Assembly (NCBI RefSeq): GCF_024494575.1 | Contig: NZ_JANHDO010000003.1 | Span: forward strand, 248,001-312,000 | Reading direction: 5' to 3' | DNA length: 64,000 nt | DNA from: Halorubrum salinum | Lineage (GTDB): Archaea; Halobacteriota; Halobacteria; Halobacteriales; Haloferacaceae | Part shown: in pieces, positions 1 through 64,000 of the stretch | Layout: each line of letters opens with the position of its first letter | Position numbering within the stretch: position 1 is the first letter of the stretch | Program-made: the position numbers and the translations under genes | Notes under the pieces: model-generated | What the model was told of the DNA's origin: nothing | Seen by the model: the letters and a program-made list of their open reading frames with translations, nothing else | Databases searched by the model: none

Positions 1-1992
1 CGGCTCCGCGCGGCCCACGTCGCCGGAACACACCGCGAGTACGCGTCGAAGACCCTCCTGTACGCCGGCGTCCTCGGCGTCGCGGGAAGCGTCATCGGCG
101 TGTACGCCGTCGGCGGACTCCTCTCGATGCTTTCGGTCGGAGAGGCGACGCTGCGCGGGCTGCTCCCCGAACCGCTCTCGTTTCTCGCCGGGATCGCACG
201 GCTCACTGAACTGGGGCTGTCACAGCTGTTCCTCCTGCTCGCGTTCGCGTCGGCGACGGTCGGATCCGCGCTCGCGGCGGGAGCGTACTACGGTCGCTGG
301 GAGCTGTTGCGCCAGCGCGCCCACACGCGATCGACGGCGATCGACGCCACGCTCCCGCGGACCGTCGCGTTCATGTACGCGCTCTCGCGGTCGGGGATGG
401 CCTTCCCTCGGGTGATGGACACGGTCGCGGAGAACGAGGCCGTCTACGGCGAGGCCGCGACGGAGCTGTCGATCGCGGTGCGCGATATGAACGCCTTCGG
501 AACCGACGCGCTGACCGCGCTCCAGCGGACCGCGCGCCGGACGCCGAGCGAGGACCTCGGTGACTTCGCGGAGAACCTCGCGTCGGTGCTCGGCACCGGT
601 CAGCCGATCTCGGCGTTCCTGAGCGACCAGTACGACCGGTATCAAGAGGAGGCCGAGTCGAAACAGGAGCAGTACCTCGAACTGCTCTCGACGTTCGCGG
701 AGGCGTACGTCACGGCGCTCGTCGCCGGGCCGCTGTTTTTCATCACGATACTCGTCGTGATCGGGCTCGTGTTACAGGACACGCTCCCGCTTCTCCGCGT
801 GGTCGTGTACCTCGGCTTACCCCTCGCCACGTTCGGCTTCGTCGTCTACGTCGACAGCGTGGCGCAGGGCGTGGGCGGTACGGAGACCGTCAGCGACGGG
901 GATGAGACGGCCGACGGCGACGCGGCGCTCGGGCGGACGACCACGGCGCAGGCCGACGGAGGAGAGCCCGTCCGAGGGCCGGACGCGGCCGACGGCGAGC
1001 GCGACGCCGCCGGTCCGGCCGACCCGTGGACCGCGAGCCGGGAGCGGCTCCGCGTCTACGACCGCCTCCGGAGGGTCAGAGAGTGGGTCGCGTCGCCGCT
1101 TTCGAGTGTCCTCGCCGAACCGCACACGGTGGTTTTCGTCTCCGTCCCCCTCGCACTCGTCGGCTTTCTTGCCGCGGTGCTCCCGGTGGCGAGCGGGACG
1201 CCCGTCGAGGTGGTCGACCAGTTCGACACGGCGTTCGTCGTCGCGACCGCCGCCGCGCTCGGGTCGTACGCGGCGGTGTACGAGGTCAGCAAACGGCGCG
1301 TTCGGCGGCGAGAGGCGGCGGTCCCCGACTTCCTCGACCGGCTCGCCAGCGTCAACGAGGCCGGAACGTCCGTCGTCGGTGGGATTCGCCGCGTGGCCGA
1401 TTCGAACCTCGAAGCGCTGACGGCGGACGTACAGCGGACCCGACGCGATATCGACTGGGGGGCGGACGCCGCCACGGCGCTGCGGCGACTGAAACGCCGC
1501 GTGCGGTCGCCGATGGTCTCGCGTGCGGTCACGCTCGTTTCGAACGCGATGTACGCGAGCGGCGACATCGGTCCCGTCCTCCGGATCGCCGCGGACGAGG
1601 CGCGCGCGACGTGGTCGCTTCGGCGCGAGCGCCGACAGGTCATGCTCACGTACCTCGTCGTGATCTACATCTCTTTTTTCGTCTTCCTCGGGATCATCGC
1701 CGCGCTCTCCGTGTCCTTTATCCCCGCGGTCGAGTCCGCAGCGGTCCCGGGTAGCGGGACGTCCGCGAGCGGCGGACTCCCGGGCGGCCAGTCCGGGATC
1801 GTGGACGGACTCGGCGACATCGACGCGTTCGCCTACGAGCAGCTGTTCTTCCACGCGGCGGCGGTGCAGGCGGTCTGCTCGGGGCTCGTCGCCGGCCAGC
1901 TCGGGGAGGGGTCGGTACGTGACGGCGTGAAACACGTCGTCGTGCTGCTCGCGCTGACGCTCGCCGCGTTCGCCGTGATCGGGTTCGTCTGA
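1..1992 (+). CDS. Type II secretion system F family protein (TadC/ArlJ-like), 5' end outside window
   Basis: Polytopic membrane platform protein of an archaeal type IV pilus or archaellum-like machine; it would sit in the cytoplasmic membrane and pair with a PilB-type ATPase, whose gene presumably lies upstream. The reading frame is open from base 1, so the start is missing; 663 residues are visible. Hydrophobic segments occur at about residues 74-98, 238-285, 373-398, 545-575 and at the extreme C-terminus. A strongly acidic soluble linker (about 288-345) separates two F-domain halves, the usual duplicated arrangement in archaeal homologues. The substrate pilus cannot be told from this gene alone. 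Confidence 0.85.
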   Translation, partial: RLRAAHVAGTHREYASKTLLYAGVLGVAGSVIGVYAVGGLLSMLSVGEATLRGLLPEPLSFLAGIARLTELGLSQLFLLLAFASATVGSALAAGAYYGRWELLRQRAHTRSTAIDATLPRTVAFMYALSRSGMAFPRVMDTVAENEAVYGEAATELSIAVRDMNAFGTDALTALQRTARRTPSEDLGDFAENLASVLGTGQPISAFLSDQYDRYQEEAESKQEQYLELLSTFAEAYVTALVAGPLFFITILVVIGLVLQDTLPLLRVVVYLGLPLATFGFVVYVDSVAQGVGGTETVSDGDETADGDAALGRTTTAQADGGEPVRGPDAADGERDAAGPADPWTASRERLRVYDRLRRVREWVASPLSSVLAEPHTVVFVSVPLALVGFLAAVLPVASGTPVEVVDQFDTAFVVATAAALGSYAAVYEVSKRRVRRREAAVPDFLDRLASVNEAGTSVVGGIRRVADSNLEALTADVQRTRRDIDWGADAATALRRLKRRVRSPMVSRAVTLVSNAMYASGDIGPVLRIAADEARATWSLRRERRQVMLTYLVVIYISFFVFLGIIAALSVSFIPAVESAAVPGSGTSASGGLPGGQSGIVDGLGDIDAFAYEQLFFHAAAVQAVCSGLVAGQLGEGSVRDGVKHVVVLLALTLAAFAVIGFV

Positions 1993-2085
1993 CCCGCCGC
2001 CCGAACCGAACGCTCCCGCCGGCGTCCGCGGACCGTCCGCGTCCGCGGTCACCGGACCTATATCGCGGGCCGTCGACCCCTCGGT

Positions 2086-2718
2086 ATGGACCCGCAGGCG
2101 ACGTACGACCACATCGCCGCTCACTTCTCGAAGACACGAGAGCATCCGTGGCCGGAGGTCGAGTCGTTCCTCGCAGACCGCTCGGCGACGACCGCGCTCG
2201 ACGTCGGATGTGGTAACGGACGGCACACGGAATCGCTCGCCGACCGCGCGGAGTGCGTCGTCGGCGTGGATCTCAGCCGCGGACTCCTCCGAGAGGCCGT
2301 CGAGCGCGCGCGCGACCGAGGCTTCGACGACGTCGCGTCGTTCGTCCACGGGGACGCCGCGGCGCTGCCGATCGCCGACGACGCGGTCGGGCTCGGGGTG
2401 TACGTCGCGACCCTCCACCACCTGCCCTCGCGGGGGGCGCGCGTTCGCAGCCTCGACGAACTGGGTCGCGTGCTCGACCCGGACGGTACCGCGTTGGTGA
2501 GCGCGTGGAGCACGGCCCACGACCGCTTCGACCGGGAGCACGGGTTCGACACGACCGTCGACTGGACGCTGCCGGGCGGCGAGACCGTTCCGCGATATTA
2601 TCACATCTACGCGCCGCGGGAGTTCGACGCCGACCTCGCAGAGAGCCGACTCTCAGTCGTCGAATCGACCGTCTCAAGCGGGAACTGCTATGCCGTCGTG
2701 GCCGATGGAGGATCCTAA
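2086..2718 (+). CDS. Class I SAM-dependent methyltransferase, Trm9-like
   Basis: 210-residue methyltransferase. The N-terminus (YDHIAAHFSKTREHPWPEV, residues 7-25) resembles the opening of Trm9/ALKBH8-type tRNA wobble-uridine methyltransferases, followed by SAM motif I LDVGCGNGRH and the post-II segment around residues 95-115 with YVATLHHL. That similarity suggests a tRNA-modifying role, but haloarchaea have many general Methyltransf_11 proteins with the same core, so the substrate is an inference. A TATA-like ACCTATATCG lies about 30 nt before the ATG. It stands alone between the pilus gene and the transducer gene. Confidence 0.85.
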   Translation: MDPQATYDHIAAHFSKTREHPWPEVESFLADRSATTALDVGCGNGRHTESLADRAECVVGVDLSRGLLREAVERARDRGFDDVASFVHGDAAALPIADDAVGLGVYVATLHHLPSRGARVRSLDELGRVLDPDGTALVSAWSTAHDRFDREHGFDTTVDWTLPGGETVPRYYHIYAPREFDADLAESRLSVVESTVSSGNCYAVVADGGS

Positions 2719-2723
2719 TTATC

Positions 2724-2753
2724 AACGAAAATATTGAGACGAAAGTATTAATC
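2724..2753 (+). promoter_or_regulatory. AT-rich promoter region with a direct repeat, upstream of the transducer gene
   Basis: Two near-identical 11-mers, ACGAAAATATT (2725-2735) and ACGAAAGTATT (2739-2749), start 14 bp apart in an AT-rich stretch 30-55 nt before the transducer start. The second overlaps a TATA-like TATTAAT. Confidence 0.4.
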
Positions 2754-2778
2754 ATGTCGTATTGCGCCCGTGGAGGCA

Positions 2779-5256
2779 ATGAGTTCGAATCCTCTCGGCC
2801 GTCTCCTCCGCCGGGTGAGTCCCGACGTGATAACCCGGAGTTATCTCGCGAAGTTCGCGGTCGTCGTGCTCCTCATCGTCGTCGCCATCGGCGGCGTCGG
2901 TGCCGTCACCTACGCTGAGACGACCGACCGTCTCGAAGAGAGCGCCCAGCAGGACTACACCGCGGTCGCGGAGCTGAGTGGTACGGAACTCGACGTGTGG
3001 ACGAGCGAGCGCCGAACGACCGCCCGCGAACTCGCCGGGAGCGAGGCGCTCGGAGCCACGAGATCGCCCGAGCAAGCGGAGAGCTACCTCACGTCTCACC
3101 TCTCGTGGCAGGCGGACGACGTCGTGGCGCTCCACTTCGTCGAGCGAACCGAGGGTGAACTGGTCGCCTCGACCGACGCGGCCCGGGGTTCCACAATCGT
3201 CGGCCAGGGATGGATGGCCGACAACCTCCTGGTGGGGACGGACACCTACACGTCGCCGACCTACGAGATCGACGGAGAGCGGTACGTCTCGTACGTCGCA
3301 CACACGCCGGGGCGAAACTACCTGGTGATGGAAGTGTCGCTCGCGTCCGTCGTCGGGGACCTCAGACAGCCGACGGAGGGATCGTTCACCGCGCTCGTCG
3401 AGCCCGACGGGACGATCGGCGCGAGCGACCGCGACGGCGTCGCAGGCGAGCAGTACGCCGGCGAGGTCGGTGACGTGCTCCTCGGCGAGTCCGCGATCGG
3501 TCACGTGTCGTCGGCGACGTTCGAGTTCGCCGGCGACGCCCAGTATTTCGTCGCGTACGCCCCGATCTCCTCCGAGGACTGGCGCGTCGCGGTCCACGTC
3601 CCGCTCTCCGAGGCGTACGCCCTCTCCGGGATGATCGGCCGGAACCTGCTCTTGATCGTCGGCGTCGCCGTAGTCGGGCTAGGGCTTCTCGGGACGACGC
3701 TCGGCCGCGGGACCGTCATCGAGTTGAACCGGCTCTCCGGGAGGGCGCGCTCGCTGGAGTCCGGAGATCTCGACGTGTCCTTCGACACCGACCGACGCGA
3801 CGAGTTCGGCGACCTGTACGGCGCGTTCTCGACCATGCGCGACTCCCTGCGCGAACAGATCCGGTCGGCCGAGACGCAGCGGGAGCGCGCCGAGACGGCG
3901 AAGGCCGAGAGCGAGGCGTTCGCGGAACGGCTGGAGTCGCGCGCCGCGGCGTTCGGCGAGAAAATGGACGACTGCGCGGACGGCGACCTCACGGCTCGCC
4001 TCGACGCCGCCGACGACGATCCGGAGGCGCTCCGAGAGATCGCGGCCGGGTTCAACGACGCGATGGACGAACTGGAGACGGCGATAGCCGAGGTCGACGC
4101 CTTCGCCGCGACGGTCGCGGAGGAGAGCGAGGCGGTCTCCGACGGCGCAGACGAGGTCGCGGCCGCGGGCCGGGAGACGAGCGACGCGGTCGACGAGATC
4201 TCCGCGGGCGCGGAGCGTCAGAGCCGCCGCCTGTCTGACGTCGCCGGCGAGATGGAGGACATGTCGGCGACCGTCGAGGAGGTCGCGTCGTCGTCCGAGG
4301 AGGTCGCACACACCTCACAGCGTGCGAGCGAGGCCGCCGAAGAGGGCCGCGAGGCCACCGCCACGGCGACCGAGGAACTCCACGACATCGAGGACCGCTC
4401 CGAGTCCGCCGCCGAGACGATCTCGCGGCTGGAGGCGGAGATGGAGGAGGTGGACGCGATAGTCGAGACGATCTCCGAGATCGCAGACCAGACCAACCTG
4501 CTGGCGTTGAACGCGAGCATCGAGGCCGCCCGCGCCGGCGAGGCCGGCTCCGAGTTCGCCGTCGTCGCCGAGGAGGTGAAGTCGCTCGCCGAGGAGACGC
4601 AGGAGTCAGCGGCCGAGGTCGAGGCGCTGATCGACGAGCTCCGCGACCGCACCGACGCGACCGTCGCCGAGATGACCGCGATCCGGGAGGGGATAGACGA
4701 CGGCGTCGAGACCGTCGAGCGGGCCGAGGACGCGCTGGACGAGGTGACGGAGCGGGTGGCGGCGGCCGACGACGGGATCCAGGAGATATCGGGCGCGATG
4801 GACGCGCAGGCGTCGTCGGTCAGCGAGGTGACCGGCGCGGTCGACGACCTGGCGGGCGTGAGCCAGCAGACGACCGCCGAGGCGACGACCGTCGCGTCGA
4901 CCGCAGAGGAGCAGGCCGCGACGCTCGGCGAGGTCTCAGCTCAGGCTCGCGACCTGACCGAGCGCGCGCGCGACCTACGGCGGATGACACAGGGGTTCGA
5001 GGTCGAGGTCGCGGCCGACGCCGAGAGCGACGACTCCGGGTTCACCTTCGACGCGCCCGACGCCGACGACGCCGTCGCGGGCGGTGTCACCCCTGACGTC
5101 GAGGGTGGCGACGGAACGGCGGGAGAGGTGAGCGCCGACGGCGGCGTCACGCACGGCTCGACGGCGGACCCCGCTGTCGACGGCTCCGCCGATGCCGGTG
5201 TCGGAGACACCGAGGACGGTGAGGCCGGCGTTCGAAACGGACGCACAGAAGAGTAG
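2779..5256 (+). CDS. Methyl-accepting chemotaxis transducer (Htr family)
   Basis: Membrane-bound chemoreceptor of 825 residues that feeds CheA/CheW and the archaellum motor. TM1 is at about residues 25-47, a dCACHE-like extracellular sensor at about 50-285, TM2 at about 288-310, then HAMP and a long methyl-accepting coiled coil. The kinase-interacting hairpin tip ([19 protein letters not shown]) starts at residue 567. The C-terminal 80 residues are acidic and disordered. I place the start at ATG 2779 because GGAGG at 2772-2776 is a good Shine-Dalgarno for it; an in-frame GTG lies three codons upstream. The ligand is unknown; a CACHE sensor suggests a small metabolite. Confidence 0.93.
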
Positions 5257-5264
5257 CGGCGGGC

Positions 5265-5555
5265 TCAGTCCGCGACGGTCTCGTGGCCGGTCCGCTCGTC
5301 TTCGGGCATCGGAACCACGATCTTGTAGGCCGCGTACAGCCCGAGCACTGCGATCCCGGCCAGCACGAGGCCGGTCCGGATCTGCGGGGAGATGAGCGGG
5401 GTCGCCACGACCTCACCCGCCTCGTTGGTCACCGGGACCGGGCTGTACGGCTGGCCGGCGAGGATCTCGAGTATCCCCATGCCGACGATGCCGAGCAGCA
5501 TGAGCCCCGCGCTCAGCGCCATCGCCGCTTTGTCGATGATGTCTGTGTTCGTCAT
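5265..5555 (-). CDS. Small two-helix membrane protein, doxX partner
   Basis: 96-residue protein with two hydrophobic segments (about residues 10-30 and 62-82) separated by a short polar loop, ending in an acidic tail. I do not recognise a named family. It starts 13 nt after the doxX stop codon and has its own Shine-Dalgarno GAGGTGACC just before the ATG, so the two genes form an operon. It may be a small accessory subunit of the DoxX protein; this is inferred only from linkage. Confidence 0.75.
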   Translation of the reverse strand: MTNTDIIDKAAMALSAGLMLLGIVGMGILEILAGQPYSPVPVTNEAGEVVATPLISPQIRTGLVLAGIAVLGLYAAYKIVVPMPEDERTGHETVAD

Positions 5556-5568
5556 TGGTGGTCACCTC

Positions 5569-6093
5569 TCAGCCGAGCAGGTACCGCAGTTTGGGATGCC
5601 GTTCGACCACGTCGAGCCGCTCGATGACCGCGTCGAGCCCGTAGTACCGGCCGGCCGCGAGCACGATCATCGTCATGAACAACAGCAGACCCATGAGGTC
5701 GCTGTTGACGAGGCCGTGACCGAACCCCGCGTTGCCGACCCAGAACAGGACCATGAATATGACCCCGCCGAAGGCGGCTAGGCGGGTGAACGCGCCGGCG
5801 ATCAGCGCGAGCCCGATCAGCGTCTCGAACAGGGGCACGCCCGGCTCGATGAGCCACGCGAGGTTGTTGCCCATCCAGACCGGGATCCCGCCGAGCGCGG
5901 TGTCGGTCATTCCCCGCATGTAGCCGGGGCCGGAAGTGAACGACAACCCGCTCTCGATGATCTTGGTGATCCCCGCGTGGAAGAACCACCAGCCGGTGAC
6001 GACGCGCAGGAACGCGATCCAGTACGCCGCCCACGGACCGTCCAGGGCGAACTCGACGTCCTCGACCAGGGGATTGCTCGATTGATATGACAT
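5569..6093 (-). CDS. DoxX family membrane protein
   Basis: 174-residue protein with four predicted membrane segments and the DoxX/DoxD signature near the N-terminus (FLRVVTGWWFFHAGITKI, residues 28-45). DoxD is the small subunit of thiosulfate:quinone oxidoreductase in Acidianus; most DoxX proteins are uncharacterised, with proposed quinone-linked or redox-stress roles. I choose ATG 6093 over an in-frame GTG at 6102 because GAGGTGA (6099-6105) is a fitting ribosome site. A double palindrome lies upstream and may be its operator. The link to the double-rhodanese gene at 8038 through sulfur chemistry is speculative. Confidence 0.88.
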   Translation of the reverse strand: MSYQSSNPLVEDVEFALDGPWAAYWIAFLRVVTGWWFFHAGITKIIESGLSFTSGPGYMRGMTDTALGGIPVWMGNNLAWLIEPGVPLFETLIGLALIAGAFTRLAAFGGVIFMVLFWVGNAGFGHGLVNSDLMGLLLFMTMIVLAAGRYYGLDAVIERLDVVERHPKLRYLLG

Positions 6094-6098
6094 CGTCG

Positions 6099-6137
6099 TC
6101 ACCTCACAGGTGCACGTTGGACGGCTACCCCTAAAGG
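6099..6137 (-). promoter_or_regulatory. doxX ribosome binding site and TATA-like element
   Basis: On the minus strand CCTTTAG (6131-6137) can serve as a TATA element, giving a transcript start near 6108. The resulting short leader contains GAGGTGA (6099-6105), complementary to the 16S 3' end, 5 nt before ATG 6093. Confidence 0.5.
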
Positions 6138-6142
6138 CCCCC

Positions 6143-6173
6143 AGAACGGTTCTACGCGTCCGAGAACCGTTCT
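6143..6173. promoter_or_regulatory. Tandem AGAACNGTTCT palindromes (candidate operator)
   Basis: Two 11-bp sites, AGAACGGTTCT (6143-6153) and AGAACCGTTCT (6163-6173), start exactly 20 bp apart. Each is a perfect 5-bp inverted repeat around one base, and they are reverse complements of each other. They lie just upstream of the doxX TATA-like element, in the gap to the divergent tRNA-Gly gene. Two sites two helical turns apart suggest a pair of dimeric regulators on one DNA face. Confidence 0.6.
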
Positions 6174-6292
6174 AAGGCCGCTGGAACGCCCCGCGATACT
6201 GTGGTGTTTTATCAACTCGTTCGGTCGGGAGCGCGGGACGACGTAGAGAACACGGAACGTTTATCAGATCAGTTCTGCCTACGTGTAGACGC

Positions 6293-6363
6293 GCGCCGGT
6301 GGTCTAGTGGTAGGACCTGAGCCTTCCAAGCTCATGGCCCGGGTTCAAATCCCGGCCGGCGCA
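6293..6363 (+). tRNA. tRNA-Gly (TCC)
   Basis: 71-nt cloverleaf: acceptor GCGCCGG pairs with CCGGCGC, the anticodon stem TGAGC/GCTCA closes loop CTTCCAA with anticodon TCC, and the T arm is CCGGG-TTCAAAT-CCCGG. The discriminator base is A and CCA is not encoded. A TATA-like GTTTATC lies at 6259-6265, about 30 nt upstream. Confidence 0.96.
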
Positions 6364-6557
6364 TTTTCCCGAACACCGCGAGCGAGGAGCGGTAGCGACG
6401 AGCGAGCCGTGAGGGAAATGCAACTCGACGGGATTTGAATCAGGGAGCAAATCTTCGATTTGCGACCGTGGTTCACAATCCCGGCCGGCGCACTCCCTTC
6501 GGTCGCGCGCCGCCCGTACTCCCACTCACTGCGTTCGCGGGAGTCCCGGCCGGCGCA
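6350..6557 (+). repeat. Repeated tRNA-Gly 3' end (likely integration scars)
   Basis: The last 14 bases of the tRNA, TCCCGGCCGGCGCA (6350-6363), recur at 6479-6492 and 6544-6557. The second copy extends upstream with a similar T-loop, GGTTCACAATCCC. An inverted fragment of the T arm, GGGATTTGAAT, sits at 6430-6440. Archaeal integrases use tRNA 3' ends as attachment sites, so the series looks like remnants of past integrations. No integrase gene remains in the window. Confidence 0.65.
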
Positions 6558-6611
6558 TTTCTCTCACTTCGTTCGAGAAATCACCGAAATGAGCCGCGAG
6601 AACCGCTCTCG

Positions 6612-7205
6612 TCACCCGCCGTCCAGCCGGTCGGCGATGAACTCCTCCTCGACCTCGTCGAGGTCGCGGTCGGCCTCGCGGAACGCCCGGAGCCCCGCGC
6701 GGTACCGGTCGGGGTCGTCGTCGGCCGGCGAGTCGACCGTGCGGGCCAACTCCAGTTCCGCGATCCCCGTCCGTTCGCCCGTGTACGCGAAGCCGCACTT
6801 GTGGAGCGCCGCGTACGCGAACGGGTTGTTGACCGCGATCCGCACCCGGTCGTACCCCTCGCTCGCGAGCCGGTCGACGGTCCGGTCTATCAGCCGCGGC
6901 CCGAGCCCCTCGCCGCGTCGCGCGACGTGGACGGTGACGTACCGGATCCGACAGCGGTCGGGATCGGTGCGGTCCGGCGAAAACGAGACGGCGGCGACCA
7001 CGTCGTGGTCGAGCGCGCGCTCGTCGACCGCCGGGGACAGCGGCTCGTCGGGCTCCCATTCCGGGACCGCCGGCGAGCCGTCCGGCGTCCGCAACACCGC
7101 CTTCCCCGGTCCGCCGAGGACGAACTTCCCGGCGTACGCGAACGCCCGGTAGTCGAGCCGTAGCGTGACGTCCGATCCGGGTGCGCCGACGAGCGCGAAC
7201 TCCAT
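6612..7205 (-). CDS. GNAT family N-acetyltransferase
   Basis: 197-residue protein. The acetyl-CoA binding region contains VTVHVARRGEGLGPRLIDRT (motif A, R/Q-x-x-G-x-G/A type) and the C-terminal half has AVNNPFAYAALHKCGFAYTGE, a typical GNAT strand 5 region. The first 60 residues and the C-terminal acidic helix are not assigned. The frame runs open upstream to 7553, but the upstream part is arginine-rich and lies over the neighbouring methyltransferase, so ATG 7205 is chosen. The substrate is unknown. Confidence 0.8.
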   Translation of the reverse strand: MEFALVGAPGSDVTLRLDYRAFAYAGKFVLGGPGKAVLRTPDGSPAVPEWEPDEPLSPAVDERALDHDVVAAVSFSPDRTDPDRCRIRYVTVHVARRGEGLGPRLIDRTVDRLASEGYDRVRIAVNNPFAYAALHKCGFAYTGERTGIAELELARTVDSPADDDPDRYRAGLRAFREADRDLDEVEEEFIADRLDGG

Positions 7206-7333
7206 GCCGACCGGTACGTCGCGACCGCATATATGCGGCGGGACACAGGAGACGCGGAGCGAGGACGAGCGCCGTGCGAGCGTCGAGCAGATGCGTGGGA
7301 GACGGTTTAGGTGACGGAACCCCGAGTCGGGGT

Positions 7334-7915
7334 ATGCACGGACTCGGCGACGTTCGGTTCTTCGACCGGCTGGCTCCGCTGTACGACCTCGCGATGCCGC
7401 CGGCGGACGGCGAGGCGCTGGCGGCCGGGCTTGCCCACGGGACGCGACCGATCGATCGACTGCTCGACGTCGGCGGCGGTTCCGGCCGGGCCGCGGCAGC
7501 GCTGTCCGGTCCCGACATCTGTGTCGTCGACGCCTCTCGCGAGATGCTCGCACGCGCTCGCGACCGGCGCGGACTGTCGGCCGCGGTCGGCGACGCCGGG
7601 CGGCTGCCGGTCCGCGACGCGAGCGTCGACGCGATCACTATCGTCGACGCCTTCCATCACCTGCCGGACCACGACGCGGCGATCGACGAGGCGGCTCGCG
7701 TCCTCGCGCCGGGCGGCGTGGTCGTGATCCGCGAGTTCGATCCGACGCATCCGCTCGGTCGGGGGCTCGCCGCCGCCGAACGCGCGGTCGGGATGGCGTC
7801 GCGGTTCCGCGCTCCGAGCGATCTCGCCGACCGCCTCGCGGACGCGGGGCTCGACCCGCGGATCGTCGACCGGGGGTTCGGTTACACCGTCGCGGGCGTC
7901 AAGGGGAAGCGGTGA
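7334..7915 (+). CDS. Class I SAM-dependent methyltransferase (UbiE/Methyltransf_11 type)
   Basis: 193-residue methyltransferase. Motif I is LLDVGGGSGRAA near residues 37-48, an acidic residue follows at the end of strand 2 (VVDASREML), and the segment AFHHLPDHDAAIDEAARVL resembles UbiE/COQ5-like enzymes. The opening FFDRLAPLYD is also common in that group. The product could act on a quinone or lipid head, but there is no pathway context. It is divergent from the GNAT gene with a 128-bp gap. Confidence 0.83.
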   Translation: MHGLGDVRFFDRLAPLYDLAMPPADGEALAAGLAHGTRPIDRLLDVGGGSGRAAAALSGPDICVVDASREMLARARDRRGLSAAVGDAGRLPVRDASVDAITIVDAFHHLPDHDAAIDEAARVLAPGGVVVIREFDPTHPLGRGLAAAERAVGMASRFRAPSDLADRLADAGLDPRIVDRGFGYTVAGVKGKR

Positions 7916-8037
7916 CCGTCGCCCTGCTCGCAAGACTGGCCGGTGCCGGCGACGAGGACGCCGATTCCGTCACGCGCGGCGGTAAGACGGGCCTCGTGTA
8001 ACAGGGTTATGCCCGCCACGCTGTTATCGGTGTCCGA

Positions 8038-9039
8038 ATGCAGGACCGACAGACGCGGACCTCCAGACGGGCGGTATTGGCTTCGGCCGGCGCGGCGATC
8101 GCGGCGACGGCCGGCTGCCTCGGCTCGGCGAACGACGAACCGCCGGCGGCGTACACCACGCCCGCCGCGGCGGAGTTCGACGGCGTCGTCGACAGCCAGT
8201 GGCTCTCGGAGAACCTGGGGGACGTGCACCTGCTCGACGTTCGCGACGAGGAGGCGTTCGGCGAGTCGCGGATCCCCGGCGCGTACCACTTCCCCGACTC
8301 GGAGATGCTCGACAGCTACGCGGAGGAGACGCCGGACGGGTTCGAGGCCTCCCCGGACGTGATCGCGTGGACGCTCTCGCAGGCCGGGATCGAGTCCGGC
8401 GACGACGTGGTGGTGTACGGTGCCGACTCGAACCTCTGGGAGACGTACGCGATCTACACGCTCAACGCCTTGGGCCACGAGGGGACCGTCAGCCTGCTCG
8501 ACGGCGGGTTCTCCGTCTGGGACGCCGCTGGCGAGGAGACGACGAGTTCGTCGCCGGAGGCGGGCGAGGCGAGCTACGAGCCGGAACTCGACACCGGCGT
8601 CGTGGCGACCCGCGAGTTCGTCGCCGAGAACGTCGAGGAGGACGGGGCCGCGATCCCCATCCTCGACATGCGCTCACCGGCGGAGTATTGGGGCGAAGAC
8701 CAGCGCGGCGACCTCGACCGATTCGGCCACGTCACCGGCGCGACCAACCTCAACTTCGTTCAGAGCATCGACGACGAGGAGGGCCGCCTGCGGTCGCCCG
8801 AAGACCTGCGGACGCTGTGGATCGACGACGCCGGCCTCTCCCGCGACGAGACGGCCGTCGCCTACTGTCAGACCGCCATCCGTGCCTCCGTGGGCTGGTT
8901 CGTCCTCGACCAGCTCGGCTTCGAAGACGTCCGCAACTACGAGGGCAGCTGGGCCGACTGGGGGACGCTCACCGAGGAGAACGGCTACTACTATACGACG
9001 GGTGAGGACACCGGCACGGTCGTCGACACGTTCGCGTGA
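8038..9039 (+). CDS. Secreted double-rhodanese sulfurtransferase lipoprotein
   Basis: 333-residue thiosulfate/3-mercaptopyruvate sulfurtransferase-type protein. The N-terminus carries a twin-arginine signal (SRRAVLASAGAA) and a lipobox ending AGC, so it is predicted to be exported by Tat and lipid-anchored outside. There are two rhodanese domains, about residues 50-165 and 185-325. The catalytic loop cysteine is present only in the second, C277 in YCQTAIRAS; the matching loop of the first domain (YGADSN) has none, as in classical tandem rhodaneses. It is monocistronic. Confidence 0.9.
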   Translation: MQDRQTRTSRRAVLASAGAAIAATAGCLGSANDEPPAAYTTPAAAEFDGVVDSQWLSENLGDVHLLDVRDEEAFGESRIPGAYHFPDSEMLDSYAEETPDGFEASPDVIAWTLSQAGIESGDDVVVYGADSNLWETYAIYTLNALGHEGTVSLLDGGFSVWDAAGEETTSSSPEAGEASYEPELDTGVVATREFVAENVEEDGAAIPILDMRSPAEYWGEDQRGDLDRFGHVTGATNLNFVQSIDDEEGRLRSPEDLRTLWIDDAGLSRDETAVAYCQTAIRASVGWFVLDQLGFEDVRNYEGSWADWGTLTEENGYYYTTGEDTGTVVDTFA

Positions 9040-9054
9040 GCGGCCCTGGCGATC

Positions 9055-9140
9055 GGACGCGACGCCGTCTCGGTTGATTCCGTTGATTCGACAGAACCCA
9101 TTGATTCGGCTGATCCATCGGTTCGGCCGATCTCGCTGGA
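9055..9140. repeat. Short imperfect repeats after the rhodanese gene
   Basis: The gap contains clustered degenerate copies of TTGATTC (for example 9074-9080, 9083-9089, 9101-9107) and related GGTTCGGC/GGATCGAT words. No coding sense was found. It may be replication slippage or a decayed element. Confidence 0.35.
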
Positions 9141-9218
9141 TCGATCGAACTGCGGCGCGGTCCGCGACCGCGCCGACCGTCGCTCTCGGGCGGAGAGACC
9201 TCGCGATGGCGGCGTCGG

Positions 9219-9968
9219 TCAGGTGATCTGTTTCACGAACTGCGTTATGATGCGGTCTTCTGCGGTGCGGAGTCGGTACTGCACGGTCGACCGAGGATCG
9301 TCGAGCAGCGCCGCCAGATCGGCGACGGAGACCTCTCTGGGACGTTCGTAGTAGCCGTGGTTGACGGCGGCTTTGAGCGCGCGCCAGTGTGCGGGCGACA
9401 GGTCCGTCACGGCCCTCTCGGTCGCGTTCCACTTTCCGGCGCCGGTGACGTGTGAAACGGCGATAGACACGCCGTCTCGGAGGTGTGCCTCCACTCTGTC
9501 GTACACGTCGCCGATGGACCGGGTCCCCGGGTAGAGCACGCGCCAGCGGTACTCGTGGCCGACCCGCCGCGATTCGAACACGGTGCCCTCTTGGATGTGA
9601 TTCCGCACGAAATACGGCACCGAGTGACAGTTCTCGATTTCACGGCGGAGCGTGTAGACGGTCTGGCTCGTCTCCTCCTCGCTCAGAACGTGGTACTCGC
9701 GGCCGGTGTCACAGTCGGTGACGTCGAAACACTCGTTACAGCGAGACCCGTCGAGAAACACCTCGTTGAACGCCTCCAACGCGTCGGCCGTGCCCTTCGC
9801 GTGGTCGAGCCGCCACATGTGAGTGTCGTTCGTGAAGATGGCGGACGACCACAGCGACAGGCTCTCGTACCGCCGGAAGACGTCCATCAGCTCGTCCGCA
9901 CCTGACTCGAACCGCAGAACGAATTCGAACTCTCGCGTCTCTTCGACGTCCGCCGGGCGTGCGTCCAT
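9219..9968 (-). CDS. Bat-type helix-turn-helix transcriptional regulator (HTH10)
   Basis: 249-residue regulator of the bacterioopsin-activator family. The N-terminal 150 residues form an uncharacterised sensor part with several cysteines ([15 protein letters not shown]), and the C-terminal 60 residues ([19 protein letters not shown] onward) form the HTH10 domain. I select ATG 9968, not the GTG at 9989, because a TATA element (minus strand TTTTTATT, 9993-10000) lies 28 nt before it, as expected for a leaderless transcript. It is divergent from the Dps-like operon and is the obvious candidate regulator for it. The cysteines could sense metal or redox state; that is inference. Confidence 0.88.
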
Positions 9969-10042
9969 TCGACTATGACTCCACGACACAGAAATAAAAA
10001 GAAATCTGCTGTTATCAAAAAATTGTATTCGATATTTCGAGA

Positions 10043-10058
10043 TTTAGTATGTACTAAA
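10043..10058. promoter_or_regulatory. Palindrome TTTAGTA-TG-TACTAAA between regulator and Dps-like operon
   Basis: Perfect 7-bp arms separated by two bases in the 129-bp AT-rich divergent intergenic region. It lies about 40-55 nt before the Dps-like start and about 75-90 nt before the regulator start. The position suits an operator for the rightward operon. Confidence 0.6.
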
Positions 10059-10097
10059 CGAAGACTGATTGTGATAAGAGGGGTACGTAGAGATGCA

Positions 10098-10757
10098 ATG
10101 TCCGACGAGAAAGCGCACGGAAGCGGCGCTGTAGAACCGGGAGACACGAGCAAGCGAGTCGGTGCCGAGGTCATCCGCGAACGGGGCGTCGACCCGGAAG
10201 AGCTTCGCGAGAAACTGATCGATGCCATCGGTGCGGAGTTCACGACGTACTACTACTACACCAACCTCCGGATGCACCTCGCCGGCGAGGAGGACTACAA
10301 GGAGATCACGGAGGACGCTCGCCTCGAAGACCGGGCGCACTTCGAACTCGTCGTGCCGCGGGTGTACGAGCTTGAGGGGTCGCTGCCGAACGACATCCGC
10401 GACTTCGCGGACCGCGCCTCGTGTCCCGACGCCGAAGTGCCGACGCCGATGGACGACGGCGGCAACTTCGATACGAGCGACCTCGAGGTAGAGGACATCC
10501 TCGAAGTCCTGCTGGAAGCCGAGCGGTGTGCCATCCGAACGTGGAGCGAGATCTGCGATATGACTCGCGGAGCGGATCCGCGAACCTACGACATGGCACA
10601 GCGCATCCTCAACGAGGAGATAGACCACGAGGCGTGGTTCATCGAGCTGTTGAGCAAGGAACGCGACGACGAGATAAACCCGGCCGGCCACTTCGCTCGC
10701 GGCGAGCCCGGAGACGCGCCGTACTCGACGAACAACCGGTTCAACGACTCGGCCTAG
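10098..10757 (+). CDS. Dps-like ferritin-superfamily protein (DPSL type with two Cys)
   Basis: 219-residue four-helix-bundle protein. Ferroxidase-type ligands are seen at E47, E77-x3-H81, E141 and E173/E174-x2-H177. Two cysteines, C144 and C153 in [12 protein letters not shown], sit next to the metal site; this ERC...C arrangement is the hallmark of archaeal Dps-like (DPSL) proteins such as the Sulfolobus one, which uses peroxide to oxidise iron and protects DNA. Unlike that family, it has an additional N-terminal extension of about 35 residues. ATG 10098 begins the family-like sequence. It is first in a three-gene run with ferredoxin and RidA. Confidence 0.85.
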
Positions 10758-10790
10758 TCACGACGGTCGGACGGCATACAACTTATATTT

Positions 10791-11174
10791 ATGACACAAT
10801 CGGCGAGCGAAACGTGGTCAGTCAGGATCGTCGTCCCCGAAACGTCGTCGCTGGACGCCGCGGGCGAAACGTTCGATCTGGAGGTCAGAGAAGACGAGAC
10901 GATCCTCGCGGCCGCGCGCTCGGCGGGGGTGTGGCTACCGGCCGACTGTCAGCAGGGCTGGTGTACGACGTGTGCCGCTCGTCTCGTGGACGGGGACGTC
11001 GCTCACCCGAACGCCCGCCGGTACTACGACGAGGACCGCGAGGCCGGATTCGTGTTGCCCTGCACCGCGAAGCCACGCGCTGACACGACGTTGATCGTCG
11101 GCCAGTACGACGACTTTCTCGAATTCCGAGCGGACCACGGGAGACCTCCGGGCAGTTCCAAACTCGACACCTAA
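10791..11174 (+). CDS. Plant-type [2Fe-2S] ferredoxin
   Basis: 127-residue electron carrier. The four cluster cysteines are C53, C58, C61 and C91, spaced C-x4-C-x2-C...C as in plant-type ferredoxins. It is close in size to the major haloarchaeal ferredoxins, and residues 72-84 form an acidic insert. It follows the Dps-like gene by 33 nt and precedes the RidA gene by 1 nt. Context suggests it feeds electrons to, or is protected by, the iron-storage and stress module rather than being the main catabolic ferredoxin. Confidence 0.93.
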   Translation: MTQSASETWSVRIVVPETSSLDAAGETFDLEVREDETILAAARSAGVWLPADCQQGWCTTCAARLVDGDVAHPNARRYYDEDREAGFVLPCTAKPRADTTLIVGQYDDFLEFRADHGRPPGSSKLDT

Positions 11175-11175
11175 C

Positions 11176-11547
11176 ATGTCCAAGACACACACGCGACGCG
11201 AGACGGACCGACGATCGGCAGTCAATCCCTACACACGCCGAGAGAGACGGCTCGTCTTCTTCGACGGGCAGACGGCTGACGCCGAAACGATAGCGAACGG
11301 CGGCGTGCGAGAGCAGACCCTCGCCGCGCTCGAGCGGATCCGAGCGGTCGCCGAAGAGCAGCGGATCGACACCCGCGATCTGGTGCGGACGACGGTGTAC
11401 CTGACCGACATGAGCCGGGCGGAGGCGGTCGACGCCACGTTCGAGTCGTTCTTCGAGGAGCGACGACCGTCGCGCACAACCGTCGGTGCGGACACGCTAC
11501 CTGACGGCGCTGCAGTCGTAATCGAAGCGACGGGGGTAGACGGGTGA
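11176..11547 (+). CDS. RidA family protein
   Basis: 123-residue RidA/YjgF/UK114-like protein. The signature region RTTVYLTDMSRAEAVDATFESFF is followed by RPSRTTVGADTLP, in which the first arginine matches the substrate-binding Arg of the family. RidA deaminates reactive enamines or imines derived from PLP enzymes. The N-terminal 20 residues are basic and unlike typical RidA. It starts 1 nt after the ferredoxin gene, so the two are almost certainly cotranscribed. A chaperone-like role under oxidative conditions, known for chlorinated bacterial RidA, would fit the neighbours but is inferred. Confidence 0.85.
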   Translation: MSKTHTRRETDRRSAVNPYTRRERRLVFFDGQTADAETIANGGVREQTLAALERIRAVAEEQRIDTRDLVRTTVYLTDMSRAEAVDATFESFFEERRPSRTTVGADTLPDGAAVVIEATGVDG

Positions 11548-11671
11548 GATAGGCGTACGACCGAACGGACGGATCAGAAGCGATCCGGTTTGCCGGCCCC
11601 TTCACCGCGCCGGACGGGGCGTTCTCGCTTTCCCGCGTCGGAGGGGCGGAGAGGCCGAGTGCGGTCGCGGT

Positions 11672-13093
11672 TCAGTCGTGTGAGGGGCCGTGCGCGGCGT
11701 GGTCGTGCGCGTCGCCCTCGCTCGATCCGTCGTGGGCGTGATCGTGGTCGTCGGAGTCCCCCTCGTCGGACCCCGTTTCGCCGAGCACCTCCGCGCCCTC
11801 GCCGTCGATCATATCCATGTTCTTCAGGTTGTCGCGTTCCTCGAAGTCCTCGACGGCCGCCATCACGTCCTCTTGGGTGATCGTCATCCGGTCTTCGGTG
11901 AGCGCGCCGAGGACGGCCTCGCGGAGCACCATCCGGAGGTCCGAGCCGGTGAGCCCGCCGGTCCGGTCTGCGACCTCTTCGGGGTCGAAGTCGGCGATCT
12001 GCATCTCTTTCGTCACCACGCGGAGGATGTCGGCGCGCATGTCGCGGTCGGGCTTGGGGAAGTTGACGATCTCGTCGAAGCGACGCCACGCGGCCGCGTC
12101 GAGCTGATCCGGGTGGTTCGTCGCGCCGATCAACAGGACCTCGTCGCGGATCAGCGACACCTCGTCGATCGACTTGAGCAGGGTGTTGACCGCGCGCTTC
12201 AAGGCGGCGTGCTCGTCCGAGCGACGGGTCTTCGCGACCGAGTCGAACTCGTCGATGAAGAGGATACACGGCGAGAGCCGTTTCGCCACCTCGAACGTCT
12301 TCTCGACGTTTTTCGCCGTCTCGCCGAGGTACTGGCTCGTGATCATCGAGAGTTTGACCTCGACGAACGGAAGCCCGAGCTCGTGTGCGAGCGCGCGCGA
12401 GATCGTCGTCTTCCCGGTTCCGGGAGGGCCGACGAACAGCAGCTTGCCGATCTCGCGGAGCCCGATGCTCGCGAGGTACTCGCGGTGTTCGATCGCTTTC
12501 ACGATCTTCTGGATCTCGCCCTCCTGGTCGCCGGTGAGCACGAGGTCGTCGAGCGTCGTCTCGATCTCCTCCGGCGCGCGTACGTTGACCAGGTCGAGCA
12601 TCTCGGCGTCCTCCTCCTCGTCGAAATACTCGTCGAGTAAGGCGTCGATCCAGACGCGGTCGGCCTGCACCGGGCGCACGTTGTCCCGGGACTCCTCGTG
12701 GGTCACGGGCGCGTCGAGGTCGTCCGCGTCACCGAGGGCGGCGACGATCGTCGGGTTGGCTCCGATTCGGTCCTCGTCCGCGTGATCGACGTACCACTCC
12801 AGCGCCATGTCCGGTTGGGTCAGAGAGATCTCGCCGGAGAAGTCGGTCCGCTGGGTGAAGAGAAGCTCCGAGACGGCCTCCCACGGGCGGTCGACCCCGG
12901 TGGCGGTGCGCGTCACCCCGTCGGTCGCCTTTATCGGTCGCTCGACGCCGCCCGGTGCGTCCTCGGCCGCGTCGTCGGACCAGAACACCTGACGGAACCT
13001 GGGTGGCAGGTCGTTTTCGTCGAGATCGCGGTTCTCGGTGTAGAGGTGCGTCGTCAACACGAACTCGACGACGTCGAGCGCCGGATCACTCAT
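11672..13093 (-). CDS. AAA family ATPase with His/Asp-rich C-terminal tail
   Basis: 473-residue AAA+ ATPase. The N-terminal 180 residues are family-specific and unassigned. Walker A GPPGTGKT is at residues 222-229, Walker B ILFIDEFDS at about 272-280, and sensor 1 GATN and the arginine-rich RRFDEIVNF segment follow. It resembles haloarchaeal AAA proteins of the CDC48/proteasomal-ATPase superfamily but carries a single ATPase domain. The last 45 residues are disordered, rich in His, Asp and Gly (DDHDHAHDG), suggesting metal binding. Substrate and partner are unknown; no operon partner is seen. Confidence 0.88.
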   Translation of the reverse strand: MSDPALDVVEFVLTTHLYTENRDLDENDLPPRFRQVFWSDDAAEDAPGGVERPIKATDGVTRTATGVDRPWEAVSELLFTQRTDFSGEISLTQPDMALEWYVDHADEDRIGANPTIVAALGDADDLDAPVTHEESRDNVRPVQADRVWIDALLDEYFDEEEDAEMLDLVNVRAPEEIETTLDDLVLTGDQEGEIQKIVKAIEHREYLASIGLREIGKLLFVGPPGTGKTTISRALAHELGLPFVEVKLSMITSQYLGETAKNVEKTFEVAKRLSPCILFIDEFDSVAKTRRSDEHAALKRAVNTLLKSIDEVSLIRDEVLLIGATNHPDQLDAAAWRRFDEIVNFPKPDRDMRADILRVVTKEMQIADFDPEEVADRTGGLTGSDLRMVLREAVLGALTEDRMTITQEDVMAAVEDFEERDNLKNMDMIDGEGAEVLGETGSDEGDSDDHDHAHDGSSEGDAHDHAAHGPSHD

Positions 13094-13218
13094 CCGCGCG
13101 ACGTAGCCTCGGGACGCGGTTAAGCGCGTCGAACTGCGCTCGCCCGTTCGCGAACTCCCTCACCTCCGCGACCCGGCGTATCGAACGCTTATTATCCCTG
13201 GTGAGAGACCGGTGTAGC

Positions 13219-13866
13219 ATGAGCTTCGAGGACGCGGGCGGCGCCGAGGACGTCGGTGGAGCCGCATCGGGCGACGGCGACGAGACCGCCGTTGACGGGG
13301 ACGGACCCGACGCGGCAGACGCCGCACCGGACCACGAGAACGCGAACCAGGACGTGATCGCCGTCGACCCCGACGACGTCGAACAGGGGACGGTGAACCG
13401 GCTCGACGCCCACACCGGCGACGGGATCAGACACCGCGCGTTCACCTGCCTCGTGTCCGACACGGACGGGCGGATACTGCTCGCCCAGCGCGCGCCGACG
13501 AAGCGGCTCTGGGACGGCCACTGGGACGGCACCGTCGCGTCTCACCCGATCGAGGGACAGTCACAGGAGGACGCGACGGCACAGCGGCTCGAAGAGGAAC
13601 TGGGTATCACGCCCGATCAGTACGACGACCTCCGGATGACTGATAAGTTCGAGTACAAGCGGTACTACCCCAACGAGGGCGTCGAGTGGGAGGTCTGTGC
13701 GGTGTTGAAGGTCACGCTCGAGGACACCGACCTCGATCCCGACGACGAGGAGATCGGTGGCATGCTCTGGGTCGATTACGAACACCTCCACGAGAACCCC
13801 GCGCTGTACCGCCAGCTCCGGCTGTGCCCGTGGTTCGAGATCGCGATGCGGCGCGACTTCGCCTGA
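13219..13866 (+). CDS. Nudix protein resembling type 1 isopentenyl-diphosphate isomerase
   Basis: 215-residue Nudix-fold protein. The first 45 residues are acidic and disordered. The region HRAFTCLVSD...LLAQRAPTKRLWDGHWD followed by a SHP motif matches type 1 IPP isomerase, which interconverts IPP and DMAPP for archaeal lipid synthesis. The Nudix box (EDATAQRLEEELGI) and the acidic EWEVCAV segment are present. However, the position of the essential cysteine (C67 in E. coli, VCGHP) is Ala107 here (VASHP), so isomerase activity is doubtful. ATG 13219 is chosen; the open frame upstream overlaps the AAA gene in antisense. Confidence 0.8.
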   Translation: MSFEDAGGAEDVGGAASGDGDETAVDGDGPDAADAAPDHENANQDVIAVDPDDVEQGTVNRLDAHTGDGIRHRAFTCLVSDTDGRILLAQRAPTKRLWDGHWDGTVASHPIEGQSQEDATAQRLEEELGITPDQYDDLRMTDKFEYKRYYPNEGVEWEVCAVLKVTLEDTDLDPDDEEIGGMLWVDYEHLHENPALYRQLRLCPWFEIAMRRDFA

Positions 13867-13950
13867 TCCGGGTCGTCCCCGCTGCGCTCGACCGGGCGAC
13901 TCCGCAGCCGAAACGGCGAGTTGAAGGCGCGCCGGCGACTGCTTCGAGAC

Positions 13951-14706
13951 ATGACCGTCGTCGTCGTGCTGGCGAAGCCGCCCCGCGAGGGGCTCGTCGC
14001 GACCGGGCTCGCGGAGTCGACTCCGCTGTCGACCGCCGAGGCCGCAGAACTGTACGAGGCGCTGTTCCGCGACGCCGTGCTCGCGGTCGACCGCTCCGGC
14101 GGCGACCTCCTCGTCAACTATCCCGACGGGGACGACCTGCCCGCTGAACACCGCACCGACACGGCTCCCGAGGCCGAACTCCGAACGCTCGTCGCCGACA
14201 CGCTCGGCGGCACCGGCGACGTCCGCTTCGAGCGACAGGTCGGCTCGTCGTTCGGGGCGCGCGCCGGCAACACCGTCACGCATCTCCTGCGCGAGGAGAA
14301 CGCGGACTCCGTCGCGGTCGTCACGCCGCAAGCGCCGCTGCTCTCGCGCACCCTCGTCGACTCGGCCGCGATGAAGCTCCGGACGAACGAGGTCGTGCTC
14401 GGCCCGTCGACCCGCGGTCGGACCTACTACGCGGGGTTCACCGAGCCGATCGACTTCGAGGGGGCGTTCGACGCGCCCAGTCTCCCGACACTCGCGGCCC
14501 GGGGACGAGACGCCGGCCTCGACGTCGAGTTCGTCGAACCCTCGCCGTCGATGGTCGACGGCGGCGACCTGCTCGACGCGCTCCCGGTGCTGCGCGCGCG
14601 GTTCACCGCCCAGCGGGTCGTGCCCGACTACACCGCCGCGTTCGTTCACGAACACGGACTCGACGTGGTCGTCGAGGACGGCGAGCCGCGCGTCGTGCGC
14701 GAGTAA
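13951..14706 (+). CDS. Conserved haloarchaeal protein, possible DUF2064-type glycosyltransferase-like fold
   Basis: 251-residue soluble protein. The start VVVVLAKPPREGLVATGLAE and the middle segment SVAVVTPQAPLLSRTLVD, with a following GPSTRGRTYY, look like the nucleotide-diphospho-sugar transferase fold of the DUF2064 (rSAM/selenodomain-associated transferase) family. The classical DxD motif is not obvious; DGGD occurs near residue 205. Function is unknown. It starts 84 nt after the Nudix gene and could be cotranscribed with it. Confidence 0.7.
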   Translation: MTVVVVLAKPPREGLVATGLAESTPLSTAEAAELYEALFRDAVLAVDRSGGDLLVNYPDGDDLPAEHRTDTAPEAELRTLVADTLGGTGDVRFERQVGSSFGARAGNTVTHLLREENADSVAVVTPQAPLLSRTLVDSAAMKLRTNEVVLGPSTRGRTYYAGFTEPIDFEGAFDAPSLPTLAARGRDAGLDVEFVEPSPSMVDGGDLLDALPVLRARFTAQRVVPDYTAAFVHEHGLDVVVEDGEPRVVRE

Positions 14707-14811
14707 GCGAGCGTGAGCGAGACGAGCGGGCAGCCTGCGACCGACGCGCCCGATGGATCGACGTCCGGTCCACCCGCGGATTGATATGTCGACGCCCGTT
14801 CGCTACACGAC

Positions 14812-16608
14812 ATGGTGACTGGGGTGGCGTTCTCGGACGCCGCGCACCTCGGCGTCGGACTCGCGCTCGCCGCGGTCGCGGTGCTCGCCGTGTACGCGGT
14901 CGATCGGCCCGACGGCGGGTGGACGCGCGCGCTGCGAACGCGGTTCCTCTACGGCGTCCCGTGGGGGACGCTCGTCTCGATCGCGGTCGTCGTCGGAGTC
15001 TACCTGTTCGTCCAGGACGGGATCTCAAACCCCTACCGGCCCGTCGCGATCCCCTTCCGGTCGTGGTCGTACTTCTACGCCGAGGGGCTCTTTTGGGCCG
15101 GGCTCGCGCACTCCGGACTGGGACACCTCACCGGCAACCTGTTTTCCGCGCTCGTCGCGGGAAGCATCGCCGAGTACGCGTACGGTCACGCGCCGGGCGG
15201 TCGCGACCGCCGCCGCGCCGCCTCCATCGCGGACAACCTCCTCGACGCGTCCGCGCGCGACGGGCCGCTCGTCTCGAACCCGTACGTTCGCGCGTTCGTC
15301 GTCGTTCCGGGCGCGATACTCGGGTTCGCGGTGCTCTCGTCGCTTTTCGCGCTCGGTCCGGTGATCGGCTTCTCGACGGCCGTCTTCGCGCTCTGGGGGT
15401 TCGCGCTGGTCCACTACCCGGTCCGCTCGCTGGCGGCGCTGACCGGACCGACGCTCGCGAGCGTCGCCTACTGGACGCTCCGCAGTCCGGTGGCGGTCGG
15501 CGAGGCGACCGGTTCGTACGGCCCGCCGGGGTGGGCGAACGTCGCCGTGCAGGGCCACGCACTCGGGCTGATCGTCGGGGCACTCGCCGCGGTGTGGCTC
15601 GTCCGCCGGCGACGCGAGCACGGTTCTGCCCCGGTCTCCGGTCGGGACACCGGCCCCCGCGTCCCCACCGACGCCGATCGGTCCGGGGTCGCCGCGCTCG
15701 CCGCGTTCGGCGGCGTTCTGCTGTTCGGCGCATCGCGTCGGATCTGGGCTGTGTACTGGTACCTCGGCAACGAGCGGTTCGAGCTGTACCGCGCGCTCGG
15801 TCTCGGGCTGCTCGCCGTGCTCGCGTCCATCGTCGCCGTCGCGGTCGCCGGACGCGACGAGCCGATATGGCCTGACCGCGCCGTCTCTCGCCCCGAGACG
15901 GTCCGAGGCGCAGTTCGGTCGGCGACGCCGGCCGCGGTCGGTCTGCTCTGTCTCCTCGCGGCGCTCGCCGCCGTCGCCGGTCCAGCCGTCGTCCCGAACC
16001 TCGTGACCGTCGACGACGGCGGCGACCTGCCGGGCGATCCGATCGAGGTCGACGAGTACCAGATCACCTACGCCGAAAACGTCGAGAACCGGCTCGTGAG
16101 CGCCGTCGACGTCGAGGCGTTCGGACGGTCGACGTCGGTGAACACCTCGGGGGTGATCGTCGCGAACCCCGACCGGGAGATATGGACCACCGCGGTCTCG
16201 CGGGGGAATCTGGCGTTCTGGGGCTACCGCGCCGTCGACGTGGGCGGGACGGGCTGGCGCGAGACCGTCTGGGTCCAGCGGACCGGGTGGGTCGCAGCCG
16301 GCGGGGGGCCGACGTACCGGGTCGACGCGATCCGAAACGAGACGCGCTCGACCCTGTTCGTGAGCGATCCCGCGCGCGTCGACGGGCGGATCGACGGGCG
16401 TCAGATCCTCGTCGCGGCGGTCGACGGCGGGTTCGAACTCCGCGTCGGTCACGAGGGGTGGACGGAGACCGCACCGCTGCCCGCGAGAAACGAGTCGGTC
16501 ACGGTCCGGGGAGTCTCGTTCGTGCGGGAGGGGTCTCGGGTGTACGCCGAACGAGGCGAGACGCGGCTACAGGTCGCCAGACAGGAGCTGTACGAAGGCC
16601 GTCAGTAG
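14812..16608 (+). CDS. Rhomboid family intramembrane serine protease
   Basis: 598-residue membrane protein with about nine hydrophobic segments. Rhomboid features are the HSGLGHLTGNL motif (TM2, about residues 102-112), a catalytic-serine candidate in GFSTAVFALWG (about residues 184-194, GxS context), and the histidine of VQGHALGLIVG (about 246-256). The C-terminal 200 residues form a large extracellular or soluble domain without recognised family. Rhomboids cleave transmembrane substrates in the bilayer; in Haloferax one affects surface glycoprotein glycosylation, but this protein's substrate is unknown. The serine motif GFST departs from the common GASG. Confidence 0.85.
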   Translation: MVTGVAFSDAAHLGVGLALAAVAVLAVYAVDRPDGGWTRALRTRFLYGVPWGTLVSIAVVVGVYLFVQDGISNPYRPVAIPFRSWSYFYAEGLFWAGLAHSGLGHLTGNLFSALVAGSIAEYAYGHAPGGRDRRRAASIADNLLDASARDGPLVSNPYVRAFVVVPGAILGFAVLSSLFALGPVIGFSTAVFALWGFALVHYPVRSLAALTGPTLASVAYWTLRSPVAVGEATGSYGPPGWANVAVQGHALGLIVGALAAVWLVRRRREHGSAPVSGRDTGPRVPTDADRSGVAALAAFGGVLLFGASRRIWAVYWYLGNERFELYRALGLGLLAVLASIVAVAVAGRDEPIWPDRAVSRPETVRGAVRSATPAAVGLLCLLAALAAVAGPAVVPNLVTVDDGGDLPGDPIEVDEYQITYAENVENRLVSAVDVEAFGRSTSVNTSGVIVANPDREIWTTAVSRGNLAFWGYRAVDVGGTGWRETVWVQRTGWVAAGGGPTYRVDAIRNETRSTLFVSDPARVDGRIDGRQILVAAVDGGFELRVGHEGWTETAPLPARNESVTVRGVSFVREGSRVYAERGETRLQVARQELYEGRQ

Positions 16609-16638
16609 GCGGGGAACGCGCCGCGGACGACGACCCCG

Positions 16639-17262
16639 TCAGCGCCACTCGATCCGGTACACCTCGGCGTCGATCTCGCGGGATGCCTCGGTGTGGTGGT
16701 CGAACTGGGCGTCGATCGCGAAATCGGCCGCGAACGCGTGTGTCACCTCGCCGCCCTCGTCGGCCGCGAACGCCTCGACGAACTCCCGGCTCCCGGCGTT
16801 GTGAACCGAGTAGGAGACGTCCGCGACGCGGCTCGCGGTCAAGAGAAAGCCGCGGTCCGCGTTTCGGTTCCCGTCCTGTGCGCCGAACGGCGGGTTCATG
16901 ACGACGGTGACGGGGTCGGGAATCGCGAGCGGGAGCCGCGTCGCGTCGGCCTGAATCCAGTGGACTGGAGCGCTCGCCGCGACGCGGCGGTCGTTCTCCG
17001 TCGCGGTCGTCAGCGCTGCTCGGTCGAGTTCGACCCCGATCACGCGGGCGGGACCGCGGAGGGCCGCGGCCAGCGCGAGCATCCCCGTGCCGGTGCCGAG
17101 ATCGAGGACGGTTCGCCCGTCGACGTCGTCGTGGAGGTCGGCGAGGTGAACGACGTGGGCGGCCAGCTCAGGCGGCGTCGGGTACTGTTCGAGGGCGGCT
17201 TGGGGGTTCTCGAAGCCCGTGACGACGCCCAGCTTGGCTGCGAGAGAGCGCTTCGACGTCAT
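16639..17262 (-). CDS. METTL5-like N6-adenine rRNA methyltransferase
   Basis: 207-residue class I methyltransferase. It has YPTPPELAAHVV (residues 27-38), SAM motif LDLGTGTGML, acidic VELD, and the catalytic NPPFG motif typical of N6-adenine or N4-cytosine methylation of nucleic acids. The layout matches the METTL5 family, whose eukaryotic member methylates one adenosine of 18S rRNA; archaeal homologues probably act on 16S rRNA. It is convergent with the rhomboid gene. Confidence 0.88.
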   Translation of the reverse strand: MTSKRSLAAKLGVVTGFENPQAALEQYPTPPELAAHVVHLADLHDDVDGRTVLDLGTGTGMLALAAALRGPARVIGVELDRAALTTATENDRRVAASAPVHWIQADATRLPLAIPDPVTVVMNPPFGAQDGNRNADRGFLLTASRVADVSYSVHNAGSREFVEAFAADEGGEVTHAFAADFAIDAQFDHHTEASREIDAEVYRIEWR

Positions 17263-17752
17263 CTGTCGGCCGTCGTCCGCCCCGCCGACACGGCGGCGTC
17301 TGGCCCGTCTGATCGCCCCGAACCGCGTCTCTCCTTCGCCGGCAGCGGACGCCGGACACCCCCGCCGTCGTCGACGCCGCCGGCTCCAGTCGCGTGCATA
17401 CCGCGACGCACGAGAGAGTAATATAAAACAGTTCGTGAATGTTTAAAAGTAATACTTTCGGCCGCAGGCCGGTCGTCGACGCCGCGACGCACCTTCACGC
17501 GTCGCCGCGAACGGAGGGCGTGGAGGCGGGCGGCGACGAGTGGTTCCGTCCGCGGACGACGGTCACGTTTCGTGTTCGGCGTGCGGCGCTCGCGGCGTAT
17601 CACGGAACTGAGACACTGCGGTGTCGATGGCCGAAACGGTCACCGTGGCGTCGCCGTCGCGTGATCGGACCGGGTGGCAGACGGCGTGACGACGAGGCGT
17701 GCTCGCCGGCTCGGACAAAGACTTAAATGCGGCAGTAACCAGAAACCTTATA
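17263..17752. other. 490-bp intergenic region upstream of tfb
   Basis: An AT-rich island at 17408-17459 contains TATA-like elements in both directions (for example ATATAAAAC and GTTTAAAAG). The remaining 270 bp is GC-rich. An ATG at 17439 opens a 95-codon frame, but its product is arginine-rich and unlike local proteins, so I do not call a gene. An untranslated RNA from the AT island is possible. Confidence 0.5.
17722..17728 (+). promoter_or_regulatory. TATA element of tfb
   Basis: CTTAAAT centred 28 nt before the tfb ATG, consistent with a leaderless transcript. Confidence 0.55.
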
Positions 17753-18706
17753 ATGGAACGTCCGAGCCGTCAGCGCCAACAGGAGCGGGACACGGAGCGA
17801 GAGTCGGACGAAGAGACCCTCTCGTGTCCGGAGTGTGACTCGACGGAGATCGTCACCGACGCGGATCAAGAGCTCGTCTGTGAGGACTGCGGGCTGGTGC
17901 TCGACGAACGGAACATCGACCGCGGCCCGGAGTGGCGGGCGTTCAACCACTCGGAGCGGCAGTCGAAGTCGCGCGTCGGCGCGCCGATCACGGAGACGAT
18001 GCACGACAAGGGGCTGACGACGACGATAGACTGGAAGGACAAGGACGCGTACGGGCGGTCGCTCTCCTCCGAGAAGCGGTCGCAGATGCACCGGCTGCGC
18101 AAGTGGCAAGAGCGGATCCGGACGAAGGACGCGGGCGAGCGCAACCTCCAGTTCGCGCTCTCGGAGATCGACCGGATGGCGAGCGCGCTCGGCGTGCCGC
18201 GCTCGGTACGCGAGGTCGCTTCGGTGATCTACCGCCGCGCGCTGAACGAGGACCTCATCCGCGGCCGCTCTATCGAGGGCGTCTCCACCGCCGCCCTCTA
18301 CGCCGCCTGTCGTCAGGAGGGTATTCCCCGCAGTCTCGACGAGGTCGCAGACGTGTCGCGCGTCCCGCAAAAGGAGATCGGTCGGACGTATCGGTACATC
18401 TCACAGGAGCTCGGCTTGGAGCTGAAACCCGTCGACCCCAAGCAGTTCGTCCCCCGCTTCGCCTCCGCGCTCCAGCTCTCAGAGGAGGTCCAGTCGAAGG
18501 CGACGGAGATCATCGACGTCTCCGCCGAACAGGGGCTGCTCTCGGGGAAGTCCCCGACGGGGTTCGCCGCCGCGGCGATCTACGCCGCGTCGCTGCTCTG
18601 TAACGAGAAGAAGACCCAGCGCGAGGTCGCGGACGTCGCGCAGGTGACGGAGGTCACCATCCGCAACCGGTATCAAGAGCAGATCGAAGCGATGGGGTTC
18701 CGGTAG
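17753..18706 (+). CDS. tfb: Transcription initiation factor IIB (TFB)
   Basis: 317-residue general transcription factor that bridges TBP-TATA-BRE and RNA polymerase. The N-terminal zinc ribbon uses C25, C28, C43 and C46. It is followed by the B-finger region ([12 protein letters not shown]) and two cyclin-like repeats, about residues 115-210 and 215-317. The C-terminal helix-turn-helix ([20 protein letters not shown]) contacts the BRE. Haloarchaea encode several TFB paralogues; I cannot assign which one this is. ATG 17753 is chosen because the upstream in-frame extension would lie across the TATA element. Confidence 0.96.
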
Positions 18707-18759
18707 GCGACCGGCTCCGGTGGGGTGGGGTCGCCTCGTCGCAGACTCCGGTGATCGGG

Positions 18760-18767
18760 TTTTTAAT
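18760..18767 (+). promoter_or_regulatory. TATA element of the universal stress protein gene
   Basis: TTTTTAAT centred 29 nt before ATG 18793. Confidence 0.5.
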
Positions 18768-18792
18768 CGCTTCGGCCGTACCGTCGTCTGAA

Positions 18793-19227
18793 ATGTATTC
18801 GCAGATCCTCGTTCCGACTGACGGCAGTCCGGCGTCCGACGCGGCGATCGAGCACGCGCTCGATCTCGCTGCACAGTACGACGCGCGAGTTCACGCGCTC
18901 TACGTGGTCGACGGGAGCGCGTACTCCTCGCTCGAAGCCGGTGCGGAACTCGTCGTCGAGGCGCTCGAAGAGGAGGGCACGGAGGCGACGGACCGCGTCG
19001 CCGACGCCGCGGCGGACGCCGGCGTCGACTGCGAGACGACCGTCACTACGGGGACCGCCTACCAGTCGATCCGCGACTACGTGGAGTCGAACGACGTCGA
19101 CATGATCGTCATGGGTACCCACGGTCGGAAGGGGCTCGACCGATACCTCCTCGGCAGCGTTACGGAGCGCGTCGTTCGGACCGCGGACGTCCCCGTACTG
19201 ACCGTTCGACAGCCGGCGGATGAGTAG
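18793..19227 (+). CDS. Universal stress protein (UspA family)
   Basis: 144-residue single-domain Usp. It begins ILVPTDGSPASDAAIEHALDL and ends with the ATP-binding signature GTHGRKGLDRYLLGSVTERV (G-x2-G-x9-G-S/T), so it probably belongs to the ATP-binding branch. It is one of three Usp genes in the window. It has its own promoter and no clear operon partner. Confidence 0.93.
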   Translation: MYSQILVPTDGSPASDAAIEHALDLAAQYDARVHALYVVDGSAYSSLEAGAELVVEALEEEGTEATDRVADAAADAGVDCETTVTTGTAYQSIRDYVESNDVDMIVMGTHGRKGLDRYLLGSVTERVVRTADVPVLTVRQPADE

Positions 19228-19305
19228 CCTCCCGACGCGATCGGCGGCGCGTCTCGCCCTCCGTGAGCCTGCTAGACGACCGGGCCCGTTCCGTTCCAGG
19301 ACGCG

Positions 19306-21345
19306 GTGATCCCCGTGCGGGACTGGCTGTCTCACCGCGTCGTCTCCTCGCCTGACGAGACGGCGCTCGTACGGGCCGAGGACGGCGAGTCGTGGACGTA
19401 CACCGATCTCGATCACCTGGTCTCCGAGACCGCGGGCCGGCTCGTCGCTCGCGGGATCTCAGAGGGCGACCGGGTCGGCGTGCTCACGCCCCCGTACGTC
19501 GGGACGGTCGGACTCGTCCACGCGGCGATGCGGATCGGCGCGACGTTCGTCCCGCTCGGGCCGGAACTCACCGGACGCGAACTTCGCGAGCGCGTCGAAC
19601 GGACCGACCTGTCGGCCGTCGTCTGCGCGGAGCCGACGGAGGACGCCGCGTGCGCCGCGGTCGACGATATCTCGGACACCCCGGTGTATTCGGTCGACGA
19701 TCCGACGAACGACGCCGTCGAGGCCGTCCACGCCGTCGAGCCGCAGCCCGTCGAACCGGTCCAGTGGGAGTTCTCCGATCACCTCTGTCTGCTCTTTACC
19801 TCCGGCACGACGGGCGAACCGAAGGGCGTTCCGCTCACCGCCGGGAACGTGTACAGCTCCGCCGTCGCGTCCGCGTTCAGGCTCGGCATGGAACCGGACG
19901 ACCGGTGGCTCGTCTCCCTGTCGTTACACCACATGGGCGGGCTCGCACCGGTGTACCGCTCGGCGCTGTACGGGACGACGCTCGTGCTTCGCGAGCGGTT
20001 CCGACCCGGCGAGACGGCGGACGATATCGACGCGTACGACGTGACGGGCGTGTCGCTCGTCCCGACGATGCTCACCCAGATGCTCGACAGGCGCGGGACG
20101 CTTTCTGACTCGCTCCGCGCTGTGCTTCTCGGCGGCGCACCCGCCCCGGACGACCTGCTCGAACGGTGCCGTGACTACTCGGTGCCGGTGTATCCGACGT
20201 ACGGGATGACCGAGTCCGCGTCGCAGATCGCCACCGCGACGCCGACGCAGACGGCGGACCGGATCGGGACCGTGGGTCGCCCCCTGTTCGGCACCACCGT
20301 GACGATCGTCGACGAGGACGGCACGCCGGTCGACGCGGGTGAGACGGGCGAAATCGTCGTCGACGGACCGACGATCACGCCGGGATACGTAGGCCCCGAC
20401 GATCCGACGCGGCTCGATCGCTCGGCGTTCGGCGACCACGGGTTACACACCGGCGACGTCGGTCGCGTCGACGAGGACGGGTTCCTGTACGTGCTCAACC
20501 GCCTCGACGACCGGATCATCACGGGCGGCGAGAACGTCGAGCCCGGCGAGGTGCTCGACGCGCTCCACGCCGTTCCGGGGATCGACGAGGCCGCCGTCGT
20601 CGGCCTCGACGACGACGTGTGGGGCGAACGCGTCGCCGCGCTGCTCGTCGCCGAATCAGCGGTCGTCAGCGCCTCCACCGACGGCGTCTCTTCCGGGAGT
20701 GACGAGGGCGACCACGTCGAAGGCGTCTCGGCTGACGAGGACGACCCCGACGCCGACCCTGACGCCGAGCGCGCGCCGGCAGCCGGCACGGACGGACCGT
20801 CGACCGTCGACGACGAGCGGCTCCTCTCGGTCCTCCGGACGCGGCTCGCCGGATTCAAGATCCCGAAGACGATCGCGTACGCCGAGGAACTCCCGCGGAC
20901 GGTCTCGGGGACCGTCGACAGGGCGGCGGTCAGAGAGACGCTCCGGGAGCGCGGCTACGACCCACGAGACGGACCGGAGGCGGAGCTTGAGACCGCTGGG
21001 TTCGAACCGGCCGACCCGGCGGACCCCCCGGAAGCCGAGGGCGACGCCGGCCGCCGACCGGAAGCGAGCGCGACTGACGCGGACGACAGTGACCGCACCG
21101 GTGGGTCGGCCGACGACCGCGAGACGGACGGAGACGGGTCTGATTCCGCCCGAGACGACGAGAACGGGAGCGGGTCCGAAGCCCCGAGTGACACCGGGCG
21201 AGCGAGCGACGGCGACGGGGCCACAGACGACTCCGGAGACGACAGCAACGACGGCGACGACGGCGAGCCCGGAGATGACGGCGAGCCCGGAAACGACGGC
21301 GAGCCCGGAGAGGGAGTCGACGCTCACGAGGCCGACGGACGCTGA
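19306..21345 (+). CDS. AMP-forming acyl-CoA ligase, MenE-like, with acidic insert and tail
   Basis: 679-residue ANL-superfamily ligase. The AMP-binding P-loop FTSGTTGEPKG, the motif PTYGMTES, the hinge region HTGDVGRVDEDGFLYVLNRLDD and the C-terminal catalytic lysine region (LPRTVSGTVDR) are all present, so the enzyme looks functional. The overall look is o-succinylbenzoate-CoA ligase of menaquinone synthesis, but no other men gene is nearby, so substrate remains uncertain. There is a roughly 50-residue acidic insert (about 450-505) and a 120-residue Asp/Glu/Gly-rich tail (about 560-679) not needed for catalysis. Start codon is GTG 19306, with GTG 19315 as alternative. Confidence 0.85.
   Translation: MIPVRDWLSHRVVSSPDETALVRAEDGESWTYTDLDHLVSETAGRLVARGISEGDRVGVLTPPYVGTVGLVHAAMRIGATFVPLGPELTGRELRERVERTDLSAVVCAEPTEDAACAAVDDISDTPVYSVDDPTNDAVEAVHAVEPQPVEPVQWEFSDHLCLLFTSGTTGEPKGVPLTAGNVYSSAVASAFRLGMEPDDRWLVSLSLHHMGGLAPVYRSALYGTTLVLRERFRPGETADDIDAYDVTGVSLVPTMLTQMLDRRGTLSDSLRAVLLGGAPAPDDLLERCRDYSVPVYPTYGMTESASQIATATPTQTADRIGTVGRPLFGTTVTIVDEDGTPVDAGETGEIVVDGPTITPGYVGPDDPTRLDRSAFGDHGLHTGDVGRVDEDGFLYVLNRLDDRIITGGENVEPGEVLDALHAVPGIDEAAVVGLDDDVWGERVAALLVAESAVVSASTDGVSSGSDEGDHVEGVSADEDDPDADPDAERAPAAGTDGPSTVDDERLLSVLRTRLAGFKIPKTIAYAEELPRTVSGTVDRAAVRETLRERGYDPRDGPEAELETAGFEPADPADPPEAEGDAGRRPEASATDADDSDRTGGSADDRETDGDGSDSARDDENGSGSEAPSDTGRASDGDGATDDSGDDSNDGDDGEPGDDGEPGNDGEPGEGVDAHEADGR
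21256..21309 (+). repeat. Three 18-bp tandem repeats inside the ligase tail
   Basis: Units at 21256-21273, 21274-21291 and 21292-21309 differ at only one or two bases and encode DDGEPG, DDGEPG and NDGEPG. They look like slippage expansion within a disordered acidic tail. Confidence 0.9.
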
Positions 21346-21463
21346 ACGCTCCCGGCGCTCCGTCGGCGCGTCCGGTCGAGTCGGACCCTGCCGACACGCG
21401 CCGATCCACGTTCTCGAACACATTGGATACTTCGAAATGCCATATACGCACGATCCCGCGTAG

Positions 21464-21471
21464 TTTTTATA
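21464..21471 (+). promoter_or_regulatory. TATA element of folD
   Basis: TTTTTATA centred 26 nt before ATG 21493, consistent with leaderless folD mRNA. Confidence 0.6.
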
Positions 21472-21492
21472 TCACCTCGGCGTCGGTTCGGT

Positions 21493-22404
21493 ATGACCGA
21501 GTCCATCGACGAAGCCGAGATCATCGACGGAAACGCCGTCGCTTCCGACGTGCGCGAGGCGGTCGCGGGCCACGTCGAGACGCTCGACGCCGCGGGCGTG
21601 ACACCGGGGCTCGCCACCGTGCTGATGAGCGACGACCCCGCGAGCGAGACGTACGTGTCGATGAAACAGCGCGACTGCGAGGAGGTCGGAATCGAGGGGA
21701 TCCACGTCGAGATCGACGCCGACGCCCCCGCGGCGGAGCTGTACGACACCATCGAGGAGTTGAACGAGCGGGAGGACGTTCACGGCATCCTCGTCCAGCT
21801 CCCCGTGCCGGACCACGTCGACAAGCGGAGCGTTCTTCGCCAGATCGACCCGGAAAAGGACGTCGACGGCTTCCACCCGGAGAACGTCGGGCGGCTCGTC
21901 GCCGGCGACGCCCGGTTCAAGCCCTGCACGCCCCACGGGGTACAGAAGCTGCTCGACGCGTACGACGTGGAGACCGAGGGGGCAGACGCGGTCGTCGTCG
22001 GTCGCTCGGACATCGTCGGGAAGCCGATGGCGAACCTCCTGATACAGAAGTCACCGGTCGGCAACGCCACCACGACCGTCTGTCACTCGCGGACCAAGGA
22101 CTTGGAGGGGAAGCTGGCCGACGCGGACCTCGTGATCGCGGCCGCCGGGATCCCGGAGTTCGTCGACGGCTCGATGATCAAGCCCGGAGCGACCGTGATC
22201 GACGTCGGTATCAACCGCGTCGACGCGGACACGGAGAAGGGGTACGCCCTCGTCGGCGACGTCGACTACGACTCCGCGAGCGAGGTCGCGGGCGCGATAA
22301 CGCCGGTTCCCGGCGGCGTCGGACCGATGACGCGCGCGATGCTGTTGTACAACACGGTGAAGGCGGCCGGACTACAACACGGCGTCGACCTCGACCTCGA
22401 CTGA
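21493..22404 (+). CDS. folD: Bifunctional methylenetetrahydrofolate dehydrogenase/cyclohydrolase
   Basis: 303-residue cytosolic enzyme that converts 5,10-methylene-THF to 10-formyl-THF. The catalytic region has YVSMKQRDCEEVGI (conserved Tyr and Lys), GILVQLPVPDHVD, KDVDGFHPENVGRL and the nucleotide-binding GRSDIVGKPMANLL; PVPGGVGPMTRAML closes the active site. Length and motifs are standard. Many haloarchaea use folate C1 carriers, so FolD supplies formyl donors for purines. Confidence 0.96.
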   Translation: MTESIDEAEIIDGNAVASDVREAVAGHVETLDAAGVTPGLATVLMSDDPASETYVSMKQRDCEEVGIEGIHVEIDADAPAAELYDTIEELNEREDVHGILVQLPVPDHVDKRSVLRQIDPEKDVDGFHPENVGRLVAGDARFKPCTPHGVQKLLDAYDVETEGADAVVVGRSDIVGKPMANLLIQKSPVGNATTTVCHSRTKDLEGKLADADLVIAAAGIPEFVDGSMIKPGATVIDVGINRVDADTEKGYALVGDVDYDSASEVAGAITPVPGGVGPMTRAMLLYNTVKAAGLQHGVDLDLD

Positions 22405-22458
22405 GCCGATTTCGGCTGAGTCGGTTCGACCGAGCCGGCTTCGGACGTCGTATCCGAG

Positions 22459-23175
22459 CTACGGCTCGACGACGCGGTTCGACAGCGTTCCGACGTCCTC
22501 GTAGGTGATCTCGACCGTCTCGCCCGGCTCGACCAGCCCGGGGTTCGCCGGGCTCCCGAACGCGACGCAGTCGCCGGGTTCGAACGTGAACCGCTCCGAG
22601 AGGTACGCGACGATCTCGCGGGGACCGAACAGCATCAGTTCGGTGTTGGCGTCCTGCCGCAGTTCGCCGCCGACCGTGGTCGAGATGTCGAGGTTCGTCG
22701 GATCCACGTCGGTCTCGATCCACGGGCCCAGCGGTCCCGATCCGTCGAACGCCTTGCGCGCGGTCCGTCCCTGTTGGTCGAGCGCGTCGACGTCGTTCAT
22801 GATGGTGTACCCGCGGACGACGTCCGGCACGTCCTCGGGATCGAGGTCGCGACACCGCTCGTCTATCACGGCGACGAGTTCGCCGGCGTAGGTCAGTTCG
22901 TCGGTCCAGTCGGGGTAGCGGATCTCCTCGCCGTGTGCGAGCAGGCTCGTCGGCGGCTTGATGAAGAAGTCCGGCTCCTCGGGCCGCTCGTACTCCATCT
23001 GATCGAGGGTCTCCGCGTAGTTCCGACCGACGCAGTAGAGCGCGCTCGGGTCACACGGCGGGAGCAGGCGGCCGTCGCGACCGACCTCGTAGCGGCCGTC
23101 TTCGGCGACGATCGTCCCGTCCTCGTAGCGGCCGGACACCGGTCCCTCGGGCGTGAGCAGGCGTGCGAGTCGCAT
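22459..23175 (-). CDS. Fumarylacetoacetate hydrolase (FAH) family protein
   Basis: 238-residue FAH-superfamily enzyme. Characteristic segments are YCVGRNYAETL, FFIKPPTSLLAHGE, YAGELVAVIDERCRD with metal-binding glutamates, and FGSPANPGLVEPGETVEI near the end. Members hydrolyse or decarboxylate beta-diketo acids such as acylpyruvates and oxaloacetate, using Mg2+. Substrate cannot be assigned. It is convergent with folD. Confidence 0.9.
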   Translation of the reverse strand: MRLARLLTPEGPVSGRYEDGTIVAEDGRYEVGRDGRLLPPCDPSALYCVGRNYAETLDQMEYERPEEPDFFIKPPTSLLAHGEEIRYPDWTDELTYAGELVAVIDERCRDLDPEDVPDVVRGYTIMNDVDALDQQGRTARKAFDGSGPLGPWIETDVDPTNLDISTTVGGELRQDANTELMLFGPREIVAYLSERFTFEPGDCVAFGSPANPGLVEPGETVEITYEDVGTLSNRVVEP

Positions 23176-23246
23176 GCCCGCACCTCACTCTGCGGGCGTG
23201 AAAAGGCGTCGGTGACGGTCGAGTTCCGTCGGCGCGCACCGACCCC

Positions 23247-23471
23247 TCACGCGAACTCCGCGAGAGCCAGCAGGAGGCTGGGGACGACGAGCAACACGAG
23301 CCCGACGGCGATCAGGCCGGCGGGTATCCAGAGGAGCCCCGTCTCGGTCAGGAGCCAGAGCGCGAGCCCCCCGAGGAGGCTGACGAGCCCGACGGCGCGG
23401 ATGAGCCACGCGACGACGCTCTCGAACCCGAGGTCGGCGACGAGGTCGACGGCGTCGAGGAGTTCGTCCAT
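23247..23471 (-). CDS. Small membrane protein, two predicted helices
   Basis: 74-residue protein with two strongly hydrophobic stretches, about residues 22-42 and 46-70, after a short acidic N-terminal helix. Not recognised as a named family. ATG 23471 is used because the upstream in-frame part is basic and unlike the rest. It lies between the FAH gene and the 23549-24632 gene set and may be a separate unit. Confidence 0.65.
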   Translation of the reverse strand: MDELLDAVDLVADLGFESVVAWLIRAVGLVSLLGGLALWLLTETGLLWIPAGLIAVGLVLLVVPSLLLALAEFA

Positions 23472-23548
23472 AGGCCCCGGTCGCTGTCGGAGCCACTTAG
23501 ATGTCTGGACGGCGTCGGTCGGCACGGTGGCCGCCGCTCCGCTCTCGT

Positions 23549-23992
23549 CTACGTCGTCTCTTCGACCCCGATGACGACGCCGGAGCGGATCTCCAGCGCG
23601 GTCTCGAACTCCTCGCGAGCCCGGCCGTCTCCGCCGACGCGGACGACGGCGGCCTCGTGCGCCCGAACGACGGCGTCGCGCTCGCGGTCGTCGAGGTCCA
23701 ACCGCTCGGCGATCGACTCCCAGTGATCCGGTTCGACGAGGAACGCCTCGCGGTCCGCGTCGGCGGCGATCCGCTCGTACCGCCGCCGGTACGCGTCGAT
23801 CCGCGGACCGAGATCGGCTTGCACGCGCGCGAGCAGTTCGGGGAGCCGCGACGCGGGAACGCTCGCCAGCGCCGCCGACGTGACGAGCGCCGCCCCCTCG
23901 ATTGGGTAGGAGTCCGCCGACGCGCCGCCGTCTCTTCGTCCGTCCGTCCCGCCCCCCTCGCCCGGTCGCTCCGCCCCCTCGTCGCCGGACAT
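23549..23992 (-). CDS. Conserved haloarchaeal hypothetical protein, last gene of the SAMP-like operon
   Basis: 147-residue acidic protein with a disordered N-terminus (Gly, Glu, Asp) to about residue 28 and a helical core rich in Arg and Glu (LPELLARVQADLGPRIDAY onward). I do not recognise a domain. Its ATG overlaps the stop codon of the preceding gene, indicating translational coupling. A GTG one codon earlier is an alternative start. Confidence 0.7.
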   Translation of the reverse strand: MSGDEGAERPGEGGGTDGRRDGGASADSYPIEGAALVTSAALASVPASRLPELLARVQADLGPRIDAYRRRYERIAADADREAFLVEPDHWESIAERLDLDDRERDAVVRAHEAAVVRVGGDGRAREEFETALEIRSGVVIGVEETT

Positions 23993-24354
23993 CACCCGCC
24001 GGCCCGCATCGCTTTCTTGCGGTACGCGGGAAGCAGTTCGGCGAGAGCGTCCGGGTCGCCGGCGAACTCGGCGGTCACCTCGGTGAGCGCGATCGAGCCG
24101 GCGGCGGTGACGCGGTCCGCACGAAGCGCCGCGCGCCAGCCGTCGCCGTCGACCCGGGTCGCCTCGGCGGGATCGTCGGTTCCGACGAGTTCACCGCCGA
24201 GGTTGACGAGGTAGTGGGCGGCGAGCCGGCGCGAGATGCCGCGGTACGCGACGGTCTCGCGCTCCCATCCCGGCTCCGCGGTCGGGGCGTCGTCGGCGGC
24301 GTCGCCGTCGTCGGGCCCGTCCGTCTCGCCCGCTCCTCCGGCCGCGTCCGTCAT
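23992..24354 (-). CDS. Hypothetical protein coupled to the SAMP-like gene
   Basis: 120-residue protein: acidic, low-complexity N-terminus to about residue 28, then a compact domain with YRGISRRLAAHYLVNLGGE and a C-terminal AYRKKAMRAGG. Function is not recognised; similarity to C-terminal domains sometimes fused to MoaD was considered but is only an impression. Its ATG overlaps the stop of the ubiquitin-like gene (GTATGA), and its own stop overlaps the next gene, so all three are one translational unit and may act in the same pathway. Confidence 0.7.
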   Translation of the reverse strand: MTDAAGGAGETDGPDDGDAADDAPTAEPGWERETVAYRGISRRLAAHYLVNLGGELVGTDDPAEATRVDGDGWRAALRADRVTAAGSIALTEVTAEFAGDPDALAELLPAYRKKAMRAGG

Positions 24355-24632
24355 ACCCCACCCGCGACCGGCGGGAACACGGAGAGCCGGTCGCCGTCGT
24401 CGAGCGGCGTGTCGAGCCCGTCGAGGTGGAGCACCTCCCGTCCGTTCTTCAGGACGTTGATCTGCGGAGCCAACTCCCCGTCGACGACCAGTCGACCGGC
24501 CATCCCCTCGTACTCCGCTTCTAACTCCCGTAACACGTCGCCGACGGTCGAACCCTCGCTGAACGACGCCTCGACGGTTTTCCCGCCGGCGGCCTCGCGG
24601 AACGTGGCGAAAAATCGCAGTTCGAGGTCCAT
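24351..24632 (-). CDS. MoaD/ThiS-like ubiquitin-fold protein (SAMP3-like)
   Basis: 93-residue beta-grasp protein resembling haloarchaeal small archaeal modifier proteins, closest in my memory to SAMP3 (HVO_2177). Such proteins are adenylated at a C-terminal Gly-Gly by the E1-like UbaA and are conjugated to lysines or used as sulfur carriers, for example for molybdopterin. Typical features are FFATFREAAG at the start, NVLKNGREVLHLDGLDTPLDDGD, and FPPVAGG near the end. The reading frame adds one valine after GG (residues 91-92), so the chain ends GGV. The gene overlaps the following ATG. Confidence 0.88.
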   Translation of the reverse strand: MDLELRFFATFREAAGGKTVEASFSEGSTVGDVLRELEAEYEGMAGRLVVDGELAPQINVLKNGREVLHLDGLDTPLDDGDRLSVFPPVAGGV

Positions 24633-24711
24633 GTGCGGACATCGGGACGCGACGGCTTAAAAACGGGCGACAGCGGAGAGCGCTACGGGCCCGACAGCGG
24701 TATCGGGGGCG

Positions 24712-25095
24712 CTACAGATCGGAGAGCCGAATTCCGTCTTCGACGAGTCGGAAGTTCCGCTCGCGGTCGAGGTCGTCGCCGAGCCACTCGTGGTCGTACA
24801 GCTGCCCGATCAGTTCGACGTAGAGGTTCCGCCACGCGATCGCGTAGATGGGCGATTGCCCCCACGCGCGCAGTTCCGGAACGAACTCGTGATACGTGCT
24901 CGCCTGCTGTTCCATGCGCTCTACGGCGTCGGCGACGACCTCGGCCGCCGCCGCGGGGTCGTGGCCTTCGATCTCTTCGTTCAGCCGCGACTGGATACCG
25001 GCTATCGCCCTGCGCATGTCGCGTTCTGCGGTTCCGTCCTCCTCGGGCAGCGACTCGACGACGCCCTTCGGCACGCCGAGGTCGATCTGTGGCAT
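24712..25095 (-). CDS. Conserved haloarchaeal hypothetical protein
   Basis: 127-residue soluble acidic protein. It opens MPQIDLGVPKGVVESLPEE, continues with helices (AERDMRRAIAGIQSRLNEEI) and contains ELRAWGQSPIYAIAWRNLYVELIG, a conserved-looking aromatic patch. No family recognised. The start ATG 25095 is preferred to the upstream in-frame extension, which is proline- and arginine-rich. It lies 79 nt before the ubiquitin-like gene on the same strand but has no obvious coupling. Confidence 0.7.
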   Translation of the reverse strand: MPQIDLGVPKGVVESLPEEDGTAERDMRRAIAGIQSRLNEEIEGHDPAAAAEVVADAVERMEQQASTYHEFVPELRAWGQSPIYAIAWRNLYVELIGQLYDHEWLGDDLDRERNFRLVEDGIRLSDL

Positions 25096-25157
25096 ACGTG
25101 GTCGTCTGGTCGGAACGGTGAAAAACCCACGCGACTCGGCCGCCACCTCGCTCCCGA

Positions 25158-26156
25158 TTACGGCGTCGGAGCCGCTTTCTGGAGGGCCGTCTCCGCGACG
25201 TTGCCGCCGTAATCGGCCGACCGGAGCACCGAGTCCACGACGAGTCCGAGCAGTTGGGCGCGGGCCGGGTCGAGGTCTCGGAGCAGTTCGTCGATGGCGC
25301 GCACGCGCTCGTCGATCGCTCTGACGCCCGTCCGGGCCTCGTTCGCGCGCTGCGTGGCCGACTCGCTGTCCTCGTCGAACAGCGCGTCCATGGCCGTGTC
25401 TATCACCTCGACGGCGTCCGCGTGGAGGTCGTCGACGGCGTCGACGACGTCGTCGGGAAGGGGGTCTTCGATGTTCAGCGTCAGGTGTGCGATCTTCGTC
25501 GCGTGGTCGCCGATCCGCTCCAGCTGTCGGGCGCTGGAGTGGTAGTCGAAACACACCTCGCGGGGGAGCCCGAGCTCTTCGACCGCCTTCGGCGTCCGGA
25601 GGGTCGCCCGAAAGATCCGGGAGACGACGAGCCACAGGCGGTCGAGGTCGTCGTCCCGACCGATCACGTCGCGGGCGAGGTCGTGGTCGTGCTCCGAGAG
25701 CGCGGTGATCGCGTCCTCGAGCATCGAAAGCGAAATCAGCCGCATGCGCGTGACCGCGTTATGAATCGACAGTTCGGAGGAGTCGAGCAGGTCCTGGATG
25801 ACGACCGTGTCGCGCGTCTCCTCTAGCACTTCCAGTCCGACGAGGCTCTGTACCGCGTCCCGGATCACCGACCGCTGTTCGGTGGTGATGTCTTGGCTCG
25901 TCAGTTCGATGGTGTCGAACCCGCTGACGTACATCGTCGTCACCGCCCGAGCGAGCGCTTGTCCCGACAGATCCGAGATATCGAGCGTCCCGCGGGTTCG
26001 CTCTGACTCGGACCGCGGCGTGAGAAACAGCGAGTCACCGTCGGGATGGAACTCGATCTCGGTCCCGGCCTCGACGTCGTTGTCGGTCGCCCACGTCTTC
26101 GGAATCGAGACCGTGTACGTCGAGCCGCCGGTGACTTGCACCTTCCTCGTCTCCAT
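25158..26156 (-). CDS. AbrB-PhoU regulator
   Basis: 332-residue two-domain protein. Residues 1-45 (METRKVQVTGGSTYTVSIPK) form an AbrB/SpoVT DNA-binding swapped-hairpin domain; from about 110 there are two helical PhoU repeats (SMLEDAITALSEHDHDLARDV and DHATKIAHLTLNIED), which bind metal clusters and control Pst phosphate transport or PhoR signalling in bacteria. Haloarchaeal AbrB-PhoU proteins are thought to control phosphate-related genes. ATG 26156 is preferred because a TATA element lies 28 nt upstream. No pst genes are in the window. Confidence 0.9.
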   Translation of the reverse strand: METRKVQVTGGSTYTVSIPKTWATDNDVEAGTEIEFHPDGDSLFLTPRSESERTRGTLDISDLSGQALARAVTTMYVSGFDTIELTSQDITTEQRSVIRDAVQSLVGLEVLEETRDTVVIQDLLDSSELSIHNAVTRMRLISLSMLEDAITALSEHDHDLARDVIGRDDDLDRLWLVVSRIFRATLRTPKAVEELGLPREVCFDYHSSARQLERIGDHATKIAHLTLNIEDPLPDDVVDAVDDLHADAVEVIDTAMDALFDEDSESATQRANEARTGVRAIDERVRAIDELLRDLDPARAQLLGLVVDSVLRSADYGGNVAETALQKAAPTP

Positions 26157-26180
26157 ACTCCCCACTATCTGTCTATTCAC

Positions 26181-26187
26181 TATAAAT
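26181..26187 (-). promoter_or_regulatory. TATA element of the AbrB-PhoU gene
   Basis: Minus-strand ATTTATA centred 28 nt before ATG 26156, with more AT-rich sequence to 26218. Confidence 0.55.
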
Positions 26188-26223
26188 CTGTCCTAAGATA
26201 TATACTCTCAAATAATTTTGTGA

Positions 26224-26238
26224 GTCGGTTTAACCGAC
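26224..26238. promoter_or_regulatory. Palindrome GTCGGTT-T-AACCGAC
   Basis: Perfect 7-bp arms around one base, about 40 bp upstream of the PhoU TATA element. Candidate operator for a dimeric regulator. Confidence 0.5.
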
Positions 26239-26528
26239 ACTCAGTGGGCATACGGCATATGAGACCCCATGAGATCGTGTCTGATCGGTTCTAGCTATAT
26301 AGGTATATATTTCTATATGTTTCTATATACTTCATCGAGACGTATCGTGTCGAGCGACGTTCACGCCGCCGACACACGAGACGGGAACGGCCGGAACGGA
26401 CTCGTCGAACCGGTCCGAAGAGAGGAGTGACGAGACGGTATCGACGGGTGTCACACACCTTGTCTACCGTTCACACAGAGGCGGGAGTTGAGAAGAGTTA
26501 AATCGGGTGCTCCGCTAGCGTAAGTCGC

Positions 26529-26639
26529 GCTCGGTTGGTGTAGTCCGGCCAATCATGTTGGCCTTTCGACAGACGCGGTGTGACGGAACATCGGTCTGGA
26601 AGACAGCCGACGACCAGGGTTCAAATCCCTGACCGAGCA
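26529..26639 (+). tRNA. tRNA-Glu (TTC) with a 36-nt intron
   Basis: Exons 26529-26568 and 26605-26639 give a 75-nt tRNA. Acceptor GCTCGGT pairs with ACCGAGC, discriminator A, T arm CAGGG-TTCAAAT-CCCTG. The anticodon stem TTGGC/GCCGA closes CTTTCGA with anticodon TTC. Between bases 37 and 38 the gene carries 26569-26604, which together with the exons can form a bulge-helix-bulge: helix CTTTC/GGAAG (one G-U) between 3-nt bulges GAC and ACA, then intron stem AGAC/GTCT. CCA is not encoded. Confidence 0.92.
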
Positions 26640-26736
26640 CTTCTCTCCGACGCCGCCGATACGTCTAGCGACCGCTGTCGGCCGTCCGTCTTGCGCGGGT
26701 CGCTACTACTAAACCGCCCCCGATCGATCGTCGGGT

Positions 26737-27225
26737 ATGGACGCCGAGCGCGAGGTACTCGACGTGTTGGCGCGGAACGCCCGCGAGGACATCGACGACA
26801 TCGCGGCCCAGACGGGCCTCGACGCGGCCGCCGTCGAGCGGGCGATCGAGACGCTCGAAGCGGACCACGTCGTCCACGGCTACCAGGCGGTTATCGACTG
26901 GGACCGCGTCGACGAGGGGAAGATACGGGCGGTCGTCGAGATCAACGTCGAACTCGACCGCGAGACCGGGTACGAGGAGGTCGCAGACCAGATAGCGAAG
27001 TTCCCCGCGGTCGACGCCTTACACCTCGTCTCCGGTGACTACGACTTCGCCGTCGAGGTGCTCGGCGAGACGATGCAGGACGTCTCGCAGTTCATCTCCG
27101 AGCAGGTCGCGCCCATGCCGGAGGTCACTCAGACGGTGACCCACTACATCATGGAGACGTACAAGGACGGCGGCGTGCGGTTCGAGGACGGCGACGACGA
27201 CGACCGCCTCTCCGTGTCGCCATGA
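26737..27225 (+). CDS. Lrp/AsnC family transcriptional regulator
   Basis: 162-residue regulator: N-terminal helix-turn-helix (residues 1-50; EDIDDIAAQTGLDAAAVERAIETLE) and C-terminal RAM domain (about 62-140; VSGDYDFAVEVLGETM) that binds amino acids and forms octamers. The acidic tail DGDDDDRLSVSP is haloarchaeal. Its stop codon overlaps the ATG of the aminotransferase gene (ATGA), so it probably controls or senses an amino-acid substrate of that enzyme. Confidence 0.93.
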   Translation: MDAEREVLDVLARNAREDIDDIAAQTGLDAAAVERAIETLEADHVVHGYQAVIDWDRVDEGKIRAVVEINVELDRETGYEEVADQIAKFPAVDALHLVSGDYDFAVEVLGETMQDVSQFISEQVAPMPEVTQTVTHYIMETYKDGGVRFEDGDDDDRLSVSP

Positions 27226-28364
27226 GGCTCTCGGACCGCGCCCGCGAGATCCCCGAGTCGGGGATCCGCAAGTTCTTCGAGCTGGCCGAGGCCCGCGACG
27301 ACGTCATCTCGCTCGGGGTCGGTGAGCCGGACTTCTCGGCGCCGTGGGCCGCCCGCACCGCCGCGATCGACTCGCTGGAACGTGGGAAGACCTCCTACAC
27401 GTCTAACCGTGGGATGGCCGCGCTCAGAGAGCGGATCGCCGTTCACCACGAGCGGTACGACCAGCGGTACGATCCGACCGACGAGGTGCTCGTCACGACC
27501 GGCGCGAGCGAGGCGGTCGACCTGGCCCTCCGCGCGCTCGTCGACCCGGGAGACACCGTCGCGATCCACGAGCCGACGTACATCTCCTACGCCCCCGGCG
27601 TCGAGCTGGCCGGCGGCGATCCGCTCGCCGTTCCGACCCGGGCCGAAGACGACTTCGCGCTGACCCCGGAGCGGCTGGAGGCCGCGGGGGCCGCCGAGGC
27701 CGACCTGCTCGTCGTGTGCTACCCGAACAACCCGACGGGCGCGACGATGAGCGACGAGCAGTTCGCCGAGGTCGCCGCGTTCTGCCGCGACAACGACCTC
27801 CGAGTGATCGCCGACGAGATCTACGCCGCGCTCACCTACGGCGACGACCACGCGTCGATCGCGACGCAGCCTGAGATGCGCGAGCGCACGGTCGTCGTCA
27901 ACGGGTTCTCGAAGGCGTACGCGATGACCGGGCTCCGGCTCGGCTACGCGCTCGGACCGGCGGACGCGATCGACGCGATGAACCGGATCCACCAGTACAC
28001 GATGCTGTCGGCCCCGACGACGCCACAGTACGCGGCCATCGAGGCGCTCGACCGCTGTGACGACGAGGTCGAGGAGATGGTCGACGAGTACAACCGCCGC
28101 CGACGGCTCGTCGTCTCTCGGTTCAACGAGATGGGGCTCGACACGTTCGAGCCCGGCGGGGCGTTCTACGCGTTCCCAGACTGCGGCGGCGACGACGAGG
28201 CGTTCGCGGAGGAGCTGCTGGAGGCGGAGGGAGTCGCCGTCGTCCCCGGCTCCGTCTTCGGCGCCGGCGGCGAGGGACACCTCCGGGTGTCGTACGCGAC
28301 CTCGATGCGCGAACTGAAGGAGGCGACCGACCGGATCGCGTCGTTCGTCGACGAGCGCTGGTGA
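27222..28364 (+). CDS. Class I/II PLP-dependent aminotransferase
   Basis: 380-residue fold type I aminotransferase. Motifs are GVGEPDFSAPWAA near residue 27, YTSNRGMAALRERIA, CYPNNPTGATMSDE (about 164), and the PLP-binding lysine in NGFSKAYAMTGLRLGYA. The sequence resembles the aspartate/alanine aminotransferase Ib group (AspC/AlaT-like). Coupled to the Lrp gene by a 4-nt overlap, which suggests amino-acid controlled expression. The specific substrate is not evident. Confidence 0.93.
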   Translation: MRLSDRAREIPESGIRKFFELAEARDDVISLGVGEPDFSAPWAARTAAIDSLERGKTSYTSNRGMAALRERIAVHHERYDQRYDPTDEVLVTTGASEAVDLALRALVDPGDTVAIHEPTYISYAPGVELAGGDPLAVPTRAEDDFALTPERLEAAGAAEADLLVVCYPNNPTGATMSDEQFAEVAAFCRDNDLRVIADEIYAALTYGDDHASIATQPEMRERTVVVNGFSKAYAMTGLRLGYALGPADAIDAMNRIHQYTMLSAPTTPQYAAIEALDRCDDEVEEMVDEYNRRRRLVVSRFNEMGLDTFEPGGAFYAFPDCGGDDEAFAEELLEAEGVAVVPGSVFGAGGEGHLRVSYATSMRELKEATDRIASFVDERW

Positions 28365-28425
28365 CTCCTCGGTCAGCTCGATTCGGTCAACTCGAGTCGC
28401 GCGGCTCGATCCGCCGACTGCCCGC

Positions 28426-28848
28426 CTACGCGTCGTCGTCGAACTCCATCGCGACGGAGTTGATACAGAACCGCTTGCCGGTCGGTTCCGGGCCGTCGTC
28501 GAACACGTGCCCGAGGTGCGAATCGCAGGTCGCACACCGGACCTCGGTGCGTCGCATCCCGTGGCTCGTGTCGAGCGTCGTCGTCACCGACTCCTCCTCG
28601 GCGGCGTAGAAAGCGGGCCAGCCGCAACCGGACTCGTACTTCGTCTCGGCGTCGAACAGCACGGTCCCGCAGGCCGCACAGCGATACTCCCCGTCGTCTG
28701 GGTGATGGTCGACGTACTCGCCGGAGAACTTCGCCTCCGTCCCGCTCTCGCGGAGGACCCGGTACTCTTCCTCGGAGAGCCGCTCGTGCCACTCCTCGTC
28801 GGTCAGGTTCCCGATGTCTGCGGCGTCGGGCTCGTCTGTCTCGCTCAT
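28426..28848 (-). CDS. msrB: Peptide methionine-R-sulfoxide reductase
   Basis: 140-residue MsrB. The zinc-binding CAAC and CATC pairs frame the fold, GWPAFY is the signature, and the catalytic cysteine lies in RFCINSVAMEF near the C-terminus. It reduces methionine-R-sulfoxide in proteins using thioredoxin-type electrons. ATG 28848 is used; the longer open frame is basic and antisense to noncoding DNA. Convergent with the aminotransferase gene. Confidence 0.96.
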   Translation of the reverse strand: MSETDEPDAADIGNLTDEEWHERLSEEEYRVLRESGTEAKFSGEYVDHHPDDGEYRCAACGTVLFDAETKYESGCGWPAFYAAEEESVTTTLDTSHGMRRTEVRCATCDSHLGHVFDDGPEPTGKRFCINSVAMEFDDDA

Positions 28849-28963
28849 ACCACGCGTACGTCCCGCACGCTCAAGGCGGTTGCGGCGGGTGACCACCTGT
28901 CGCCGGTGATGCGCGTTTCGACCGGCCACAACGCGTTTCCCGACGGCCGCCGAGAGTCGAGAT

Positions 28964-29197
28964 ATGGCACGCGAAGTCACGCACGAGGCGCGCGGACCGG
29001 CGAAGCTCGACGAGTCCGATATGGGCGACGACGACATGATCTACGTCTGTCAGTGCGGGCTCTCCGGAACGAAGCCGCTGTGTGACGGGTCGCACAACGC
29101 GACCGCGGACGAGGAAGACGGCGTACGGTACAAATACGAGGACGATTCCGCTGGCGAGCGCCGCGAGATCGACGAGATCGTCTACGCGGACGAATGA
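28964..29197 (+). CDS. CDGSH iron-sulfur domain protein
   Basis: 77-residue protein carrying one CDGSH motif: C-x-C-x2-S-x3-P-x-C-D-G-S-H in CQCGLSGTKPLCDGSH, which binds a [2Fe-2S] cluster with three Cys and one His. The acidic ends are haloarchaeal. CDGSH proteins are linked to redox sensing and iron handling. It has an own start after a GATATGG context and stands divergent from msrB, possibly a shared oxidative-stress locus. Confidence 0.93.
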   Translation: MAREVTHEARGPAKLDESDMGDDDMIYVCQCGLSGTKPLCDGSHNATADEEDGVRYKYEDDSAGERREIDEIVYADE

Positions 29198-29248
29198 GCG
29201 TCGTGTAGCCGCCGAGCGAGACGAACCGGGTGGTAGCCGGCCGCAGTC

Positions 29249-30334
29249 TCAGAGCACGCCCATCTCGCCGAGTCGCTCGGGGAGGTACGTGTCCGTCACG
29301 AAGTCGAGCCCGCGGCTCGCGAGCGACTGCTGTTCGGACTTCTTGCCGATGTCGAGCTGGAGTTCGATCTGCTCTTCCCAGTAGTCGGTCTGGAAGCGCG
29401 GGTCCTCAAGCTCTGATTCGAGGGCGTTCACGTCGGAGTCGGAGAGGGGATCGCTGGGAAGGTCGTACTCGACGATGTCTTCGGGCTGAATCCCGATGAA
29501 CCGAGCCTCGGGCGTCGCGAGGTACTTCGAGAGGTGCGCGGACTTGATCGACCCGTACGCCACGGAGCCGAAGATCCGGTAGGACCACGGGTCGCCGTCG
29601 GTGAACACCACCACGGGGAGATCGAGTTCGTCGCGGAAGCGCTTCGTCAGTCGGCGGGTGGCGCGCGCCGGCTGGCCGCCGAGGTGGACGACCAGCGCGT
29701 CGTGCGCCTCGTCGAACCCGTTCTCGACGAGTCTGTCGCGCATCCCGCCGGTCTCGACGCAGAGGACGAACTCGGCGTCGTTGTCGAGGAACTCGATCGT
29801 GTCGGGGTTGTTCGGAATCTGATAGCCGCCCTGTCCGACGTCGAGCTGGCAGTGGATGTCGCGGTCGCCGCGGTTGGTCTGCTCGCGGAGCCGCAGCGGA
29901 CCCATCACCTTCGCGCCCGACTCCTCCGGACGCATGTGGAAGTCCTCGCGGGTCGCGCCCGTGACGATCTCGAGATCCTCTACGAGGTCGTTCGACTCGT
30001 CTTGGCTCTTGAACTGCGCCTCGTCGTTATCCCACGACTCGGAGAGGTAGTACAGCTCACGCAGGGTCGAGGAGCGGTCCTCGTCGAGCTGGTCGGCGAG
30101 GAACTCGATCGTGTACGCGGCCTTCAACAGCTTGCGTGCGCCCCGTACCGAGTTGGCGCTCCGCGTCGACGTGCGGTCGCCGTAGGTCCAGACGCCGCTC
30201 TCTTCGTCGTACTCGATGTTGGTCTTCGTCCGCGTCGGCAGCTCCATCTCCGGAATCTTTCCGGCCGCAAACTGGTCGTAGAAGTCCGCGGCCAGGTCGA
30301 TCAGCTCGTCTCGTGCGTCGTTTTGGGTCGTCAT
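29249..30334 (-). CDS. top6A: DNA topoisomerase VI subunit A
   Basis: 361-residue catalytic subunit of type IIB topoisomerase, related to Spo11. The active-site tyrosine lies in [10 protein letters not shown] (Tyr pair at residues 95-96) in the winged-helix domain, and the Toprim domain supplies the metal-binding E and DGDPW. It cuts both strands and relaxes or decatenates DNA with ATP-driven subunit B. It starts immediately after the last base of the top6B stop codon, so both are made from one mRNA. Confidence 0.97.
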
Positions 30335-32785
30335 TTACGCGTTCACCGTGAGTTTCTCCGTCTCGACGCCGCCGACGCTGACCTCGAAGTCGGCGTCGTC
30401 TGCCACTCGATACGTTAGTTCCCGCTCGTCGCCCGCGGGAACCTCGGGCGTCCACTGGACGAACCACTCGCCGTCCATGTCGACGACCGTTCCGTCGGAC
30501 AGGTCCGTCGGTTCCGACGAGACGATGTCCGTGATCTCCACCTGCTCGTTCACGCCCGAGTGGTTCTCGACGACGAGCGTCACCGTCCCGTCGTCGACCT
30601 CGCGCTCGACGCTCACGTTGTTCATGATCCGCGCGAGCGCCCCGCTGATGTCGGGCCGGGGGCGCTCCGTCACCTCCGAGACCTTGTCCGCCATCTCCGG
30701 GAGGATCGTCCCGAGGACGTTCTGTTTCTCGCGGCGCTGCTGCATCGAACGCCGCTTTTTGAGGAACGACTTCAGCTCCCGGGCCGCCTCCCTGACCGCG
30801 AGTTCGATCTCGTCTTCGATCGCCGGGACGTTCGCGATCGCGTCCTTCGACTCGCTCGTGAACGGGACGTTCGTCGAGGCGACGTGGATACTTATGACGG
30901 CCGGCCCGTTCGGCATCCCCGAGCCGCCCGGCTGGTCTAACCCGTAGTTGCGCCAGCCGATCGACTTGATCACGTCCGTCGTCGCGCACGCGCCCCGCTG
31001 GTAGACGAGCGGGACGCGGTTCGCGAAGCGCAGGAGGTCGACCGACCCCTCCGCCGGGATCTCCCCGCCGTAGGCGATCCCGGCCTCGACGATGAACGGG
31101 TCGCCGCCGTGGACCTCCGCGTCGCGGGTCGCCGCCGCGTAGAAGTCGGCGTCGTACTCCTTGCGCAGCCCCGCCTCCACGAGTTCGGCCGTGATCGGCG
31201 CGAGGCAGTCGGTCGGCGGCGCGAGGATGTCCGTCTCGCGCATCGCCTCCAGTAAGTCCGCCGCGGCGTCGCGGTCGTCGGCGATCTCCCGCACCTTCGG
31301 CGGGTCGTCGGGGACCGTCCGCGCCCGCGACCACACCGCGTCGGCGACGTTCTCGCGGGCGGTCTCGCCGAACGTCGCGTCGTGCTGTTCGGCGACGAAG
31401 CTCGCGGCGTCCCCGACGAGCCGGTCGAGGGAGTCGCGAGCGATCCGAAACGCGTCGCCGTCGAGGTTCAGGAACCGCCGCGCGAGCGCGTCGGCCATCG
31501 CCTGCACCGCGGCGTCGTCCTTGCGCGTCGAGGTCGCCTCGTCGACGAGGGCGTACGTATCGGCGACGAGCGGCGACTCGCTCGCGTCGTCGCTTTCGTC
31601 GGCGTCGGCCCCCTCTTCATCGCCGTCGACGCCCGTGATCGCGGCCCACGCGGCGGCGACCGCGTTCTCGCGGACGGTCTCGCCGAACGTCTTTCCGGTG
31701 TCTCCCTCGACGGTCTCTGCGACGTTCCCGACGACGGTCGCGAGTTCCGAGCGCGAGATGTGGTCGTGGCTCGCGACGGTCTCCGCGACCCCGTCGGCGA
31801 AGGCGGTCGTCGCCGCCTTCCCCTTGTTGGCGACCGCGTCGGCGACCGCCCGTTCGACGTCGCGGTCGTCGTGCGCGCGCGGCGGCGACCACGAGAGTTC
31901 GCGGCCGTAGTAGACGTCGCGGAAGCTGTCGATCACCCCGTCTGCGGTCTTCTTGCCGACCCGGGTGAACTCCTCCTGTAAGAACCCGGAGACCGAGTAC
32001 GACTCGGTCGCGGCGAGCATCTTGATCAGCGCGCCGAGTTCGACGCCGTGCGGGTGCGGGCGGATCTCCTCCGTCTCCGCCGGCAGCTCGTCGGTCGCGC
32101 GCTCGAACTTCATCGGCTCGTCGAGCCCCGGTTCGCGCAGTTCGATCCGGGCGTGCGGGTTGACGACGGCCGTGTGTTTCACGTAGTCGTGGAGCTGGCC
32201 GCGGGCGCGCATGTTCGCCTCCATCTCCAACTCGATCCGGGTGCCGTGGGGACGGTCCCACGTCGTCTCCTCGTCGGCTCTGATCTCCGGTTCGTTCGTG
32301 TCGGTGTCGATGATGAGTTCGAAGTACTGCGCCCGCGACTGCCCCTTCGGGCGCGAGGTGATCTTCGCCGGCTGTCCGGAAGTCAACTGAGAGTATAGCA
32401 CAGCGGCCGAAATCCCGATACCTTGCTGTCCACGTGACTGCTCCCTGGCATGAAAACGACTCCCATACAGGAGCTTCCCGAACACCTTCGGGAGCTGTTC
32501 TTTCGTGATTCCCGGCCCGTTGTCCTCGATCACGAGCCGGTAGTAGTCGCCCACCTCCTCGATCTCGATGTAGATGTCGGGGAGGACTCCGGCCTCCTCG
32601 GTCGCGTCGAGGGCGTTGTCGACCGCCTCCTTGACGGCGGTGACGAGCCCGCGAGCGCCCGAGTCGAACCCGAGCATGTGTTTGTTCTTCTCGAAGAACT
32701 CGGCGATGGAGATCTCGCGCTGGCCCTCGGCCAGCTCCTCCGCGATCCCCTCCTCGTCGCCGATCGTCGACTGGAAGGACGTCAT
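30335..32785 (-). CDS. top6B: DNA topoisomerase VI subunit B
   Basis: 816-residue GHKL ATPase subunit. The Bergerat fold motifs are [20 protein letters not shown], the GQQGIGIS lid and the lysine in the transducer segment. Haloarchaeal features are an internal insertion rich in Ala and Asp (about residues 280-480) and a C-terminal Ig-like domain. ATG 32785 is chosen because GGAGGAGGT (32791-32799) is a strong ribosome site for it; the open frame continues upstream into the antisense of the IclR gene. A TATA-like element GTTTTTAGG is at 32810-32818 on the minus strand. Confidence 0.95.
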
Positions 32786-32790
32786 TCGGT

Positions 32791-32799
32791 ACCTCCTCC
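32791..32799 (-). promoter_or_regulatory. Strong Shine-Dalgarno of top6B
   Basis: Minus-strand GGAGGAGGT ends 5 nt before ATG 32785 and fixes the start, excluding the much longer open frame. Confidence 0.75.
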
Positions 32800-32989
32800 T
32801 TTCGCCGAGGCACCTAAAAACGCACCGCCAGCGGGGTGAAAGTGTATCCCGTCGCGAGGGGCGGTCTCGAACGGAGGTTCGCGTCGCAGCCGGAGTCGGC
32901 GCGCCGCCCGGGAGTCGCCACGGAAGACAGGTCGCGGGAAGCGGGGAGTCGGTTCGGCAACTTATCTGCCTCCGCGGTGTGGTGGGAGT

Positions 32990-33757
32990 ATGGACACCGG
33001 GGACGGCAAGCGGATCGGCGCGGTCGAGCGGTCCGTCCGCATACTCGAACGCATGGTCGACACCGAAGAGGGCGGCGTGAACCAGTTGGCTCGGGCGCTC
33101 GATTACTCTCCGAGCACGGTTCACGCGCACCTCGCCACGCTCTACGACCTCGGGTACCTCGTCACGGTCGACGGCGAGTACGCGGTCTCGAACCGCTTCC
33201 TGCGCGTCGCGACCCACGCCCGAGACGGGATCGAGGGACTGGACGTGATCAGAGCCAACGTCCGGCGACTGGCCGACGAGACGGGCGAGAGCGCGCAGTT
33301 CATGGTCGAGGAACACGGGCGCGGAATATACGTCGAGAAGGCGGAGGGGGACCGCGGCGCGCCGAACGACACGTCGCTCGGGACGCCCCGCTACCTCCAC
33401 ATGTGCGCCTCCGGGAAGGCGATCCTCGCGCACCTCCCGCCGGAGCGCGTGGGCGAAATCGTCGATCGCTGGGGACTCCCCGCGGAGACGGACCGGACGA
33501 TCACCGACGAGGAGACGCTGTTCGCGGAGCTGGACGCGATCAGAGACACCGGAGTCGCCACGAACGAGGGAGAGACCGTCGACGGGCTGACCGCGGTCGG
33601 CGCGCCGATCCGCTCGACCGACGGACGCGTGATCGGCTCGATAAGCGTCTCCGGACCGACACACCGGCTCACGTCGAACGGCGAGATACGAGAGCGGTAC
33701 CGCGACGAGTTGATCGGCGCGGTCGAAGACGTCACGCTCAACCTCACCTATCTCTGA
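32990..33757 (+). CDS. IclR family transcriptional regulator
   Basis: 255-residue regulator. Winged HTH at about residues 10-60 ([32 protein letters not shown]), then an effector-binding IclR domain, about 80-250, with [19 protein letters not shown] as the signature. IclR regulators usually respond to carbon-compound metabolites. A TATA-like AACTTATC is centred about 28 nt before the ATG. No obvious target operon adjoins it on the same strand; top6B is divergent. Confidence 0.92.
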
Positions 33758-34003
33758 GCCGCCGGTCGCGTTCACCGATGGCGAACGCGCGATCGAACGG
33801 GCCGACCGGAGGGCGTCCGTCTCACCAGAACGGTTCTCCGGTCGTGTTCGGTGGTACCCGGACTCGCTCCGACGCGAACTGGCGTTCGCCCGTAGCGAAC
33901 GATTGTCTCCCGTCTCTATTTTCGTTCAACATCACAGAATATTCGTATTTTATTCCGCATACAGTAGCTTCATATCCCATCGAACCGCCATCTTAGTTAC
34001 CAT

Positions 34004-34717
34004 ATGTCCACAATTGCAGCAGAGACGATCCGCGAGGAGGCCGACGTGATCGCGTTCGACCTCTGGGACACGCTCCTCGACCGCGAGGCGACGCTCGTCC
34101 CGGCGCTGGACGCGTTGCTCGACGACCACGACAGCGACTACGATCCCGAGATCCTGCTCCGGCGGTACCTCGCGATGCACTTCCGCGACTCGATGATCGA
34201 CTCGCTTATTCCGGGACCGCACACGCCGTTCAAGGAGATCAGCCGCCGCGCGCTCGCCTACCGGCTCGACCAGATCGGCCTCGACGTCCCCGACGAGGAG
34301 GTCCGCGCCGTCATCCGGCAGTGGAAGACGCTCCAGCCGTATCCGGACGTCGACGCCGCGTTGGACCGGCTGAGCGACGAGTACACGCTGGTCGGGCTCT
34401 CGAACGGTGACCCCGACATGCTGGAGGCCGTCCGCCCGAACTTCGAGACCGAACTCGACGGCGTCGTCTCCGTCGCCGACGCGGGCGCGTACAAGCCGCA
34501 CCGGGCGTCGTACGACCTCACGTGCGAGGCCTTCGACGTGGCACCGCACGAGGTGGTGTTCGCCACGGCACACACGTTCGACCTCGTGGGCGCGAAGGCG
34601 GTCGGGATGCGCGGAGCGTTCTTGAACCGTCACGAGAACCCGTACGGCGGCTGGCCACAGCGTCCCGACATCGTCGTCGAGGACACGGGGGCGCTCGCGG
34701 ACGTGCTCACGGACTGA
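34004..34717 (+). CDS. HAD-superfamily hydrolase (haloacid dehalogenase type II-like)
   Basis: 237-residue HAD protein. Motif I is DLWDTLLD (nucleophile Asp), motif II SNGDPDM (about residue 128), motif III the lysine in GAYKPHRASY, and motif IV the acid residues in the HTFDLVGAKAVGMRG region. The motif set resembles L-2-haloacid dehalogenases, but many HAD phosphatases look alike, so the substrate is not certain. It is followed by the aminopeptidase gene after 54 nt. Confidence 0.86.
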   Translation: MSTIAAETIREEADVIAFDLWDTLLDREATLVPALDALLDDHDSDYDPEILLRRYLAMHFRDSMIDSLIPGPHTPFKEISRRALAYRLDQIGLDVPDEEVRAVIRQWKTLQPYPDVDAALDRLSDEYTLVGLSNGDPDMLEAVRPNFETELDGVVSVADAGAYKPHRASYDLTCEAFDVAPHEVVFATAHTFDLVGAKAVGMRGAFLNRHENPYGGWPQRPDIVVEDTGALADVLTD

Positions 34718-34771
34718 GTCCTTCGCGACCGCTTCCAAAAGCGGTAATCCGTCCGGGACGCGAGTAGTCGT

Positions 34772-35851
34772 ATGGACGCACGCATCCGCGAGCACGCCGA
34801 GACTATCGCCGACCACTCCACGGGTATCGAGGCGGGAGACGACGTCGTCATTCAGCTGCCGAGGGAGGCCGAGGAGCTGGCGGTCGCGCTCCACGAGATC
34901 TGCGGGGACCGTGGTGCCAACCCGGTGTACCTCAACTACTCGAAGCGAGCGCAGCGGGCGTTCAAGCGTGCCTCTGCGGAGTTCACCGAACCGAGCCATC
35001 GCCGCGCGCTCTACGAGGAGGCCGACGTGTTCGTGATCGCTCGCGGCGGGTCGAACGCGACGGAGGACGCGGACGTGGATCCGGAGACGAACGCGGCGTA
35101 CAACCGCGCGATGGAGGAGGTCAAGCGGACGCGGCTCTCGAAGACGTGGTGTCTCACCCAGTACCCGACCGCGAGCCACGCGCAACTCGCGGGGATGAGC
35201 ACCGAGGCGTACGAGAACTTCGTGTGGGACGCCGTCTCGCTCGACTGGGACGCCCAGCGCGAACACCAGGCGCAGATGGTGGAGATCCTCGACGAGGCCG
35301 ACGAGGTCCGGATTCGATCGGGCGAGGAGACCGATCTTACACTCGACGTCTCGGGGAACCGCACGCTCAACGACCACGGCGAGAAGAACCTCCCCGGCGG
35401 CGAGGTGTTCACGGCACCGGTCCGCGACGGGGTCGAGGGGGAGGTGTACTTCGACCTGCCGCTGTACCGCTACGGTCGAGAGATCGAGGGTGTCAGGCTC
35501 CGATTCGAGGAGGGTGAGGTCGTCTCGCACTCCGCAGAGCGCAACGAGGACCTGTTGACGGGCATCCTCGATACCGACGAGGGATCGCGGCGGCTCGGCG
35601 AGTTGGGGATCGGCATGAACCGCCAGATCGACCGGTTCACCTACAACATGCTGTTCGACGAGAAGATGGGCGACACGGTTCACATGGCGGTCGGGTCCGC
35701 GTACCCGGAGACGGTCGGCGAGGAGAACGCGGTCAACGAGTCCGCAGAGCACGTCGACATGATAGTCGACATGAGCGAGGACTCCGTGATCGAGGTCGAC
35801 GGCGAAGTCGTGCAGCGAAACGGGACGTTCGCGTTCGAAGAGGGGTTCTGA
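34772..35851 (+). CDS. M29 family aminopeptidase
   Basis: 359-residue metallo-aminopeptidase of the M29 (AmpS/PepS) family. Signature elements are LPGGEVFTAPV (metal-binding Glu), HSAERNEDLL, FDEKMGDTVHMAVGSAYPET and SAEHVDMIVDM, which together supply Glu, His, Tyr, His and Asp ligands of the two-metal site. The enzyme cleaves N-terminal residues from peptides, probably downstream of the proteasome. It follows the HAD gene on the same strand. Confidence 0.92.
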   Translation: MDARIREHAETIADHSTGIEAGDDVVIQLPREAEELAVALHEICGDRGANPVYLNYSKRAQRAFKRASAEFTEPSHRRALYEEADVFVIARGGSNATEDADVDPETNAAYNRAMEEVKRTRLSKTWCLTQYPTASHAQLAGMSTEAYENFVWDAVSLDWDAQREHQAQMVEILDEADEVRIRSGEETDLTLDVSGNRTLNDHGEKNLPGGEVFTAPVRDGVEGEVYFDLPLYRYGREIEGVRLRFEEGEVVSHSAERNEDLLTGILDTDEGSRRLGELGIGMNRQIDRFTYNMLFDEKMGDTVHMAVGSAYPETVGEENAVNESAEHVDMIVDMSEDSVIEVDGEVVQRNGTFAFEEGF

Positions 35852-35980
35852 GAGCGCTCCACGGTTCGGATCGGTGGATCTCCGGTCCGGGTCGATAGCC
35901 GTCCTCGGGGCGGGGTTTTTATGCAGATTTTTCTCGGCCGGCGCGCGACGCTTATCACCCGGGCGGCCGTACCCGACTGC

Positions 35981-36262
35981 ATGCCAGAAGACGTCCTGTT
36001 CAAATCCGAGAGCCGCCGTAGTCGCGAGGAGATCGCCGCGTATCTGCGAACCGTCGCCGACTCGCTCGAAGAGGGGGCCGCGCTCACGCTGCGGCAGGGT
36101 GACGACTCGGTGAGCCTCGATCCGCCCGCCCAGCCGACCTTCGAGGTGAAGGCGGAGCGCGAGGGGCCCGCGGACGGGCCCGGCGAGTTGAGCGTCGAGT
36201 TCGAACTGGAGTGGGACGAGGGACGCGACGGGAACGCGACGGGAGATCTCGAAATCGAGTAG
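35981..36262 (+). CDS. Amphi-Trp domain-containing protein
   Basis: 93-residue acidic protein of the small amphi-Trp family. Visible are LFKSESRRSREEIAAYLRTVADSLEEG, then alternating hydrophobic beta strands with PTFEVKAERE and a final LEWDEG. Function of the family is unknown. ATG 35981 is chosen since the upstream extension begins in the promoter region. Confidence 0.85.
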   Translation: MPEDVLFKSESRRSREEIAAYLRTVADSLEEGAALTLRQGDDSVSLDPPAQPTFEVKAEREGPADGPGELSVEFELEWDEGRDGNATGDLEIE

Positions 36263-36301
36263 CGGTCCGGAACGCACGCGGTCGAGGGTTGGCGTCGTGC
36301 C

Positions 36302-36859
36302 TCACGGGACGCTGCCGGGTACCTCGACGAACGCGTCGCGCGCGGAGAGTCGGTCGAGCGCGTCGTCGACCTCGATCCTGACCGCCTCCATCTGTTTGAT
36401 GAGGTCCTCGTACTCCTCCGAGTCGGTCGCGCCAGACGCCTCCAGCGCCGCCTTCTTCGACGCCAGCGCGAAGAACTCCTGGCTCCGCTCGTCGAAGTTC
36501 GCCCGGTGTAGTAACACCTCGACCAGCGTGAGGATGTCCTCTTTCGTCACCGGCTTCGTCTTGTAGTCGTCGAACGGCATGTCGATGATGTCGACGTCCG
36601 GCTCGACCGCGGTCAACATCGCGATCCGAGCGTCGTAGCCGGCCGCGCGCATCTGCGCCAGAACCTCGTGCCCGGTCATGTCGGGCATCCGGCGATCCAA
36701 CAGCACCACCTCGACGGAGTCGTCCATCTTGGAGAGCGCCTCCTCGCCGCCGGTGGCGATCCGAACGTCGTAGGCCTCCGCGAGATACACCCGGTACAGC
36801 TCCGCGAGGTCGGGCTCGTCGTCGACCGCGAGCACCGTGTGCTCGTGCGTTCCGCTCAT
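36302..36859 (-). CDS. HalX-type response regulator
   Basis: 185-residue two-component response regulator. The receiver domain (residues 8-120) has phosphoacceptor Asp in VVLLDRRMPDMTG and the conserved Lys in YKTKPVTKED. The C-terminal HalX domain (about 120-185; RANFDERSQEFFALASKKAALE) forms a coiled coil. HalX regulators are haloarchaeal and usually pair with sensor kinases; the kinase is not in this window. Its ATG overlaps the TGA of a small upstream ORF. Confidence 0.93.
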   Translation of the reverse strand: MSGTHEHTVLAVDDEPDLAELYRVYLAEAYDVRIATGGEEALSKMDDSVEVVLLDRRMPDMTGHEVLAQMRAAGYDARIAMLTAVEPDVDIIDMPFDDYKTKPVTKEDILTLVEVLLHRANFDERSQEFFALASKKAALEASGATDSEEYEDLIKQMEAVRIEVDDALDRLSARDAFVEVPGSVP

Positions 36860-36975
36860 GGACGGACGACCTCGATTTCCGACCCCGCAGGGGTGCTCGC
36901 CGCGGGATCGCTCGCCGCGAGACCACTCCCGGCGAGACTGAATGAGACGCGTGCAGTGGGCGAGCGTTCGGTCAT
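36856..36975 (-). CDS. Candidate 39-residue leaderless ORF coupled to the response regulator
   Basis: Short ORF of 39 codons on the minus strand (MTERSPTARVSFSLAGSGLA at the start). Its TGA overlaps the response regulator ATG (ATGA). A TATA element (minus strand CTTTAATC, 36998-37005) is centred 26 nt before its ATG, so the transcript would begin at this codon. This explains the response regulator promoter being about 140 nt away from its own start. The product is low-complexity (Ala, Ser, Pro); it may be a regulatory uORF rather than a functional protein. Confidence 0.45.
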   Translation of the reverse strand: MTERSPTARVSFSLAGSGLAASDPAASTPAGSEIEVVRP

Positions 36976-37242
36976 ACTCGAACGGAGACAGGTCTCGGAT
37001 TAAAGTCTTGAGCCCTCAGTATCAAACGAGATATTTGGACGGGACGCCCGTCCCGACGGCGAGGTCGCTCGCCGACGCGAACGGCCGCTCCTCCCGAGGA
37101 CGGTAGGGGTGGACCGGTGACGCCGCGGTGACTCTCACGGCGCGGTTCCGTGAGGTACGGCGGGCTGTCGCGGCGGACGGGCGAGCCGGACTGTCGTGAC
37201 CCAAAGGCACATTTACGCGCGAGCCGTAGCGAGGCGCAACGA
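36976..37242. other. Intergenic region between response regulator unit and pan
   Basis: Holds the leftward TATA at 36998-37005 and a rightward TATA-like CATTTACG at 37209-37216 before pan. No supported gene in 37010-37200. Confidence 0.5.
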
Positions 37243-38466
37243 ATGTCTCACAGTCCCTCATTGCCCGACCGCCCTCGTCTGGAGCTCGATCCGGAGATGA
37301 GCGAGACGGAGCGGCTGGAGGCGATCCGCCAGCACTACCAGCGGATCCTGCAGGTGAACAACGAGCTCGAAGACCGGCTCGACGACGCACAGGACCGGCG
37401 CGGAGAGCTGAAGACCGACGTCGACGAGCTGAAACGCGAGAACGAGGTGCTGAAGACGACCTCGCTGTACATCGCTTCCGTCGAGGAGATCACGGACGAC
37501 GGCGTGGTGATCAAACAGCACGGCAACAACCAGGAGGTGTTGACGCAGGCGGCCACGCGGCTGGACGAGGACCTCCGCCCCGGCGACCGCGTCGCGATCA
37601 ACGACTCCTTCGCGGTCCAGCAGGTGCTCGACGACGAGACCGACTCGCGCGCGCAAGCCATGGAAGTCACCGAGTCGCCGGACGTCGAGTACGCCGATAT
37701 CGGCGGCATCGACGACCAGATCCGCGAGGTCCGCGAGGCCGTCGAGGACCCGCTAGAGAACCCCGAGCAGTTCGAGGCCGTCGGCGTCGAGCCGCCGAGC
37801 GGCGTCCTGCTCCACGGACCGCCGGGCACGGGGAAGACGATGCTCGCGAAGGCCGTCGCGAACGAGTCGGACGCGACGTTCATCAAGATGGCCGGGTCCG
37901 AGCTGGTTCGGAAGTTCATCGGTGAGGGGTCGCGGCTCGTCCGCGACCTGTTCGAGCTCGCCGCCGAGCGCGAGCCTGCCGTCATCTTCATCGACGAGAT
38001 CGACGCGGTCGCCGCCAAGCGGACGGACTCGAAGACGAGCGGCGACGCCGAGGTCCAGCGGACGATGATGCAACTGCTCTCCGAGATGGACGGGTTCGAC
38101 GAGCGCGGGGAGATCCGCATCATGGCCGCGACCAACCGCTTCGACATGCTCGACGAGGCGATCTTGCGTCCCGGGCGGTTCGATCGGCTCATCGAGGTTC
38201 CGGAGCCAGACGTCGAGGGGCGCGCGCGGATCCTCGAGATCCACACTCAGGACATGAACGTCGCAGACGGGACCGACGTGAGCGAGGTCGCGGCCGATCT
38301 GGAGGGATACAGCGGTGCCGACATCGCCTCGCTGGCGACGGAAGCCGGGATGTTCGCGATCCGCGACGGGCGCACAGAAGTGACGCAGGGCGACTTCGAG
38401 GCGGCTCGCGAGAAGCTCCAAGACGCCGACCAAACCGACGAGCAGGTAATCAACTACCAGTACTGA
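37243..38466 (+). CDS. pan: Proteasome-activating nucleotidase (PAN)
   Basis: 407-residue AAA ATPase that unfolds proteins and feeds them to the 20S proteasome. N-terminal coiled coil (about residues 22-75), OB domain (75-130), then Walker A GPPGTGKT at 192-199, Walker [11 protein letters not shown], and second region of homology with [20 protein letters not shown]. The chain ends INYQY; the canonical HbYX tail is hydrophobic-Tyr-X, so the last three residues YQY are not a strict match. ATG 37243 is used. Haloarchaea often have two PAN paralogues; I cannot say which this is. Confidence 0.95.
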
Positions 38467-38527
38467 TCGGTCGGCGGCCGCGTCCGGTTCGTAACTTCTT
38501 AGCGGTGTGCCGGCGGAGCCATCGGTG

Positions 38528-39088
38528 ATGAACACCATCCACGTCGCCGGCGGCGTCGGCGTCGCCGACACAGCGATGGCCTCCTACGACGCCGCGCTCG
38601 CGGACGCGAACCTCCACAACTACAACCTCGTCGCCGTCTCCTCGGTCGTTCCCGCCGAGGCGACCGTCGTCGAGGTGGACGAGGCCCCCGATCTCGGACC
38701 CGCCGGCAACCGGCTCACGGTCGTGGAAGCCCGGCGGACGATCGGCCCGCGAGACGAGGTCGACTTTCGAGAGGGCGGTCGCGCCGGCGCGGAGGACGCG
38801 GAGTCGACGCGCGCGCCCCGGCGTCACCCCGACGTGGCGGCCGGTCTCGGGTGGGCGACCGGTCCCGGACCCGGACTCTTTTACGAGGTGACCGGAGAGG
38901 ACCGCGGCGCGGTCCGCGAGCGCATCGAATCCGGACTCGACGCCGGCAGCGACCTCCGCGAGTGGGACCTGCCGGACCGGGCGTTCCGCGTCGAGAGCGC
39001 CGCAGCCGAACCGGGCCGGTACACGACTGTGGTCGTGATCGCCGCGTACGGCGAGTCGGAGTCGATCCTCTCGGCCGCCGAGGAGTAA
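38528..39088 (+). CDS. pdaD: Pyruvoyl-dependent arginine decarboxylase
   Basis: 186-residue proenzyme that self-cleaves at a Ser-Ser pair (S38-S39 in LVAVSSVVP) to form the pyruvoyl cofactor, then decarboxylates arginine to agmatine, used in archaea for polyamines and agmatidine in tRNA-Ile2. The C-terminal region GLFYEVTG holds the conserved acid. ATG 38528 is better than upstream alternatives because the family sequence starts there. It contains an acidic haloarchaeal insert (about residues 78-112). Confidence 0.9.
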   Translation: MNTIHVAGGVGVADTAMASYDAALADANLHNYNLVAVSSVVPAEATVVEVDEAPDLGPAGNRLTVVEARRTIGPRDEVDFREGGRAGAEDAESTRAPRRHPDVAAGLGWATGPGPGLFYEVTGEDRGAVRERIESGLDAGSDLREWDLPDRAFRVESAAAEPGRYTTVVVIAAYGESESILSAAEE

Positions 39089-39227
39089 CCCGTCGCCGCG
39101 GTATCGGGAGCCGAGACCGAACGGGACCGAACGGAGAGCCGGTCCGGCCGAACTGGTCCGACCGAACCGGACCGGATTGTGCGTTCCGCGACTTTTAGGC
39201 GACGCGAGCGGCGAGAGTCGGGTACCG

Positions 39228-40379
39228 ATGACTGCCAACCAGATCCAGACGACGCATATCGGCAGCCTCCCGCGGCCGCCGGAACTGCTCGAACTCCTCA
39301 CGAAGCGGCAGGACGGGGAGCCCGTCGACGAGGCGGAGTGGAACGCGACCGTCGCGGACGCCACGCGCGACGTGGTTGAGCGACAGGGCGAGGCGAACAT
39401 CGACATCGCCGACAACGGCGAACAGTCCCGCGTCTCGTTCAACTGGTACGTCGCGGATCGGCTCAGCGGCATCGAGGGGAAGCGCGAACAGGAGCTGTGG
39501 GCGGACCTCCAAGAGTTCCCCGACTACGCCGAGGAGACGTTCAAGACCGACGTCATCGACCTGTCAGAACACCCCGTCGTGACCGGTCCGGTCGAGTACA
39601 CCGGGCGCGACGAGGCCGAGGCCGAACTGTCCGAGTTCCGCGCCGCGCTCGCCGCCGTCGACGCCGACTTCGCGGGGGAGTTCGTCACCGCGGCGTCGCC
39701 GAGCGTCGTCACCGCCACGCACGTCGACGACCACTACGGCGACTACGAGGAGTACCTCTTCGCCGTCGCCGACGCCATGGCGGAGGAGTATCAAATCGTC
39801 GCGGACGCGGGATTCACGCTCCAGATCGACGCGCCGGAACTGCTGACCGTCGGCCACACGGCGGCGTACGCGGACGAGCCTCTCGCGGAGGTGAAGGGGG
39901 CGACGCGGCTCCACGTGCAGGCGCTGAACGAGGCGCTCTCTGGGATCCCCGAAGAGCAGGTCCGACTCCACACCTGTTGGGGGAGCTACGAGGGACCCCA
40001 TCACCTCGACACGGATCTGGCTGACATGCTCCCGGAGATCTACGAGGCCGACATCTCCGGACTCAGCGTCGAGCAGGCCAACCCCCGCCACCAGCACGAG
40101 TACCGCGCGTTCGCGGAGCACCCGGTTCCGGACGGCTGGACGCTGATCCCGGGCGTCGTCGACGTGAAGACGAACATCATCGACCACCCCGAGACGATCG
40201 CGGACCGGTTGGAGCGCGTCGCCGACGCCGTCGCGGACGGAACGCCGCTCGTCGCCGCGCCCGACTGCGGATTCGGCACGCAGGCCGGGCTCGGCATGGT
40301 CGATCCCGAGATCGCGTGGGCGAAGCTGGAGGCCTTAGACGAGGGGGCCGCGATCGCGACCGAGCGGATCTACGGCTGA
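39228..40379 (+). CDS. Cobalamin-independent methionine synthase family protein (MetE C-terminal type)
   Basis: 383-residue TIM-barrel enzyme of the MetE C-terminal family. The zinc ligands are the His and Cys of RLHTCWGSYEGPHH and the Cys of APDCGFGTQAGLG. Unlike bacterial MetE there is no N-terminal half, as usual in archaea, where methyl donor may be a corrinoid protein or other carrier rather than folate polyglutamate. Opening NQIQTTHIGSLPRP is typical. The homocysteine methylation role is inferred from the family. DUF5811-like gene follows. Confidence 0.9.
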   Translation: MTANQIQTTHIGSLPRPPELLELLTKRQDGEPVDEAEWNATVADATRDVVERQGEANIDIADNGEQSRVSFNWYVADRLSGIEGKREQELWADLQEFPDYAEETFKTDVIDLSEHPVVTGPVEYTGRDEAEAELSEFRAALAAVDADFAGEFVTAASPSVVTATHVDDHYGDYEEYLFAVADAMAEEYQIVADAGFTLQIDAPELLTVGHTAAYADEPLAEVKGATRLHVQALNEALSGIPEEQVRLHTCWGSYEGPHHLDTDLADMLPEIYEADISGLSVEQANPRHQHEYRAFAEHPVPDGWTLIPGVVDVKTNIIDHPETIADRLERVADAVADGTPLVAAPDCGFGTQAGLGMVDPEIAWAKLEALDEGAAIATERIYG

Positions 40380-40427
40380 CTCGGCGACGCCTTTTTGAGT
40401 GGGCTCCGCGTACACGGTGTGTCTTCG

Positions 40428-40805
40428 ATGAACGGCAACAACCCGTATGCCGGGGCACCGGGCGTGACGAACGCGGGCGAGCCCGCGGCCGTCGACCTCA
40501 CCCCCGATCAAGAACGGCGTCTCCGGCGCGCGGTAGCCGGGATCGTCACGCGAACCGAATCGTATCTCCCCAACAGCTACGCCGTCGGATCCGAGCTGTC
40601 CGTCGGCACGAACGGGCCGCAGGCGACCGTCGCCGTCAACCCGCCGGCCGGACATCCCGTTTCGGCCGGCTTTACACCCGACCCGGACGACTTAGACGCC
40701 GGTATCGCCGACGCAGACACCGACGAGGTCGCGCGCGGTCTCGCCGCGAGCGCCGCGATGCAGGTGATGGAAGCGGTCGGTGACGTGACGCCGACCGCGA
40801 AGTGA
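40428..40805 (+). CDS. Conserved haloarchaeal protein (DUF5811-like)
   Basis: 125-residue protein opening MNGNNPYAGAPGVTNAG, followed by LTPDQERRLRRAVAGIVTRTESYLPNSY and ending in a helix (ASAAMQVMEAVG). It matches my memory of the haloarchaeal DUF5811 family. No function known. ATG 40428 is used; it is preceded 48 nt upstream by the MetE-like stop and a T-rich CTTTTTGAG, which may be terminator or promoter. Confidence 0.75.
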   Translation: MNGNNPYAGAPGVTNAGEPAAVDLTPDQERRLRRAVAGIVTRTESYLPNSYAVGSELSVGTNGPQATVAVNPPAGHPVSAGFTPDPDDLDAGIADADTDEVARGLAASAAMQVMEAVGDVTPTAK

Positions 40806-40824
40806 AGTAACTGCGCCGGAACCC

Positions 40825-41655
40825 TCAAACGGGACTGTCTCCCGCCGCGTCCGGCGGCTGAAGCGTGTGCTGCACTCGGCCGTAGATGCCGAATATCTCT
40901 TCGTATCCGTGTTCGCTCGCGAGGATGGGGACGACGCCCTCCTCGTCGACGCGGTGCGTGTACACGTCGTCTTCCGCGAACACGGCACCGCGGGGTATCG
41001 ACTCGAAGTTCTCGAAGTACACGTGGGGCTCGCCGCCGCCCTTCGGCACCTCTTCGTCGCCCGCCACGACCGTCGTCTCCGTGAACGCCGGCGGCTCGTC
41101 GTCGAGCGCGCCGTGCGCCCGCAGGAACGCGAGACACGCCTCGTAGCCGAACTCGACGGCGTCCTCGCTCCCCTGTCGACCGACCTCGATCGAGACGGCG
41201 TGCGGGACGACGGAGTCGAGCGTGGTCGACCGGAGGTTCCCCGAGTCGAGAGCGTAGTCGATCGGCATACCGGTCACGCTCCGGCGAACCGACGGAGTCA
41301 ACTCGCTGTAAATAGCGAACGGCGGCGGCGCGCTGTGTGAGGTGTGGAGCGCTAACACGGCGTCCATTCCGTCGAGCGCCGCCGCGACACGAGGCGCGAG
41401 CGCGCGCTCGTACTCGTCGCTCTCGGGATCGCCCGGGAACGCCCGGTTCAGGTCCGCGTCCGTGTAGCGCGTCTCCGCCGCCAGCGCCGGCTCGTTCGCG
41501 ATGACGAGTCGGACGGTGCCGTCTCCAGACCCCTCCGAGTCGAGCGTCGCGGCGAGTCGTCGCACGATCTCTGCGCCCGCGGGCTCGTCACCGTGAATAC
41601 CGCCGACGATCGCGACGCGGGACGTTCCCGCTGACCCGCGTTCGATCGTTTCCAT
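40825..41655 (-). CDS. Succinylglutamate desuccinylase/aspartoacylase family protein
   Basis: 276-residue M14-like zinc enzyme. Zinc ligands are in GGIHGDEPAGAE (His, Glu) and in LALHTSHSAPP (His). An arginine and asparagine (LNRAFPGD) follow for substrate carboxylate binding. The C-terminal half is a beta-rich lid. Family members hydrolyse N-acyl amino acids such as N-acetylaspartate; this substrate is unknown. ATG 41655 is chosen; the longer frame adds a basic, unlikely N-terminus. Confidence 0.87.
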   Translation of the reverse strand: METIERGSAGTSRVAIVGGIHGDEPAGAEIVRRLAATLDSEGSGDGTVRLVIANEPALAAETRYTDADLNRAFPGDPESDEYERALAPRVAAALDGMDAVLALHTSHSAPPPFAIYSELTPSVRRSVTGMPIDYALDSGNLRSTTLDSVVPHAVSIEVGRQGSEDAVEFGYEACLAFLRAHGALDDEPPAFTETTVVAGDEEVPKGGGEPHVYFENFESIPRGAVFAEDDVYTHRVDEEGVVPILASEHGYEEIFGIYGRVQHTLQPPDAAGDSPV

Positions 41656-41770
41656 ACGAAGTGTACGCGCACGTTGCGTGAAAAGGGTGCCCGTTCCGAC
41701 CGCGACGGCCGGACGAGCGGACGGCGAGCCGCGGAGATCCATTTATCTGCTCTCCGAACGCACACGACCT

Positions 41771-41974
41771 ATGGACTCGACCGACTCCGCGCTTCTCGGC
41801 GTCGCCGGCGTTGTCGCCGCACTCGTGGTAGCGGCCGCGTTGGCGGCCGGCGCGCTGTTCGGATTCGACGAGTCGGTCGCTCGGCCCATCGGGCTGCTCG
41901 CGGCCGAGCCGCTGTCGTGGATCGTCGTCGCCGCGTTGCTCGTCGCCGTCGTCGGCCACGCGTACATCGACTGA
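41771..41974 (+). CDS. Small two-helix membrane protein
   Basis: 67-residue protein with two hydrophobic helices (about residues 8-28 and 45-65), a short acidic-containing loop and a His/Tyr/Asp end (GHAYID). Not recognised. A TATA-like ATTTATC is centred about 28 nt before ATG 41771, supporting a real leaderless gene. Confidence 0.7.
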   Translation: MDSTDSALLGVAGVVAALVVAAALAAGALFGFDESVARPIGLLAAEPLSWIVVAALLVAVVGHAYID

Positions 41975-42015
41975 CTGCCCGCCATCCGTCCCGCTCGCGG
42001 TCCGTCCCCCGCGTC

Positions 42016-42435
42016 TCACCGGACGACCGTCACCGGAACGGGAGACCGCCGGAACACGGTTTGTGCCACGTTACCGACGAGCAGTCTGTCGGCGAGTGAC
42101 CCGCCGTGCGTCCCCATCACCACCGCGTCGAACGAGTCGGCCCGATCGAGGATTTTCCGCGCCGGCGACCCGACCTCGATCTCTCCGTCGACGGTCGTGT
42201 CGTACTCGTCTGCTATCTCGCGGGCGCGGTCCAGCACGTCGGCCGCGAGTTCACGGATCCGCTCGTCGCTGTCGTCGGAGAGAGCGATCTCCGTCGCTGC
42301 CCCCATCATCCGCGACGGCTCACCCACGACGTGTAACACGGTTATCTGTGCGCCGTCATGGACGTCGAGCGCGTACCGCAGCGCCCGCTCGGACAGCGCG
42401 GAGTCGTCCATCGGGACCAGCACGCGGTCGATCAT
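42016..42435 (-). CDS. Universal stress protein (UspA family)
   Basis: 139-residue Usp domain: start VLVPMDDSALSERALRYALDV, end GTHGGSLADRLLVGNVAQTVF. The ATP-binding signature has Asn instead of Ser/Thr (G-N) at the last position, so nucleotide binding may be altered. No operon partner. It is the second of three Usp genes in the window. Confidence 0.92.
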   Translation of the reverse strand: MIDRVLVPMDDSALSERALRYALDVHDGAQITVLHVVGEPSRMMGAATEIALSDDSDERIRELAADVLDRAREIADEYDTTVDGEIEVGSPARKILDRADSFDAVVMGTHGGSLADRLLVGNVAQTVFRRSPVPVTVVR

Positions 42436-42529
42436 GCGTCGTGTACGCGGGGTGAAGGGATAAACGCTCGCGCGTCCGTCCGATCGGTGGTCCGTCCGAT
42501 CGGTGCCGGTGTTTCTGCGGGACGCCTCG

Positions 42530-43060
42530 CTACCTCTCGGCGTCGACCTCGCGGATCGCGCGGGCGAGCGAGTCGAGTGCCGCATCAGCGGACTGTTGTT
42601 TCACCGCGGCTCTGTCGCCGTCGAGACGGAACCTCTCGCTCCGGACGAACGAGTCCTCCGTCCCCCACGGCGCGGCGTACGCGACCCCGACGTACACAAG
42701 TCCGACCGGCTTCGTCTCGGTTCCGCCGCCGGGGCCCGCGACCCCGGTCGTCGACACCGCCCACGTCGTCCCCGCTCTGTCGCGCGCGCCGGCCGCCATC
42801 TCCTCGGCGACGGCCGCGCTCACCGCCCCCTCCGCGTCGAGCGACTCGCGGGACACGCCGAGCAGTTCGCGCTTCGCGTCGTACGCGTACGTGACGAAAC
42901 CGCGATCGAAGTACGCGCTCGCGCCCGGGACGTCTGTCACTCGCGATCCGACGAGCCCGCCGGTCAGCGATTCGGCGACAGCGAGGGTCTCGTCTCGCTC
43001 AGTGAGCAGCTCCCCGATCGACTCCGCCCCGTCCGCGTCTCCCGCGTCGCGTTCGGCCAT
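42530..43060 (-). CDS. CinA family protein (nicotinamide-nucleotide amidase domain)
   Basis: 176-residue CinA C-terminal domain protein. Signature AESLTGGLVGSRVTDVPGAS, then FVTYAYDAKRELLGV and ALAVAxx-type AVAEEMAAGARDRAGTTWAVSTTGVAGPGGG. The domain deamidates NMN to nicotinate mononucleotide in bacterial PncC. No N-terminal competence-damage domain. It is divergent from the gene at 43119. Confidence 0.9.
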   Translation of the reverse strand: MAERDAGDADGAESIGELLTERDETLAVAESLTGGLVGSRVTDVPGASAYFDRGFVTYAYDAKRELLGVSRESLDAEGAVSAAVAEEMAAGARDRAGTTWAVSTTGVAGPGGGTETKPVGLVYVGVAYAAPWGTEDSFVRSERFRLDGDRAAVKQQSADAALDSLARAIREVDAER

Positions 43061-43118
43061 GCGGATCCCTCTATTCGCCGGGCCTTGGGTTTACCTCCAC
43101 GGGGACGAAACGCGTCGT

Positions 43119-43766
43119 ATGGCAGACGACGGTCCGGGAGCCGCCCTCCGATCGCTCGTCGAGCGCGCCGTCGACGGAGGCGACGGCGGGGATCGAGCGA
43201 CGGACGACCGCAGCGTAGCCGTGACGGAGCGAGGAGACGACCCGGGACCGGTCGGCGTGCTCTCGACGGTCGTGGCGGAGACCGGATCGAGTTCGATCGT
43301 CGGCGTGGTTCCGCGGCTCGACGCGACGACGGTCCGACGGCTCCGTGACGCGGTCGACGGGGGCGACCCCGACCGGACGGTACGGCTCGTGTTCACCGGA
43401 CTCGCGGCCGAGAGGCTCTCGGGACGGTCTGGAGCCGTGTTCCGGGCGGCGCTCGCGCGTCGCGGGATCGAGGTGGCAGTCCACGCGGCCGAGTCGTCGG
43501 TTGCGGTGCTTCTCGTCGGCGAACGGGCGGTCGTCGGACTGTTCGACGGGGACGGACTCGCCGCGCTCCTCTCGACGGACGCGCCCGAGGTGCGAACGTG
43601 GGCCGCGGGCGTCTATCGGCGGTACGCCGCGGCCGCCGCGGGCGACGACGTCGACGACCAGCCGGATGACATCGGTGACCACGCCGCCGACGATACCGAC
43701 GCCGCAGCCGCTGACGACGCAGACGCGCCGAACGCCGACGCGCCGAACGCCGACGAACGCCCGTAG
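43119..43766 (+). CDS. Haloarchaeal hypothetical protein with acidic repeat tail
   Basis: 215-residue protein. The first 30 residues are acidic and Gly-rich, a mixed alpha/beta core (about 45-170) includes TVRLVFTGLAAERLSGRSGAVFRAALAR and VAVLLVGERAVVGLFDGDGL, a pattern that recalls effector domains of TrmB-like regulators, but no HTH is visible. The tail (171-215) is Asp/Ala-rich with near repeats of ADADAPNADAPNADE. Function unknown; it is followed after 40 nt by the membrane gene at 43807. Confidence 0.65.
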   Translation: MADDGPGAALRSLVERAVDGGDGGDRATDDRSVAVTERGDDPGPVGVLSTVVAETGSSSIVGVVPRLDATTVRRLRDAVDGGDPDRTVRLVFTGLAAERLSGRSGAVFRAALARRGIEVAVHAAESSVAVLLVGERAVVGLFDGDGLAALLSTDAPEVRTWAAGVYRRYAAAAAGDDVDDQPDDIGDHAADDTDAAAADDADAPNADAPNADERP

Positions 43767-43806
43767 CCGCCGCATCGCTTTTGGTCGCACCCGGCGAAGG
43801 GCAGCT

Positions 43807-44070
43807 ATGAAGGCCCTACTGCTTCTGGCAGCCGGCATCGTCGGACTCGTCGAGACCGTTGCACCGCGATTCGTGGTCCGCGCGTGGACTCGCGCCGCGT
43901 TTCGAAATTCCGGAGACGTCGAAGCGCGCGAGTGGGTGTACGCCGGTGCACGCCTCGAAGGAGCGGTCTTCGTCGCCGGCGCGCTTTTCGGACTATACCG
44001 ACTGGCCGCCGCAGACGAGTCGACTGCGACGGACCCCCTCGACGACGCTGACGAACCGGACGTGAACTGA
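43807..44070 (+). CDS. Small haloarchaeal membrane protein
   Basis: 87-residue protein. Residues 1-20 are hydrophobic (MKALLLLAAGIVGLVETVAP), then an amphipathic ARTRAAFRNSGDVEAREWVYAGARLEGA and a second hydrophobic helix (about 52-68), followed by an acidic tail. No function is known. It probably is cotranscribed with the gene at 43119. Confidence 0.75.
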   Translation: MKALLLLAAGIVGLVETVAPRFVVRAWTRAAFRNSGDVEAREWVYAGARLEGAVFVAGALFGLYRLAAADESTATDPLDDADEPDVN

Positions 44071-44142
44071 GTCTTCTTCGGTAGGGGACAATCGAAAAAA
44101 CGTAATCCGCGGAGTGCGCGCTCGATAAAAACTCCGTGTCAG

Positions 44143-44520
44143 TCAGTCCGTGTTTTCGGACACGCAATGACCGTACTGTGCGGTAGCCGCGAAGTGCGTG
44201 GCGATTCCGATTCCTCTGCGTGAATTATGCCACTGTACCATCCGCTCTCCCGCTGCTTCACACTCTTCGAGACTATTCCCGTCAGTCTCGGGAGCAGTCA
44301 TTGATGGAGTCGTCTCGGTCGTGTCTCGTACGTCCACTGATCCGCTGTCCGTGCACGTGTACCCTTCGTACCCGGGAGCGGGGTCGTCACAGTCGTACGG
44401 GTTGTCCTGTGGGGCCTGAGCGATGTTCGAGTCCGCGGCTACCGCACCACTACTCACGATAACGAGCGTGGCAACTACGACGATGCTCGCGGCGATCGTC
44501 GGGAGGGTTGGTGAACCCAT
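44143..44520 (-). CDS. Small secreted cysteine-containing protein, atypical codon use
   Basis: 125-residue protein with a Sec signal peptide (hydrophobic about 9-28, predicted cleavage after GAVAA) and four cysteines in the mature part (CDD...YTC...ECEA...HC), which could form two disulfides outside the cell. No family recognised. Its codons are less GC-rich at third positions than neighbours (frequent AGT, TCA, GTA, AGA, AAT), and it sits 92 nt downstream of tRNA-Lys on the same strand. TATA-like AAAATATAATAC lies 30-40 nt upstream. It may be a transferred or fast-evolving gene. Confidence 0.7.
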   Translation of the reverse strand: MGSPTLPTIAASIVVVATLVIVSSGAVAADSNIAQAPQDNPYDCDDPAPGYEGYTCTDSGSVDVRDTTETTPSMTAPETDGNSLEECEAAGERMVQWHNSRRGIGIATHFAATAQYGHCVSENTD

Positions 44521-44612
44521 ACCCGTGCGATCCTATACGATCCGTATTATATTTTCCATGAATGTGTTTTAGGAGATAAGAGGATACAGATACAAGACGT
44601 ATTTATACGGAG

Positions 44613-44686
44613 CGGGCCGGGCGCGATTTGAACACGCGACCGACGGATTAAGAGTCCGTCGCTCTCCCTAACTGAGCTACCGGCCC
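44613..44686 (-). tRNA. tRNA-Lys (CTT)
   Basis: 74-nt cloverleaf on the minus strand. Acceptor GGGCCGG pairs with CCGGCCC, discriminator G; anticodon stem ACGGA/TCCGT closes CTCTTAA with anticodon CTT; T loop TTCAAAT. No intron and no encoded CCA. Confidence 0.95.
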
Positions 44687-44850
44687 TCACTGAGTCGTAC
44701 CGCGGTCGCGGTAAAAGGCCTTTTCATTCGACGATACGCGAGCGGCCTCCGACGGATCCCGCCCGTCGTAGTCACGGAGGTCGCTCTCCGGCTCCTGCGG
44801 CCCAGCGGGACGCGCGTTACGGTCGGAACGAGGTGAGAGAGAACGCACTC

Positions 44851-44857
44851 GTTAAGT
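44851..44857 (+). promoter_or_regulatory. TATA-like element of the TrkA-N/DHH gene
   Basis: GTTAAGT centred 27 nt before ATG 44881, supporting that start for a leaderless transcript. Confidence 0.45.
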
Positions 44858-44880
44858 GTCGTCCCGCGGAACCACCGCCA

Positions 44881-46344
44881 ATGAGTGGGGCATCCGGATC
44901 GGCGCAGACGCGGTACGCCATCCTCGGCTGTGGAAGCGTCGGGCACGCCGTCGCGGAGGAACTCACGGGCCGCGGCAAGGACGTGCTCATTCTCGACCGA
45001 GACGAGAGCCGCGTCGAGGCGCTCCGCGATCAGGACCTCAACGCCCGCGTGCAGGACATCGCCGAGCCCGACGTCACCGAGGAACTGGCCGACCGCGACA
45101 TCGTGTTGATCCTCGCCAGCGACGTCGAGGCCAACAAGGCGGCCGTCTCGGCGGTTCGCGAAACGGGCGGAGACCACTACGTGGTCGTCCGGGCGTCGGA
45201 TCCGGTGAGCGAGGACGAGCTCCGTGAGCGTGGCGCGGACGTGGTGATAAACCCCTCGACGGTGATCGCAGACAGCGCGCTCCAGTCGCTCGAAACCGGC
45301 GAACTGGAGTACATGGCTCGCCAGCTCGCCGAGATAATCGAGGCGGGCGACGGGCGGATGGCGATCCTGACACACGACAACCCGGAACCCGATTCCATCG
45401 CGTCGGCGACCGCGCTGCAGGCGATCGCGGACGCGTTCGGCGTCGAGGCGGACATCCTCTACTCCGGCGACGTCGGCCATCAGGAGAACCGCGCCTTCGT
45501 CAACCTCCTCGGGATCGACCTCGTGGCGCGGTCCGAGGCCCCCGAGCTCGCGGAGTACGGGACCATCGCCGCGGTCGACCTCGCGAAGTCCGCCGACGAC
45601 GGGTTCGACTTCGAGACCGAGATCGACATCTACATCGACCACTTGGAAGCCGACGTGCCCTTCGACGCGCGGTTCGTCGACGTGCGCACGAACGTCTCCT
45701 CGACGTCGACTATCCTCACGAAGTACTTACAGGAGTTCGACCAGTCGCCCTCGGAGGCGGTCGCGACCGCACTCCTCTACGGCATCCGCGCCGAGACGCT
45801 CGATTTCAAACGGGACACGACGCCGGCGGACCTGACGGCCGCCGCGTACCTCCACCCGTTCGCGAACCACGACACGCTCGAACAGGTCGAGTCGCCGTCG
45901 ATGAGTCCCGAGACGCTCGACGTGCTCGCGGAGGCGATCCAGAATCGCGAGGTTCAGGGGAGCCACCTCTTTTCGACCGCCGGGTTCATCCGGGACCGCG
46001 AGGCGCTCGCGCAGGCCGCCCAACACCTCCTCAACCTCGAAGGGATCACGACCACGGCCGTGTTGGGTATCGCCGACGACACGATCTACCTCGCGGCGCG
46101 CTCGAAGGACATCCGCCTGAACATCGGCAACGTCCTCGACGAGGCGTTCTCTGAGATGGGCGACGCCGCCGGTCACTCGACGCAGGGATCGCTGGAGATC
46201 CCGCTCGGAATCTTCACGGGCATCGACGCGAGCGGCGACAACCGCGACACGCTGCTCGAACTCACCGAGGAGGCCGTTCGACGGAAGCTGTTCGACGCGC
46301 TCGGCGTCGAGGGCGGCGGCACCGAGAGCGGAAACGGCTCGTAG
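44881..46344 (+). CDS. TrkA-N/DHH-DHHA1 fusion protein (possible cyclic-dinucleotide phosphodiesterase)
   Basis: 487-residue fusion. Residues 1-130 form an RCK/TrkA-N Rossmann domain with NAD-binding GCGSVGHAVAEEL (16-28) and acidic LILDRDESR. Residues 150-330 form a DHH phosphoesterase domain with HDNPEPDSIASA (165-176), and 350-470 a DHHA1 domain with nucleotide-binding GGIxx-like segment (DAAGHSTQGSLE). The third motif is DHL (253-255) where DHH is canonical. Such proteins may hydrolyse c-di-AMP or short oligonucleotides, and a TrkA-N domain would link this to K+ or NAD(H) state. Function is inferred. Confidence 0.85.
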   Translation: MSGASGSAQTRYAILGCGSVGHAVAEELTGRGKDVLILDRDESRVEALRDQDLNARVQDIAEPDVTEELADRDIVLILASDVEANKAAVSAVRETGGDHYVVVRASDPVSEDELRERGADVVINPSTVIADSALQSLETGELEYMARQLAEIIEAGDGRMAILTHDNPEPDSIASATALQAIADAFGVEADILYSGDVGHQENRAFVNLLGIDLVARSEAPELAEYGTIAAVDLAKSADDGFDFETEIDIYIDHLEADVPFDARFVDVRTNVSSTSTILTKYLQEFDQSPSEAVATALLYGIRAETLDFKRDTTPADLTAAAYLHPFANHDTLEQVESPSMSPETLDVLAEAIQNREVQGSHLFSTAGFIRDREALAQAAQHLLNLEGITTTAVLGIADDTIYLAARSKDIRLNIGNVLDEAFSEMGDAAGHSTQGSLEIPLGIFTGIDASGDNRDTLLELTEEAVRRKLFDALGVEGGGTESGNGS

Positions 46345-46437
46345 CGCCGCGGCTCCGCGAGTACGGTGACGACCGCTCGTAGCGCGGCGCAGCGGTTTTG
46401 CTCGTTCGGCACTGACAGAACGCAAACGGCGACACTC

Positions 46438-46656
46438 ATGCACGTTCCAGCCGATCCGCCCGCACGCTGTCCCGCCTGCGGCGACTCCTACGAGTCGGTG
46501 TCGCGTCACGCCGCCGGGTTCGTCGTCAATCTCCTCGACAACGAGCGGTACCGCCGCGTGTGTTTCCATCCGGCGGACGACGGGGGCGGCCCCGCGCTCG
46601 ACTGCTACCATCACACGCACGGACAAGCAGACGAGGAGGGCGGCGATCCGCGCTAG
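46438..46656 (+). CDS. Small Cys/His protein, possible zinc-binding
   Basis: 72-residue protein. The N-terminal half has CPACG and histidines; the C-terminal half has RRVCFHP, CYHHTH. The Cys/His pattern suggests one zinc site. Its stop overlaps the convergent nucleotidyltransferase gene by 4 bp. Not recognised further. Confidence 0.65.
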   Translation: MHVPADPPARCPACGDSYESVSRHAAGFVVNLLDNERYRRVCFHPADDGGGPALDCYHHTHGQADEEGGDPR

Positions 46657-47627
46657 AACCCGTCGCCGTCGGTGATCGAGGTGTACGCGCCGATCAGCGA
46701 TCCGGAGAGGTCGACCCCCGTCAGCGTCGCGCCCTCGTCGATCACGGAGTTACGGATCGACGAGTCGGCGATAGTCGCGTCCTCGAAGACGACAGCTCGG
46801 TCGAGCGTCGAATCGGTGACCGTCGCGCCGTCCATCACGTGGACGACGTCGCCGATCTCGGAGTCCTCGACGGTCGCGCCGTCGGCGACGAGACTCCCGC
46901 CGTCGAGAGCGTACTCGACCGCGTCGAGGTAGCTGTCGGCGGTACCGATGTCGAACCACGCCCCGTCGAAGGTGAACGCGTGGACCGACCCGCGCCCTTG
47001 GAGCCACTGGAGGAACCAGCCGGGCTCGTCCGGGTTGTTCCCGTCTTCGAGGTACGTCGAGAGGTCGGGCAGCGTCTCGGCCGGAAACGCGTAACAGGCG
47101 ATAGAAACGAGCGTCGTCTTCGGGTCGTCGGGCTTCTCTTGGAAGTCGATCACCTCGTCGCCGTCGAGGTCGACGAGTCCGTACGACTTGGCGCGCTCGC
47201 GGTCGCCGACGTCGTAGGCGGCCAGCGTCGGCGTCCCCTTCGACTCGAAGAAGTCGGCGAACTCGCCGAGATCGAAGCTGATCATGTTGTCCCCGGCGAC
47301 GACGATCAGGTCGTCGTCGACGCCCTCGCGGTCGACGAGCTGTTCGAGCGCGCCTACGACGCCGAACTTCTCGTCTTCCTCGACGGTCTCTTCGACCGAG
47401 AGCGTCGGCTTCTCGAAGGGGCTGTCGGCGAGGTACTCCGCGAACGTGTCGGCGAACCGCTCGTTCGTCGAGACGAACACCTCGTCGACGCGGTCGTCGG
47501 CCTCCAAGTCCTCGAATATCTCGTCGATGACGGTGTTTTCTCCCACCGGAAGGAACATCTTCGGTCGGTGGTGAGTGATGGGCCAGAGTCTGGTCGCGTA
47601 TCCCCCCGCGAGTACGACGGCTTTCAT
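46653..47627 (-). CDS. Sugar-phosphate nucleotidyltransferase with left-handed beta-helix
   Basis: 324-residue enzyme. Nucleotide-binding start VLAGGYATRLWPITHHRPKMFLPV and acidic VVAGDNMISFD match glucose-1-phosphate thymidylyl- or uridylyl-transferases; the sugar-binding region is FDGAWFDIGTADSYLDAVEYAL. C-terminal residues 240-310 form hexapeptide-like repeats (VEDSEIGD, VTDSTLDR, IADSSIRN), a left-handed beta-helix as in GlmU or RmlA-like proteins. It supplies a nucleotide sugar for S-layer or polysaccharide glycosylation, inferred. Monocistronic. Confidence 0.92.
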   Translation of the reverse strand: MKAVVLAGGYATRLWPITHHRPKMFLPVGENTVIDEIFEDLEADDRVDEVFVSTNERFADTFAEYLADSPFEKPTLSVEETVEEDEKFGVVGALEQLVDREGVDDDLIVVAGDNMISFDLGEFADFFESKGTPTLAAYDVGDRERAKSYGLVDLDGDEVIDFQEKPDDPKTTLVSIACYAFPAETLPDLSTYLEDGNNPDEPGWFLQWLQGRGSVHAFTFDGAWFDIGTADSYLDAVEYALDGGSLVADGATVEDSEIGDVVHVMDGATVTDSTLDRAVVFEDATIADSSIRNSVIDEGATLTGVDLSGSLIGAYTSITDGDGF

Positions 47628-47773
47628 GGAGACACCCTCTCACCGAAGCGGCATACTTCTTGTGCTGTTATCGACGTTCAGAAATGCTGACGACGCCGGG
47701 GGCCTGCTGTTTGGAGGGGGCGGTGGAGATCCGAGTTGTCGCTCGGTCGTGGGGCCTCTCGGTCTCCGGTCGA

Positions 47774-48070
47774 TTAGTCGCTCAGTCGGTCGGTGTCGAT
47801 GGCGACGCCGGGCGGCGTGACGACGAGGAAGCCGCGGAAGTGCATGAGTTCGCCGCCCATGTCTTTGACGTCGCGGGCGAATCCCGCGGCGAGTTCGTTG
47901 AGGTCGCCGTCGATGGTCAACACGAGGGTGTTGCCGTAGTCGACGCTGCGGACCCACTCGTCGGGATCGGTGGTCCCGTCGAGGACGCCGAGGACGACGT
48001 CGCCGCTGGCTGCGAACGCCTCGTCCATCTCCGCTTCGGCGTCTCGGAGGTCGAGGTCCCAGTCGCTCAT
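47774..48070 (-). CDS. Conserved haloarchaeal protein (DUF5779-like)
   Basis: 98-residue acidic protein with a beta-rich pattern: GDVVLGVLDGTTDPDEWVR, NTLVLTIDGDLNELAAGFARDV and HFRGFLVVTPPGVAIDTDRL. It matches my memory of the DUF5779 family. Function unknown. Divergent from the DsbA-like gene. Confidence 0.78.
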   Translation of the reverse strand: MSDWDLDLRDAEAEMDEAFAASGDVVLGVLDGTTDPDEWVRSVDYGNTLVLTIDGDLNELAAGFARDVKDMGGELMHFRGFLVVTPPGVAIDTDRLSD

Positions 48071-48175
48071 ACTACAGCGTCACGAGGCGACGGCAAAAAC
48101 GTTCGGACCGGTGTCGGTCCGGTCACCGCCGCCCGGTCACGGTGTGGTTAAGTGCGTTCCGAACGGATCCGGCGT

Positions 48176-48862
48176 ATGAAACACACGCGACGGTCCCTGC
48201 TCGCCGGCGTTGCGGCTACCGGCGTCGTCGGCGCGGCCGGGTGTCTCGGCGGCAGCGGCGACGGCGGCGGCAGCGGAGCCACGGTCGGCCTCGACACGGG
48301 CGAGTACGACTGTGACCTGACCGAGCCTACCGACCCGGACCTCGGCTTCCGGCCGACGCTCGGCGACCCGGACGCGGACGTGCTCGTACAGGCGTTCGAG
48401 GACTTCACGTGTCCTCACTGTGCGACCTACAAGCTCGAAGCGTTCCCCACGATCCGCGAGGAGTACCTCGCGTCCGGCGACGTCCGGTACGAACACTGGG
48501 ACTTCCCGATTCCGGTCAACGAGACGTGGGCTGTCCCCGTCGCGAGCGCGGCTCGCGGCGTCGGTGCCCGCGGCGGGAACGAGGCGTTTTTCGCCTTCTC
48601 GACGGCGGTCTACGAGTCGCAGGGGAGCTACAGCGGCGAGGCGATAGGGGCGGCCGCCGAGACGGCGGGCGGCGACCCCTGTGCGGCCATGGCCGACGCC
48701 GAGTACTCCGCGTACGAGGAGGCGTCGATGAGCGACCGCAGCGAAGGCGAGTCGATCGGCGTCTCCGGAACGCCGGCCATCTTCGTGAACGGCGACCCCG
48801 TCGACGGATACGGCGCAGACGCCATTTCTACGGCCATCGAGTCCGCGCTCTCCGGAGACTGA
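48176..48862 (+). CDS. DsbA-like thioredoxin-fold lipoprotein
   Basis: 228-residue exported oxidoreductase. It has a twin-arginine-like start (KHTRRSLLAGVAATG), a lipobox VGAAGC, an acidic Gly/Ser linker, then a DsbA-type thioredoxin domain with the redox motif CPHC in FEDFTCPHCATYK and cis-Pro region GVSGTPAIFVNG. It probably catalyses disulfide exchange outside the membrane. ATG 48176 is selected since the twin-Arg signal starts there. Convergent with truA, 4 nt apart. Confidence 0.92.
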   Translation: MKHTRRSLLAGVAATGVVGAAGCLGGSGDGGGSGATVGLDTGEYDCDLTEPTDPDLGFRPTLGDPDADVLVQAFEDFTCPHCATYKLEAFPTIREEYLASGDVRYEHWDFPIPVNETWAVPVASAARGVGARGGNEAFFAFSTAVYESQGSYSGEAIGAAAETAGGDPCAAMADAEYSAYEEASMSDRSEGESIGVSGTPAIFVNGDPVDGYGADAISTAIESALSGD

Positions 48863-48866
48863 GTCG

Positions 48867-49829
48867 CTACCGGCCGGTGCGACCTCGGTCGCTCGCCGCG
48901 ATCCGATCGCGTATCGCCCCGGTCGCCGCGGCCGCGTGGCGCGCCTCCCGGTGGCGCTCGTCGAACGCGACGCGGGCGCTCGACGCGGCCTCGGAGTCGA
49001 CGGAGAAGGTCAGGTCTTCGTACGAGACGTCCCAGAGGACGAGCGGCTCGGGCGGTGCCGGTCCCACGCCGAGTTCCCCGGGAACGGGCTCTGCGGCGAG
49101 CAGCCGGTCGGCGTAGGCGAGGTCCGCGGTGCCCCGACCGATCGCTTCGACCGCTGCGACGAGCCGCCGAACGAGCGCGCGGGGGAACCCGCCGGCAGAC
49201 ACCTCGACGACGAGCGCGTCGCCGTCTCGCGTCGCGGTCGCGTCGAGGTCGCGGACGGTCCCCGTCTCGTCGCTCGTCAGGTTGTGGTAGTCGTGTTCGC
49301 CGGAGAACCGGGCGAGCGCGTCCGCGACGCGCTCGTCGTCGATGGAGTCGCGGGCTGCGTCGTCGTGTCCGGTACCCGCGCTCGCTTCCGCACCGCCTTC
49401 TCCACCGCCGGGTGCGTAGAGGTGGTACCGATACGTCCGGCGGAGCGCGTGGTGTGTCGCGTGGAACGCGTCGTGCGCGTCCGCGGCGGCCCATACCCGA
49501 ACGGATCCGGGGAGGTGGCCGTTGAACGCCCGGGGAGTGAGCCAGTCGGGGGCCGCGAACGCGACCGTCTGACCCACCGCGGAGACGCCCGCGTCGGTAC
49601 GTCCCGCGGCGGCGTACCCCGGTGGCGTCGCGTGTGTCGGCCCGTCGCCGCGGTCGAGGACCCCGTGTTTCGCGAGCGCCCGCAACAGCGTCCCCTCGAC
49701 CGTCGTCGCGTGAGGCTGGCGCTGAAACCCCGCGTATTCGCGGCCGTCGTACGCGACCCGAAACGCGCGTAGCCGTCCCGCGTCCTCCGTCGATGCGGTC
49801 TCGCCCTCGGCCGCCGGCGCGTCCGTCAC
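48867..49829 (-). CDS. truA: tRNA pseudouridine synthase A
   Basis: 320-residue enzyme that makes pseudouridine at positions 38-40 of the tRNA anticodon stem. Catalytic Asp79 is in AAGRTDAGVSA; VAYDGREYAGFQRQP and FSGEHDYHNLTS are further family motifs, and the RNA-binding Arg/Phe region is SAGGFPRALVRRLV. A low-complexity acidic/Gly insert (about 145-160) is haloarchaeal. It overlaps the upstream Usp gene by 4 bp, indicating coupling. Confidence 0.94.
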   Translation of the reverse strand: MTDAPAAEGETASTEDAGRLRAFRVAYDGREYAGFQRQPHATTVEGTLLRALAKHGVLDRGDGPTHATPPGYAAAGRTDAGVSAVGQTVAFAAPDWLTPRAFNGHLPGSVRVWAAADAHDAFHATHHALRRTYRYHLYAPGGGEGGAEASAGTGHDDAARDSIDDERVADALARFSGEHDYHNLTSDETGTVRDLDATATRDGDALVVEVSAGGFPRALVRRLVAAVEAIGRGTADLAYADRLLAAEPVPGELGVGPAPPEPLVLWDVSYEDLTFSVDSEAASSARVAFDERHREARHAAAATGAIRDRIAASDRGRTGR

Positions 49830-50308
49830 GCCGCGTCGTTCCGACCGACATCGGACTCGTCCGGCTCATCCGACTCGTCCGACTCGCGGATCGGCACCGT
49901 GACCACCGGGACCGGTGAGACCCGAACCACCTTTTCGGTGACGCTTCCCAAGAGCACGCGTTCGATCCCCGTCCGAGCGTGGCTCGGCATCACGACGAGG
50001 TCGGCACCGCTGTCGCCGATGGCGTTCTCGATCACGTCGAGCGGCTCGCCGCGAACGACGTTCCCGACGACGTCGACGCCCGCCGCCTCCAGTTCGGCCG
50101 TGACCTCCTCGACGCGCGCCTCCGCCGCGGTCTCGACGCGCTCGGCGAACGCGCCGGCCTGCGGCCCGCGCAGCGTCTGTGCCACGGTGTCGATGGCGCT
50201 AACGACGTGGACGGTCGCGTCGTAGCGGTCGGCGAGGCTCGCAACGTGGGGCACCGCGTCGTTCGCCTCTCCGCCCGGCGCGACGGGAAGCAGGATCGTG
50301 TCGTACAT
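49826..50308 (-). CDS. Universal stress protein (UspA family) with acidic tail
   Basis: 160-residue protein. Usp domain to about residue 140 (ILLPVAPGGEANDAVPHVASLADR; PSHARTGIERVLLGSVTEKVV). The first glycine of the ATP motif is replaced, so nucleotide binding may be altered. The tail contains short repeats (ESDESDEPDESD) encoded by degenerate GACTCGTCCG units. Its stop codon overlaps the truA start, so the two are cotranscribed. Confidence 0.9.
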   Translation of the reverse strand: MYDTILLPVAPGGEANDAVPHVASLADRYDATVHVVSAIDTVAQTLRGPQAGAFAERVETAAEARVEEVTAELEAAGVDVVGNVVRGEPLDVIENAIGDSGADLVVMPSHARTGIERVLLGSVTEKVVRVSPVPVVTVPIRESDESDEPDESDVGRNDAA

Positions 50309-51176
50309 GTATCAGGGTCGTCCGGCCGGATGCAAAACGGTACCGGCCGCCTCATCGAGGTGAAGGCACACTCCCCCCGACCAGTACGCGAGGCCGCTTC
50401 CCATTGCCAGACCCGTTGCGAATATACATATGTTATCTTGTAACTTAGCAGAATAGTAGTATTCCATATATTTTGTCACACATCGAGAAACGAAGCGGGC
50501 GAGCCGGTCCGAGACAGACGGCGGTCGTGCGTGACGCGTCGCTGCGCCGCGACCGCCGCGACCGGAGGACGTTTCACCGAATCGTGAGAGACCGCAGATT
50601 CGTACGATTGAGCGAGTGATTCGACACGTGTAGCCGGTGAGACCACCGATAGTCGAATGCGAACCCGACGCCGACCGGGACGAATCGGGGCGGACAACAC
50701 GACCGACGATCGGTCAACGTGCTTTTCGCGATCACGTCGGACGTTCCCGTCTACGTCTCGGATCGCCTCTCGACGCGTTTCGCACCGCGGAGAGACCGGT
50801 GGCCGGCCGATCGGTCGTGACGGGCGGAAGTCGCGCCGTCTGCCGTGGCAGCCGTCCTTTTTATCAAATTTATAGCTATTATATATTTCTGTTCTTTCGT
50901 TCCGAATGTGTGGTACCCAATCGTGGGATCCACCGGTCTGCACGCTCTGCCGAACACGGACGGAGCGCGGTGCGAGGACGTTCCTGACGACGCGGAGTCG
51001 CGAGCGCCGACGGTAGGAGAAAGACGGCGATTCGGGAGCGACGACGAGAACGATCGAGTCAGCGCGTCTGAATCGGGTGTTTCGACGCTGAACGCGGTTC
51101 GGACCGCCGTGAGGGTGCCGGTCCGACCCGTATGTTACACCGCTATTTTTGTAAAGGCTGAGCGCGAAGGTGAGCC
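50309..51176. other. 868-bp intergenic region without supported gene
   Basis: Two AT-rich islands (50417-50476 and 50864-50902) are separated by 380 bp of GC-rich sequence. All frames there translate into arginine-rich, low-acidity products unlike local proteins. A plus frame at 50845-51180 starts in the second island with a hydrophobic stretch, but it ends across the rdfA start and is most likely chance. A TATA-like CTATTTTTG about 25 nt before the rdfA ATG is credible. Islands could house promoters of an unrecognised RNA. Confidence 0.6.
51145..51153 (+). promoter_or_regulatory. Probable TATA element of rdfA
   Basis: TATTTTTGT lies about 28 nt before ATG 51177, in agreement with a leaderless transcript. 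Confidence 0.5.
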
Positions 51177-51788
51177 ATGACCGATACGTCGTCGCGGCCG
51201 AACAGCAAAGTCGCGCGGGTGATCGACGCGTACGAGTTGGACGGATTGGGTGCGGAGTTGGAACGTCGGTGGACCGGCGAGGACGGCGACCGAACGAGCC
51301 TCCGGGACCTCGCGACACTGTTCAACCGTCGCGTCCTGGCGGCGGCGATGCGCGAGGCGGGCCACTCTGCGGTGGAGAGCGACGTCGAGAGCGCGTACGC
51401 GTCCTTGACGGACGAGGAGGCGGGTAGCGCAGACCGAATGCGAAAGCGGCGCGACCTCGAACAGGCCGGTGTCGACGTCGACGTCGTGCTCGGTGATTTC
51501 GTCACTCATCAAGCCGTCCACACGTACCTCACGAGCTACCGCGATGCGGAACTCCCCGACCGATCCGACGAGCGCATCGACCGGAAAATAGAGACGCTCG
51601 AACGCCTGCAGGGACGAACTGCCGCCGTCACTGAGTCCACCGTGGAATCGCTCGTCGACGCCGGCGAGTTGACCGATCACGACTACGAGCTACTGGTCGA
51701 CGTGCGCGCGATCTGTCCCGACTGTGGCTCCGACTACCCCGTGGGCGACCTGCTCCGGTCGGGCGGCTGTGACTGCGACGACTCGTAG
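51177..51788 (+). CDS. rdfA: Rod-determining factor RdfA-like protein
   Basis: 203-residue protein that resembles RdfA (HVO_2174), a factor needed for rod shape in Haloferax volcanii. It opens SKVARVIDAYELDGLGAELERRW and RTSLRDLATLFNRRVLAAAMR, suggestive of an HTH-like N-terminal region; the middle is helical, and residues 180-200 form a zinc-ribbon-like end CPDCGSDYPVGDLLRSGGCDCD. It is followed by the SMC-related gene after 66 nt with its own promoter. The identification is from memory of family appearance. Confidence 0.85.
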   Translation: MTDTSSRPNSKVARVIDAYELDGLGAELERRWTGEDGDRTSLRDLATLFNRRVLAAAMREAGHSAVESDVESAYASLTDEEAGSADRMRKRRDLEQAGVDVDVVLGDFVTHQAVHTYLTSYRDAELPDRSDERIDRKIETLERLQGRTAAVTESTVESLVDAGELTDHDYELLVDVRAICPDCGSDYPVGDLLRSGGCDCDDS

Positions 51789-51823
51789 GGCGGCGCGTTC
51801 GTGATTTTGCAGTTACATAACAA

Positions 51824-51831
51824 TTATATTA
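51824..51831 (+). promoter_or_regulatory. TATA element of the SMC-related gene
   Basis: TTATATTA is centred 27 nt before ATG 51855, which supports that start over an upstream ATG. Confidence 0.6.
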
Positions 51832-51854
51832 ATCGCACCGGTAGAACTCGCGTA

Positions 51855-53807
51855 ATGGAGCCGAAGATGCTTTCGGAGTCGCCCGTCCGCGTTCACGCGA
51901 GCAACGTGGGGGGAATAGACGAGACAGAAGTCCAGATTCAACCCGGTGTGACGGTTCTTAGCGGCCGTAACGCGACCAACCGAACCTCGTTCCTGCAGGC
52001 GCTCATGGCCGGGCTCGGCAGCACCCGTCCGTCGCTGAAGGGCGACGCGGCAGAGGGACGCGTCGAACTCACGGTCGGTGACGAGACGTACACGCGGACG
52101 CTCACTCGCCGCGGCGACACGATCGCGTTCGGCGGCGACCCGTACCTCGACGATCCGGAACTCGCCGACCTCTTCGCGTTCCTCCTCGAAAACAACGAGT
52201 CACGGCGCGCCGTCGCCCGCGGAGACGACCTCCGCGAGATAATCATGCGGCCGGTCGACACGGACCAGATCGAAGCGGAGATCCGGGAACTCGAGAGCGA
52301 GAAAGACGACCTCGACGACCGAATTTCGGGACTGGATCAGCTCGAATCGACGCTGCCGGACTTAGAGGCGAGGCGGGACGAGATCGCCGCCGAACTGGAG
52401 GAGGCCCGCGCGGACCTCGCGGACGCACAGGAAGCGATAGACGAACTCGACGCGGACCTCGAAGAGAGTCGCTCTCGGAAGGAAGAGCTCGAAGCGGCGT
52501 TCCAACGCGTCCGCGAGGCCCGGTCGGAGGTCGAAGATCTCACCTTCGAGATCGAAACCGAGGAGTCGACGCTCTCGGAGCTTCGCTCGGAGCGTACCGA
52601 CCTCGAAGCGACGCTCGAAGAGTCGGAGCCGCCAGACGAGGACCCGGAGCGGATCGACGGTCGGCTCACGGAACTCCGCGAGCGCAAGCGCGCTCTCGAC
52701 GAGACGCTGAACGAACTCGGGAGCGTGATCAGCTTCAACGAGGAGATGCTGGAGGGCGACGGGCTCGACGTCGCGTTCGGACAGCGCTCGAACGGCGACG
52801 ACGCGGAGTCGAACTCCGTCACGGACGAACTCCTCGGCACCGACGAGGTCGTGTGTTGGACCTGCGGCTCCGAGGTCGAGCGGGGCCGGATCGACGACAC
52901 GGTGGACGCGCTCCGGGATCTCAGAGGCGAGCGGCTGGAGGAGCGAAACGAGGTTCGAGACCGCATCTCGGAGCTCACGTCGAAGCGGTCGTCCATCGAA
53001 ACGCAGCGGGCCGAGAGGCAGCGGGCCGAAGAGCGCCTCGAAGCGGTCGAAGCGGAGATCGAGGAGGTGAAAGACCGGATCGAGGCGCTCGAAGCCGAGC
53101 GCGAGGCCGCCGAGACGCGCGTCCGGGAGCGCGAGGCCGAGACGGAGGACGTCGGAGCCGGCGAGTACGACGAAGTGATAGAGCGTCACCGCGAGGCCAA
53201 CGAGCTGGAACTGCGCGTCGACCGGTTGGAGTCGGACTTGACGGAGGTGGAAGCGGAGATCGACGAGACCGAAACGAAGATAGACGAGCGCGAGACGCTC
53301 CGCGAGCGGCGCGAGGCGGTGGCCGACGAGCTGACCGATCTCCGCACGCGCGTGGATCGGATCGAAGCGGACGCCGTCGACGCGTTCAACGAGCACATGG
53401 CCGCGGTGTTGGACGTGCTTGGATACGACAACATCGACCGAATCTGGATCGAGCGCCGGGAGTCGGAAGTCCGAGAGGGTCGCCGCAAGGTCTCACGCGC
53501 CCGGTTCGACCTCCACGTCGTTCGTTCGACGGACGACGGGAGCGCCTACCGCGACACCGTCGACCACCTCTCAGAGAGCGAGCGCGAGGTGACGGGACTC
53601 GTCTTCGCCTTGGCCGGGTACCTCGTCCACGACGTGTACGAGACGCTTCCGTTCATGGTGTTGGACTCGCTTGAGGCGATCGACTCGGACCGGATCGCGG
53701 CGATGGTCGAGTACCTCCGCGAGTACGCCGGCTACCTCGTCGTCGCCCTGCTGCCCGAAGACGCGGCGGCCATCGACGGCGACCACCACACGGTCGAGTC
53801 GATCTGA
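51855..53807 (+). CDS. Archaea-specific SMC-related protein (ASRP/Sph-like) with zinc hook
   Basis: 650-residue SMC/Rad50-like coiled-coil protein. An N-terminal head (about 1-115) is followed by a coiled-coil arm, a CWTC zinc hook at residues 334-337 exactly at the middle, a second arm and a C-terminal head with LSESEREVTGLVFALAGY and FMVLDSLEAID. The P-loop reads GRNATNRTS, so the usual GK is NR; the Walker B acid pair DE is DS. It fits archaea-specific SMC-related proteins found beside rdfA in Haloferax (Sph3 by memory). A role in cell shape or chromosome organisation is inferred. Confidence 0.88.
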   Translation: MEPKMLSESPVRVHASNVGGIDETEVQIQPGVTVLSGRNATNRTSFLQALMAGLGSTRPSLKGDAAEGRVELTVGDETYTRTLTRRGDTIAFGGDPYLDDPELADLFAFLLENNESRRAVARGDDLREIIMRPVDTDQIEAEIRELESEKDDLDDRISGLDQLESTLPDLEARRDEIAAELEEARADLADAQEAIDELDADLEESRSRKEELEAAFQRVREARSEVEDLTFEIETEESTLSELRSERTDLEATLEESEPPDEDPERIDGRLTELRERKRALDETLNELGSVISFNEEMLEGDGLDVAFGQRSNGDDAESNSVTDELLGTDEVVCWTCGSEVERGRIDDTVDALRDLRGERLEERNEVRDRISELTSKRSSIETQRAERQRAEERLEAVEAEIEEVKDRIEALEAEREAAETRVREREAETEDVGAGEYDEVIERHREANELELRVDRLESDLTEVEAEIDETETKIDERETLRERREAVADELTDLRTRVDRIEADAVDAFNEHMAAVLDVLGYDNIDRIWIERRESEVREGRRKVSRARFDLHVVRSTDDGSAYRDTVDHLSESEREVTGLVFALAGYLVHDVYETLPFMVLDSLEAIDSDRIAAMVEYLREYAGYLVVALLPEDAAAIDGDHHTVESI

Positions 53808-53839
53808 ACGACGAGGCCCGATGAGCGTCCCGGTGCGGT

Positions 53840-56338
53840 TCACTCGTAACGCTCGGGGTCGATCCCCGAGAGCCGCATCGCGTTGCCCGTGACGCCGAGG
53901 CTCATTCCCATGTCGCCGACGACGACCGCCACGGCGACGCTCACGAGTCCGAGCGGCACGCCGAGCGCCAACAGGAACTTCACGGCGAGGCTGGCCCAGA
54001 CGTTCTGACGAATGACGCCGTTCGCGGTGTTAGAGAGCGCGTAGAGGTACGGGAGCTTCCCGACGTCGTCGCCCATCAACGCGATGTCCGCGGTTTCGAG
54101 CGCGGTGTCGGTGCCTGCCGCTCCCATCGCGACGGCGACGTCGGCGGTCGCCATCGCCGGCGCGTCGTTGATCCCGTCGCCGACCATCGCGACCGCCCCG
54201 TACTCCGCCTGAAGCGTCTCGACCGCCTCGACTTTGTCCTCCGGCAGCAGCCCGGCGTGGTACTCGTCTATCCCCGCGTGCTCCGCGACCGCGCTCGCGG
54301 TCCCCTCGTTGTCGCCGGTCAGCATGACGACGCGCTCGACGCCGAGTTCGCGGAGCCGGGCGACGACGCGCGCCGCGTCGGAGCGCACCTCGTCCGCGAC
54401 GGCGATGGCCCCGAGGAGGGCGGAGTCGGTGCCGACGAGCACCACCGTCTTCCCCTGGCGTTCGACCGCCGCAAGCGTCTCCGCGTCGAGCGATCCGGAC
54501 CGGGCGGAGCGCGCGTCTCCCGCGTCGTCGCCCGTCGCCGCCGGGTTGCCGTCGGCGTCGGGAGCGGTCCGCCCGCTCGCCTCCGCCGTCTTGCCCCCGT
54601 CGGTCGCCGGGCGGGCGAGGTCGAAGCCGAGGTCCTCGAACAGCGCCGGCTTGCCGGCGTAGTACGTCTCGCCGTCGACGACGGCGCGGACGCCTCGGCC
54701 GGTGAGGCTCTCGAACTCGGTTGGCTCCGGGCCCTCTCCCGGCGTCGAACCTTCCGACGCCCCGGTGTCGGCTCCGGCAGCGGCGGCGTCGGCGTGCGCG
54801 AGGACCGCGGCCGCGATGGGGTGTTCGCTGCGCCGCTCCACGGCGGCGGCGTATCGGAGCAGTGTCGCCTCGTCGGTCCCGTCGGCCGGGATCACGTCGG
54901 TGACGGCGAGCTCGCCGCGGGTGAGCGTCCCCGTCTTGTCGAAGGCCACCACGTCGACGTCGCCCATCGCCTCCAAGTGGTTGCCACCCTTGATCAGAAC
55001 GCCGTTCTTCGCGGCGCTCGTGATCCCCGAGACGACGGAGACGGGCGTCGAGATGACGAACGCACACGGACAGGCGATGACGAGCAGGGTGAGCCCGCGG
55101 ACGAACCACGTGCCCCAGTCGCCGACGAACGCGAACCCGTACCCGGCGACCTCGACCGTGACGGGGTCGGAGATCAGGAGCGGCGGGAGGGTCGCGGTCG
55201 CGATCGCGAGGACGACGACGACGGGCGTGTAGTAGCCCGCGAACCGGTCGACGAACCGCTCCGTCTCCGTGCGCTTCGCCTGTGCTCCCTGCACCATCTC
55301 GATTATCCGCGCGAGCGTCGAGTCGCCCGCGGTCGAGGTCACCTCGATCTCGAGGTACCCCTCCGCAGCGATGCTGCCGGCGAACACGTCGTCGCCGGAC
55401 GTCTTGTCGACCGGGACGCTCTCGCCGGTGATCGGCGACTGGTCGACGGCGCTTTCGCCCTCGACGACCCTCCCGTCGAGCGGGACCTTCTCGCCCGGTC
55501 GGACGATCACGGTCTCGCCGACCGCGACCTCGTCCGCGGGGACGGCGAGCTCCTCACCCTCGCGGCGGACGGTCGCCTCGTCGGGAGACAGCTCCATGAG
55601 TTCGCGTAGCGAGTCGCGGGCGCGGTCCATCGCGTAGTCCTCCAGCAGCTCGGCGATGCTGAAAAGCACCGCGAGCGTCGCGGCCTCGACGAAGTAGCCG
55701 ATCCCGCTGGCCGCGACGATGGCCGTCCCCATCAGCAGGTCGATGTCGAGGCTCCGGTTACGCGCGGAGTAGTAGCCGTCGCGGATCACCGGAACGCCGC
55801 TGGCCGCGACCGCACCGAGGAACAGCGCGTCCGCGACCGTGATCGGCGCGCCGAGGACGCTCGCCACCGGGACGTTCCGGCCGGTCGCGACGAACTCGAA
55901 GCCGAGCCCGAGTGCGACGAGCACGGCCCCGATCCACGTCTTTTTCGCGCGCGTGCTCGTCCACACCTCGGTCGGCGGCGCGACGGCGACCCCACCCGAG
56001 TCGCCGCTGGCCTCGGACGCGTCGCTGTCGGCGTCGCCGTCGCTCCGCTCGCCGCTCTCATCCGCCCCTCGCCGGCCGCCCGTCACCTCGTAGCCCGCGC
56101 CCTCGATCGCGGCGACCACGGCGGCCTCGTCGGTGCTGTCGCCGTCGTATGCCACCGTCGCGGTCCCCGCCGTCGGGTTGAGGTCGACGTCGACCACGCC
56201 GTCGACGCGGCCGAGAGCGCCGTCGACCTTCCGCGCGCACGAGGGGCAGTCCATCTCGGGGACGGCGAGCCGAGCGGTCAGCTCTCGCCGCCTCGCCCCA
56301 CCGATGTTCTCGTCGTCCGCGTCCGGGTCGTCTGTCAT
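53840..56338 (-). CDS. P-type heavy-metal-transporting ATPase (PIB, Zn/Cd/Pb-like)
   Basis: 832-residue membrane pump. N-terminal HMA domain with CPSC (31-34), a low-complexity acidic linker, eight predicted membrane helices with CPC in CPCAFVISTP, phosphorylation DKTGT, SEHPIAAA and the hinge GDGINDAPA. The PVSVVSGITSAAKNG context after CPC resembles ZntA/CadA (Zn2+, Cd2+, Pb2+) rather than CopA (CPCALGLATP). An acidic insert lies in the nucleotide-binding domain. ATG 56338 is used as a TATA element and palindrome lie upstream. Exports the metal out of the cell. Confidence 0.93.
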   Translation of the reverse strand: MTDDPDADDENIGGARRRELTARLAVPEMDCPSCARKVDGALGRVDGVVDVDLNPTAGTATVAYDGDSTDEAAVVAAIEGAGYEVTGGRRGADESGERSDGDADSDASEASGDSGGVAVAPPTEVWTSTRAKKTWIGAVLVALGLGFEFVATGRNVPVASVLGAPITVADALFLGAVAASGVPVIRDGYYSARNRSLDIDLLMGTAIVAASGIGYFVEAATLAVLFSIAELLEDYAMDRARDSLRELMELSPDEATVRREGEELAVPADEVAVGETVIVRPGEKVPLDGRVVEGESAVDQSPITGESVPVDKTSGDDVFAGSIAAEGYLEIEVTSTAGDSTLARIIEMVQGAQAKRTETERFVDRFAGYYTPVVVVLAIATATLPPLLISDPVTVEVAGYGFAFVGDWGTWFVRGLTLLVIACPCAFVISTPVSVVSGITSAAKNGVLIKGGNHLEAMGDVDVVAFDKTGTLTRGELAVTDVIPADGTDEATLLRYAAAVERRSEHPIAAAVLAHADAAAAGADTGASEGSTPGEGPEPTEFESLTGRGVRAVVDGETYYAGKPALFEDLGFDLARPATDGGKTAEASGRTAPDADGNPAATGDDAGDARSARSGSLDAETLAAVERQGKTVVLVGTDSALLGAIAVADEVRSDAARVVARLRELGVERVVMLTGDNEGTASAVAEHAGIDEYHAGLLPEDKVEAVETLQAEYGAVAMVGDGINDAPAMATADVAVAMGAAGTDTALETADIALMGDDVGKLPYLYALSNTANGVIRQNVWASLAVKFLLALGVPLGLVSVAVAVVVGDMGMSLGVTGNAMRLSGIDPERYE

Positions 56339-56363
56339 TACCCGACCGTACGGGCGACACTGG

Positions 56364-56389
56364 GGTAAGTCTTGGTTGGAATATTCCAA
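56364..56389 (-). promoter_or_regulatory. Metal ATPase promoter with palindrome TTGGAATATTCCAA
   Basis: Minus-strand TATA-like GACTTACC (56364-56371) is centred 29 nt before ATG 56338. Immediately upstream, 56376-56389 is a perfect 14-bp palindrome, TTGGAATATTCCAA, in the BRE-proximal position. It is a good candidate for a metal-responsive regulator site. Confidence 0.6.
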
Positions 56390-56412
56390 GTATTCTAGCT
56401 GGCGGTCGCTCG

Positions 56413-57171
56413 TCAGGCACCGGCGGCCGAGTCGGGCAGGCGGGCGTCCGCGACGAACCGCTTCGCCAGCTGCTCTTCGGCGCGGCGGAGGCGGTAGGTG
56501 AGCGTCGATCGCGGGACCCCGAGGTGGTCGGCGAGGTCACCGACGTCGGTCTCGCGCGGCGTCTCGTAGTAGCCGTGCTCGACGGCGGCGCGGAGCGCGG
56601 CCTCCTGTTCGGGCGAGAGGTCACTCCCGTCGCCGACGGTTCCCTCGCCACTGCCGGCGGCGGCCGCGGACGTGCTCCCGGTCTTGAGGAGTTCCGTACG
56701 GGCGCAGTCGCCGACGGCGTCGCGGATCGCGTCGAAGAACGCGCCCACGTCCCCCGTTCCCGGGTGAATGAGCCGCCACGTGTAGTGGCGACCCTCGTGT
56801 CGCGTCTCGAAGAGCACGCCCTCACCGAGGTGTTCGCGGGCGATGTGCGGGACCGACGCACACCGCGGCGTGCGCTCCCAGTCGGAGTACAACACGAGGG
56901 TGTCGCCGTCGCGGTCTAGCACGCGCGTGGTCTGGGTCGCGCCGCAGTCGTCGCTCGCGAGGCAGTCCGCGTAGTAGTCGGCGTCGCGGAAGGCCGCCTC
57001 CAGGTCGTCGAGCGCGGCCGGCGCGCCGGTCGCGTGGTCCACCCGCCAGAGACGGTCGGCCGTGGCGTGGAGCGAGAGCGACCGGACCCGGGCGTCGGGG
57101 TGTTCGGCGAGCGCGTCGGCCACCCGGTTGCATCCGGGGCGGTATTCTAACGCGAAGACGAGTTCTCGCAT
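56413..57171 (-). CDS. Bat-type helix-turn-helix transcriptional regulator (HTH10)
   Basis: 252-residue regulator. The N-terminal 150 residues form a sensor-like part with cysteines (GCNRV, DCLASDDCGAT, RCASV), the middle has a low-complexity Ala/Gly/Ser linker, and the C-terminal region LSPEQEAALRAAVEHGYYETPRE to RSTLTYRLRRAEEQL is the HTH10 domain. ATG 57171 is chosen; a TATA (minus strand CTTATAC, 57194-57200) lies 25 nt upstream. It lies 74 nt before the metal ATPase on the same strand and could regulate it, with the palindrome in between. Confidence 0.9.
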   Translation of the reverse strand: MRELVFALEYRPGCNRVADALAEHPDARVRSLSLHATADRLWRVDHATGAPAALDDLEAAFRDADYYADCLASDDCGATQTTRVLDRDGDTLVLYSDWERTPRCASVPHIAREHLGEGVLFETRHEGRHYTWRLIHPGTGDVGAFFDAIRDAVGDCARTELLKTGSTSAAAAGSGEGTVGDGSDLSPEQEAALRAAVEHGYYETPRETDVGDLADHLGVPRSTLTYRLRRAEEQLAKRFVADARLPDSAAGA

Positions 57172-57353
57172 GCGCGGTCGTACGCGTCTCACGGGTATAA
57201 GACGTGTCGCCGCCGCCCCCCGTCGACACGCAACTAGCCGGTTCGAACATAAGAAACCCTGATCGGCGCGTCCGGTACTGGACTGATCCCGGGACGATAC
57301 CGGACTGTATCGCCCTCACAACCCTTATTACCCGTCTCGCGCCACATACGCGC

Positions 57354-58121
57354 ATGAAGGGGGCAAAAACGAAGTCGGTCCGGGCGACGGGGACCTCGAT
57401 GCAGATACTGACCGCTATCGCCGAGAACGAGGGCGGCGTCCCCATGGCGGAGTTGGTCGACAGGCTGGAGTTGGCAAAGAGCACGGTGTACAAACACCTC
57501 ATCACGCTCGAAGAGCACGGTCTCGTCGTCAACCACGAGACCGGGTATCGGCTCGGCCTCCGGTGTCTGGAGTTCGGCGGCACGGCCAGACAGTACGACG
57601 GCGTGTTCGACGTGGCGAAACCGGAACTCGACAAGCTGGCCGAGGCGACCGGCGAACTGACGAACCTGATGTTCGAAGAACAGGGCAAGGGCGTCTACGT
57701 GTACACCGCGCGCGGCGACCAGGCGATCAACCTCGACAGCCGACTCGGCCGACGCGTGTACCTCCACACGACGGCGCTCGGCAAGGCGCTTCTGGCCAGT
57801 CTCGACGACGACCACGTCGACGAGATAGTCGACCGGCACGGGCTTCCCGCCCGCACCGACGAGACGATCACCACGCGCTCCGGGCTGTTCGAGGAACTCA
57901 CACAGATCCGCACGGAGGGGTTCGCGTACAACGAGGAGGAGCGACTCGGCGGCGTCGGTTGCGTCGGAACGCCGCTCGATACGGGCGACCGACGGAACGC
58001 CGCGATCAGCATCATGACGCCGATCAGTCGCCTCCGCCCCGACGACACGCGGCACGAATACACCGAGATGCTCAACCAGACGGCGAACGTCATCGAGGTC
58101 ACCCTGGCTCACGGTCAGTGA
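57354..58121 (+). CDS. IclR family transcriptional regulator
   Basis: 255-residue regulator. Winged HTH (about residues 10-65; SMQILTAIAENEGGVPMAELVDRLELAKSTVYKH), then effector domain with GRRVYLHTTALGKALLASL. A TATA element (CCTTATTA, 57323-57330) is centred 28 nt before ATG. It opens the carbon-metabolism neighbourhood that includes the hydroxyacid dehydrogenase and ThDP enzyme and may regulate them. Confidence 0.93.
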   Translation: MKGAKTKSVRATGTSMQILTAIAENEGGVPMAELVDRLELAKSTVYKHLITLEEHGLVVNHETGYRLGLRCLEFGGTARQYDGVFDVAKPELDKLAEATGELTNLMFEEQGKGVYVYTARGDQAINLDSRLGRRVYLHTTALGKALLASLDDDHVDEIVDRHGLPARTDETITTRSGLFEELTQIRTEGFAYNEEERLGGVGCVGTPLDTGDRRNAAISIMTPISRLRPDDTRHEYTEMLNQTANVIEVTLAHGQ

Positions 58122-58511
58122 CCGCCGATCCAGATAACAATTACAAAAGTAGTAATGTAAGAGATCACGCCGAGCGGCGCGAAATGTGTTCGATTATACG
58201 AAACTGCTTTCGTCGCGAGCGGTCGATCCCTCGGTGCGTGTCCCACCGGATCGGTTGCACCGACGTGGACGTGGAATCGACCCGACGCGGAGGTGCAATC
58301 GACTCGACGCGGACGTGCGTCGGCGCACAACGGGGCGAACTCGCCGATCGGTGACGCCTGCGCGCCGCCGGGGGAGCCGTCCGAGTCGCTGGGCCGAAGC
58401 GTCTCGAACCGCCGGCGACCGCGGCGTATCAAGCGCGCGGCGCGGGAGACGGCCGGCCGCCGAGAATGTAATTCAGCTGTTTAGTTCGCAATAACGAAAC
58501 TCCTGAGCAGG
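58122..58511. other. 390-bp gap between IclR and hydroxyacid dehydrogenase genes
   Basis: AT-rich start (58128-58160) with TTACAAAAGTAGTAA-like sequence, then GC-rich DNA with a degenerate 25-bp duplication (58272-58293 and 58298-58318 share ATCGA-CGACGCGGA). No gene supported. Confidence 0.5.
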
Positions 58512-59450
58512 TCAGGCGACGCGGTTCCGCAGCGTCTCGCCCGTCTGGTACCGTTCGACGTTCTCTGCGACGAGGTCGGCGATGTCGAGGTGGTAGCGGT
58601 TCGTCGCCGAGCCCTTGTGCGGCGAGATGATCACCTCTTCGAAGTCCCAGAGCGGCGAGTCGTCGGGGAGCGGTTCGGTCTCGAACACGTCGAGGCCGGC
58701 ACCGGCGATGGCGTCTCGGTCGAGGGCGTCGACGAGCGCGGCCTCGTCGACGAGCGGGCCGCGAGCGACGTTGACGAGGTAGGCGTCGTCGCGCATCACG
58801 TCGAACTCCGCGTCGCCGATCAGACCCTCGGTCTCGGGCGTGTGCGGGAGCGCGAGCGCGACGAACCGGGCGTCCGCGATCGCGTCGTGGAGGTCCGCGG
58901 GGTCGAAGATCTCGGAGACTCCCGGGACGGGCTCGTCGGAGCGGCGGACGCCGACCACGTCCATGCCGAGCGCGTCGGCCCGCTCGGCGATCCCCTGGCC
59001 GATGGTGCCGAGGCCGACGACGCAGAGGCGCTCGTTCTCCACGGTGAACGGGCGCTCGTAGTCGGGCGTGTACCAGTTCCCCTCGTTCTGGTTGTCGCGG
59101 TACACGTGGAGGAGTCGGGCGAGCGACACCATGTAGCCGATCGCGACCTCGCTGACCGTGGTGTCGTGAATCCCGGTGCTGTTCGTGAGTGGAACGCCCG
59201 CGGCGTCGTACGCCTCGGTGTCGAACTCGTCGTACCCCGCGCGGATACAGTGGACCCATCCCGCGTCGAGGAACTCCGGCTTCGGGACGTACGTGGCGAC
59301 CGCGTCGGTCTCGTCGTACGACTCGCCGTCGCCGACCAACTCGACGGGGATGTCGAGGTGATCGAACGCCTCGACGAACGCCTCGGGCGGAATGACGTTC
59401 TCGACGGATTCGTGGACGTACAGGTGATCGAGTCGTGCTCGCTCGGACAT
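58512..59450 (-). CDS. D-2-hydroxyacid dehydrogenase
   Basis: 312-residue NAD(P)-dependent dehydrogenase of the glyoxylate/hydroxypyruvate/D-lactate family. Rossmann motif GLGTIGQG at residues 146-153; catalytic Arg230 (NVARGPLV), Glu259 (FETEPLP) and His278 (SPHKG). Substrate unknown; cofactor preference: R169 and R170 after the second strand suggest NADPH over NADH. It is divergent from the ThDP gene, and the pair may share regulation. Confidence 0.92.
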   Translation of the reverse strand: MSERARLDHLYVHESVENVIPPEAFVEAFDHLDIPVELVGDGESYDETDAVATYVPKPEFLDAGWVHCIRAGYDEFDTEAYDAAGVPLTNSTGIHDTTVSEVAIGYMVSLARLLHVYRDNQNEGNWYTPDYERPFTVENERLCVVGLGTIGQGIAERADALGMDVVGVRRSDEPVPGVSEIFDPADLHDAIADARFVALALPHTPETEGLIGDAEFDVMRDDAYLVNVARGPLVDEAALVDALDRDAIAGAGLDVFETEPLPDDSPLWDFEEVIISPHKGSATNRYHLDIADLVAENVERYQTGETLRNRVA

Positions 59451-59558
59451 GGAGGCAACGTCGTCACAGTGGGTTATCAGTCCTTCGGGAGCCGCAAGCT
59501 AACGCGTGACACTACCGGATCGATACACAACAATTCACACACCAACTGTCCACACAGA

Positions 59559-59567
59559 TACTTTTAT
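59559..59567 (+). promoter_or_regulatory. TATA element of the ThDP enzyme gene
   Basis: CTTTTATAT lies about 48 nt before ATG 59612, giving a short leader of about 20 nt. Confidence 0.5.
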
Positions 59568-59611
59568 ATCCTCCCGCGTCGCAGGTCCGGTATCCGCAAG
59601 AGAGACTAGTG

Positions 59612-61222
59612 ATGAACGTAACTGAAGCAATTGCACACGCGCTGAAAGAGGAAGGAGTAGAGTACGTATTCGGGTTCCCGAGCAACCCGCTTTTCGACAC
59701 CGGGGCCGCAGAGGAGGCCGGCCTCCGAACGATCATTACCCGCCAAGAGCGGACGGCGGTGCACATGGCCGACGCTATCGGGCGGCTCACGTCCGGTAAC
59801 GAGGTCGTCGCGTTCGCCTGTCAGCACGGTCCGGGCACGGAGAACTCCATCGGTGCCGTCGCGCAGGCGTACGGCGAGTCCGCGCCGCTCGTGGCTATCC
59901 CGGCCGGATACGACCGAGCCAAGACCGACGTGGATCCGAAGTTCAACTCGCTCGTGAGCTACCAGAGCGTGAGCAAGACCTGCGAGCAGCTCTCGGACCC
60001 CGACGCGGTCGGCGAGACGTTCCGCCGGGCGTTCACCGCGGCTCGGAACGGCCGTCCGCGTCCCGCCGTCGTCGAAGTCCCGAAGGACGTCTTCTGGGAG
60101 GACGCACCGGAGGACTTCGAGTACGTTCCGTCGAGCGCCAACCGGGCCGGCGTCGACCCCGAGGCCGTGCCGGCCGTCGCCGACGAGCTCGTCGACGCCG
60201 AGAACCCGGTCATCTTCGCCGGACAGGGCGTCCACTACGCCGAGGCGTGGGACGAGCTGAAGGAGCTCGCCGAGACGCTCGAAGCGCCCGTCGCGACCAG
60301 CCTGAACGGCAAGAGCGCCTTCCCGGAGAGCCACCCGCTCTCGCTCGGAGCCGGCAGCAAGAGCGAGCCCGGACAGCTCGCGCACTTCCTCGACGAGTGT
60401 GACGTCCTGTTCGGCGTCGGCTGCAGCTTCACCGAGACGGCCTACGGCATCACCGTCCCCGAGGGGAAGACGGTCATCCACTCGACGCTCGACCCCACCG
60501 ACATCGACAAGGACGTCGACTCCGAGATGGCGCTCGTGGGCGACGCACAGATCGTCCTCGACGCGGTGGTCGACGCGGTCGCGGAGCGCGTGGACGAGGA
60601 CCGCGGTCGCTTCGACGACGTCGCCGACGAGATCGCCGAGGTCAAAGCCGACTGGCTCGATGAGTGGGAGGGCAAGCTCACGTCCGACGAGACGCCGATC
60701 AACCCCTACCGCGTGATCCACGAGATCACGAACGTCGTCGACGAGTCGGAGACGATCATCACGGCCGACGCCGGCAACCCGCGAGACTTCCTCGCGCCGT
60801 TCTACGAGACGGACGAGCCGCTCTCGTACATCGGCTGGGGGAAGACGACGCAGCTCGGCTACGGGCTCGGACTCGCGCTCGGCGCGAAGGTCCGGTTCCC
60901 GGAGAAGCTCTGTATCAACATCATGGGCGACGGTGCCATCGGGATGACCGGCCTCGACTTCGAGACGGCCGCCCGCGAGGACGCCCCGATCTTGACCATC
61001 CACCTGAACAACTACGAGATGGCGTCGTACGACACGCCGTTCAGCGGCGACTTCGCCGACGTCGGCGAGGCGCTCGGCGGCTACGGCGAGCGCGTCGAGG
61101 ACCCCGAAGAGGTCGCGCCGGCGCTCGAACGCGCCATCGAGAAGACCGAGGAGGGGACGCCCGCGCTGCTGGAGTTCATCACCGCGAAGGAGACCGAACT
61201 CTCGCGTCCCGACCTCGACTGA
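59612..61222 (+). CDS. Thiamine diphosphate-dependent enzyme (acetolactate synthase-like)
   Basis: 536-residue enzyme with the three-domain ThDP fold: Pyr domain with catalytic Glu46 (RQERTAVHMAD), a central domain, and the PP domain with the Mg-ThDP motif starting at G439-D440-G441 and ending in HLNN. Members include acetolactate synthase, benzoylformate decarboxylase and 2-hydroxyacyl-CoA lyase. The substrate is unknown; Glu46 argues against glyoxylate carboligase, which has Val there. ATG 59612 is used; GTG 59609 is an alternative. Next to it are the hydroxyacid dehydrogenase and malic enzyme genes. Confidence 0.9.
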   Translation: MNVTEAIAHALKEEGVEYVFGFPSNPLFDTGAAEEAGLRTIITRQERTAVHMADAIGRLTSGNEVVAFACQHGPGTENSIGAVAQAYGESAPLVAIPAGYDRAKTDVDPKFNSLVSYQSVSKTCEQLSDPDAVGETFRRAFTAARNGRPRPAVVEVPKDVFWEDAPEDFEYVPSSANRAGVDPEAVPAVADELVDAENPVIFAGQGVHYAEAWDELKELAETLEAPVATSLNGKSAFPESHPLSLGAGSKSEPGQLAHFLDECDVLFGVGCSFTETAYGITVPEGKTVIHSTLDPTDIDKDVDSEMALVGDAQIVLDAVVDAVAERVDEDRGRFDDVADEIAEVKADWLDEWEGKLTSDETPINPYRVIHEITNVVDESETIITADAGNPRDFLAPFYETDEPLSYIGWGKTTQLGYGLGLALGAKVRFPEKLCINIMGDGAIGMTGLDFETAAREDAPILTIHLNNYEMASYDTPFSGDFADVGEALGGYGERVEDPEEVAPALERAIEKTEEGTPALLEFITAKETELSRPDLD

Positions 61223-61235
61223 GCGCACCGGTCTG

Positions 61236-61258
61236 ATCGGCCGCGGTCGCGGTTTTTT
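61236..61258 (+). terminator. T-rich putative terminator after the ThDP gene
   Basis: A GC-rich segment CGGCCGCGGTCGCGG is followed by TTTTTTG at 61252-61258, a typical archaeal T-rich end. Confidence 0.45.
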
Positions 61259-61298
61259 GACCGGTTCCGTTCGCCAGCGACTGCCCGCGTATTCCCCA

Positions 61299-61309
61299 TA
61301 AATATATAA
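61299..61309 (+). promoter_or_regulatory. TATA element of the malic enzyme gene
   Basis: TAAATATATAA centred 28 nt before ATG 61332. Confidence 0.65.
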
Positions 61310-61331
61310 GCAGGTCTGACAACATATCGGT

Positions 61332-63590
<2,259 letters not shown>

Positions 63591-63743
63591 CCCGCCCGCG
63601 ACGATCCGCAGTCCCGCTTTTTCGGATCGGTTCGCCCTCGCTCGGCGTACCGGTAGTCAATGTGAGAATAGTGTCATCCGACCACACGGGTCACGGTCGG
63701 CGTCTGTTGACGCGTAACATTCATACCTCCGCCACACCGAGAG

Positions 63744-64000
63744 ATGACAATACTACCGACACAGATGGCTTCCAAAAACACACCCCCAGATCCGTCCGTA
63801 GATCCGCGGACGAACTACGATTACCGCAGCGACGACGACGCCGACTCGGCGCTCGTTTCCGACCTCGACGGGCTCGTCGACGGCGACGTACGCTTCGACG
63901 AGTACTCGAAACAGATGTACGCGACGGACGCGTCGGCGTACGAGGTGACGCCGATCGGCGTCGTCTACCCGACGTCGACCGCGGACGTCGCCGCCGTGAC
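63744..64000 (+). CDS. FAD-binding oxidoreductase, D-lactate dehydrogenase/GlpC-fusion type, 3' end outside window
   Basis: Start of a large flavoprotein; only about 85 residues are visible (DPRTNYDYRSDDDADSALVSD, then FDEYSKQMYATDASAYEVTPIGVVYPTSTADVAAV), which match the FAD-binding type 4 (PCMH) N-terminus of haloarchaeal D-lactate dehydrogenase-like proteins fused to an Fe-S domain. It would oxidise a 2-hydroxyacid and pass electrons to the quinone pool. ATG 63744 gives a near-leaderless start; ATG 63765 in the same frame is the alternative. The C-terminal part cannot be judged. Confidence 0.8.
   Translation, partial: MTILPTQMASKNTPPDPSVDPRTNYDYRSDDDADSALVSDLDGLVDGDVRFDEYSKQMYATDASAYEVTPIGVVYPTSTADVAAV

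Follow-up and report, generated by a model that had tools for sequence, protein, structure and literature searches.

The SAMP3-type ubiquitin-like protein (Ubl) encoded in the window, a 64,000-nucleotide stretch of Halorubrum salinum DNA, carries a single valine beyond its terminal Gly-Gly, and we consider it quite probable that the protein is made as a precursor and matured by a JAMM desampylase. Judged from the genes, blocked Ubls are a trait of the lineage, with SAMP2 and SAMP3 extending past the diglycine at every locus read in the genus and SAMP1 doing so at most loci. The SAMP3 tail is a lineage trait and not a chance oddity, and its setting is larger than the earlier note on this DNA supposed, the valine being one case of a genus-wide pattern.

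The SAMP3 gene and its C-terminal end

The gene comprises the following features, given in window coordinates.
24351-24632, minus strand: SAMP3-type beta-grasp Ubl of the ThiS/MoaD family, 93 aa, ending FPPVAGGV (ORF translation, Pfam, NCBIfam and PDB match)
24354-24362, minus strand: Gly-Gly-Val codons, with a predicted cut after the second Gly (sequence)
24351-24356, minus strand: GTATGA, in which the SAMP3 stop overlaps the ATG of the partner gene at 24352-24354 (sequence)

The earlier note had described a SAMP-type Ubl ending in GGV, and the translation of this frame bears it out. The Gly-Gly codons occupy 24357-24362, the valine codon GTA 24354-24356, and the stop TGA 24351-24353, so that the overlap with the next ATG is exactly as that note had read it. 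The protein matches Pfam ThiS at 68.3 bits (cut-off 22.5), which places it in the ThiS/MoaD family, and its residues 86-92 form FPPVAGG, the SAMP/MoaD-type C-terminal motif FPPVxGG, followed, as in a Ubl precursor, by a residue past the conserved GG. It also matches the NCBIfam model NF041918, named 'SAMP1', at 108.2 bits (cut-off 60); as the SAMP1 of the same genome scores 127.5 bits, this model cannot separate the two.

The best solved relative is 2m19, which aligns at 133 bits over residues 1-92, carries the PDB title 'Molybdopterin converting factor subunit 1', and is taken here to be Haloferax volcanii SAMP3 (HVO_2177). The two share the beta-grasp family and FPPVAGG, but the 2m19 sequence stops at GG, whereas the Halorubrum protein adds a valine and its relatives carry longer tails or fusions. 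The solved Haloferax sequences of SAMP1, SAMP2, and 2m19 have no tail of their own past GG, and their extra residues look like cloning residues.

An assembly error or frameshift can be ruled out as the source of GGV because relatives share the same ATGA arrangement. The host genome is 2.73 Mb and 99.86% complete. A plasmid search returned nine records, one of them matching the greater part of the query as two segments that lie over different features.

SAMP3 ends across the genus and the order

SAMP3 was read in 207 loci, of which 177 were distinct once identical pairs had been removed and near-identical relatives kept. Among the 150 places listed by the search of the order, 30 already had loci, 100 and later 3 more were fetched, and 17 were left out. 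The genus sample consisted of 35 loci from 35 of 52 genomes, including the host. Twenty-nine of these carry one to three residues past GG, and in the other six the reading frame continues into the gene that follows; a bare GG end was found in none of the 35 loci read. The earlier note had proposed aligning orthologues to see how often a residue follows GG, and the answer extends beyond the genus, with 82 of the 177 distinct loci capped and 26 fused. Where the partner gene was found downstream (149 of 177), 76 loci are capped, 47 end exactly at GG, and 26 are fused; where no partner lay in the fetched stretch, 6 are capped and 22 end exactly at GG.

The motif itself hardly varies. It reads FPPVAGG in 176 of the 177 distinct loci and FPPIAGG in one, regardless of what comes after, and its integrity in capped and fused proteins suggests that the diglycine is probably still in use. 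Single-residue caps are Ala (20 loci), Thr (7), Ser (4), Arg (4), Val (1), and Gln (1), which makes the gene studied here the only one of the 177 with a lone valine. In H. saccharovorum (L061), SAMP3 reads GGGGT. A small residue (Ala, Gly, Ser, Thr, Cys, or Val) stands directly after GG in 63 of the 82 capped loci and in 24 of the 26 fused ones against a background of 41%, in counts that include related sequences and ignore shared descent. In the fusions, whose linkers span 8-52 aa, Asp or Glu occupies the first position after GG in 1 of 26 cases versus 213 of 693 positions farther along. For CsRpn11, an enzyme other than the desampylase, Glu directly after GG or Trp one residue farther on is reported to stop cutting, whereas Gly directly after GG is reported to speed it (PMC6043591). 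Arginine follows GG in 8 of the 82 capped loci, and it does so too in the CysO-like protein described below, which fits the small-residue pattern poorly and counts against a reading by precursor cleavage.

Among genomes with genus codes, fusions occur in five genera with JAMM and in one without. In a tree built from 144 partner-bearing loci (149 are distinct, but a strict motif filter missed five), the fused label needs at least nine changes, of which well-supported branches force only one, and the fusion of SAMP3 to its partner likely arose repeatedly. A structure model of one fused relative (pTM 0.49) places the GG (residues 91-92) within a stretch of pLDDT below 50 (residues 88-105), which is compatible with an exposed cut site.

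Tails on the other GG-type Ubls of the genome

Four GG-type Ubls were found in the genome and all are tailed: SAMP3 (GGV), SAMP1 (GGCAD), SAMP2 (GG followed by 16 aa), and a CysO-like protein (GGR). The relevant features outside the window are as follows (host genome G000).
Contig C4, 208182-208430 (L275 1501-1749): SAMP2 orthologue with a tail after KGG
Contig C1, about 415-419 kb (L003, L116): cluster of a PALP-type enzyme, the CysO-like Ubl (GGR), UbaA, and desampylase
Contig C1, 418291-418716: JAMM/MPN+ desampylase by NCBIfam NF041370, 153.4 bits (cut-off 130)

The SAMP2 of the host ends in GG plus STDRPAQSHAATGDDA (16 aa). Across the genus, SAMP2 is tailed in all 30 loci read (the best 30 of 49 matches), with tails of 5-25 aa whose first residue past GG is small in 30 of 30. 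For SAMP1, 20 matches together with that of the host gave 21 loci, of which 15 are tailed and 6 end in bare GG, the latter speaking against the precursor reading. Thirteen of the tails have four residues, for example SVGR, and the other two have three and eight; the first residue past GG is again small in all 15. The CysO-like gene adjoins a PLP-dependent enzyme of the cysteine-synthase type (PALP), and the cluster that they form with the desampylase and UbaA genes is similar to the CysM-CysO-Mec system of mycobacteria.

Short residues after GG that a protease removes are familiar from the bacterial ThiS-like systems QbsE/QbsD and HcyS/HcyD and from human UBC, which itself ends in GGV. In eukaryotes, most Ubls start out as precursors, whereas Urm1, a relative of the SAMPs, is described as being made mature without protease cleavage (PMC12625751).

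The open reading frame overlapped by the host SAMP2 gene encodes a GNAT acetyltransferase, a pairing of Ubl and GNAT that Makarova and Koonin list (PMC2948915). A further ThiS-family protein of the genome, 159 aa long, ends in Cys-Cys (L004 1483-1962), a kind noted as arCOG00539 in the same source.

A candidate protease and its distribution

The desampylase detected by NF041370 provides the genome with a candidate GG-specific protease, as a Ubl precursor would need, and UbaA, the E1, is encoded near it (NF047750, 476.2 bits, cut-off 450). Published work supplies the activity. HvJAMM1 cuts a linear SAMP1-MoaE fusion in vitro precisely after the terminal Gly, and cleavage of this fusion in vivo depends on HvJAMM1 (PMC4443979). 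CsSAMP precursors are processed by CsJAMM and the ubiquitin precursor by CsRpn11 (PMC6043591), and Caldiarchaeum pro-ubiquitin is refractory to E1 activation until cut (PMC5654768). The likeness to the Caldiarchaeum precursors lies in residues past GG that JAMM-type proteases remove there (PMC6043591, PMC5654768). The difference is that the Caldiarchaeum ubiquitin tail has 9 aa, whereas here a one-residue SAMP3 cap, whose removal is predicted, stands beside three other tailed Ubls, across a haloarchaeal genus.

It is also conceivable, although unlikely, that a general carboxypeptidase or another peptidase trims the tail and that JAMM acts only in deconjugation. One-residue caps would suit a carboxypeptidase, but SAMP2 tails of up to 25 aa and whole-domain fusions require an endoprotease that halts at GG, an activity that the published JAMM possesses (PMC4443979, PMC6043591). 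Another peptidase gains some ground from a 44-aa SAMP3 tail (G058) and a fusion (G066) in genomes in which JAMM was not detected, and from a second Prok-JAB protein of the host that lies outside the desampylase model. The gene for that protein overlaps a cytidylyltransferase-like gene (L117 1345-1893 and 884-1357), and a pairing of this type is a candidate Ubl system according to Makarova and Koonin (PMC2948915). The host also encodes a second ThiF-family E1 at C4:230765.

Among 293 genomes of the order, 204 gave a desampylase-like JAMM, a count in which several listed matches contain an in-frame stop, including that of a genome with fused SAMP3 (G033). SAMP3 was read in 150 of the genomes. 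Of the 127 JAMM-positive ones, 68 have a cap or fusion and 59 a bare GG; for the 23 JAMM-negative ones, the numbers are 2 and 21 (Fisher p 5.6e-5), 20 of these 21 having been fetched for this comparison. Counted by genus, the figures are 23 of 43 versus 2 of 6 (p 0.42, not significant); of the six JAMM-negative genera, four have bare GG and two do not. The two JAMM-negative exceptions, G058 and G066, are assemblies that are 81 and 59% complete. The association is not independent of descent, and it is consistent with maturation by JAMM without amounting to proof. As a predictor of tails, the presence of JAMM is weak, given the 59 JAMM-positive genomes with bare GG and the genus-level result.

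A scan of the 293 genomes for PPV[AS]GG gave 110 ends that were not exact and 91 exact in JAMM-positive genomes, and 7 and 32 in JAMM-negative ones, one TGG-ended hit (G118) being tallied as not exact. When eight odd hits were opened (five of the seven JAMM-negative ends that were not exact and three JAMM-positive ones), their frames were unlike a Ubl, and our conclusions therefore rest on the loci read individually.

Proposed maturation of SAMP3

SAMP3 is known to become attached to proteins (PMC4500146, PMC4443979), among them MoaE at K240 (PMC4443979). In the pathway that we propose, the C-terminal valine would block the diglycine, leaving UbaA unable to adenylate SAMP3 before it is cut. 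A protease, most likely the JAMM/MPN+ desampylase of the genome, would then cut after GG, and in a SAMP3 fused to its TBP-like partner, this one cut would set the two proteins free. The published cutting of tails and fusions by JAMM (PMC4443979, PMC6043591) and the inertness of uncut pro-ubiquitin (PMC5654768) establish the mechanism in kind. Two factors probably favoured the spread of the tails, namely a resident JAMM that renders them harmless and the translational coupling of adjacent genes.

The earlier note had left two possibilities side by side, processing by a metalloprotease or no conjugation at all. The intact GG, the four tailed Ubls, the genes for desampylase and UbaA, and the published JAMM activity together favour the first over the second. 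If JAMM does mature these proteins, a strain with tails on all of its SAMPs should lose sampylation and the sulfur-carrier functions once jamm is deleted, the opposite of what would follow if JAMM only deconjugated. The natural series of bare GG, one-residue cap, long tail, and fusion also offers material for studying how Ubl precursors originate.

The TBP-like partner

The two genes that follow SAMP3 are as follows.
23992-24354, minus strand: partner P0002, 120 aa, an acidic N-terminal stretch and a TBP-like domain, ending KAMRAGG
23549-23995, minus strand: uncharacterised third gene, 148 aa from GTG, overlapping the partner stop (GTGATG)

The earlier note did not mention that the product of the downstream gene also ends in GG, or that relatives fuse it to SAMP3. 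The partner ends in bare GG at all 149 distinct loci, with KAMRAGG at 141. P0002 has no Pfam or NCBIfam match, and a sequence search of the PDB gave nothing credible (best E 0.06). Its structure model (pLDDT 86.8) superposes on the C-terminal domain of Thermus thermophilus 1V8C with VIA Z 11.3 and an rmsd of 1.7 over 81 aligned residues (chain 85-165), ahead of the next entry at Z 7.7; in Foldseek, its best match reached E 1.5e-3, none lying at 0.001 or below. On the model, P0002 folds like the C-terminal half of 1V8C. Pfam DUF1952 gave no match for P0002 and matched 3 of 16 relatives weakly (best E 0.016), and P0002 is accordingly classed as having the same fold and not as a member of DUF1952. 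The 1V8C protein likewise has a MoaD domain with an internal FPPVAGG followed by a domain of the partner fold, but there they form one chain, whereas here two overlapping genes encode them and only some relatives have them fused.

In Halobacteria, a GG-ended protein of TBP-like fold that neighbours a MoaD-like Ubl has been described as arCOG06308, and proteins of this type have been proposed as Ubl analogues (Makarova and Koonin 2010, PMC2948915). P0002 shares the TBP-like fold, the terminal GG, and the MoaD-like neighbour, and it likely belongs to this family. Within the open-access literature and the available portion of that paper (PMC2948915), we met no description of Ubl tails after GG or of SAMP3 fusions.

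The constancy of this pairing raises the question of whether SAMP3 is here neither conjugated nor thiocarboxylated and functions in its capped form, for instance as a subunit bound to the TBP-like protein. The partner lies downstream in 149 of the 177 distinct loci, is fused in 26, and keeps a free GG of its own, and 1V8C offers the precedent of a two-domain protein with an internal FPPVAGG. We nevertheless regard this as very improbable, since a diglycine kept intact in capped and fused loci is hard to square with an idle one, and since SAMP1 and SAMP2 of the genus are tailed too; were all of them idle, no carriers would be left for MoCo and tRNA thiolation.

A single cut could turn each in-frame fusion into two GG-ended proteins, or the fusions could stay whole as two-domain proteins. 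A bolder extension of maturation by JAMM, which we offer only tentatively and consider rather doubtful, is that sampylation in this lineage runs on blocked precursors, with JAMM serving both as entry maturase and as exit deconjugase. The fused SAMP3-partner would then be a two-modifier precursor from which one cut gives two GG-ended proteins, the TBP-like one being a second carrier, outside the beta-grasp fold. The TBP-like GG protein is thereby indicated as a candidate second modifier that can be tested.

Neither Pfam nor NCBIfam gave a match for the third gene at E 0.01. Proteins like its product occur after the partner in some relatives, and it is possibly arCOG06307 or arCOG06309.

The stop/start overlap

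The ATGA overlap accompanies the SAMP3 caps closely. It is present at the stop in 28 of the 29 capped genus loci, 27 of which have a partner that starts at this ATG, and across all capped ATGA loci, the partner reads from the ATG in 52 of 53. Among the 47 exact-GG loci with a partner, six have GGATGA at the stop, and the partner reads from it in five. With the overlap in place the last codon must be NNA, which allows GGA, and the overlap therefore does not force an extra residue; as a necessary cause of the valine, it is ruled out by these five loci. Each SAMP2 tail in the genus ends in a GTGA overlap with the next open reading frame (30 of 30 loci), although GGG-TGA would provide that GTG start without any tail. 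Neither an ATGA nor a GTGA overlap was found at the SAMP1 tails of the genus (15 tailed of 21 loci). As the genes read, overlap and tails coincide in two of the three SAMPs, neither requiring the other. The tie between extra codon and overlap drawn in the earlier note thus stands insofar as the overlap dictates the form of the last codon and recurs throughout SAMP2, and fails insofar as GGA-TGA suffices and SAMP1 has tails with no overlap.

That the valine is a neutral by-product of the four-base overlap, tolerated by the E1, gains from these ATGA and GTGA frequencies and from the wide variation of the tail sequences, but it seems scarcely likely when a bare GG can serve either start codon, and does so for ATG in five loci, when SAMP1 tails lack the overlap, and when uncut Caldiarchaeum pro-ubiquitin is not activated (PMC5654768).

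At six loci (L188, L217, L172, L170, L193, and L207), SAMP3 ends in GGA-TAG and the ATG of the partner follows in frame, with a single stop between the two.

Follow-up and report, generated by a model that had tools for sequence, protein, structure and literature searches.

The archaea-specific SMC-related proteins (ASRPs) of haloarchaea carry altered ATPase motifs that are a fixed trait of their branch and not damage, which suggests that this branch may function without hydrolyzing ATP in the normal way. SMC proteins are viewed as chromosome machines driven by ATP, and if the whole branch, with its dedicated partner and cell-shape phenotype, proves to be hydrolysis-free it would be a clear case of an SMC fold put to structural or sensing use; a motif trait conserved across a family is of greater interest than a single odd gene, with the mechanism behind it still one that we infer. 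The member considered here lies in a window of 64,000 nucleotides (the whole stretch of DNA that was analyzed), in which two intact genes, rdfA and then the ASRP gene, occupy positions 51177 to 53807 of the plus strand. This pair is an ordinary copy of the known haloarchaeal RdfA-Sph pair. The initial annotation proposed a joint module; the pairing is not new, as its synteny and mutant phenotypes are already published, and what is new here is the motif survey over ASRPs; we found no statement on replaced ATPase residues in the available excerpts of PMC10869688, PMC9389158, and PMC11276520. The features of the pair are as follows.

51141 to 51154, plus strand: TATA-like element of rdfA, sequence CTATTTTTGTAA, about 23 to 33 nt upstream of ATG 51177
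51177 to 51788, plus strand: rdfA, rod-determining factor A, from ATG 51177 to the stop at 51788 (203 aa; PF21811)
51714 to 51776, plus strand: zinc-ribbon-like end of RdfA (Cys180, Cys183, Cys198, and Cys200)
51824 to 51833, plus strand: TATA-like element (TTATAT) of the ASRP gene, at about -28 from ATG 51855
51855 to 53807, plus strand: ASRP/Sph gene (NF045487, 690 bits; SMC/Rad50 head fold match, Z 20.5)
51963 to 51989, plus strand: altered Walker A, GRNATNRTS (residues 37 to 45; GK replaced by NR)
52854 to 52868, plus strand: zinc hook, CWTCG (residues 334 to 338)
53565 to 53600, plus strand: altered ABC signature, HLSESEREVTGL (residues 571 to 582), the most conserved head segment of its length
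53658 to 53684, plus strand: altered Walker B/D-loop, VLDSLEAID (residues 602 to 610; Ser605 replaces the catalytic Glu)

RdfA matches PF21811 over nearly its full length in a profile search (248.5 bits against a cut-off of 27; E = 5.9e-74), and the ASRP exceeds the NF045487 cut-off of 300 bits with E = 2.4e-207. Each profile finds a single above-cut-off gene in the genome of the window, which also carries SMC/Rad50-like genes that stay below the cut-off of the ASRP profile. The ASRP further has the layout of its family, with a mid-chain CxxC, an N-terminal Walker A, and a C-terminal Walker B. It differs from Rad50 and canonical SMC proteins in its length of 650 aa, in lacking canonical Walker A and B motifs (NR, LSES, and DS stand in place of GK[ST], LSGG, and DE), and in scoring far below the profile cut-offs for Rad50 (66.9 versus 700 bits) and SMC (46 versus 567 bits); its match to arcadin-4 (NF053563; 26.4 versus 860 bits) involves the coiled coil only. 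The reading frame is open from GTG 51801 to 53807. Because the TATA-like element sits about 28 nt upstream of ATG 51855 and many relatives, among them L077, L106, L113, L133, and L139, have it at this distance too, translation most likely starts at ATG 51855 rather than at GTG 51801, and the transcript is likely leaderless, as predicted from the sequence. We note that an in-frame TAG separates the reading frames of rdfA and the ASRP gene.

The AlphaFold2 model of the ASRP (87 sequences, pLDDT 87) has one head built from both chain ends, an antiparallel coiled coil, and the hook. The predicted head is of the SMC/Rad50 kind (Z of about 20), a fold common to Rad50 and canonical SMC proteins, with matches to SMC and Rad50 heads ranging from Z 20.5 to about 18 over 250 to 370 residues; a search of solved structures with the sequence gave one marginal match (E = 0.0064), the head chain of a cohesin SMC. 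Two heads had been described initially, and both chain ends do contribute, but the N- and C-terminal halves form a single ABC head. The mid-chain zinc hook noted at the same time stands, and all of 87 ASRPs have its Cys334 and Cys337. The RdfA model (103 sequences, pLDDT 92.5) combines a helical domain with a helix of 29 residues and a small end carrying four Cys, each of which is conserved in 101 of 103 homologues; the zinc-ribbon-like character that had been claimed for this end is thereby supported, and zinc binding is predicted. PDB relatives were sought with the RdfA model, for which Foldseek returned no match at E ≤ 0.001 and VIA-align a best Z of 4.3, so that no structural relative can be named.

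The Walker A (GK to NR) and Walker B (DE to DS, in the context FMVLDSLEAID) changes read as the initial annotation gave them, and GRNATNRTS and VLDS align with the Walker A and B positions of members that have GK and DE. A third alteration had been missed, the ABC signature, the core of which is LSESE versus LSGGE. Our headline motif counts come from 41 haloarchaeal ASRPs recovered, flanks included, by a motif-blind profile search that covered a phylum-wide sample of genomes; a second set of 80 loci was picked by motif patterns and is left out of these counts. The Walker B Glu is present in 0 of the 41, and the Walker A GK is retained in 7 (GK/DG in 4 and GK/DR in 3), with the others being NR/DS (GxNATNRTS; 29), HR/DS (3), and NK/DA (2). 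Canonical GK and DE are thus not what most orthologues have, and the comparison does not refute, and as far as sequence can indicate bears out, the earlier view that these changes speak against a normal ATP cycle. GxNATNRTS together with LDS recurs over nearly the whole haloarchaeal class, so the motifs of the window are not a matter of chance. Both ASRPs with an NK Walker A (L195 and L180) have Ala in Walker B, and NR is accompanied by Ser, so changes at the two sites may be coupled.

In an alignment of 87 ASRPs thinned at 80% identity, position 605 is Ser in 77, Gly in 4, Ala in 2, Arg in 2, and Glu in 2, both of the last being Methanosarcinaceae proteins with GKTS; ASRPs of this family keep GK and DE, unlike that of the window. 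Other archaeal ASRPs keep GK and in most cases an acidic residue at the Glu position, with a Walker B of DE in L172, L175, and L176, DD in L171, and DN in L173 and L174. Haloarchaea are thus not alone in having lost the Glu, but among them the loss is complete in our sample. H. salinarum Sph1, the founding family member, belongs to class 2, with SNFQGKSS as Walker A and LLDG as Walker B, from which the Glu is absent. It keeps GKSS and an LSEGE signature, whereas the window ASRP is of the NR/DS type and is closest to H. salinarum Sph2 (GRNATGRTS/LDS). Both H. salinarum proteins (hp71; Ruepp 1998, cited in the available text of PMC11276520) resemble the window ASRP in having a CxxC zinc hook, no Walker B Glu, and rdfA directly upstream of the gene. 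With the motif columns masked, a tree built from the heads alone places haloarchaeal ASRPs in one clade (98/93) within which the GK-type class 2 is itself one clade (100/100), and Methanosarcinaceae ASRPs are sister to the haloarchaeal clade, with outgroup branches that are long and flagged. The simplest reading is that the Glu would have been lost no later than the origin of the haloarchaeal clade, followed by the change from GK to NR in class 1.

The altered motifs were initially called degenerate, a misleading term, as they belong to the best-conserved stretches of the head and therefore do not reflect decay. Within 79 class 1 rows the P-loop, signature, and Walker B are 97%, 98%, and 96% identical, versus 75% for equally long segments of the head, and rank 5, 1, and 12 among about 265 such segments; motif patterns had served to fetch part of these rows, which inflates conservation somewhat, and the 41 unbiased loci agree. 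Strict conservation suggests that the site still does something, and we lean toward a reading in which RdfA would be the dedicated partner of a hydrolysis-deficient, zinc-hook ASRP, the two together promoting rods as a structural element or a switch. The ASRP is a short Rad50-like member of the SMC superfamily, as sequence and model show, and its zinc hook should dimerize it. Because its head lacks the Walker B Glu, to which this sub-branch adds the loss of the Walker A Lys, it most likely does not hydrolyze ATP in the manner of SMC and Rad50 proteins; the altered site may instead bind nucleotide without turnover, or hold two heads or a partner.

In ABC ATPases, hydrolysis is blocked when the Walker B Glu is changed, and heads that have engaged tend to stay trapped; a Walker A change from K to R usually weakens binding. 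These effects make a locked or nucleotide-free scaffold the leading reading. An Arg in the P-loop could be compatible with nucleotide binding, and the role of base could fall to another residue. The ASRP may still be an active ATPase, re-wired with Arg43 in place of Lys and with another acidic residue, such as Glu607 or Glu576, activating water, and this would fit a site that is conserved like a working active site, retains Ser/Thr44, Ser45, the Walker B Asp604, and the signature Ser573, and has Glu607 near-invariant in class 1. However, Glu607 sits in the D-loop and not at the catalytic position, and class 2 has Gly at the 607 position and Arg or Gly at the catalytic one, so there is no common substitute there across RdfA-partnered ASRPs, and we consider continued hydrolysis unlikely. 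Extended to all RdfA-partnered haloarchaeal ASRPs, the non-hydrolyzing reading would make them one SMC branch in which hydrolysis was lost when or before RdfA joined and most members then acquired NR, acting as nucleotide-locked or nucleotide-free scaffolds and not as motors; on this broader proposal we are evenly divided.

Among 391 haloarchaeal genomes, ASRP is found in 342 (E ≤ 1e-60) and RdfA in 347 (E ≤ 1e-8); comparing the lists by eye, both are present in 342, with RdfA only in 5 (G072, G111, G165, G285, and G340), ASRP only in 0, and neither in 44. The pair is thus missing from about 12% of the sampled genomes, and in the genus of the window the two genes are mostly lost together. RdfA lies within about 2 kb of ASRP in 38 of the 41 unbiased loci, upstream or downstream and in either orientation, so the pair is kept together without a fixed operon layout; in the motif-picked set the two are within 400 bases in 61 of 81. 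The window, in which RdfA adjoins the SMC-like gene, agrees with the available text of PMC10869688, where an RdfA gene adjoins 42 of the 50 SMC-like genes from 24 genomes and adjacency is put at 78 to 84%. Distance matrices of ASRP and RdfA correlate at r = 0.94 in a mirror-tree comparison (0.91 for class 1 alone), and none of about 3000 swaps of RdfA among same-genome paralogues, which keep the species tree, reaches the observed r, so each ASRP keeps its own matched RdfA. RdfA would thus be a dedicated, co-inherited partner that probably binds ASRP directly, although co-inheritance can reflect function without binding.

Archaellins show no positive association with ASRP, being present in 260 of the 342 genomes that have it and in 41 of the 49 that lack it (Fisher p = 0.28), and their presence in those 41 ASRP-lacking genomes indicates that motile haloarchaea do not generally need the pair. 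The genes next to the window pair code for a universal stress protein and a heavy-metal P-type ATPase; ddfA, which neighbors the H. volcanii pair, is absent there, and no Mre11 gene is among the adjacent genes scanned. The universal stress protein gene (49826 to 50308) is near rdfA, as in Haloferax mediterranei and at H. salinarum sph2 (L226; L228). A conserved third gene of this kind was considered and rejected, since it is near the pair in only 5 of 80 other loci.

The H. volcanii genes rdfA (HVO_2174) and sph3 (HVO_2175) are, like those of the window, adjacent members of the RdfA and SMC-like families. Each is needed for rods and motility, and strains deleted for either form disks only and are non-motile with no growth defect, according to the excerpts of PMC10869688, so that the joint role in cell shape proposed initially is shown genetically in that species; the disk-only phenotype of the sph3 deletion is confirmed in those of PMC11276520. 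A 2026 paper has Sph3 promoting the plate form (PMC13286277), opposite to both sets of deletion data. We propose that RdfA and ASRP would together be a structural or switch element favoring rods, for which the genetics come from H. volcanii and the physical mechanism is one that we infer.

A different possibility is that the pair acts on the chromosome, through DNA bridging, recombination, or gene conversion, with the shape phenotype secondary. The SMC/Rad50 head fold and zinc hook are in keeping with this, as is the relative ClsN (coalescin), which organizes Sulfolobus chromosomes and belongs to the previously described ASRP family with Walker motifs, head, coiled coil, and zinc hook (NF045487; PMC9389158, in part). 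Moreover, all four sph deletions lower survival in a gene-conversion assay in H. volcanii (to about 20% for sph3), as given in the available text of PMC11276520, so the role may exceed shape. However, the rdfA and sph3 deletions are disk-only without a growth defect, Sph overproduction yields rods (cited in the excerpts of PMC10869688 and PMC11276520), and the window genome keeps SMC- and Rad50-like genes of its own. We therefore think a primarily chromosomal role quite unlikely. The chromosome-membrane link suggested initially is unsupported, and the explanation can do without it. Random decay or sequencing error in a dying SMC gene, to which the departure from textbook SMC motifs might point, has a negligible chance and is rejected, given the same conserved alterations in >130 distinct ASRPs, the missing Glu in 41 of 41 unbiased loci, the intact reading frame, and the conserved promoter element.

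ASRP was not found in the phages searched. ASRP-like matches are present on 136 plasmid records, mostly large haloarchaeal plasmids; 71 of these matches cover at least 80% of the query, and some species have several per genome.
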